NCBI GenBank assembly: GCA_016926795.1
Contig: JAFGNW010000172.1
Coordinates: forward strand, 1 to 32,757
Direction of reading: 5' to 3'
From: Candidatus Zixiibacteriota bacterium
GTDB taxonomy: Bacteria; Zixibacteria; MSB-5A5; GN15; FEB-12
Length of the DNA stretch: 32,757 nucleotides
Each line of letters begins with the position of its first letter. The first letter of the stretch is position 1. The notes below the pieces were generated by a model. The model was not told the DNA's origin. It searched no databases and worked only from the letters and a program-made list of their open reading frames with translations. Of the stretch, positions 1-32,757 are shown piece after piece. The position numbers were made by a program, and so were the translations under genes.

Positions 1-443
1 AAATAAATGAGGGTGGTCAGGACCCCAACTATGACCACCAGTTCCGAGAAATTGGGCAGGCCACCGGCGTCCAGTATCGGGGCGACCGTGGCCGATACCT
101 GCTTGAGGGTGCGGGCGTGCAACATGGCGGGGATAGCTACCCCCGCCCCGGAGCCTATTAAAACCGCGATGGGGATGCGCGAGAGCACGGTCGTTTTGCG
201 GCTGAACCGGCCGAACATCATCAACCCGAGTATCAGCGGAATTATCAGCAGTAGTTTTCCCTGGGTGAAGAGCGGCACGAACATCAGGTCCATGATGGTG
301 TTGGTCCAGTTGATGACGATGAAATAACCTATCGACACCCCGATAAGCAGCGATTCCGCCATCTTGTAAATGGGGTTGTCGCAATAGAGAAAGGTCAGTA
401 TCGCCAGCGTTAAAATTCCGGCTATGATAGTTCCGATATCCAT
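1..443 (-). CDS. Partial multi-pass membrane protein, unknown function
   Basis: I translated the minus strand from the ATG at 443: it stays open to the window edge, giving 147 residues with no stop, so the gene is cut at its C-terminal side. The product begins MDIGTIIAGILTLAILTFLY and has about four to five hydrophobic segments separated by short loops, so it should be an integral membrane protein. Its ATG shares one base with the TAA of the preceding gene (TAATG), which indicates translational coupling. It is the fourth gene of a tight cluster of membrane proteins reading leftward. I do not recognise the family, and the sequence gives no catalytic motif. Being real is well supported by the open frame and coupling; function is unknown. 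Confidence 0.8.
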   Translation of the reverse strand, partial: MDIGTIIAGILTLAILTFLYCDNPIYKMAESLLIGVSIGYFIVINWTNTIMDLMFVPLFTQGKLLLIIPLILGLMMFGRFSRKTTVLSRIPIAVLIGSGAGVAIPAMLHARTLKQVSATVAPILDAGGLPNFSELVVIVGVLTTLIY

Positions 444-1255
444 TACGCACCCGATTTCCTTTTTCGCTCAGCAATATAAATTACATTACCGATTATAATC
501 ATAATTATAACATACACATGGGCGCTGGTCTGGGCCAGCATCCCCCTGCGACCGCTCCCACCAATTTTGAGCAGCTTCTCATATTCGGCCGCCCCGCGCA
601 AACCGCCCACCATGGCGTGCAGCTGCCCCGAGCCGATATACGGGTCATAGGTGGTCATCATCACCGCCGCCACCGCCGCCGTGACGGTCACACCGTAACG
701 GGCGCGGGCGTATTCTATCCAGTGCGTTGTAAGCGAGCCGTCGGCGATTGAAATCACCCCCGCGACATCGTCGTAGTTTTCAACCGAATCGAGCAATGGA
801 AATTGCGTGTATGGTCGGCCGAGGTAGTCCTCCGGGAAGGTCTCCGGTATCGACTCCCCCATCGACAGAATCGCCGCTATATACTGCGGCTTGAAACCGA
901 GATAGACCAGATCACGGCCATAAACTTTATCGTACTCCCTGGCCGTTTCCTGCATCAGGCGATAGCCTATCCCCGTCCCCTCGGCCAGAAGCGACACCCC
1001 GATAAGTCTGTGCCCCTTTTTGAAAGCGTGCCGCAATATCGTAAGAGCCAGTGGTTTTATCTCCGGCACCGCCGAGGCCTCGTGGTCGAACGACACCATC
1101 AGCACCGAACCTTGCGGCAGGGAGTCAATATAGTCGTACATTTTCTGCGTTTCCGCGGAGACCTTGATATCAAGCTTGACATTTATAAGCATGGCGGCGA
1201 CGATAACGACAAAGAGGCCGAGAAAGACATAATGGCGGCTTTCGAGTTTCTTCAT
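443..1255 (-). CDS. Conserved membrane-anchored protein of unknown function
   Basis: This encodes 270 residues. An N-terminal transmembrane segment (about residues 8-27, FLGLFVVIVAAMLINVKLDI) and a C-terminal one (about 243-262) flank a soluble middle of about 200 residues. That middle contains alpha/beta-looking stretches such as GSVLMVSFDHEASAVPEIK and GHRLIGVSLLAEGTGIGYRL. The topology suggests a domain held against the membrane at both ends. The start overlaps the stop of the upstream gene by ATGA (1252-1255), and the stop overlaps the next start by one base, so the cluster is translated as a unit. No known catalytic signature is visible. The middle could be a nucleotide- or peptide-binding fold, but that is speculation. 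I do not recognise the gene. Confidence 0.85.
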   Translation of the reverse strand: MKKLESRHYVFLGLFVVIVAAMLINVKLDIKVSAETQKMYDYIDSLPQGSVLMVSFDHEASAVPEIKPLALTILRHAFKKGHRLIGVSLLAEGTGIGYRLMQETAREYDKVYGRDLVYLGFKPQYIAAILSMGESIPETFPEDYLGRPYTQFPLLDSVENYDDVAGVISIADGSLTTHWIEYARARYGVTVTAAVAAVMMTTYDPYIGSGQLHAMVGGLRGAAEYEKLLKIGGSGRRGMLAQTSAHVYVIIMIIIGNVIYIAERKRKSGA

Positions 1256-1887
1256 TTATCCCCTCCCAGCCAGGTGCGCTCGATACCGATAATAACCCGA
1301 AGCGAAGTGGTAAGCGAGCCGAGGCCGATACCGATAAGAATCGCCCGACGGGCCGACATCGACGGGTAACTGCGAACCCAGTCAGCAACCTGTGGAATTT
1401 CATCGGCGATGACATCACCGATAGACGACCGGCTGATTAGCATTATAAGGGCGGCTACAAGAAGGATAGTCGCCTGGACAGAGCGGGCGCGGAAACCCCG
1501 GAAAGAGGCCGAGGCTACGAAAAAGGCCAGCAGGGCGAAAACCGTCGCCTGCATCGGTACCTGGATATTCTCGAACACCCACATGAACGGCGAGTCTCCC
1601 TTGATGCCCCAGATGAGCGCCAGGAGCGGCACGACAAACACACCGAGTATAGATACGATACGGTAGGGACGGTCTTCTCCCCTTTCGACTCCCTTAAGGT
1701 TGATTTTTACAAAACTGACGACCCCGACCAGCAGCGTGAAGGCGAAGATAATCTGGAAATATTCGTTTAGGATGGCCAGATTCAGGCTTTTAGCCGACGG
1801 GTGCTGGGAGAAAAAAAGAACGAACAGGGTCACCCCGAACAGAGCGCAGACTATTTTAGGAATTTTGCGCGCCATCAGAAAACCCAC
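1252..1887 (-). CDS. Multi-pass membrane protein, unknown function
   Basis: This encodes 211 residues with roughly five hydrophobic segments: near the N-terminus (about 7-27), 35-60, 78-95, 110-130 and 137-150, followed by another around 180-200. It looks like an integral inner-membrane protein. It starts 13 bases inside the end of the upstream DUF6754-like gene and ends with an ATGA overlap into the next, so it belongs to the same coupled operon. The longest reading starts MGFLMARKIPK; a second ATG four codons later is equally possible. No transporter or enzyme family is recognisable. The fixed order of soluble-domain and pure-membrane genes suggests that the four products form one membrane complex, which is inference from context only. 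Confidence 0.82.
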   Translation of the reverse strand: MGFLMARKIPKIVCALFGVTLFVLFFSQHPSAKSLNLAILNEYFQIIFAFTLLVGVVSFVKINLKGVERGEDRPYRIVSILGVFVVPLLALIWGIKGDSPFMWVFENIQVPMQATVFALLAFFVASASFRGFRARSVQATILLVAALIMLISRSSIGDVIADEIPQVADWVRSYPSMSARRAILIGIGLGSLTTSLRVIIGIERTWLGGDK

Positions 1888-2684
1888 CAGTCCGCCGCGG
1901 GGTCAAACGAAACCCAGATTACGGCCGCTATAATTAAAATTATTATAATAATCTTGAGAATGTCCTGTGCCCGTATCGAGGCCAGGATAGATTTATCACC
2001 GGAGAGATAGCCCGAGGCGGCGAAGAGTTCCTCGCCTATTAATGTATAGTCGCAGGCGACAATGAAAAACGACAGCTGGATAGTGGAGTCGGTACCGGCG
2101 ATTTGAATCGAACCGGCGATATTGCCCGTCTCGGCCAGGATCAGTGACTCGGCCTCGAATGTACCCAGCAGGAATATTGAGGCCGGTTTCAGGCGGGTTA
2201 TCAACCCCTCCACGGCTGCAGCATAACCAAACTGTGAGGAGGTGACATAGCGGATATCATCCTCTTTGAAGCGGTCGACAAAACCGGCCCGGGCGTAACT
2301 CTCGCGAACGACCTCCTGGGCCACCGACATTATCACCGGGTCATGAGTGGGAAATATCAAGTCGCAGTTATACTGTGCCGTTTTCTCGGCGACGTGGCTC
2401 AGGATGTTCAGCGAGGCAATGGTCGTGGGGCGCTGGATATCCCCTCCCCAGCCGGGGGTGTACAGAATCGGCAGGGCCATCTCGGTCGCCCGACCGATGG
2501 CGTTCTCAACCGCCTTGAGCCCGGCAATCTCGCGAACCTTGAATTTTTCCCGGCTCTTTTTATGGAAGGTCGTGTATAAAACGATAATAATCGATATAAC
2601 GGCAAAGATTAAGACCGGCAGTTTGGATATTTCGAACCAGGCTACAGCCGGAATAAAAATACAACAAGCTAAACTCAGTGCCAT
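1875..2684 (-). CDS. DUF6754-like membrane-anchored protein
   Basis: This encodes 269 residues: an N-terminal membrane segment (about 8-40), a soluble domain (about 48-235) and a C-terminal membrane segment (about 243-262). The soluble part contains NAIGRATEMALPILYTPGWG, then SSQFGYAAAVEGLITR, then GTFEAESLILAETGNIAGS and VACDYTLIGEELFAASGYLS. From memory this pattern matches the family named DUF6754, whose function is unknown; the number was not verified. It is the first gene of the leftward cluster and diverges from the ABC transporter operon, with 110 bases between the two starts. No clear Shine-Dalgarno site precedes the ATG, so the start is the least certain part. The Cys-Asp-Tyr and Glu-Glu residues near the end are candidates for a conserved site. 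Confidence 0.82.
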   Translation of the reverse strand: MALSLACCIFIPAVAWFEISKLPVLIFAVISIIIVLYTTFHKKSREKFKVREIAGLKAVENAIGRATEMALPILYTPGWGGDIQRPTTIASLNILSHVAEKTAQYNCDLIFPTHDPVIMSVAQEVVRESYARAGFVDRFKEDDIRYVTSSQFGYAAAVEGLITRLKPASIFLLGTFEAESLILAETGNIAGSIQIAGTDSTIQLSFFIVACDYTLIGEELFAASGYLSGDKSILASIRAQDILKIIIIILIIAAVIWVSFDPAADWWVF

Positions 2685-2733
2685 ACGATGATAATCACTT
2701 TTTCGAACGATAAATCAACTAAAAGATTTCTTG

Positions 2734-2761
2734 TTGACCTTTTGAAAAATAAAAATATATT
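2734..2761 (+). promoter_or_regulatory. Sigma-70-type promoter of the ABC importer operon
   Basis: TTGACC (2734-2739) and TATATT (2756-2761) are separated by 16 bases, 34 bases before the ATG of the binding-protein gene. A purine-rich Shine-Dalgarno stretch (GAGAGG) lies just ahead of that ATG. This was read directly from sequence and is not experimentally supported. Confidence 0.6.
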
Positions 2762-2794
2762 GCATGAGTTTAAATTAAGGAAAGAGAGGATACT

Positions 2795-4015
2795 ATGAAG
2801 ATAAAAGCCGTTTTACTGACTTTATCGCTGATTTTATCGATATCGACCGTTTATGCCGAGACAACTCTGAACTGGTGGCAGTTCTGGACCGACCCCGGTA
2901 TCAAACCGACCATTAACGCCATGGTCGAGGACTTTGAGAAAGCCAACCCGGATATAAAAGTGAAAGTGACCGACCTGACCTGGGCTAACGGCCATGAAAA
3001 GCTGGTGATGGCGTTCGCATCGGGAACGGCTCCCGATGTCGTGGAACTGGGTTCCGACTGGCTGGGTGAATTCATTGTCAATGACCATATCGCCGATATC
3101 ACCTATCACATCACCGCCGACAGCGGCGAGTTCGATGGCTGGAGCATGGCCACCTACGATGATAAAGTGTATGCCAGACCCTGGATTCTCGGTACGCGGG
3201 TTATTTTCGGTAATCGCGACCTGTTAACCCGGGCCGGTTTCAAAGAGGATACCATCCCTACTATTTTCATGGCGTTTCGTCGCATGACCAATAAAATAAG
3301 TTCACTCGGGTCGGATATTTACGGCTGGGGTTCCAACGCACCCGAAAAACACCGCCTGTACAAAAAATTTCTTCCCTTTTTCTGGTCGGCCGGCGCCCAG
3401 ATTTTTACCGATGACAACAAGTACTGCGTTTTTTCATCCATGAACGCTGGCAACGCCATGAACCTTTATCAGATACTTAACGATTCGAGCGGTTATGTCG
3501 CCAGCCAGCGGGGCATTGAGGACGCTTTTCTGGACGGTAAAATAGGTTTCATTCTGTCGGGTGACTGGCTGTTGAAGAGAATCAAACAGGAGAACCGAAA
3601 AATAAACTTTTTTACGGCACTCTTTCCCGGTCCCGTTTTACCCGGTCGTTCTTTCATGGGCGGCGAGTTCCTGGCCGTCAATAAAAATATTGATAAGGAT
3701 AAAAAAGAGGCAGCTCTGAAATTCATCGATTTCATGACCTCTCCCGAAAACCAGCTTCGTTTCTGCAAAGCCAACTATTCAGCCAATCCCTCCAGTCGGA
3801 AAGCTCAGGAGGATGACTATTTCAAACAGGATGTCAACCTGCAGACTTTCATAAAACAGCTTCGTATGGCCAAACACCCACCCGTAGACCCCAACTGGGT
3901 CTATATCGAAGAAATAATCGAAAAGGCTGTCGAGGATGTCGTCTTCAACGGCCAGCCGATAGCAGCCACTCTGCTGGAGGCTCAGCATAAAATAGCGGCG
4001 TTAAGGAAAAAATGA
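2795..4015 (+). CDS. ABC sugar-type substrate-binding protein (family 1)
   Basis: This encodes 406 residues. It starts with a Sec signal peptide (about 1-21, ending VYA-ET) and continues as a mature protein of the maltose-binding-protein class. Typical features are the early NWWQFWTDPGIKPTINAMVE, the segment FASGTAPDVVELGSDWLGEF, and the C-terminal AALKFIDFMTSPENQLRF. The product should bind a saccharide or related solute in the periplasm and deliver it to the two permeases downstream. The substrate cannot be read from the sequence. There is no Cys after the signal peptide, so it is a soluble periplasmic form rather than a lipoprotein. The stop overlaps the next start as ATGA. The family call is secure; the substrate is open. 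Confidence 0.93.
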   Translation: MKIKAVLLTLSLILSISTVYAETTLNWWQFWTDPGIKPTINAMVEDFEKANPDIKVKVTDLTWANGHEKLVMAFASGTAPDVVELGSDWLGEFIVNDHIADITYHITADSGEFDGWSMATYDDKVYARPWILGTRVIFGNRDLLTRAGFKEDTIPTIFMAFRRMTNKISSLGSDIYGWGSNAPEKHRLYKKFLPFFWSAGAQIFTDDNKYCVFSSMNAGNAMNLYQILNDSSGYVASQRGIEDAFLDGKIGFILSGDWLLKRIKQENRKINFFTALFPGPVLPGRSFMGGEFLAVNKNIDKDKKEAALKFIDFMTSPENQLRFCKANYSANPSSRKAQEDDYFKQDVNLQTFIKQLRMAKHPPVDPNWVYIEEIIEKAVEDVVFNGQPIAATLLEAQHKIAALRKK

Positions 4016-4896
4016 GAGGCTCGAAGCTTTCAGCGTTCACCTTCTCACTCCCCTGGCTCTTGACTTTTAGCCTTTTCTGGGCTTTCCCTCTCGTTTACTC
4101 CTTTTTGATAGGCTTCACCGACTGCAACCTGCATACTTTTAAATTTCTTCCCTGGGCCAATACCTGGATCGGCTGGGATAACTATAAGGCTCTGCTGACC
4201 GACAGCGAATTCATAGATTCCCTTAAGAACACCTTTATTTTTGTTTTCGGCACTATTCCCGTAACAACCGTTATTGCCCTGGTGATGGCCCTTCTGGTGA
4301 GCCGCCGGTTTAAAGGGCGGGCGCTTTTCCGGGCCGGTTATTTTTTGCCCTCGATTACATCGATGGTCGTCATCGCCCTGATCTTCATCAACCTTTACCA
4401 GCGCGGCGGCTATGTCGCCCTGTTGTGCGAGATGGCCGGTATCGCTCCTCCGGTCAACGGTTTTCTGTATGACCGCGGTACCGCCTTATACGCCGTTATG
4501 GCTATGGATATCTGGATGTCGGTCGGCTATTACATGCTCATCTTTCTGGCCGGTCTGAAAGCCATCCCGGAAGAGCTTTACGAAGTCGCCGAGGTGCACG
4601 GCGCCTCGTCTGGGAGGCAATTTTTTTCCATCACCCTGCCGCTTTTGAAACCGGTAGCGCTGTTCGTTCTGGTTATCAATTCCATTAAGTCGTTCCAGGT
4701 TTTCGTGGAAATTTTCGTGATGACCAAAGGAAAATTCGACAGTTCCACTATGGTCTATTTCATCTACGATACCGGTCTGGCAACAGCTTTTAAATTCGGT
4801 TATGCCTCTGCCGCCGCCTATATCCTTTTTGTCATAATTGCCGTTTTCTCGGTTATCCAGTTTATTTTATTCCGGAGGAAACAGACAGCATGGTAA
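4012..4896 (+). CDS. ABC sugar-type permease, MalF/UgpA class
   Basis: This encodes 294 residues with about six membrane helices. The cytoplasmic EAA loop lies at about 187-215 (EELYEVAEVHGASSGRQFF and then TLPLLKP), where the ATPase docks. Length and layout are normal for the binding-protein-dependent permeases of the carbohydrate uptake 1 class; the long periplasmic insert of E. coli MalF is absent. The ATG overlaps the binding-protein stop, with AAGGA as a ribosome site. With the following gene it should form the heterodimeric channel in the inner membrane. No ATPase gene is present in the operon, so the energising subunit is presumably a shared MsmX/UgpC-like protein encoded elsewhere. 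Confidence 0.94.
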   Translation: MRGSKLSAFTFSLPWLLTFSLFWAFPLVYSFLIGFTDCNLHTFKFLPWANTWIGWDNYKALLTDSEFIDSLKNTFIFVFGTIPVTTVIALVMALLVSRRFKGRALFRAGYFLPSITSMVVIALIFINLYQRGGYVALLCEMAGIAPPVNGFLYDRGTALYAVMAMDIWMSVGYYMLIFLAGLKAIPEELYEVAEVHGASSGRQFFSITLPLLKPVALFVLVINSIKSFQVFVEIFVMTKGKFDSSTMVYFIYDTGLATAFKFGYASAAAYILFVIIAVFSVIQFILFRRKQTAW

Positions 4897-5717
4897 CCGG
4901 GCACAACGTATTCAAGGAAGTTTTTCGTTATCTCTTGCTTACAGTCGTTCTGGCGGTAATGGTCGGGCCTCTCCTCTGGATGTTTCGCGTGTCTTTCATG
5001 AGAGTAGGCGAAAGTATCGCTCTGCAGAATCTGTTCAGTTTAAGTTTTACTTTAACAAATTTCCTCGATCTATTCTCCAATATCAATATGGGTCGTCCGT
5101 TATTCAACTCGGTTCTGGTCGTAACGGCGGTTACGCTGGGGAATATACTTTTCTGTTTCATGACGGCTTATACTCTGGCTCGTTTTAAGTATCTCGCCAA
5201 CCGGTTTTTGTTTGTCACCGTTATCCTGATTCTGATGATACCGGCCCACATAGTCATTATTCCCCTTTATTTGTTGTGTTTGAAAACCGGTATTTATAAC
5301 ACATACTGGGCGCTGATTCTCCCCTGGCTGGTCAACCCGATCGGTATTTTTCTGGTCAAACAGTATATAGAAACGATCCCGCCTTCGATGGAAGAAGCCG
5401 CCCGGGTTGACGGGGCCGGTGATTTTCAGATTCTTTTTAAAATCGTAATGCCGTTGTGCAAACCGGCTCTGGCGGTTCTCGCCATCCAGATTTTCTTTAC
5501 CAACTGGAATTCGTTTTTATTCCCCTATATTCTCGTTTCGGATAATGATTTGTACACCCTGCCGGTCGCCCTGGCCCTCTTCCAGGGACATCAGGCTATC
5601 GACTGGCAGCACCTCATGGCCGGTTCAGTTATTGCTGTTATACCGGTCTTAATTGTCTTTTTCTTCATGCAGCGTCAGATTATTTCGGGCATAACCGTCG
5701 GAAGCATCAAACAATAA
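4890..5717 (+). CDS. ABC sugar-type permease, MalG/UgpE class
   Basis: This encodes 275 residues with about six membrane helices. The EAA motif is at about 165-191 (PPSMEEAARVDGAGDFQILF, then IVMPLCKP), close to the family consensus. It overlaps the previous permease by seven bases, and the pair should form the transmembrane channel of the importer. It is the last gene of the operon: 114 bases follow before the next start, without an obvious strong terminator. Family assignment is secure, but nothing in the sequence identifies the solute. Confidence 0.94.
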   Translation: MVTGHNVFKEVFRYLLLTVVLAVMVGPLLWMFRVSFMRVGESIALQNLFSLSFTLTNFLDLFSNINMGRPLFNSVLVVTAVTLGNILFCFMTAYTLARFKYLANRFLFVTVILILMIPAHIVIIPLYLLCLKTGIYNTYWALILPWLVNPIGIFLVKQYIETIPPSMEEAARVDGAGDFQILFKIVMPLCKPALAVLAIQIFFTNWNSFLFPYILVSDNDLYTLPVALALFQGHQAIDWQHLMAGSVIAVIPVLIVFFFMQRQIISGITVGSIKQ

Positions 5718-5770
5718 TACCAAAGTTTTTTAATTTTTTTCTTGATTTAAGGCTCTTCTTGAACTAAAAT

Positions 5771-5797
5771 TTGTCAATATTTAGAAGAGAATATAAT
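5771..5797 (+). promoter_or_regulatory. Candidate promoter of the OmpA-like lipoprotein gene
   Basis: A perfect TATAAT at 5792-5797 lies 34 bases before the chosen ATG. TTGTCA at 5771-5776 is the only reasonable -35, but the 15-base spacer is short, so the -35 assignment is weak. Confidence 0.45.
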
Positions 5798-5831
5798 AAG
5801 TAATAATCTTTAATTGAAAGGATTCAAGAGA

Positions 5832-6431
5832 ATGAAGAAACTTTACATGCTGCCGGTTTTGCTGGCGTTTATGGCATTGTTGGTTTCTGGTTGCGGAGTT
5901 AACAAAGATTACGTGGCTCAACAGATTTCGGACTCGGAAGCGAAAATCGACGCCAAAATTAAAACGGTGTCCGATAAGACCAACACCAACGACCAGGAAA
6001 TCACCAAACTGAAAGCTTTGGCCTCGCAGCTTTCAGAAAAAGCCGACCTGGCAATAAATAAAGCGTCCGGCTTTGAAAATTACCAGATTATCTGGTCGGG
6101 CGAAATAAATTTCGATTTTGACAGTTATGAGATCGATAATGTCGCCGGCGGCGTCCTGAACGAAGCCGGAGAAAAACTGGAAAACTATCCCGGTTCTCTG
6201 CTTGAGATCGCCGGATATACCGACATCACCGGGTCCGCCAAATACAATTTCCTGCTGGGTGAAAAGCGGGCTAACGCCGCCAAAAGATTCCTGGCCGAGC
6301 GGTTCGGGATTAACCTTTACCGGATGTTCATCGTATCCTATGGTGAGGATAAACCGGTGGCCCTCCCCGACGAGAAACACGCCAACGCCAAAAACCGCCG
6401 CGTAACGCTGACTATCTGGGGCCAGCTCTAA
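5832..6431 (+). CDS. OmpA-domain outer-membrane lipoprotein (Pal-like)
   Basis: The chosen ATG at 5832 gives 199 residues; an in-frame TTG at 5814 is possible, but AGGA sits at a good distance from the ATG. The signal peptide ends in a lipobox (LLVSGC, Cys about 21). A charged, heptad-like stretch (about 25-70, several Ala/Lys/Asp repeats) then looks like a coiled coil. The OmpA C-terminal domain at about 88-198 has NFDFDSYEID, EIAGYTDITGSAKYNFLLGE, the peptidoglycan-site residues in HANAKNRRV, and SYGEDKP. It should be anchored in the outer membrane and bind peptidoglycan. It stands alone between a promoter and a strong terminator, so it is not part of a tol-pal operon here. Pal itself usually has no coiled coil. 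Confidence 0.9.
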   Translation: MKKLYMLPVLLAFMALLVSGCGVNKDYVAQQISDSEAKIDAKIKTVSDKTNTNDQEITKLKALASQLSEKADLAINKASGFENYQIIWSGEINFDFDSYEIDNVAGGVLNEAGEKLENYPGSLLEIAGYTDITGSAKYNFLLGEKRANAAKRFLAERFGINLYRMFIVSYGEDKPVALPDEKHANAKNRRVTLTIWGQL

Positions 6432-6457
6432 GAATTTATCTTAACGAGTTTTCTGAA

Positions 6458-6483
6458 AGCGGGATTTTATCCCGCTTTTTTTT
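6458..6483 (+). terminator. Intrinsic terminator after the OmpA-like gene
   Basis: A perfect 8-bp stem (AGCGGGAT at 6458-6465, ATCCCGCT at 6469-6476) with a three-base loop is followed by eight Ts, 26 bases after the stop. It also lies in the gap facing the convergent Ig-like gene, but the opposite side lacks a good T-run. Confidence 0.92.
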
Positions 6484-6514
6484 ATTGTAATCTATTATGG
6501 TTCACGAAAGATAT

Positions 6515-8209
6515 TTATTTGAACTCGAATTTTATTTCCGAAGTTTCGAAACGAGCCCGCACCCGGATGGTGTCCGGATAGGTCGCCATGGTTTCGGAAG
6601 GCTGGAAGGGATGAATTTTTCCCGCGCTCCATTCTTCATTCAAGTCCCTGTCGATAAAACCCGACAACAGGTATCTTCCCGCCGGTACGTCGATTTTGAA
6701 ATCCTTAGCCGGCACCGTCAATTTGAAATTTTGTTTGGTGTTGAGATTATCGAAAGTCAGCAGCGCCGGACTGCCGGTCAAACCCGGCAGCGTTCTCAGT
6801 ACTTCACCCGATATCGAACCCAGCGAATCCGCGTTCAGGAAAGAGAAGCTATAAGACAGAAGCGAATCACCCATGGCATTTCCGGCCCGGTCGAGGATAT
6901 CGAACTCGGTAATGTCGAGTCGATAACGCCCGCCTGGTTTTAAAGTACCGGCGTCGAACGACAGATGAAACGGGTCGCGCCAGTATTTATTGACCGCAAC
7001 CGCTATGGAATCGCTCTCCCAGAGCAGGAAGGTCTGGTCGGTTATCGAACCGGTGTCGAGCGGTTCGGAAAAACTTATCTCGACCTCGGCGCCGCTAAGG
7101 AAAATCGGTTTATCACCCGGTTGGAACGACAGAACACCCGGCGGAACAACATCTTCTTTAAGGGCCAGTTCGATATTTTCGAAAACCAGCTTTGGTTTGT
7201 CGATATCGTAGGTCAGGCGAAGGTTGTATGTGCCGGTGACAAGACCTTCAAAAAGAACGTTTAAAAGCGAAGATTCGTCGAGACCCGTTTCCTGGAAGGA
7301 GACACCGTAAAGCTTCGAGAGGGTGTCGGCAACGGGAACGAGCTCGATATTGGACGGGCTAATTCGCAGCAGGTCGAGTGGGATCTTCCTCGTGATTCTT
7401 ATTTTTAAAAGATTGTCCGGGTTCAAAACGGCTGAGATGATTTCTACCCTGGTGGTGTCGAAAACGGTCATGGCCATCAGGATGTTCTTGAGCGATATTT
7501 CACCGCCGATATTTATCGGGCGGTCGGGCAGGGCGAAGGTTTCCCGGAGAGGGTTAAACCTTTCATCTTTGTTCTTGTCGTTGAAGGCCAGCAGGCGGTA
7601 TTCTTTTTCCGGCAGGTACTGAAATGAAAAATATCCCGTACGGCTGGAAATCGTCAGATAATCGGGATAGATGGAATCGAAGGGAATACTGTCGGGCTGA
7701 CCCGCCAGCTCGTACAAGGCCAAAAGCGCACCGCTCTGAGGTTTGCCGTCCCCGAAAACGAAACCGGCTATAGCCCCGGAATCGATAGTCGCACCGGTGG
7801 AAAAAGCTATTATTACGGCGCTGTCGAGCTTGTTGTTGCGAAGGTCGGTTACGGTCGGGGAAACTGAAATGATATAGGTCTGGTCGGTCTTGAAACTGTC
7901 CGGCAGTTCGATAATGACCCGGTCCGACTTCCATTTGATTTTGGGACTTTCTTTCAGCCGCGGCGAAAGATAAACGGGATTATCACGGGTAGGCTCAACA
8001 ACGGGTTCCGAAAAATACAGTTCGATGCGGTCGGACGGCGGCACATCGATGGCGCCGTTGGCCGGGACGGAACCCAGAAGAACGGGCGGCTTTTTGTCCT
8101 CCTCCCCGCCGGGCGGAGAAACGATTTCAGCACAATTGAAATAAAATAATGTTAAGATGATTATTGAAAGAAAGCTTAACTTCCCGCGGTGAAGGATGTT
8201 GTTATTCAA
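6515..8209 (-). CDS. Ig-like (Big_5) domain putative lipoprotein
   Basis: The chosen start is a TTG at 8209 that overlaps the TGA of the upstream TPR gene, with AAGGAG 11 bases before it. This gives 564 residues starting with a hydrophobic signal peptide. A longer frame reaches 8272 but would read across the TPR gene. A Cys follows the hydrophobic core (TLFYFNC), so a lipoprotein is likely, although Asn before the Cys is unusual. The mature part begins with a proline/glycine-rich linker and an Ig-like domain: KPPVLLGSVPANGAIDVPPS, then IELYFSEPV. A second copy of the same fold occurs near residues 365-450 (IFLSGAEVEISFSEP). Between them lies a carboxypeptidase-regulatory-like region (about 145-230). 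It probably acts as a surface or periplasmic scaffold; no enzyme motif is seen. Confidence 0.82.
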   Translation of the reverse strand: MNNNILHRGKLSFLSIIILTLFYFNCAEIVSPPGGEEDKKPPVLLGSVPANGAIDVPPSDRIELYFSEPVVEPTRDNPVYLSPRLKESPKIKWKSDRVIIELPDSFKTDQTYIISVSPTVTDLRNNKLDSAVIIAFSTGATIDSGAIAGFVFGDGKPQSGALLALYELAGQPDSIPFDSIYPDYLTISSRTGYFSFQYLPEKEYRLLAFNDKNKDERFNPLRETFALPDRPINIGGEISLKNILMAMTVFDTTRVEIISAVLNPDNLLKIRITRKIPLDLLRISPSNIELVPVADTLSKLYGVSFQETGLDESSLLNVLFEGLVTGTYNLRLTYDIDKPKLVFENIELALKEDVVPPGVLSFQPGDKPIFLSGAEVEISFSEPLDTGSITDQTFLLWESDSIAVAVNKYWRDPFHLSFDAGTLKPGGRYRLDITEFDILDRAGNAMGDSLLSYSFSFLNADSLGSISGEVLRTLPGLTGSPALLTFDNLNTKQNFKLTVPAKDFKIDVPAGRYLLSGFIDRDLNEEWSAGKIHPFQPSETMATYPDTIRVRARFETSEIKFEFK

Positions 8210-9840
8210 AAACCCAGCTTCTCCTTGATAGCGGTATTTTCCGGGTCCAGTTCTAGAGCTTTCTGCCACCACTCCCGGGCCTGTTTATTCTTGCCTTTCG
8301 CCTTGTAGGCGTCGCCCAGATGATCGAAAATTATTGGATCGCTGTCAAGTTCTACGGCTCTTTTTAAGTACTTCAAGGCTTCATCAAGGTTCCCCTGGCG
8401 GAAATTGACCCATCCGTAACTATCAAGAAAAGCGGCATTTTCCGGGATTAGTTCAATAGCCCGGGAAATAAGCTCTTTGGCATAATCCAGCTCGAGGTTC
8501 TGGTCGGCCAACATGTAACCCAGGTAATTGAGAGCCTGGGCGTTATCGGGAAAATGTTCGAGAAGCAGTTCGAAAGTCGCTTTGGCTTCTTCATAATTTT
8601 TCAAACGCTCATAAGCCGAGCCTAGCGCAAACAATATATTATCGACTCCTTCCTCGGATTGGAGAGCGTTGAGCCCTTTTTTATAAGTCTCGATTTCTTT
8701 TTCCGGCTGGTCCAGATTGCGATAAGCCAAACCGAGATTTATCCAGCCGATATAAAGGGAATCCTCTAACTGGGTTAAAAGCTCAAATTCATCGCGGGCG
8801 TCTTCGATATTCCCCAGACGAGTATCGATAAGACCGAGATAGAAATGGTTCATACCGTAAACATCACCACTTTCGACCAACTCGGTAAAAATCGTATCCG
8901 CTTTATCGAGTGAGTCGAGACGGTAATAAATTGCTCCCAATCGGCGTTTTTCGGGATAATTTTCCGGTGCGACAGCCACCAGTTGGCGCGAATAAGGAAG
9001 AGCCCTGGTCAGGGAATCCCGGTTAATGTTCAACGATATTAAGAGTCTCAATATCAAGGGATTAGTAGGGTCTACCTCAAGTCCTTCTTTATATATGGTT
9101 TCGGCTGTATCGACCCGGTCGGTGATTTCATACAGCTCCCCCAAACCGATGTAGGAAAGGAAATTTTCCTGACTGTGGTCCAGCTCGAGCGATTTACGGA
9201 AAGATTCCTTGGCATTTTCATAATCCTTTTTCTGGGTCTGAAAGCGGCCCAGCTGATGCCAGATGCGGGGGTCATCGGACCGAATCCGAGCCATATTTTC
9301 AAAAGCCCAGATGGTCGAATCGAGATGATTGCGAGCCCGGTAGATATCGGACAGAAAGGTATAGGCTTCGATATTGTCCGGGTCCAGTTTGATAATATTA
9401 TGGTAAGACTTTTGTGCCGAGATATAGTCGTTCAACATCCGGAAACAGGCGGCGCTTAGGCGAAAAACCTCAACATCACGGGGAATCATTTTTTCCAACA
9501 CCCGCAGAGCTTTTTCAGGTTGATACATCCGGTAATATATTTCAGCCAAAGAATAAGCGATCTGATACGATTCCGGGTAATAAGCCAGGGCATCCTCGTA
9601 GTTTTCCGCGGCGGCGGGAAGGTCCCCCATACCCTCATAAATAAGGCCGTTGGAGTAATAATGAAAAGCTCTCTGGTCTATCTGTTCGGCTTTGTAATCG
9701 AGCAAAAATGTTCGGGCTTTGAGTTGATTGGGGTCGGCTTTGACCTCGGTTATTCTATGTTTGACCGCCTTTGAAGAGCAGCCAAGGCTTAACGCCAGAA
9801 TGATAAGCAAGATTGTCAGTAAACAGAAAATTTTCTTCAA
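8206..9840 (-). CDS. TPR-repeat lipoprotein
   Basis: This encodes 544 residues from a TTG start. A lipoprotein signal peptide (MKKIFCLLTILLIILALSLG, lipobox LSLGC, Cys 21) is followed by about thirteen tetratricopeptide repeats running from about residue 58 to the C-terminus. Recognisable copies include YFSNG-type starts, EALKYLKRAVELDSDPIIFD and AREWWQKALELDPENTAIKE. Such proteins are helical scaffolds for protein complexes at the inner face of the outer membrane; the partner is not evident. The gene lies 65 bases after tyrS with no intervening terminator, and it overlaps the Ig-like gene at its stop, so the three are probably one transcript. No other ATG near the signal peptide could serve as start. 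Confidence 0.9.
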   Translation of the reverse strand: MKKIFCLLTILLIILALSLGCSSKAVKHRITEVKADPNQLKARTFLLDYKAEQIDQRAFHYYSNGLIYEGMGDLPAAAENYEDALAYYPESYQIAYSLAEIYYRMYQPEKALRVLEKMIPRDVEVFRLSAACFRMLNDYISAQKSYHNIIKLDPDNIEAYTFLSDIYRARNHLDSTIWAFENMARIRSDDPRIWHQLGRFQTQKKDYENAKESFRKSLELDHSQENFLSYIGLGELYEITDRVDTAETIYKEGLEVDPTNPLILRLLISLNINRDSLTRALPYSRQLVAVAPENYPEKRRLGAIYYRLDSLDKADTIFTELVESGDVYGMNHFYLGLIDTRLGNIEDARDEFELLTQLEDSLYIGWINLGLAYRNLDQPEKEIETYKKGLNALQSEEGVDNILFALGSAYERLKNYEEAKATFELLLEHFPDNAQALNYLGYMLADQNLELDYAKELISRAIELIPENAAFLDSYGWVNFRQGNLDEALKYLKRAVELDSDPIIFDHLGDAYKAKGKNKQAREWWQKALELDPENTAIKEKLGF

Positions 9841-9905
9841 GGTTTTATCCGTCTGTATTTTACCGTTCCTTTACTTTAATGCCCGAGGAAAGAAAAAGTT
9901 GCAAA

Positions 9906-11168
9906 CTAATTTGCTTTAATCTTTAAAAAACGCCGCTTGCCGACTTTCAATATCATATCCCGGTCAACCTTGAGCTCATAATCGGTGTCGTCTATTTTCT
10001 CACCATCGATGGACACCCCCCCGCCCTGAATCAGCTTGCGGGCTTCGCCGTTGGATTTCGACAGACCGGTTTTGGTCATCAGGTGTACCAGGTACACGGC
10101 CTCAGGATTAAGCTCCAGTTTTATAATTTCATCTTTATCGATTTCGGGGATTTCATCCGGCAGCTGCTTTTGCGAAAAAATACGTTCGAATTCCTCGCGG
10201 GCAGCTTTCCCGGAACCGGCGGAATGATACATATCCACCAGCGTCTCCCCCAGCTTCTTTTTGAGTACCATCGGGTTGACGTTTGTCTTCGCCAGCTCGG
10301 CTTTGATATCCTGAAGTTTCTCCAGGGAAACATCGGTAGCCAGTTCGAAATAATGATATATCTGTTCGTCGGGAATTGACATTGCCTTGCCGAACATCTC
10401 CCGCGGTTCCTCGTCGATACCAATATAATTGCCGAGCGATTTCGACATCCGCCGCTGACCGTCGATACCCACCAGAATCGGCAGGGTCAGGATACACTGC
10501 GGTTCCATATCATAAGCCTCCTGGATAGTCCGACCGGCCAGAAGATTGAAGGTTTGTTCGGTAGCGCCCAGTTCGACATCGGCCCGGATAGCCACCGAAT
10601 CGTAAGCCTGCATCAGGGGGTAAAAAAGTTCATGAACCGAGATAGGAATGCCGTTTTTAAACCGTTTGGAAAAATCGTCTCTTTCCAGAAGGCGGGCAAC
10701 GGTGAATTTCGTGGCCAGGTGCATATACTTGATGAATTCCATATTCTTGAACCATTCGCCGTTGTAATGCACTTCGGTTTTCGATTTATCCAGAATTTTA
10801 AAGAATTGCTTCTGATAAGTTTCGGAATTCTGCATCAGCTCTTCATAGGATAGCATCGGACGGGTATCGGAACGTCCCGAGGGGTCCCCCACCAGACCGG
10901 TGTAATCACCCACGATAAGGATGATTTTATGGCCTAAGTCTTGAAACTGTTTAAGCTTACGGATGCCCACCGTATGCCCGAGGTGAATATCCGGCGCGGT
11001 CGGGTCAAAACCCTGTTTGACCCGAAGGGGTTTGTTTTCTTTGATGGACCTGAGGACCTTGGCTTTGAACTCATCCTCCGGCAGCAAATCCACCGTTCCG
11101 CGGGATATGACTTGCCATTGATGCTCGAATTCCTTTTTCAATTCCGGGCTGTCAAATTCTATGGTCAA
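9906..11168 (-). CDS. tyrS: Tyrosyl-tRNA synthetase (TyrS, type 2)
   Basis: This encodes 420 residues, normal length. It attaches tyrosine to tRNA-Tyr in the cytoplasm using ATP. The class I HIGH signature is HLGH (62-65) within DPTAPDIHLGHTVGIRKL, and the KMSKS loop is RMSKS (240-244). The specificity region around YDSVAIRADVELGATEQTFN is intact. An S4 RNA-binding domain occupies about 355-415 (TGLSKSNGEARKLIQGGGVS). The GDYTGLVGDPSGRSDTRPML segment fits the TyrZ-like (type 2) subgroup. The start is TTG, supported by AAGGAG five bases upstream; there is no ATG nearby. It heads a possible operon with the TPR and Ig-like genes. No T-box-like leader fits in the short upstream region. Confidence 0.97.
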   Translation of the reverse strand: MTIEFDSPELKKEFEHQWQVISRGTVDLLPEDEFKAKVLRSIKENKPLRVKQGFDPTAPDIHLGHTVGIRKLKQFQDLGHKIILIVGDYTGLVGDPSGRSDTRPMLSYEELMQNSETYQKQFFKILDKSKTEVHYNGEWFKNMEFIKYMHLATKFTVARLLERDDFSKRFKNGIPISVHELFYPLMQAYDSVAIRADVELGATEQTFNLLAGRTIQEAYDMEPQCILTLPILVGIDGQRRMSKSLGNYIGIDEEPREMFGKAMSIPDEQIYHYFELATDVSLEKLQDIKAELAKTNVNPMVLKKKLGETLVDMYHSAGSGKAAREEFERIFSQKQLPDEIPEIDKDEIIKLELNPEAVYLVHLMTKTGLSKSNGEARKLIQGGGVSIDGEKIDDTDYELKVDRDMILKVGKRRFLKIKAN

Positions 11169-11209
11169 AATGACTCCTTAATATTTAATCCTTTTTAAAA
11201 TATCGGAAT

Positions 11210-11238
11210 ATAATATTACAGGTTAAATAAGTAAGCAA
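11210..11238 (-). promoter_or_regulatory. Candidate tyrS promoter
   Basis: On the minus strand TTGCTT (11238-11233) and TATTAT (11215-11210) are separated by 17 bases, leaving a leader of about 35 bases before the TTG start. Confidence 0.5.
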
Positions 11239-11319
11239 AATTATCGAAATAAAATAAAACCGGGAGCGTTAAAAGGGAACATAAAAAAAATCAAATAAAC
11301 AACGTAATATTATTTTAAC

Positions 11320-11349
11320 TTGACTTGATGCGCTTCCCTGTTGTTTAAT
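11320..11349 (+). promoter_or_regulatory. Candidate promoter of the PBP1A gene
   Basis: TTGACT (11320-11325) and TTTAAT (11344-11349) are 18 bases apart. The predicted transcription start falls at about 11356, directly at the ATG (11357), which also lacks a Shine-Dalgarno site; see the finding on a leaderless mRNA. Confidence 0.45.
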
Positions 11350-11356
11350 AAACGCC

Positions 11357-13522
11357 ATGACGAACATGACTTACAAACGGACTTTTAAAAAAAAATCGCC
11401 CCATTTTCTGCGCAATGCAATTCTGGCGCTGTTCGCCTTTATTTTTATATTAGCTGTCATTATCGGATTCCGGACTTATCATATATATCAGTCCGAACTG
11501 CCCTCGTTTGAGCAACTGCACAATATTGAGCCCAGTCTGAACACCAAGATCTATGACCGCAACGGCTTGCTCCTCAAGGAATTCTACAGCGAGAACCGGG
11601 TTTTGACCCCTTATAAGGATATCCCTCAGATTCTCCTGGACATGGTTCTCGCCGCCGAGGACCGTGAATTCTACGACCATTGGGGTATCAATATCCGCCG
11701 AACGGCTATTGTAGCCATAAATAATATCGCCCATTTCAAAATCATGGCCGGCGCTTCGACCGTTACTCAGCAGTTATCGCGTATGCTTTTTTTAAGCCAG
11801 AAACAGACCTATGAGAGAAAAATTAAGGAAGCCCTGACCGCCATCAAACTGGAGCGTACTTATTCCAAGAACGAAATCCTCGAGATGTATCTCAACCAGT
11901 ACTATTTCAGCCGCGGTGCTTACGGTATCGCCGCCGCCTCACACATGCTTTTTTCCAAACGGGTAGGGGAACTGGACCTTAACGACTGCGCTATCCTGGT
12001 CGGTCTTTTAAGAGGCCCCAATATCAACTCCCCTTTTAACAATCCGGATAAGACCCTCAAGGCCCGCAACCGGGTTTTGTATTCCTATTATGATTGGGGG
12101 GGGATCAACGAGGAAACCTATGATTCGCTGGTAAAGGAACCGCTCAAAATCAACCCGCCCCAGGAAAAAGTCGGTACCGCCCCTTATTTCACGGAGACCA
12201 TCCGCCGCTATATTCTCGATAAGTACGGCGAATCGGTTCTTTATTCGGGCGGTTTAAAAGTCTATACCTCGCTGGACACCCGGCTCCAGAAAGCCGCCGA
12301 GCAGGCTCTGTATAAAAAAATAGATTCCATTCAGGCTCGTATTGAGCGGACTTATCCGCTCAGCAACCAGCATTATTCGACTTACCTGCCTGACACGGTT
12401 GACGAATTCGGAGATTCTATCCTGGTTTACAAGAAAGTCCAGGGGGCTTTTATCGCTCTTGACAATGAAAACGGCGATGTTCTGGTAATGGTTGGCGGGC
12501 GTTCCTTCGAGGAATCGGAGTGGAACCGGGCTTACCAGGCCACCCTGCAACCCGGCTCGGCTTTCAAACCCTTCCTTTACACCGCCTGCATCGATAACGG
12601 TTATAAGACTACCGACATTGTCGACGACAACCCGATCGTGCTGGATATCCCCGGCGCCAAACAATGGCGACCGCACAATTATGACTACAAGTTCAAAGGG
12701 CCGATAACACTCCGGGATGCTTTGCGGATGTCGCGCAATCTGGTTTCGGCCCGTTTGATTTTAAAAATCACCCCCCAGGAAGCGATTTTCTATGCCAAAC
12801 GGATGGGCATAACCACCCCGCTAGACCCGGTACCCTCGATTGCTATCGGCTCCGAAGAAGTCCGGCTGGTGGAGATAGTCTCGGCTTTCTCGACTTTTCC
12901 CAATAAGGGTATCCATATCCCCTATCGGCTGGTGCATAGGATAGTAGACCGCTATGGAAAAGTTCTGGAAGAAAACACGGCCGTACAAAAGGAAGAAGTT
13001 CTGTCGGCTCAGACCGCCTATATTATGGTCGATATGATGCGCTCGGTGTTAAGTCCCGGCGGCACCGGCCAGCGGGCGCTCTGGATGGGCTTCACCCGGC
13101 CGGCCGGTGGCAAAACCGGCACCACCGACAATTTCTGTGACAACTGGTTTATAGGCTACACCCCTCAGATCTCGGCGGGAACCTGGGTCGGCTTCGATGA
13201 AAAGACTTCGCTGGGCCGCAACCAGGACGGCGCCAAAAACGGCGTCCCGGTCTGGACCGAGTTTATGCTGGCCGCCCATGACTCCCTGCCGATTATGGAT
13301 TTCGAAGAGCCGGATGGAATCGTTCATGTCGACGTCTGTTTGGAATCGGGTGAAATCGCCACCGACCGCTGTATCGATGTCCGCAATGAAGTCTTTATCG
13401 AGGGCACCGAACCGACCACCACCTGCCGGCTGCACCCCTCGCGCGGGCTTTATGTTCCTCACACCACCCAGAACAACGATATGATCCCCGAGGATACTAC
13501 CGACGAGCGGGTCCACTTCTAA
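11357..13522 (+). CDS. Penicillin-binding protein 1A, bifunctional class A
   Basis: This encodes 721 residues. A short cytoplasmic tail and one membrane anchor (about 20-40) are followed by a family 51 glycosyltransferase domain with catalytic Glu in EDREFYDHWG (Glu101), GASTVTQQLSR (132-142) and the second site around KNEILEMYLNQYYFSRGAYG. The transpeptidase domain has the serine motif GSAFKPF (Ser401, Lys404), SRN (459-461) and KTGTT (586-590). It polymerises and cross-links peptidoglycan on the periplasmic side. All catalytic residues are present, so it should be active. The C-terminal 120 residues end in a Cys-containing tail (VCLESGEIATDRCIDVRNE) common in this class. It is monocistronic; a second ATG lies at codon 4. 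Confidence 0.96.
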   Translation: MTNMTYKRTFKKKSPHFLRNAILALFAFIFILAVIIGFRTYHIYQSELPSFEQLHNIEPSLNTKIYDRNGLLLKEFYSENRVLTPYKDIPQILLDMVLAAEDREFYDHWGINIRRTAIVAINNIAHFKIMAGASTVTQQLSRMLFLSQKQTYERKIKEALTAIKLERTYSKNEILEMYLNQYYFSRGAYGIAAASHMLFSKRVGELDLNDCAILVGLLRGPNINSPFNNPDKTLKARNRVLYSYYDWGGINEETYDSLVKEPLKINPPQEKVGTAPYFTETIRRYILDKYGESVLYSGGLKVYTSLDTRLQKAAEQALYKKIDSIQARIERTYPLSNQHYSTYLPDTVDEFGDSILVYKKVQGAFIALDNENGDVLVMVGGRSFEESEWNRAYQATLQPGSAFKPFLYTACIDNGYKTTDIVDDNPIVLDIPGAKQWRPHNYDYKFKGPITLRDALRMSRNLVSARLILKITPQEAIFYAKRMGITTPLDPVPSIAIGSEEVRLVEIVSAFSTFPNKGIHIPYRLVHRIVDRYGKVLEENTAVQKEEVLSAQTAYIMVDMMRSVLSPGGTGQRALWMGFTRPAGGKTGTTDNFCDNWFIGYTPQISAGTWVGFDEKTSLGRNQDGAKNGVPVWTEFMLAAHDSLPIMDFEEPDGIVHVDVCLESGEIATDRCIDVRNEVFIEGTEPTTTCRLHPSRGLYVPHTTQNNDMIPEDTTDERVHF

Positions 13523-13581
13523 GGCGGCTTCCCCCCTTTATCGAACTGATTTTATCCCTGTTTCTAATAAAATATCGGCAC

Positions 13582-13610
13582 TTGACAACAACCGGCCGTC
13601 GGGTTATAAT
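13582..13610 (+). promoter_or_regulatory. Consensus sigma-70 promoter of tRNA-Leu
   Basis: TTGACA (13582-13587) and TATAAT (13605-13610) both match consensus perfectly with the ideal 17-base spacer, 30 bases before the tRNA. It is the strongest promoter in the window. Confidence 0.92.
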
Positions 13611-13640
13611 TGACTCCGAAAAATATAATATCTCTATCTT

Positions 13641-13724
13641 GCCGGAGTGGTGAAACTGGTAGACGCAGGGGACTCAAAATCCCCCGATAGCAATATCATG
13701 TCGGTTCAAGTCCGACCTCCGGCA
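13641..13724 (+). tRNA. tRNA-Leu (anticodon CAA)
   Basis: The 84-base gene folds as a class II tRNA. The acceptor stem is GCCGGAG (13641-13647) with CTCCGGC (13717-13723), and the discriminator is A. The anticodon stem GGGGA/TCCCC holds the loop CTCAAAA, giving anticodon CAA, which reads UUG. A long variable arm (GATAGCAATATCAT region) and the T arm GTCGG-TTCAAGT-CCGAC follow. The discriminator A and long variable arm fit leucine. The 3' CCA is not encoded, so it must be added by a nucleotidyltransferase. A T-run follows directly. Confidence 0.97.
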
Positions 13725-13741
13725 TTTTTTCAATAATTAAA

Positions 13742-13777
13742 AAAAGGTCATCCCTTAAATTTTAGGGATGACCTTTT
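13742..13777. terminator. Bidirectional intrinsic terminator
   Basis: A perfect 14-bp inverted repeat (13742-13755 with 13764-13777) around an eight-base AT loop has an A-tract on the left and Ts on the right. It can end both the tRNA transcript and the convergent secreted-protein gene whose stop is at 13795. Confidence 0.92.
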
Positions 13778-13794
13778 AATGTTAGAGTCAACCT

Positions 13795-15321
13795 TTACGG
13801 GCAGTCGATCATCGCGCTGTGCGACAGGTAGAGGTAATCAATCAGACGGGTAATATCCGAAATATCCGGTGTAGCGCCGCTGCCGTTGACATCGGCTTCC
13901 TGCATACAGCACAGCGGCAGATGACTGAGATAGAGAAAATCGATCAGGCGCGTAATATCGGAAATATCAGGTTCGTAATCGCCACTGCAATCGACATCAC
14001 CGCGGATACCCACGCAGCAGGTATCACAGATATCGTCGAAACCGTTACCGTTGTTGTCACCGAGACAAAGCGTACCGTCCCCGTTGTACTGACCGGTCAT
14101 AGAATAACAATCGAGTTCGGTGGAAATCAGGCAAAGTGTACCGCCCTCGATACAGCAGGCTCCCTGGGGTTCGATATCCGGGTTATTGATTACGAAGGCC
14201 TGGTTCATCTGGGCTCGGCAGGTATGTTCGATAATGCCGTTGATTCCGAAGTCGAAACCGCGCACGTCAACCGAGACCCATTCGGGATTATAATCCGGAA
14301 CCGTAATTTTGAATTCATATTGTCCGGGCATAAGCGGCCCGGAATAAACGATTTCCCTCCTTATATATAGCTCCTCATCTACTCCCGGCAAGGGGGGGAT
14401 TCGTTCGCCGGTCGGCGGGTTTCCTTCCAGCGACCATTCCACCGTTGACCAGTTAAAAGCCAGATCAAGCATACCCGGCCCCTCCATGTAAACGTATAAG
14501 ACCATATCTTTCATACGTTTTTCGTCAAGGGGATGGTCATAAAACCAGATATTCCACCATTCTTCTAAAGGATAAAAATACCAACCATCACCATAGGCGT
14601 CCGTACCCCAACCTTCAACGATCACACCGCCCAAATTCAGGCAGTAGAATTCGTTGTAGATGGTTTCCGCCGGTTCAACAATCGGCTGCCAGTCGCCGAC
14701 TCCGGAAGGGTCCTGCCAGACCGAGACATCGTTCCAGACATCGAGCGAAGTTTTCCAGCCCCAATACTGGTCCTGACCCGTCTGGTCCAATACCGCTGAT
14801 ATACCCAGCCAGTAAACCGTACCAAACTCCTGGAAAAAAGGTTCCGGTAACGAAGTGATATTGTACATCCAGTATTCCTGGTGATCGTTGTAGAAGTATG
14901 TTTCCGTAAAGGGGTCATACCAACCCTGGAATTTGGTTTCCGGAAGAAGTATCGGGTAAGCTACGAAATCCTCAACAAAAACTCTCCATAACAACTCCCC
15001 GGGTCGGCTGTAGGGAATCTGCGGTGGGTCGGCGGGAATATCTGCATAAATATTGATATAAAAACCGATTATATTTCCCGTATTCTCTCTAAACCAGGAA
15101 CCCCAGAAATGAATTTCCGTTATCGGCCCGGAAGCTGAGCAGCGCCAGTCATCGGCGATCATCATCGGGTCAGTAGCATTGATATCCCAGCCCTCTTCAT
15201 CGGGCAACTGCGGGAAATGCATTTTATGGCCATCTGCGGGAATCCAGTCGGCAATTACAGGGCTGCCGGCCAGAGCGACAAGGAGAAACAAACTCGTGAG
15301 GCAATAAATGATTTTTTTCAT
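13795..15321 (-). CDS. Secreted DUF7901-like protein with dockerin-like tail
   Basis: The ATG at 15321 is chosen because GGGAGG precedes it; the product has 508 residues (the frame is open ten codons further). A Sec signal peptide (about 1-24) is followed by a large beta-rich domain with MIADDWRCSASGPITEIHFW, then SRPGELLWR and GTVYWLGISAV. This resembles the planctomycete/FCB family I know as DUF7901 (number from memory; function unknown). Next comes a Cys-rich segment, GACCIEGGTLC to DDICD, then the shared 74-residue tail at 435-508 ending DCP. It is monocistronic between its own promoter and terminator. It should be exported, probably attached to or released from the surface; no enzyme motif is visible. 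Confidence 0.88.
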   Translation of the reverse strand: MKKIIYCLTSLFLLVALAGSPVIADWIPADGHKMHFPQLPDEEGWDINATDPMMIADDWRCSASGPITEIHFWGSWFRENTGNIIGFYINIYADIPADPPQIPYSRPGELLWRVFVEDFVAYPILLPETKFQGWYDPFTETYFYNDHQEYWMYNITSLPEPFFQEFGTVYWLGISAVLDQTGQDQYWGWKTSLDVWNDVSVWQDPSGVGDWQPIVEPAETIYNEFYCLNLGGVIVEGWGTDAYGDGWYFYPLEEWWNIWFYDHPLDEKRMKDMVLYVYMEGPGMLDLAFNWSTVEWSLEGNPPTGERIPPLPGVDEELYIRREIVYSGPLMPGQYEFKITVPDYNPEWVSVDVRGFDFGINGIIEHTCRAQMNQAFVINNPDIEPQGACCIEGGTLCLISTELDCYSMTGQYNGDGTLCLGDNNGNGFDDICDTCCVGIRGDVDCSGDYEPDISDITRLIDFLYLSHLPLCCMQEADVNGSGATPDISDITRLIDYLYLSHSAMIDCP

Positions 15322-15346
15322 GGAACCTCCCAAATTAATTATTTCT

Positions 15347-15360
15347 GACACGAACGTGTC
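15347..15360. promoter_or_regulatory. Inverted repeat in the 5' leader
   Basis: GACACGAACGTGTC is a 6-bp perfect inverted repeat around two bases. It lies in the roughly 105-base leader, 26 bases before the start codon of the DUF7901-like gene. It could be an operator half-site pair or a small RNA hairpin; I cannot decide which. Confidence 0.35.
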
Positions 15361-15432
15361 GTTGTTTTATGTAATTTTCAGTAAGTAGCAATCGTTGTAT
15401 AAGTTGATGTGCGAGCTGATATAGCTAAATAT

Positions 15433-15461
15433 ATAATACAATAAAAATCCCTTTATGTCAA
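15433..15461 (-). promoter_or_regulatory. Sigma-70-type promoter of the DUF7901-like gene
   Basis: On the minus strand TTGACA (15461-15456) is followed after 17 bases by TATTAT (15438-15433). Transcription would begin near 15426, leaving a leader of about 105 bases. Confidence 0.75.
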
Positions 15462-15489
15462 GTTAAGATTGACCGCAGATAACGACCGT

Positions 15490-15518
15490 AAAAAAACCGC
15501 CCGTTATATCAGACGGTT
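15490..15518 (-). terminator. Intrinsic terminator of the NHL-propeller gene
   Basis: On the minus strand, AACCGTCT (15518-15511) pairs with GGGCGGTT (15502-15495) through 8 pairs including two G-U, and is followed by seven Ts. It lies 28 bases after the stop at 15546. Confidence 0.82.
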
Positions 15519-15545
15519 CTTATGAGGATTTATGATATAGGATTC

Positions 15546-16754
15546 TTACGGGCAGTCAGCCAAGGGGTTGTGACTGATATACAGGTAGTCAATCAGGCGG
15601 GTAATGTCGGAGATATCCGGCTCTCCCCCGCTGCCGTCGGCGTCACCCTCCTCTTCGCAGCATAACTCCAAATGAGTTATATACAGGAAGTCGATTAGAC
15701 GGGTGATGTCGGAAATATCCGGTTCCTCGATTTCCGAGCAATCCGCATTGCCCCGCAGGCCGTTGCAGCAGCCCTCACACGCGTCACCGATATCGTTCTG
15801 GTTAATATCCTCCTGGCCGGGATTGTAAGTCTCGATACAGTTGTCGCAGCTATCCCCAACCCCGTCGCCGTCGGTATCTTCGTTGAGCGGATTATACTTC
15901 TCAAGGCAATTGTCAGTCCACAAGAGGCTATTGTCTTCATCGGAGTCCAATTCGAATAATTCAAAACTGTCTTGCTGCGAGTTCGCGATGGCGATTACTT
16001 TGTCGCGTTCGTTATAACACAAATCCACAAGGATGCCGTAACCGGTGTTTATCAAATCCGGCGGCAGAAAAAAAGTACTGTCAAAACGGTGTACCGAAGT
16101 AACGGAACCCGTCCACGAAGAGACATAGAAGTTACGGTCCCTGTCCATAACGATATCATCAAGATTTTCCCAACCGGTGTTCACGATGTTGGAAACCGCG
16201 CCGGTGACGATATCAACCGCCTGAATATAAGGGTTGCCCCCGAAAGAGCACACCAGCAGGCGGTTTTTGACTGAATCCATTAGAATACCGCAGGGGGAGG
16301 TAAGGTCATGATTGACAAATACGGAATATGTCTGGGCGGCGATATCAATCTTCAGAATACGGCCGCCGGACCAGTCGGTGGCGTAAAAATAACCCTCGTA
16401 ATCATAGGCGATATCGTGAAAACCGCTGGTAGCTATCGGTAAATAGGACACAATCTCAGGTTCAGGGTCGTTCAGGCTGAGACCGACCAGAGTATTATTC
16501 ATCACACATACGTAAAGAATAGTGTCCAGAATGTACATATTGGCGCAATTGCCCAAGCCCTGGAAAAAATAAGTCTGGTTACCCTGGTCGTCAATTTGTA
16601 CGATTGAGCCGCCATCCCGCCAGTTTGACACCAGGTAACGATTGTTTAGGGAATCAAAAACCACTCCTTCCGGTTCGTTAAGGAGATTCTGAGCCGTTAA
16701 TGTAAGCGAGAAAATCAATAGAAACAACATTACCAGTGCTATCGTTTTGTTCAT
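15546..16754 (-). CDS. Secreted NHL/SMP-30-type propeller with TSP3 and dockerin-like tail
   Basis: This encodes 402 residues. The ATG has GGAG eight bases upstream, and a signal peptide (about 1-21, ending LTA-QN) follows. Residues about 23-270 show repeated propeller blades, e.g. LNEPEGVVFDSLNNRYLVSN, SGFHDIAYDYEGYFYATDW and ENLDDIVMDRDRNFYVSSW. These are typical of six-bladed NHL/SMP-30/strictosidine-synthase-like proteins. About 272-328 is a thrombospondin type 3 Ca-binding segment (EDTDGDGVGDSCDNC), then the shared tail at 329-402 ending DCP. The junction of propeller and TSP3 reads DSDEDNSLLWTDNC, a TSP3 unit that has lost its usual DGVxDxxDNCP spacing. It is an exported protein; ligand unknown. 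It has its own terminator downstream. Confidence 0.88.
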   Translation of the reverse strand: MNKTIALVMLFLLIFSLTLTAQNLLNEPEGVVFDSLNNRYLVSNWRDGGSIVQIDDQGNQTYFFQGLGNCANMYILDTILYVCVMNNTLVGLSLNDPEPEIVSYLPIATSGFHDIAYDYEGYFYATDWSGGRILKIDIAAQTYSVFVNHDLTSPCGILMDSVKNRLLVCSFGGNPYIQAVDIVTGAVSNIVNTGWENLDDIVMDRDRNFYVSSWTGSVTSVHRFDSTFFLPPDLINTGYGILVDLCYNERDKVIAIANSQQDSFELFELDSDEDNSLLWTDNCLEKYNPLNEDTDGDGVGDSCDNCIETYNPGQEDINQNDIGDACEGCCNGLRGNADCSEIEEPDISDITRLIDFLYITHLELCCEEEGDADGSGGEPDISDITRLIDYLYISHNPLADCP

Positions 16755-16889
16755 TTGTTGTTCTCCAGTCTGAGAGAAAGTTTAATCAAATCTGTACAAT
16801 CACTTAATTGTTTCATTAACTGCTGTTTTCTTATCGCTAAAAGGAAATTAAACCCAAAAAAATCTTACCCCCTTATTTTTACCAAGCCT

Positions 16890-16920
16890 AAAAAAGCCGT
16901 CTCGATAAGCAAGACGGCTT
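16890..16920 (-). terminator. Intrinsic terminator of the FG-GAP/PfpI gene
   Basis: On the minus strand a perfect 9-bp stem (AAGCCGTCT at 16920-16912 with AGACGGCTT at 16902-16894) is followed by six Ts, 22 bases after the stop. Confidence 0.9.
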
Positions 16921-16941
16921 TACTCTATACAACAATTGGGC

Positions 16942-19458
16942 TTACGGGCACTCCGGGAGGTCCTTATGAGAAATGTACAAATGGTCGATTAAGTAGGTTA
17001 TATCCGAGATATCCGGCTCTCCCCCGCTGTCGTTTACATCGGCTTCCTCCGGACAGCACAGTTCTGCATGACTGATATAGAGATAATCAATCAAACGGGT
17101 AATATCGGAAATATCCGGGATTTCTTCTTCGGTACAATCGACATTGCCGGTGACCCCGAAACAGCAGCCTGACGAAATGTAGCTATAAGTGGTAACGGGA
17201 GCATCGGATGGATCCGAAGCGGGAGCGGTAACATCGTCCTCGGCATAAATATAATACAGCACTTCGCCGCTTTTCCCTGGCGGGATGATACCCCCAAAAA
17301 CGCTGTCGCCGACAGCTCCGTCGTGATGATTACCATCATCGTACATGACGAAGGGAGCAAAATCGCCGCTTACATCGGCATAGATAACCGCCAGACCGAT
17401 ATCGTTGTAATTATCCGTAATGCGAGCAGTAACTATTACAGAATCCTTCGAAGTAGGTGCTTCGGGAAATCGGGTCGTGTTCGTGATAACCGGAGGCAGG
17501 GCTTTAACTATAGTTTCGCAGATTTCGGTACGGTAATAATTACTTCTGGTAGAGGTCACGATATTGCCGTCGACAACCGGGAGAATCCCCGCGCCGAGAT
17601 AATCAGCGCCGGCGGCTATATATTCGTTTGCATAAGTACTCTTTCCGGTAACTCTTCGGCCTTCGATAATATCTGCCGCCGCCAGCAGCCGGACCCCTTT
17701 ACACCATGCCGATATTACTATACCGGCCTCATTGGCGTTTTGCAACAGCGCATTTACATCCGGATTGTTGTACAGATTACTATAGCCATCTCCGGGCATT
17801 ATCGATATGATATCAAATTGGGTGACATCGTCAATCTGGGATATCAGGGTGTCGACCGTTATCGACCGACAACCGATCAAAGCAGCATAATCGCATGGAG
17901 ACAGGTTCTCGTTAACCGACGCCAGAGTAATGTCCCAGCCATAAGCCTCGAAATGCTCCAGTATATTTAATGAATTATTCATGCAATAGTTGGCGCCGAA
18001 ATCATCATCGACAAGCACCAGGAGATTTATATCTTCCGGAGGTCTTCGGAAATCGCTACCCTTGTTTTCAAAAACAAAAACCGCTTCGGTTGCGGTTACA
18101 GCCATATCGAGATCGTTTGAATAAGTATAATTAACTGTCAACGTCCCGCCGTTTTCCGGAGCTGATGAAAAAGAAAGCCACCCGTCCTTCAGGTCGTAAC
18201 AGTAATTATTAATATATACCGGAACTCCATTAAAAATGACGGAATTTATTCTTTGTATATTATTATGATCCAGGTAGAACAGTTTTAAGTTGCCGTCGGT
18301 GGTGAAGACTTTCTGGGTATCGACCAGTCCGTCGTTGTCAAAATCGGCTACAGCCGCCTGCTGGGGAAATCTTTCGCCGGCATTTACCCACGTAAACCTG
18401 TCGGGCAGGTTACCGTCGATGTTTTCAAAAATGCCGAAGGGCGAATACCAGCCGCCGGCAATAAGGTCAAGGTCCCCGTCGGCATCCATATCGGCAAACT
18501 CCACGTATGCGGGCTCATTGTAATATTCGCAAGACCAGGAAGGATAGTCTTCGAGAGTCCCGTTATTATTTTTATAGACACAGAAATAGCCGTCGGTCAT
18601 CGGTGAAAAGCCACAGATAGCCACCGCGACGTCGTAGTAGCCGTCTTTATCTATATCTCCCACCGCCAGTTGCCGGCCGCCCAGAAAGGGTGATGAATAT
18701 GAAGGAGCTGTTTCCAGAACACCGTTATTATTATAATATGCACTCAAGGGCATGGTCTTAGCCACCATTACCAGATCGAGGTCGCCGTCCCGGTCCAAAT
18801 CGACAAAGGCGGCATCGTTGTAATTATGGGTGGCATCGGTTTCCCAGAACGGCAGAGTATCGAAAGTGCCGTTATCGTTCACATACATCTTGGCGGTAAG
18901 ATACTTACTCACCGCTGCGATACCTTCCGTAAAAAGAATATCCAGGTCACCGTCGCCGTCAGGGTCACCGGTAGTGCATGAGAAACCAACTGACGGTTTA
19001 GAATACCAGCTAGGAGTTTGCGGAAGACCGCCATCGTTCAGGTAGAAAACATGATATTCGTCCTGAAACCCGGTGCTTAACAAACCTAAAGAATTAACAA
19101 TAAGGTCGGGCTCGTTGTTTTTATCGAGGTCGGCTATATACAGATTACCGGCCGGCTGCACGTTCTCTGATATCCAGACGGAATCCGTCGAAAGTTCCCC
19201 CCCGATATTGAAAAATATTTTATTATGACCGCAATAGCTGTCAAGACCGCAGGCAATCGCCAGGTCAGGCCAGCCGTTACCGTCAAAATCAGCCCATCCC
19301 AAACCGACCGGATAACCTTCCTTAAGTTCATATCTTAAAGATCTTTGGAGGGTGATTTCAGCTGTCAGACTCCCCGCCAGGATAAATATAATCAATCCCA
19401 GCAGTAACATGAGCTTTATTACACTTTTTGCTGATAGTTTGATTCTATCTCTTATCAT
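16942..19458 (-). CDS. Secreted FG-GAP propeller fused to a DJ-1/PfpI-like domain, dockerin-like tail
   Basis: The second ATG (19458) is chosen because GGAGG lies six bases before it, giving 838 residues. After a signal peptide (about 1-33) come seven FG-GAP/VCBS Ca loops between 56 and 385, including DFDGNGWPD, DGDGDLDIL, DLDRDGDLDLV and DMDADGDLDLI. These form a beta-propeller. Residues about 477-655 resemble a DJ-1/PfpI domain: LLVLVDDDFGANYC at the start, the nucleophile-elbow candidate SAWCKG (Cys about 586), then IIEGRRVTG and VVDGNIVTS. An Ig-like domain (about 655-760, MYDDGNHHDGAVGDSVFGG) precedes the shared tail at 765-838. A possible promoter (TTGAAA-N17-TCTTAT) lies in the 58-base gap after the permease gene. 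Whether the DJ-1-like part is catalytic is unknown. Confidence 0.87.
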   Translation of the reverse strand: MIRDRIKLSAKSVIKLMLLLGLIIFILAGSLTAEITLQRSLRYELKEGYPVGLGWADFDGNGWPDLAIACGLDSYCGHNKIFFNIGGELSTDSVWISENVQPAGNLYIADLDKNNEPDLIVNSLGLLSTGFQDEYHVFYLNDGGLPQTPSWYSKPSVGFSCTTGDPDGDGDLDILFTEGIAAVSKYLTAKMYVNDNGTFDTLPFWETDATHNYNDAAFVDLDRDGDLDLVMVAKTMPLSAYYNNNGVLETAPSYSSPFLGGRQLAVGDIDKDGYYDVAVAICGFSPMTDGYFCVYKNNNGTLEDYPSWSCEYYNEPAYVEFADMDADGDLDLIAGGWYSPFGIFENIDGNLPDRFTWVNAGERFPQQAAVADFDNDGLVDTQKVFTTDGNLKLFYLDHNNIQRINSVIFNGVPVYINNYCYDLKDGWLSFSSAPENGGTLTVNYTYSNDLDMAVTATEAVFVFENKGSDFRRPPEDINLLVLVDDDFGANYCMNNSLNILEHFEAYGWDITLASVNENLSPCDYAALIGCRSITVDTLISQIDDVTQFDIISIMPGDGYSNLYNNPDVNALLQNANEAGIVISAWCKGVRLLAAADIIEGRRVTGKSTYANEYIAAGADYLGAGILPVVDGNIVTSTRSNYYRTEICETIVKALPPVITNTTRFPEAPTSKDSVIVTARITDNYNDIGLAVIYADVSGDFAPFVMYDDGNHHDGAVGDSVFGGIIPPGKSGEVLYYIYAEDDVTAPASDPSDAPVTTYSYISSGCCFGVTGNVDCTEEEIPDISDITRLIDYLYISHAELCCPEEADVNDSGGEPDISDITYLIDHLYISHKDLPECP

Positions 19459-19516
19459 ATTATACCTCCGCATATAAGATTTATATTTACATTATTTTTC
19501 AACTTATTTATGACCG

Positions 19517-20530
19517 TTAAAAATCGGGAACAAACTCTATCAGGCCGCTCAGCAGAAAGGTCATAAGGACGAGCCCGGTCAGGATAATAAAGGTCATTTT
19601 TTTCCCGATGAATTTAATCAACATTACCAGCGAGGTGATACATATCGATGTCGAAGTCAGTGAAAAAACAATGGCGGTGCCCATCGGCAACTGGCTGTGG
19701 GTCACAAAGGGTTTTAAAAACAGTACATCGGCACCGTTGCAGAAATAAACCGGCACCCCAATCAGAATAACCATGGCGGTACCCAATAAATTATTCTGAA
19801 AATTCAAATTCATAAAAAGATGTTTGGGCATAAATAGTTCCATGCCCGCCCCGAGCAGACCGGCCAGAATAACGTACGGTAATATGCCTTTGAAAATTCT
19901 ATAGGTCGACAGGTAAATGTCTTTAGTCACCCGGGGACAACAAACGGTAGTCTGACACCCCGTTAGAATTACATTAAACTCGTTTTTAGTCCTATTTTTA
20001 AAATAATCCGCTATATAACCGGCGCTTACAGCCAGGATAAAGGAAGAAATTATTCTCAACACGGTATATTGGATTCCCAGGACTGTCAAGGATACCGTAA
20101 TGATATAGGGATTTAAGAGAGGCGCGGCGACTACGAAAGTGATTATTGTCCTGAAAGGTATTTTATTTTCCAGGGTTTTAATCAGCGGCAAAGCTCCGCA
20201 GGAACAGACGGGAATAAGCGAAGCGTACAAAAAAGCGGTTGTCGGGTTGCTGGGTACGAACCGGCGCCATTTCAAAAAATACTTTTCCAGAAGGCCGGCG
20301 ACAAAAATCCCGACCAGCACTATTATTAGAAGCTCCACCACATTTTCATAAAAAATAAACAGCCATCGAGGTAAGAAAGAAAAGAGCAGACATTTTTCTT
20401 TGTTCTGGACGGAAATTCCAAAATAGGTCTGATAAACAATATCCAGCGATAATAAGATTATAGAGGAATATATCAGTAACCTGACCAGGTTATCGTTGGT
20501 TCTTAGAGGATGACTTCGAGTTAACAACAT
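19517..20530 (-). CDS. ArsP/SO_0444-like permease (DUF318 family)
   Basis: This encodes 337 residues with eight to ten membrane helices. The signatures IPVCSCGALPLIK (about 106-118), VVAAPLLNPYI and VPVYFCNGADVLFLKPF (about 255-271) match the PF03773 permease family. That family includes the organoarsenical exporter ArsP and the SO_0444-type Cu/Zn efflux proteins. A Cys cluster, GCQTTVCCPR (about 190-199), lies in the loop between the two halves and could bind a thiophilic metal. The substrate is not defined by sequence and no ars or metal-regulator gene is nearby. No Shine-Dalgarno site stands before the ATG. It lies upstream of the FG-GAP gene on the same strand, but the functions look unrelated. 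Confidence 0.85.
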   Translation of the reverse strand: MLLTRSHPLRTNDNLVRLLIYSSIILLSLDIVYQTYFGISVQNKEKCLLFSFLPRWLFIFYENVVELLIIVLVGIFVAGLLEKYFLKWRRFVPSNPTTAFLYASLIPVCSCGALPLIKTLENKIPFRTIITFVVAAPLLNPYIITVSLTVLGIQYTVLRIISSFILAVSAGYIADYFKNRTKNEFNVILTGCQTTVCCPRVTKDIYLSTYRIFKGILPYVILAGLLGAGMELFMPKHLFMNLNFQNNLLGTAMVILIGVPVYFCNGADVLFLKPFVTHSQLPMGTAIVFSLTSTSICITSLVMLIKFIGKKMTFIILTGLVLMTFLLSGLIEFVPDF

Positions 20531-20801
20531 TAATTAATCGTACATACTTAAAATTTTATATTTTCATATCTACCCGCTCCTCACTTTCTGCAACCGGTTG
20601 TTGATTGATTCGGGGAATCCTTACAGTTTTATTTTAATATTTGAATGAACCCAATGAAAAGGGAACCGGATGGCGACCCAAGCTATTGTTGGACAATATG
20701 ATACATGTTGCTGACAATCATGGATAATGGAGGTTTAGTAATGGTACAATAGCAGTAAATATACCCTTGGATTAAGTTATGTATCGGCCTATATTAATGA
20801 C

Positions 20802-21362
20802 ATGGTGAACGAACAGAACTCCTTTTTTGATATAAATTCTTTAGTAAAACAAGCCCAAAGCGGTGACAAAGTTGCGGAAAATGCCCTCCTCAAACATTTG
20901 CGTGAAAGTTTCCGCCTGGTTGTTCAACATAGAATATGGAACAATGCTGATACGGAGGATATCGTCCAGGACACCCTGCTGACGGTTTGCAGTAAATATA
21001 AGGATTTAAAAATTGAAGTCAGTTTCGCTGCCTGGGCCTACAAGATATTGAACCATAAAATAATGGATTATGTGAAGAGAAAAAAAATCCGCAGCCGCCT
21101 AGACAGAGACAGGTTTGAAGCTTCTCCCCCACTCCTGTCCGCCACCTCCAAACCGGATTTGAAAAAAAGGTTGCTGGATTGTTTCAAAAAAGTCAATGAC
21201 AGCAACATCCGGCAAGCCCGAATTCTTAATTTGTATTATCAGGGTTATTCTACCGAGGAGATTTGTAAAAAATTGAAAATTTCCAAAAACAATGCATATG
21301 TTCTTCTCAATCGAGCCAGAACGGCCTTGGAAAAATGCCTGGAAATAAAGGAACATAAATAA
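20802..21362 (+). CDS. ECF-type RNA polymerase sigma factor
   Basis: This encodes 186 residues. Region 2 spans about 15-95, with the core-binding signature NADTEDIVQDTLLTVCSKYK and FAAWAYKILNHKIMDYVKR for -10 recognition. Region 4 spans about 122-180, with a helix-turn-helix in YYQGYSTEEICKKLKISKNN followed by AYVLLNRARTALEKCL. There is no extra C-terminal domain. It directs RNA polymerase to a dedicated promoter set and should be held by the product of the next gene, whose ATG overlaps its TAA by one base. Both an ATG (20802) and a GTG (20805) could start; neither has a good ribosome site. Upstream 20531-20801 holds no gene; GGGAACC at 20661 is a weak ECF-like -35 candidate. Confidence 0.92.
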   Translation: MVNEQNSFFDINSLVKQAQSGDKVAENALLKHLRESFRLVVQHRIWNNADTEDIVQDTLLTVCSKYKDLKIEVSFAAWAYKILNHKIMDYVKRKKIRSRLDRDRFEASPPLLSATSKPDLKKRLLDCFKKVNDSNIRQARILNLYYQGYSTEEICKKLKISKNNAYVLLNRARTALEKCLEIKEHK

Positions 21363-23638
21363 TGAGTGAATGTACCGATAAAAAACTGGGCGCAAAACTA
21401 TATGCTTTCGAGCTGGGTCTTTTGAATGATGAGGAGCGCGAGGAATTTGAAATCCACCTGATCGAATGCCCTTTCTGTAAGAACCGGGCTTCGAAATTCA
21501 GCGAAGCCGCCGAGTTAATTCGGACCGATCCGGACCTGCGCGCAACCGTCGCCGACCCCAAGGTTGAAAAACCGGCGGAGAAAAAACGCTATACCCGGAT
21601 TATACGCTTTACTTTCGCCGCCGCAGCGATTTTGGTTCTGTTGATTTTACAGCCCTGGCAATTAGAATTTCACCGTACCCATGAAGTGGTGGCCGAGGAA
21701 AACTGCCTGGCTGTAATGTACTTTGAAAACCTGGCCGAGCCGGATGACCCCCGGCAATTCGGAGAGATTATCACCAACCTCCTGATAACTGACATTTCCG
21801 AATCACGCTATATCAACGTAATTTCCAGCCAGCGCCTTTATGATGTCGTCAGGGCGATGGATGTCGACAGTTCTTCCATTTTCAATAAGGAAACAGCTTC
21901 CCGGATTGCCGCTCAACTCCGGGTCAAATGGATGCTGACCGGCAGTATCGTACAAATCGAACCGAATATCATTATTACCACGCAGTTAAACGATGTTTCA
22001 ACGGGAAACGCCGTTATTTCCCATCGTTTGACCGCGGAGGCAGACGATGATATTTTTTCTCTGGTCGATAAACTGACGGTTTTTATCAGGAACGACCTGG
22101 CTTTGCCGAAAGCCGCTCTGACTGAATCCGATCCTCACATTGCGGAAGTAACCACTCATTCCACGGTGGCGTATCATTATTATCTGGAAGGAATAGCGAA
22201 CCTCAATAAGTTGTACACTACCAGGGCTGAAGAAAATTTCAGGGAAGCTCTAGCCTTTGACTCGACCTTCGCCATGGTTTATTACCATCTGGTTGAGCTG
22301 GGATATCCCGAATATATCTCGGAAGCCTTAAAATACTCTGACAAAGCCGGTCAAAAAGAAAAAATGTATATAAAAAGCCTGGCCGCGAGATTAAAAGAGG
22401 ATTTCGTTCTTTCCGAAAGAATACTGGAGGAATTATTACTTCGTTATCCCGATGAGAAGGATGCGCTGTATTCCCTGGCCGGGCTGAAATCTCAAAAGGG
22501 GCAATATGCCGATGCGGTTGATATTTATAAAAAAGTACTGGTTATTGACCCTTTTCATAAAATGGCTTACAACCAGCTTGCCTACACCTATAACAACATG
22601 GGCGATTTCGAAAACGCTCTGAAAGCAGTTGACCGCTATATCGCCATTGCCCCCGACGAGCCCAACCCGTACGATACTAAAGCCGAGCTGCTGACTTTAC
22701 GGGGTGACCTTGACCAGGCTATATCTTTCTACAAGAAGGTCCTTTCCATTAAATTTGATTTTAACAGCTATCAATCAGCTTTCCACCTCGGCCAGCTTCA
22801 GATATACAAAGGAGAATATGAGGCGGCCAAGAACACTTTCCAGAGGGTGGTCATCAACGGGGAGAGGTTCAGCCGCTCACTGGCCAGGACCTATCTGGCT
22901 GAAATTCCTCTCTACCAGGGAAAACTGGCACAGGCCCTTGCTATCCTGGGTGATGGTATCGTTGCTGACAGAATGGAGTTGGCCACCGATGGCCGATACG
23001 GCGACCGAGCCTACAAACACTTTATAAGAAGTATGATATATGCTGAGAAAAGCGCATACGGGGAAGCTTATAAGGAAATGGAGGAAGCTATTGAAACCCA
23101 TAATATGGCTTTCCCCAGAAGCCAGCCGGCTTTTCGCTGTATGTACGTTCAAATACTGGCTGAAGGGGGTGAATTCACAAAGGCCGAAGAATTGACCGAA
23201 GAAATCAAAGCCGATTACCTGGCCGGGATTAAACCGGCCGTGTCAGCCTACTGGTACTCGCTGGGTATTATGGAATATTACAGAAATAACTTCGAACTGG
23301 CGGTATCTTATTTGGAGAAATGTAAGGCGTCGGGAAATTATTACGATTTTAATTTCGACCTTGCCAGGGCTTATCAGATGCACGGTAATTACGACCGGGC
23401 AATCGTTACTTATCAAACTCAATTATCCGACTATCTGACACCCTGGCGACTGTACCTGGGCATCCGGTCGGTAAAGAGCTATTATTATCTGGCGCTTTCT
23501 TTAGAGGCAACCGGTCAGTACGAAACGGCCGCCAAATATTATTCTCAATTTCTCGATATCTGGAAAGAAGCCGACGAGGGCATTGAAGAAATCAATGACG
23601 CCCGGGAACGGCTGCGACGCCTGGAAAATAAATCTTGA
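21362..23638 (+). CDS. Anti-sigma zinc-finger membrane protein with FlgO/TolB-like domain and TPRs
   Basis: This encodes 758 residues. The cytoplasmic N-terminus has the zinc-associated anti-sigma motif H-x3-C-x2-C (His32, Cys36, Cys39), which normally grips an ECF sigma factor. One transmembrane helix follows (about 80-97). Outside it, residues about 112-245 resemble the FlgO/TolB-N/CsgG-like fold (ENCLAVMYFENLAEPDDPRQ, then SRYINVISSQRLYDVVRAMD and VKWMLTGSIVQIEPNIIITT). About 265-750 are TPR repeats in an alpha-solenoid (e.g. AVDIYKKVLVIDPFHKMAYN). Translation is coupled to the sigma gene. The fusion suggests that an extracytoplasmic TPR/FlgO-like sensor controls sigma release. It is much larger than a typical anti-sigma factor (about 200-250 residues). 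Confidence 0.9.
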   Translation: MSECTDKKLGAKLYAFELGLLNDEEREEFEIHLIECPFCKNRASKFSEAAELIRTDPDLRATVADPKVEKPAEKKRYTRIIRFTFAAAAILVLLILQPWQLEFHRTHEVVAEENCLAVMYFENLAEPDDPRQFGEIITNLLITDISESRYINVISSQRLYDVVRAMDVDSSSIFNKETASRIAAQLRVKWMLTGSIVQIEPNIIITTQLNDVSTGNAVISHRLTAEADDDIFSLVDKLTVFIRNDLALPKAALTESDPHIAEVTTHSTVAYHYYLEGIANLNKLYTTRAEENFREALAFDSTFAMVYYHLVELGYPEYISEALKYSDKAGQKEKMYIKSLAARLKEDFVLSERILEELLLRYPDEKDALYSLAGLKSQKGQYADAVDIYKKVLVIDPFHKMAYNQLAYTYNNMGDFENALKAVDRYIAIAPDEPNPYDTKAELLTLRGDLDQAISFYKKVLSIKFDFNSYQSAFHLGQLQIYKGEYEAAKNTFQRVVINGERFSRSLARTYLAEIPLYQGKLAQALAILGDGIVADRMELATDGRYGDRAYKHFIRSMIYAEKSAYGEAYKEMEEAIETHNMAFPRSQPAFRCMYVQILAEGGEFTKAEELTEEIKADYLAGIKPAVSAYWYSLGIMEYYRNNFELAVSYLEKCKASGNYYDFNFDLARAYQMHGNYDRAIVTYQTQLSDYLTPWRLYLGIRSVKSYYYLALSLEATGQYETAAKYYSQFLDIWKEADEGIEEINDARERLRRLENKS

Positions 23639-23670
23639 TGCCTCGTCAGCGCAACCTTACAAGACTGAAA

Positions 23671-23700
23671 AAATCCCTTTTACATAAAGGGATTTTTTTT
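23671..23700 (+). terminator. Intrinsic terminator of the sigma/anti-sigma operon
   Basis: A 10-bp stem (AAATCCCTTT at 23671-23680 with AAAGGGATTT at 23686-23695) around a five-base loop leads into an eight-base T-run ending at 23700, 32 bases after the stop. Confidence 0.92.
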
Positions 23701-23849
23701 ATGAAAAACATCTAAAAATCATCTCCGGACTTGCCCTTTCGATTACAATTATCTATATTTCAGTGTACCTGTTGAGTTACCGGAGCATACCTGCAATTGT
23801 TACCAGGTAAATAAACTTTATCGCCGTTAAGACCCTTAAACGTACTGAC

Positions 23850-24404
23850 ATGGTTTTTATTTTAAAAAAAGCTAAATACAGCCGATTGATCGGATTATTG
23901 CTGTTAGTATCGGGGCTTGTCTCTCTGAATTGCACCTCCGCTTATCACGGACCGCCCCGTTTCAGTTATGAAAACCGGGAGGGCTCTGGACATGATCGCT
24001 TCCCTCGAACGACCGATAGCCGCGACTTGAAACACCGGACATCCAACCCTGCGGAAACTGAGGCTGTCACAGTCCTTGACAACCGAGAGTATGTTCTCCG
24101 GCGAACCGCGAATAATTTATGGTACCTTACCGGGAAACCACCGGAGGATAAGCCCGGCACTAACCACATCAGAATCGGCTGCTGTCCTGCGGAGCAAAAA
24201 CCGTCAGATTCCACTTTCTGTTATAACGCTATAAATACTTTTTTTGAAATTACCGAAATTCTCGTTACCTTGACCGGCTTCAACCCGGTAATTCGCGCTT
24301 TACTGGCGGCCAGCCTGAAATATTTAAAACCGCTTTTATATCTGCTCTGTGGCCGGACGGATAACCGTCTTTTCCCGAGCTTCCCCGTCTCAAACCGAAC
24401 CTGA
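23850..24404 (+). CDS. Hypothetical putative lipoprotein
   Basis: This encodes 184 residues, not recognised. A basic N-terminus and hydrophobic core (about 12-26) end in SLNC, so a lipoprotein is possible, although Asn before the Cys is atypical. The middle (about 30-105) is polar and rich in Arg, Pro and Gly. The segment REYVLRRTANNLWYLTGKP looks structured. A Cys pair (RIGCCPAE) follows, and residues about 128-168 are hydrophobic enough to lie in or on a membrane. There is no Shine-Dalgarno site, and the gene stands alone after a terminator. Whether it is expressed is uncertain. The only overlapping frame on the other strand is a short one at the 3' end with no better features. Confidence 0.5.
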   Translation: MVFILKKAKYSRLIGLLLLVSGLVSLNCTSAYHGPPRFSYENREGSGHDRFPRTTDSRDLKHRTSNPAETEAVTVLDNREYVLRRTANNLWYLTGKPPEDKPGTNHIRIGCCPAEQKPSDSTFCYNAINTFFEITEILVTLTGFNPVIRALLAASLKYLKPLLYLLCGRTDNRLFPSFPVSNRT

Positions 24405-24436
24405 AAAAAAGCCGCCTCAAAAGATATGAGACGGCT
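24404..24436 (-). terminator. Intrinsic terminator facing the broken tail-protein gene
   Basis: AGCCGCCTCA (24410-24419) and TGAGACGGCT (24427-24436) form a 10-bp stem with one mismatch. A seven-base T-run follows only on the minus strand, so it is polarised to end leftward transcription from the gene at 24619-25084, about 180 bases upstream. It may also slow the plus-strand gene that stops at 24404. Confidence 0.7.
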
Positions 24437-24618
24437 CGTTAGCATTGCGCATTGAGAAAAACTCAAATATATGCTAACCGTTTTTCAACACTTTAACACC
24501 CTAAAATAATTTCTTTTATCCAATCCCCAAATGGGTATGCTCATAGGATAAACAAATATACATACTCAGTATTGTAATGCAACCTCAAATTTCAGGTTTC
24601 TGGTCTCTCCTGCAATAA

Positions 24619-25084
24619 TTACGGACAATCCGGCAAAGGTGTGTGAGTCAAATACAGGAAATCTATCAGACGGGTGATATCGGAGATATCGGGCGTTTTC
24701 AAGAGAGAACAATCGGCATTGCCGGTCTGGCCGTTACAGCAGGACTCCTCCGGTGTAAGCGAGGGCTCCAGAGTATAACCATAATCGATGATTGAGGACA
24801 AACGTAATTTAGTAAAAGAGGCGTTTTTAACGGGATAATATGCATTCGGCATTTCAAAGGAAAATCCACTTAGTGAATCCCCCGGCGCCATCGGGTGCGT
24901 CGTGGTAGTCCATAAGGTGACCGTTCGGCTTTGCCGCTTATATCGTCGGTAGTCGAAACTCGGGAAGCGTAACGATTTCATTCTCGTCGTCACTGTCGTA
25001 TCCGGTTTTACCACTAGCAATCACCACCGGAGACAGGATGAAAAGAAATATTAAGACTTTTAGATAATTTGTTAAATCAGTCAC
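24619..25084 (-). pseudogene. Frameshifted secreted protein remnant with half dockerin-like tail
   Basis: Two minus-strand frames together look like one gene. From a GTG at 25084 (or an ATG at 25114), 48 codons encode a good signal peptide, LKVLIFLFILSPVVIASG, followed by KTGYDSDDENEIVTLPEF, then a stop at 24938. A second frame, open from 25020 to 24619, carries the rest: PMAPGDSLSGFSFEMPNAYY, then the tail (CCNGQTGNADCS to PLPDCP). Joining them needs one base to be skipped between about 25020 and 24940. The tail is 40 residues instead of 74 and has one PDISDITRLIDFLY repeat. The body is only about 100 residues, so the gene may also be internally deleted. It could instead be a sequencing or assembly error. 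Confidence 0.65.
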
Positions 25085-25399
25085 ATTGTCTTCTATGATT
25101 ATGAGACGGAACATCCGAAATAACGAGATATCGAAGCGAATTCTCTTCGCCCAACTCGACCATAATAATCAACACAACCGTATGATAGATAAGATGTCCT
25201 AAAATAAGATAATTATCAATAGAAATGTCAATAGTGACAAGCTTACCGGGCACAATAAAAACGAACAGATGTCACAGGTCGACCCGCATCAATTAAACCT
25301 CTTGCCCGAAAAATAATATCCCGTTACATTTCGTAAAATATTTTTAATTATAGTCGTTTGTTTGAACGATTCCTTTTAAGGTTTCATTAGAGATGTTTG
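25085..25399. other. Gene-free stretch between divergent genes
   Basis: I see no convincing gene in these 315 bases. On the minus strand TTGACA (25231-25226) could be the -35 of the broken gene, but no good -10 follows at the right distance. On the plus strand TTGCCC (25302-25307) and TACATT (25325-25330), 17 bases apart, could serve the DUF72 gene. A short inverted repeat, CGAAG-N8-CTTCG, is near 25135. An ATG at 25114 could be an alternative start of the broken gene. Confidence 0.4.
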
Positions 25400-26245
25400 A
25401 TGTTAAATCCTGAACTGATACGTATCGGCACCTCGTCGTTTTCTGAAACGGACTGGGTGGGTCCTTTCTATCCCCCCGGTGCCCGACCGGGCGATTTCCT
25501 GCCCCTGTATGCCCGGAAGTTCAGTACCGTCGAAATCGACGCCACCTATTACGCTATTCCCTCGAAAAGCACAGTTGACAGCTGGGTTCGCAAAACGCTC
25601 GATAATTTTCTGATTGCAGCCAAATTCCCCCGTTCCATAGTCCATGGCGGCGAAGGTCCCCGACCCGACCCGGAAATCGTGCTCGTGCCCGAAGCCACTT
25701 ACGCTCAGCGGGATATTTTCCTCGATATCATCAGTCGCCTGGGCAGCCGCCTGGGTCCGCTGCTGATACAATTTCCCTATTTTTCAAGAACTGCTTTTAA
25801 AACCGCGACGGAATTTTTTGCCAGACTCGATAAATTTCTAAGCGACCTACCTGAAGATTTCCGTTATGCCGTGGAAATCCGCAACCGCAACTGGCTGACC
25901 GAAGAATATGTCGCATTGTTAAAAAAGCACAAAGTCGCCCTGACCCTGGTGGACCAGGCCTGGATGCCTCACGGTGATGAAATCGAGCCGCGGTTCGACC
26001 CGGTCACGACCGATTTTGTCTATATTCGTCTGCTGGGGGACCGCAAGGAAATTGAGGCTATCACACAAAGCTGGGATAAGGAGGTCATCGACCGGCAGGA
26101 CCGCCTGGAACGCTGGGCCAGACTGGCTCTCAGGATTCAGGAGCGGCGTATCAAATCCTTGATATATGTCAACAATCACTTTGCCGGGCACGCCCCGACA
26201 ACCGCCCGTCGTCTCGAAAAAATGATTATCGAGATGAATTTATAG
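25400..26245 (+). CDS. DUF72 (YecE-like) family protein
   Basis: This encodes 281 residues from the ATG at 25400; a TTG one codon earlier is possible. The protein follows the DUF72 TIM-barrel-like family closely: IGTSSFSETDWVGPFYPPG at the start, FSTVEIDATYYAIPS, NFLIAAKFPRSIVHGG, LGPLLIQFPYFSR, YAVEIRNRNWL, and TDFVYIRLLGDRK near 210. Length is as usual for the family. The biochemical role of DUF72 is not established. It is probably cytoplasmic, as there is no signal peptide. It stands alone and converges with the C25 protease gene 53 bases downstream; I see no clear terminator in that gap. Confidence 0.93.
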   Translation: MLNPELIRIGTSSFSETDWVGPFYPPGARPGDFLPLYARKFSTVEIDATYYAIPSKSTVDSWVRKTLDNFLIAAKFPRSIVHGGEGPRPDPEIVLVPEATYAQRDIFLDIISRLGSRLGPLLIQFPYFSRTAFKTATEFFARLDKFLSDLPEDFRYAVEIRNRNWLTEEYVALLKKHKVALTLVDQAWMPHGDEIEPRFDPVTTDFVYIRLLGDRKEIEAITQSWDKEVIDRQDRLERWARLALRIQERRIKSLIYVNNHFAGHAPTTARRLEKMIIEMNL

Positions 26246-26298
26246 CAACGTATGTCATTGTCTATAAGTATAATGCGGCGCATATCTAAACTTGTGCA

Positions 26299-29031
26299 CT
26301 AATGACAGGCGGCGAGAGGATTATGCTCGAGATACAAATAATCTATAAGGGCGGTTATATCGGAGATGTCCGGGTCCCCCCCGCTGTCGTTGCAATCGGC
26401 TTCGGCCGGACAGCAGAAAGGAGCTCCGTGCAAATAAAGGGCGTCGATTAACCGGGTGATATCGGATATATCGGGATTTTCGAGTTCGGAACAGTTGGTA
26501 TTACCCCGCAAACCGATACAGCAACAGGCATCCCCGGTACCGTCCCCGTTGCTGTCCTCCTGGCCGGGATTATAGGCCGAAGTACAGTTATCACAACTGT
26601 CGGGAATACCGTCTTCATCATTGTCGACAGAGTCATCATAACCGGGACAGCGGTCACAGGCATCCCCGACCCCGTCGTCATCGGTATCGACCTGCAGCGA
26701 ATTAGCACTCTCCGGGCAATTATCACAATCATCCCCGACCCCGTCATCATCCCCGTCAGCCTGGTCGGGATTTGAGATTAAAAGACAGTTGTCACAACTG
26801 TCACCAATCCCATCTCCCTCGCTGTCTTCCTGAGCAGGATTGGCCCAAAACGGGCAGTTGTCGCAACTGTCGCCGAAGGTATCGATATCGCTGTCGGCCT
26901 GGCCGGGATTGTATACAAAGGGGCAATTGTCATTTTCGTCGCGTACTCCGTCGGAATCGGTGTCGATAACCAGGACTATTTCGATTGCTCCCTGATACGG
27001 GACAAAATTATGTTTGGTGACCGTAACGAGCATTTCCCCCTCATCGGCCAGCGCCAGGTTGACAACGGCGTCACCGTTGAAATCTGTCACCGCCCGCTCA
27101 TACACCTCGTTGTCTTTCCAAAGGCAAACAAAGGCACCGCTGACCTTTTCTACGGTGTTTTTTTCGACATGAACGGTCACCCACTCGGCCGCGGTTTCCA
27201 GTTGCGAGGGATGGGTAATGTCGAACAGCTCGGGAGCGGCGGTCCAGACGGGCATGGCCGGGTCACCCAAAAGGTTAAGGGTCCATTGCGAATACATCCA
27301 CATCGTATCATAGGATGGATTGTTGTTTTTGCTCCAGGCCAGAGCTTCGCCCAAGCGGTATTTATTCTCGACGAACAGCGCCCGCCACCATTCCCGGTCG
27401 AGCTCGGCTGACAGGGTGTAGGGTTCGCCGGTGTAAAACCAGCCGTTGCGGGTGTTACCGATAAAGGCCACGCCGGCCCGGTTATCGGATTCGATAACTA
27501 TATTTTCCCCGATACAGTCGTTATAATCCATCCGGTTGGCGTCACACCCCAGAGAATACATGACGAAGCACCGGTCGGTGTTGGTCAGCAGGGCGACATC
27601 GGTTGACGTCAAATCCTCACCGTGGTTGATATGACCGACCCCCAGCGAAAGATAATCACTGTGGTCGTAATGATTGACCAGATTCTGACCGGCGTTGAGA
27701 GCCGCCAGCAGGTCGGATTTGTGCAGTCCGGGCTCGCTGTCGTAAATTTTGACCGTCGGGCACCGGGCCGGGATAATTTCCCTCGCCAGCGAATCCTTCA
27801 TTTCTTCCCCGGCGGTAAGCGTATAGTAAGGCGGTTGCTCCGCCAGGGTGAGGTCCATTCCGACCAGGGTTACATTTTCGGGGTAACCGGACAGCGGTGG
27901 CGCGGTCTCGTATTGAAGCACCTTGTCGACAAAACGCGTAACCTGGGCGGAGTCCTCGGCCGTTACCCGCCCCACAAATACCTCCTGTACCCAGTCGTCA
28001 TCGAAATCGCCGTAATAAGCGTCGCTGGGAACGGCGTTGATGTTATAGACCCTGACCTCAAAGGGGATAATATCGTTCTCTCCCCCCAGGAGAAAATAGA
28101 GTGTGCCCCAGTCATTACGGGCGTCGATAATGAAGTTTCTGATTTTTTCCTGGTTGTCCGTCCCGGTATAAAGGCTGTAAATATAGTTGGTCGTAACCAC
28201 CGTATCGCGGAGACCTTTGCGGTTATGCCAGAAAATGAGCGGTTCGTAAAAAATCGCCAGGGCGCTGTCGGTTATTATGACGTGCTCAAATAAACCGTCG
28301 GGAAGGTCGGCGGTGGATTTGGTCGGAGCAAATCGGGCAACCGGATGAACCAGCTCGGGATTGACCACCAGCCCGGCTAAGAGATTTTGGATTTCGTCCC
28401 GGTTTTTCACGGATATTTTTTCCGGGAGATAGTCACCGCACTCATAGCCGTCCTCACCCTCTATAATAAACTTAAGGTTACGATTAATCGTTAACTTACC
28501 GGATAGGGGTTGATATTGAAAAGGAAAGATATGAATTACCGCCATACCCTGCCCGGCCAGGTCGTTTTGGGCGATAAGCTCAACCGCCTGCTCGGGGTAG
28601 GTTAAGTTCGATAAATAGATATCGGGAAGCGGTTCGATAAAATCGAACTCCTCGCTATCAAGGCCTATTTTTCGGGGATATTGCGAGGGCAATATTTTGA
28701 ATTCTCCGGGTTTGGTTGCGGTCTCGATTTCGACCAGACGAACGCGAAGCGCTCTCATCCCCTCCGGCAGGGCAACTCTGATTTCCTTAACCGGCATGAA
28801 AGGTCGGCCGGGGAGATTCAAAAAAGTGCCTCCCTTTAACGATACTACGTCATAACCGCCGTTTTTTTTGAAAAGGAAATCTTCATCGGAAAATTTGTAT
28901 TCCTGATAGACTTCGAAAGCAGAGGCACCTTCTTCAGCCCTCACCGGCAGAAAAAAACCGGAAGCAGCCAGCACCCAGAGGAAAAACAGCTTCACACAAG
29001 CGGTTGTATTTATAAAGCGCGTCCTTTTCAT
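26299..29031 (-). CDS. Secreted C25 (gingipain-type) cysteine protease with TSP3 rod and dockerin-like tail
   Basis: This encodes 910 residues. A signal peptide (about 1-32, ending VRA-EE) is followed by a gingipain-type propeptide region (about 35-225) and a peptidase C25 domain (about 245-595). Visible motifs are PSDAYYGDFDDDWVQEVFVG (335-354), NHYDHSD with candidate catalytic His454 or His457, and MYSLGCDANRMD with Cys496, the likely nucleophile. An Ig-like domain spans about 600-688. Residues 690-836 hold about six thrombospondin type 3 Ca repeats (e.g. DNCPESANSLQVDTDDDGVG), forming a stiff rod before the shared tail at 837-910, which ends ACH. The gene lies 32 bases behind the 1204-aa SBBP gene, so both are probably co-transcribed. 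Both catalytic residues look intact, so activity is plausible. Confidence 0.9.
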   Translation of the reverse strand: MKRTRFINTTACVKLFFLWVLAASGFFLPVRAEEGASAFEVYQEYKFSDEDFLFKKNGGYDVVSLKGGTFLNLPGRPFMPVKEIRVALPEGMRALRVRLVEIETATKPGEFKILPSQYPRKIGLDSEEFDFIEPLPDIYLSNLTYPEQAVELIAQNDLAGQGMAVIHIFPFQYQPLSGKLTINRNLKFIIEGEDGYECGDYLPEKISVKNRDEIQNLLAGLVVNPELVHPVARFAPTKSTADLPDGLFEHVIITDSALAIFYEPLIFWHNRKGLRDTVVTTNYIYSLYTGTDNQEKIRNFIIDARNDWGTLYFLLGGENDIIPFEVRVYNINAVPSDAYYGDFDDDWVQEVFVGRVTAEDSAQVTRFVDKVLQYETAPPLSGYPENVTLVGMDLTLAEQPPYYTLTAGEEMKDSLAREIIPARCPTVKIYDSEPGLHKSDLLAALNAGQNLVNHYDHSDYLSLGVGHINHGEDLTSTDVALLTNTDRCFVMYSLGCDANRMDYNDCIGENIVIESDNRAGVAFIGNTRNGWFYTGEPYTLSAELDREWWRALFVENKYRLGEALAWSKNNNPSYDTMWMYSQWTLNLLGDPAMPVWTAAPELFDITHPSQLETAAEWVTVHVEKNTVEKVSGAFVCLWKDNEVYERAVTDFNGDAVVNLALADEGEMLVTVTKHNFVPYQGAIEIVLVIDTDSDGVRDENDNCPFVYNPGQADSDIDTFGDSCDNCPFWANPAQEDSEGDGIGDSCDNCLLISNPDQADGDDDGVGDDCDNCPESANSLQVDTDDDGVGDACDRCPGYDDSVDNDEDGIPDSCDNCTSAYNPGQEDSNGDGTGDACCCIGLRGNTNCSELENPDISDITRLIDALYLHGAPFCCPAEADCNDSGGDPDISDITALIDYLYLEHNPLAACH

Positions 29032-29063
29032 TTTATCCGGTGTTCCTCATTCCCGCTGCTACC

Positions 29064-32000
29064 CTACGGGCAAACCTCCAACGGAGCGTGTGAAATATAT
29101 AAGAAATTGATCAGGGCGGTAATATCGGAGATATCCGGTTCTCCCCCGCTGGCGTTGCCGTCCGCCTCGGGCGGACAGCACAGCGGCGCATGGCTGAGAT
29201 AGAGATAATCTATCAAACGGGTGATGTCGGAAATATCCGGCTGTTGTTGCTCCGAACAATTGACGTTACCCCTGTCCCCGATACAGCAACAGGCGTCGCC
29301 CACCCCGTCGCCGTTGGCGTCCTCCTGACCGGGATTGGGGTCGTCGACACAATTGTCTATATCATCGTAAATTCCGTCACCGTCGCTGTCGCTCAAATTC
29401 TTACACCCGGGCTCCAACGCCCCGATTAAAACCCCGCATTCGTTGAGAGGAAAAGCGGCGGCACAGGGAGACAGTGAGTCGATACTGTAATCAAGACCGG
29501 CCGTATCGCAGAAGAACGGGTCGACAGCGGTAATAAAATCGCCGTTATATTCGGTGGTGTCCGTATTCTCGTAGAAATTACTGCAGCTCAGGTTTAAATC
29601 GGCCGATGAGATGAGCGGTCCGTCGCCCCGATTAAAGGCGAAAATACTGTTTCTAACGATCAACTCCGTACCGACACAATACAACAGCGATTTGTCGTTG
29701 TTGTCGTTAATATGGCTGAGCGTAGCGTTTTCGATAATCATCGAGGAGAACAGGGAGGATACGGCACCACCCTTGTTGTTGGATTCATTCCCGTAAAAGA
29801 AACAGTTTTTCAGCAGGACCTTTTCCGGAGCGATGATACTGAACACACCCGCGCCGTCCTGGGCGGAATTATTTTTGAAAACACAATTATAAATAGAAAG
29901 GGCGGTTTTAACGAGGCACAAACTGCCGCCGTAGAGAGCCTGATTGTTATCAAAGACACAGTTTCTGATTATGGGTGAAGAAGCGGAATCGCACAGCATC
30001 CCTCCACCATGGCTGGCACCGTATATCGTCAAGCCGTAACCGTTGCGGATAGTGAAACCGTCCACCACAGCCGTGGTATCCTCACCGCGGTGAAAAGAAA
30101 GCCCCCGATGGGGTTCTGAGGGAGTACCCTCGCAGTCGATTACGGTGACCTCCGGACCGTCCTCAGCCAGCAGTATAATATTGCGACCGTCGAAATCCAA
30201 ATCCCGGTTACCCTCACCGGCATAAATCCCGGCGGCCACCAGTACGGTGTCGCTGTGCGACGAGGAATCGATAGCCGCCTGAATCGTGGGTGCATCACCC
30301 AAACCGTCGGCAGTGACATACCACCGGCGGGGAAAATCGCAGGCATCCCCCCGGTGATTGCCGTTGGCGTCCTCCTGGCCGGGATTCCAGGTCTCCGGGC
30401 AGTTATCGCAGATATCGCCAACCCCGTCACCGTCGGTATCTTCCTGATCGGGATTGAAAATAGACGGGCAGTTGTCATCCGGACAGACATTTCCCGGATT
30501 ACCGGGGTCACCAAAACCGTCACCGTCAGATTCGACACAGACCGCATCCGTGATTTTTACCGCAAAGGCATCCTCTCCGATTTGTGTCGGTTTGAAAGGG
30601 TCTATCACCGGCAGGTTCGAAGAAGCGGTGGTTCCGGTTATATAAGCGTCACCGCTGTTATCGACCGCGACCGCCCGGCCCGTTTCAGAACCGCTTCCCC
30701 CGTAAAAGGTGCTGTACACCAAACTGCTTCCCGCGATATCGAGCTTGGTTATGAAAGCATCCGGTCCGCCGCCGGGCAATTGAAACGGGTCAATCACCGG
30801 AAAATCGGAGGAACCGGTTTGCCCGGTTATATAGACAAAGCCCCCGTCATCGAGAACTAGGTCAAAAGCAGCATCATCGCCGCTGCCGCCCAGAAAAGAA
30901 CTGAAAACAAACTGGGAACCGGTTGGATTGAACCGCGTAACGAAAGCATCGTATCCCCCCGCCAGGGTTGTTTGAAAGGCACCAACATTACGGAAACCCG
31001 GCGAGTTGGTTTTTCCGCTCACACATACATATCCAGCCGTATCGACAGCTATGGCGTAACCGAAGTCCGAGTTGTCATTCCCCAGGAAGGTGCTGTACAA
31101 TAAACTGTCTCCAGAAATGGTAAACCGGGAAACAAAAACATCATACTCACCGGCATTTTTATTCTGAATCGGGTTACTGATAGGAAAAACAAACGATTCG
31201 GTATAGCCGGTTACACAGGCCCGATACTGGTCATCGACAGCGATATCGCAGGCAATATCGGTTTCCTCGCCACCGAGGTACGTGCTGAAGACAAGCGACC
31301 CGCCCAGGGTATCCAGTTTGGTCACGAAGGCGTCGGTTTTGGCCTGGTCGGTCTGATAGGCGTCGACCAGGGGAAAATCGTTGGAAACCGTCTCCCCGGC
31401 CAGGTAGACAAAATCCGAATCATCGACAGCAATTCCCAAAGCCTGGTCAAAACCGCTGCCGCCCAGATAAGTGCTGAATATCAGGGCGTCACCAGCACCG
31501 GTCAGTTTGGTCACGAACACATCGACCCCGTCAAAAACAGCCTGGTACGGATTGTACAAAGGGAAATCCGCCGAATGGGTTCGACCGGTCAGATAAATGT
31601 TTTCGGACGCGTCCAGAGCGATATCGAAAGCCCAGTCATCAGCTTCGCCGCCCAGGTAGGTGCTGAAAAGCAGTTCGTCGCCGGTCGCTGACAATTTCGT
31701 CAGGAAAATATCATACTCGGCCAGGTTGGTATCCTGGAACGGGGCTTCAAGGGGAAAATCAAGCGAATAAGTCGAGCCGGTTACATAACAGGCACCGGCG
31801 GCGTCCACCGCCATTCCGTAACCTTCCTCCGGGTCGCTTCCCCCCAGATAAGTACCGAAACTTATTACGGGATCGATAATCACCGGCAAGTCCGGATCAT
31901 AATTTTCACTCAATTCAAAACCAAAACTGTTATCTGAAATTAAAGAATAACGACTTTTCAGGGATACTTTTTCACCCCGCACAATCTGGTAAACCACCGG

Positions 32001-32678
32001 TTGCCGCTCGATATTTTCACCCCATTCGGTCCGGACCACGAGTTCTCCGGTCCCGTTAATGTCAAGTTTAACAGCGCCGTCATACTGGATTTGAATCCGG
32101 GACGGGTCGGTTCCGGGAGCGACTATAAAATCGTACTCGAGTTGATTGCGATTTCCGTAATATTGCAAATCCACCCCGGGATAAATTTCCCGGTAAACCA
32201 CCGTTTTGAAATTGGGTACATCTGTGATCCACTCAGAAGGATTGTGGCCCCGAATATAATGGCACTTGTAAGCGGTCTCGTTTTCGGCTTTAACCATCGG
32301 ACCGGAATTGGCATCCAGTAAACTTGTTTTAAGCGACAGGGTCATCACCTTGCGGCTCCTTGCGGAAGGAAAATCAGCCGGTCCGGAGAACTTATCCCTT
32401 TCGATAAGGTTGTCACCCGTTAAAAGACGGGCGTGCTGATAATAAACACCGGATTGAGTAAACCAGATATTCACCCCCGGCAAAGCGGCCCGGTACAGAA
32501 CATTTTGATCCCATTGGCCTCTGTTTTCAGTGAAATAAACCGGGTGAGTGTTTTTTATAAAAGAGTTGCGAGCAACCGGATTGGGGGATGACAAGCCGCC
32601 CACCGCTAACGACAGAGCTGTATCGAACAGCACAATTACTGATGACAGTATAAATCCTTTTATTACTTTCTTCATCAT
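29064..32678 (-). CDS. Giant secreted SBBP propeller / beta-helix protein with dockerin-like tail
   Basis: This encodes 1204 residues. A signal peptide (about 1-26) precedes a domain at about 45-270 (VYFTENRGQWDQNVLYRAAL), which from memory is the DUF7948 partner of SBBP proteins. Seven SBBP beta-propeller repeats follow at 271-711, each with FSTYLGG and a SADFPL-like element. A TSP3 segment (about 717-780, DTDGDGVGDICDNC) is followed by a right-handed beta-helix (about 786-1090, e.g. GDAPTIQAAIDSSS and SPIIRNCVFDNNQALYGGSL). A last TSP3 unit (about 1096-1130) leads to the shared tail at 1131-1204, ending VCP. The ATG has AAGG about eight bases upstream. It is the first gene of a two-gene operon with the C25 protease. 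It should be exported; adhesion is a plausible role, not shown. Confidence 0.9.
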   Translation of the reverse strand: MMKKVIKGFILSSVIVLFDTALSLAVGGLSSPNPVARNSFIKNTHPVYFTENRGQWDQNVLYRAALPGVNIWFTQSGVYYQHARLLTGDNLIERDKFSGPADFPSARSRKVMTLSLKTSLLDANSGPMVKAENETAYKCHYIRGHNPSEWITDVPNFKTVVYREIYPGVDLQYYGNRNQLEYDFIVAPGTDPSRIQIQYDGAVKLDINGTGELVVRTEWGENIERQPVVYQIVRGEKVSLKSRYSLISDNSFGFELSENYDPDLPVIIDPVISFGTYLGGSDPEEGYGMAVDAAGACYVTGSTYSLDFPLEAPFQDTNLAEYDIFLTKLSATGDELLFSTYLGGEADDWAFDIALDASENIYLTGRTHSADFPLYNPYQAVFDGVDVFVTKLTGAGDALIFSTYLGGSGFDQALGIAVDDSDFVYLAGETVSNDFPLVDAYQTDQAKTDAFVTKLDTLGGSLVFSTYLGGEETDIACDIAVDDQYRACVTGYTESFVFPISNPIQNKNAGEYDVFVSRFTISGDSLLYSTFLGNDNSDFGYAIAVDTAGYVCVSGKTNSPGFRNVGAFQTTLAGGYDAFVTRFNPTGSQFVFSSFLGGSGDDAAFDLVLDDGGFVYITGQTGSSDFPVIDPFQLPGGGPDAFITKLDIAGSSLVYSTFYGGSGSETGRAVAVDNSGDAYITGTTASSNLPVIDPFKPTQIGEDAFAVKITDAVCVESDGDGFGDPGNPGNVCPDDNCPSIFNPDQEDTDGDGVGDICDNCPETWNPGQEDANGNHRGDACDFPRRWYVTADGLGDAPTIQAAIDSSSHSDTVLVAAGIYAGEGNRDLDFDGRNIILLAEDGPEVTVIDCEGTPSEPHRGLSFHRGEDTTAVVDGFTIRNGYGLTIYGASHGGGMLCDSASSPIIRNCVFDNNQALYGGSLCLVKTALSIYNCVFKNNSAQDGAGVFSIIAPEKVLLKNCFFYGNESNNKGGAVSSLFSSMIIENATLSHINDNNDKSLLYCVGTELIVRNSIFAFNRGDGPLISSADLNLSCSNFYENTDTTEYNGDFITAVDPFFCDTAGLDYSIDSLSPCAAAFPLNECGVLIGALEPGCKNLSDSDGDGIYDDIDNCVDDPNPGQEDANGDGVGDACCCIGDRGNVNCSEQQQPDISDITRLIDYLYLSHAPLCCPPEADGNASGGEPDISDITALINFLYISHAPLEVCP

Positions 32679-32757
32679 TATTACACCTTTTCACCGTCAA
32701 TGTATAAACATATTACTTAAGTTAAATTCCCGACATAGATAAAATTGAAACCGTAAT

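Follow-up and report, generated by a model that had tools for sequence, protein, structure and literature searches.

An exported clade of DJ-1/PfpI-superfamily domains with Asn in the position of the supporting Glu and a second invariant cysteine

What can a DJ-1/PfpI fold do outside the cytoplasmic membrane and without the acidic residue that supports its cysteine? The fold is normally cytoplasmic; DJ-1 has been studied intensely, its supporting Glu is regarded as essential and laboratory mutants of this residue (E18) were made to break function. The question is raised by one gene in a stretch of 32,757 nucleotides from a Candidatus Zixiibacteriota bacterium (genome G000), which in its whole length is referred to here as the window. 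A preliminary description, read from the letters of the DNA, had proposed that this gene encodes a signal peptide, a seven-loop FG-GAP propeller, a DJ-1/PfpI-like domain whose early Glu appeared replaced, an Ig-like stretch and a shared tail. The span it gave (16942-19458) is correct and the gene lies on the minus strand: an ATG at 19458, with GGAGG six bases 5' of it, yields a protein of 838 aa, whose residue numbering is used throughout (the mechanical open reading frame extends to 19473 and, with 843 aa, is 5 residues longer). The protein is laid out as follows:

16942..19458, minus strand: exported FG-GAP::DJ-1/PfpI protein of 838 aa (Pfam; GGAGG before ATG 19458)
19357..19458, minus strand: signal peptide, residues 1-34 (KLMLLLGLIIFILAGSLTA; from the sequence and a hydropathy peak)
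18274..19326, minus strand: FG-GAP propeller with seven DxDxDGxxD-type loops (PF13517 E 8.4e-27, PF01839 E 2.6e-10; loops counted by eye)
18049..18273, minus strand: small beta domain in the interval from propeller to DJ-1 domain, found in L036 and L037 too (boundaries approximate)
17494..18030, minus strand: DJ-1/PfpI-superfamily domain, residues 477-655 (PF01965 E 2.3e-16; AlphaFold2 pLDDT 94.1; Foldseek)
17989..17991, minus strand: Asn490, where the family has a conserved Glu (DJ-1 Glu18; HMM alignment to YhbO; Asn in 40/45 members)
17893..17895, minus strand: Cys522, clade-specific second cysteine (45/45; not in the classical relatives aligned)
17701..17703, minus strand: Cys586, nucleophile-elbow cysteine (45/45; strand-helix junction in the model)
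17167..17493, minus strand: Ig-like region (partial match to choice-of-anchor X, NF041940; low-confidence model)
16945..17166, minus strand: dockerin-like duplicated tail, about 90 copies across the genome (genome search)

On both sides of the DJ-1 domain this layout agrees with the preliminary description. Upstream, the signal peptide shows as a hydropathy peak and Pfam recognises six FG-GAP_3 stretches (E 8.4e-27), the seventh Ca-loop being seen by eye in the sequence; downstream, the Ig-like stretch is followed by the shared tail. The window tail has no Pfam match to dockerin type I (PF00404), which the relative L036 does match, and the source genome encodes three cohesin-like domains above the Pfam cut-off. 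The tail of the DJ-1 protein probably serves to anchor it on the cell surface or on a partner. Tails of this duplicated, Cys-containing and dockerin-like kind form the C-terminus of five secreted window proteins (with this copy taken as 16945-17175, the remaining four lie at 15549-15776, 13798-14022, 26305-26526 and 29067-29291, all on the minus strand) and recur at about 90 places genome-wide. A gingipain-like C25 peptidase (window 26299-29031, minus strand) combines the shared tail with thrombospondin-3 repeats and gives weak matches to PorU-type sortases.

That residues 477-655 follow the DJ-1/PfpI pattern is borne out by profile and model alike. All the motifs quoted for it are present, and Pfam places DJ-1_PfpI (PF01965) on residues 501-640 with E 2.3e-16 and 60.5 bits against a cut-off of 26.6, so the match is not due to chance. 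Given the window domain aligned to 27 relatives taken from public genomes (alignment A4), AlphaFold2 produced a confident domain model (pLDDT 94.1, pTM 0.91) of a flavodoxin-like alpha/beta sandwich, in which Cys586 stands where strand E111-115 passes into helix H116-124 (domain model numbering), i.e. at the nucleophile elbow to which it had been assigned; the full-length model (pLDDT 63 overall) is reliable for the DJ-1 domain only. Both models show a monomer; in DJ-1/PfpI enzymes the active site is completed by a dimer or hexamer. The 50 best Foldseek matches in the PDB are solely of the PfpI, DJ-1, YhbO, DJ-1d, SAV1875 and isocyanide hydratase types, each with a probability of 1.00, and the entries closest by sequence profile are plant DJ-1d, a two-domain cyanobacterial DJ-1/ferritin-like protein and YhbO. 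Since these best folds are all of DJ-1/PfpI/isocyanide hydratase type, we reject a ThuA-like or generic class I GATase-like ligand domain, which had been put forward as an alternative. Residues 477-655 are best explained as an extracytoplasmic member of the DJ-1/PfpI superfamily that belongs to a distinct exported clade.

Members of this clade were searched in Zixibacteria, GTDB release 220 (one genome per species), the Asgard phylum and Bacteroidota, and membership was defined by an A4 profile score above 170 bits, the next-best sequences reaching 116 bits or less. The resulting 45 non-redundant members split from classical cytoplasmic relatives with 98/94 support in a maximum-likelihood tree, a count that leaves out three intermediate Asgard rows. 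They are spread over about ten lineages, including Zixibacteria, Bacteroidota, Cloacimonadota, Gemmatimonadota, KSB1, Marinimicrobia, Asgard archaea and Thermoplasmatales, and their frequency is low (10/132 Zixibacteria, 16/227 Asgard-phylum genomes and 1/395 sampled Bacteroidota). One subgroup, with AWC(K/R) elbows, unites the FG-GAP proteins of Zixibacteria with Asgard archaea and one Bacteroides MAG; the other, mostly with C-A-G elbows, holds bacteria with C-terminal propellers and one Thermoplasmatales archaeon. A distant exported Asgard relative (L083 1102-2121, minus strand) has Glu (AAE) at the Asn490 position, lacks Cys522 and sits on a long branch; it is possibly an intermediate. In the open-access literature we found no description of PfpI with FG-GAP, of a secreted PfpI with a propeller or of an Asgard DJ-1/PfpI, and the exported clade, a variant within a known superfamily, is apparently undescribed.

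Could the signal be false and the protein cytoplasmic after all? We reject this, because hydrophobic N-terminal segments occur in all members examined with a complete N-terminus, lipoboxes such as LTGCGS or MTGCSN are found in several Zixibacteria members, and most Asgard members possess a C-terminal membrane segment followed by basic residues. At the C-terminus of many bacterial members stands a type IX-like sorting tail, an FlgD-like domain or a dockerin domain. Most members are fused either to one of two unlike propellers or to a C-terminal membrane anchor, and pairing with a propeller takes three forms: an N-terminal FG-GAP fusion (window, G059, G020), a C-terminal propeller of the GGYII-GYT type (many bacteria and the Thermoplasmatales member) and a propeller encoded by a separate adjacent gene (G111; L032 6923-8383). 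Whether homologues share the FG-GAP fusion had been raised in the preliminary description, and they do: the homologue in G059, another Zixibacteria genome, is 46% identical over 619 aa, a region that covers both propeller and DJ-1 domain, and G020 has the same fusion, split across two contigs, which disposes of a chance or artefactual fusion. As DJ-1 domain and propeller recur together in three ways, we argue that they work together, and on our best reading the propeller has a binding or presentation role in the exported protein.

Within the domain, Cys586 and Cys522 are found in 45/45 members, and conservation is also strong in the elbow motif, at Arg and Gly positions close to it and at Gly488 (45/45), Glu612 (43/45) and Arg638 (36/45). 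The early Glu, on the other hand, is replaced throughout the clade as had been suspected: position 490, which an HMM alignment sets opposite the family Glu of YhbO, is Asn in 40/45 members, Cys in 3, Leu in 1 and Glu in 1 (L054). Tyr491, which a MAFFT placement offered as the Glu counterpart, was discarded on the grounds that 491 varies, that 490 is Asn in 40/45 and Glu in L054, and that the YhbO alignment points to Asn490. In three Asgard members (L091, L092, L094) position 490 carries Cys, so that a third cysteine lies close to the presumed site. The classical enzymes are thus distinguished from the clade by their Glu18 equivalent; since this Glu defines the classical enzymes only, membership in the superfamily, which the PF01965 score, the modelled sandwich and the elbow cysteine indicate, stands.

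Comparison with DJ-1 strengthens the earlier suspicion of altered chemistry, as the clade has no counterparts of Glu15 (Gly488 instead), Glu18 (Asn490 instead), the second Gly of the GG motif (which varies) or Pro158 (whose region differs). In DJ-1, hydrolysis of cyclic phosphoglycerate requires Glu15, Glu18, Cys106, Pro158 and the Gly74-Gly75 oxyanion hole, and activity is abolished by E18A and E18Q (PMC12135873). That the domain is a canonical glyoxalase, deglycase or hydrolase of the DJ-1/PfpI kind, merely exported, may be argued from the fold, the Pfam match and the fact that all 28/28 aligned members match TIGR01382; the window domain, however, scores 72.7 bits there, under the cut-off of 139, and the residues replaced are the very ones needed for DJ-1 hydrolysis, which makes a canonical enzyme very unlikely.

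The same mixture of likeness and difference emerges from other known systems. With the PfpI/PH1704/YhbO proteins (TIGR01382; 1g2i, 1oi4, 8r3n) the clade shares the fold (TMq 0.75-0.83), the elbow Cys, the DGN(I/L)(V/I)T strand and the AGA motif, but it is exported, has Asn for Glu and an extra invariant Cys522, and carries Lys, Arg, Ala, Ser or Thr rather than His after the elbow Cys. With DJ-1/YajL (TIGR01383, the DJ-1 glyoxalase/hydrolase subfamily, where the window reaches 28 bits against a cut-off of 131) it has in common the fold, an elbow Cys without a subsequent His and, in many members, the C-A-G elbow, whereas export and the loss of Glu15, Glu18, GG oxyanion motif and Pro158 set it apart. 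Asn replaces the same Glu in engineered SAV1875-E17N (4y1g), which is within the ten best Foldseek matches, and in DJ-1 E18N; these are laboratory mutants of cytoplasmic proteins, while in the clade the Asn occurs naturally and is kept in bacteria and archaea alike. Plant DJ-1d (4ofw, 3uk7), the top PDB sequence match (E 1.8e-24 with the A4 profile), has tandem domains and retains the classical active site, and we know of no report of a signal peptide or a propeller in it.

Cys522, for which the classical cytoplasmic relatives aligned offer no equivalent, comes after the second strand, in about the part of the domain where DJ-1 has Cys46 (the alignment is uncertain by a few residues). In several members Cys522 and Cys586 are the sole cysteines of the domain, so Cys522 is there either a free second thiol or the partner of Cys586. 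Any internal disulfide in these members must join the two, and a non-catalytic domain may be envisaged whose exported fold is locked by Cys522-Cys586 and which recognises a ligand together with the propeller. Its exported location and the loss of Glu and oxyanion motif are consistent with such a binding domain, but a structural disulfide has no need of an elbow cysteine, the elbow motif with its adjacent Arg and Gly positions is still strongly conserved, and the source organisms often seem to come from anoxic sediments; we consider a non-catalytic domain of this kind unlikely. The elbow cysteine has been preserved in both bacteria and archaea, which speaks for thiol chemistry having been retained.

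Clues to what the exported domain may work with come from its neighbours in the window:

19517..20530, minus strand: ArsP_1-family permease, directly upstream and co-directional, with a gap of 58 bp to ATG 19458 (PF03773 E 2.5e-30)
20802..21362, plus strand: ECF sigma factor, divergent (PF07638 E 6.4e-11; 47% identical homologue in the same place in L115)
21362..23638, plus strand: TPR protein with an N-terminal zinc-finger anti-sigma-like segment (44% identical over 754 aa in L115)

With 106 bits against PF03773 (cut-off 32) and a CSCG motif, the upstream permease belongs to the ArsP methylarsenite permease family, but it is over no NCBIfam equivalog cut-off, the best names (SO_0444 Cu/Zn, SaoE) lying far below, and by its sequence it is a putative transporter. 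Orthologues (48-55% identity) are found in three more Zixibacteria genomes, and all of these permease genomes (4/132, the window's own included) are among the 10/132 with the exported DJ-1 domain; under independence this gives p 1.7e-5, which is only rough because the four genomes are related. The permease adjoins the DJ-1/propeller locus in three genomes (G000, G111, G020): G111 has DJ-1, propeller and permease in this order on a single strand, and in G020 the beginning of an FG-GAP protein that matches the window gene comes after the permease, at the contig end, and the DJ-1 part is found at the start of another contig. In G055 the permease itself lies at a contig end. The ECF sigma/TPR pair is divergent from the permease in two genomes, those of the window (G000) and G020. 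Close to the contig end in G020 the FG-GAP reading frame is broken (L115 10708-11530), probably by an assembly error. A DUF72 gene near the permease/DJ-1 locus in the window (25397-26245, plus strand) is 57% identical to one in G111 (L032 9588-10463, minus strand), and this shared neighbour is perhaps due to chance. In G059, the DJ-1 domain is followed by a second secreted domain, possibly GATase-like, that starts ILIVDDDRGDPYQYENVYRDDL / ILIVNDDHLPPPYSWDYDAEGL (C-terminal part of L036 4450-7908; L117 3-1364) and that adjoins the permease in a Gemmatimonadota genome.

We reject the permease as a universal partner of the clade: its orthologue occurs in 0/227 Asgard-phylum genomes, 16 of which have the domain, 6/10 domain-positive Zixibacteria are without it, and in a Gemmatimonadota genome with four clade members the orthologue (53%) is not adjacent. 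Where the two do meet, their proximity bears on a further option, in which Cys522 and Cys586 form a two-thiol site that binds a thiophilic species, for example trivalent organoarsenic or a soft metal, on the outer side of the membrane, the domain acting as scavenger or sensor alongside an ArsP-type permease. Since ArsP exports methylarsenite and other trivalent organoarsenicals (PMC6205960), such a site is a serious rival, and it would suit the invariance of both cysteines (45/45), the additional Cys at 490 in three Asgard members, the family and CSCG motif of the neighbouring permease and the ECF sigma/TPR partner nearby. PF03773 is, however, a broad family in which the best NCBIfam names fall far below cut-off, no ars genes were found among the window proteins scanned, and Asgard members do without the permease; on balance we doubt that metalloid binding is the role of the domain.

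We favour, with a probability of roughly 0.45, an extracytoplasmic thiol enzyme with a rebuilt active site, which is presented by its propeller and in Zixibacteria is accompanied by a permease under ECF-sigma control. Cys586 would act as the nucleophile in catalysis, attacking some electrophilic small molecule or adduct on the outer side of the cytoplasmic membrane, with Asn490 standing in for Glu as hydrogen-bond partner and Cys522 serving as a second working thiol. As the residues of the DJ-1 hydrolase (Glu15, Glu18, GG, Pro158) are not conserved, this catalytic role is extrapolated from the cysteine alone. In Zixibacteria, the adjoining permease and sigma-factor genes hint at an envelope response, in which the permease, controlled by the ECF sigma factor, may carry this compound or a related one across the membrane, with processing on the outside. 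To see in all this a novel extracytoplasmic DJ-1-fold enzyme class of bacteria and Asgard archaea, marked by Asn plus two Cys, by a propeller partner and in Zixibacteria by an ECF-sigma/ArsP-type module, is a more tentative proposal. A natural clade that combines the change from Glu to Asn with a second invariant Cys and with export is a test of what the DJ-1 fold does without its Glu, and the permease and sigma-factor neighbours put the role of the domain within direct experimental reach.
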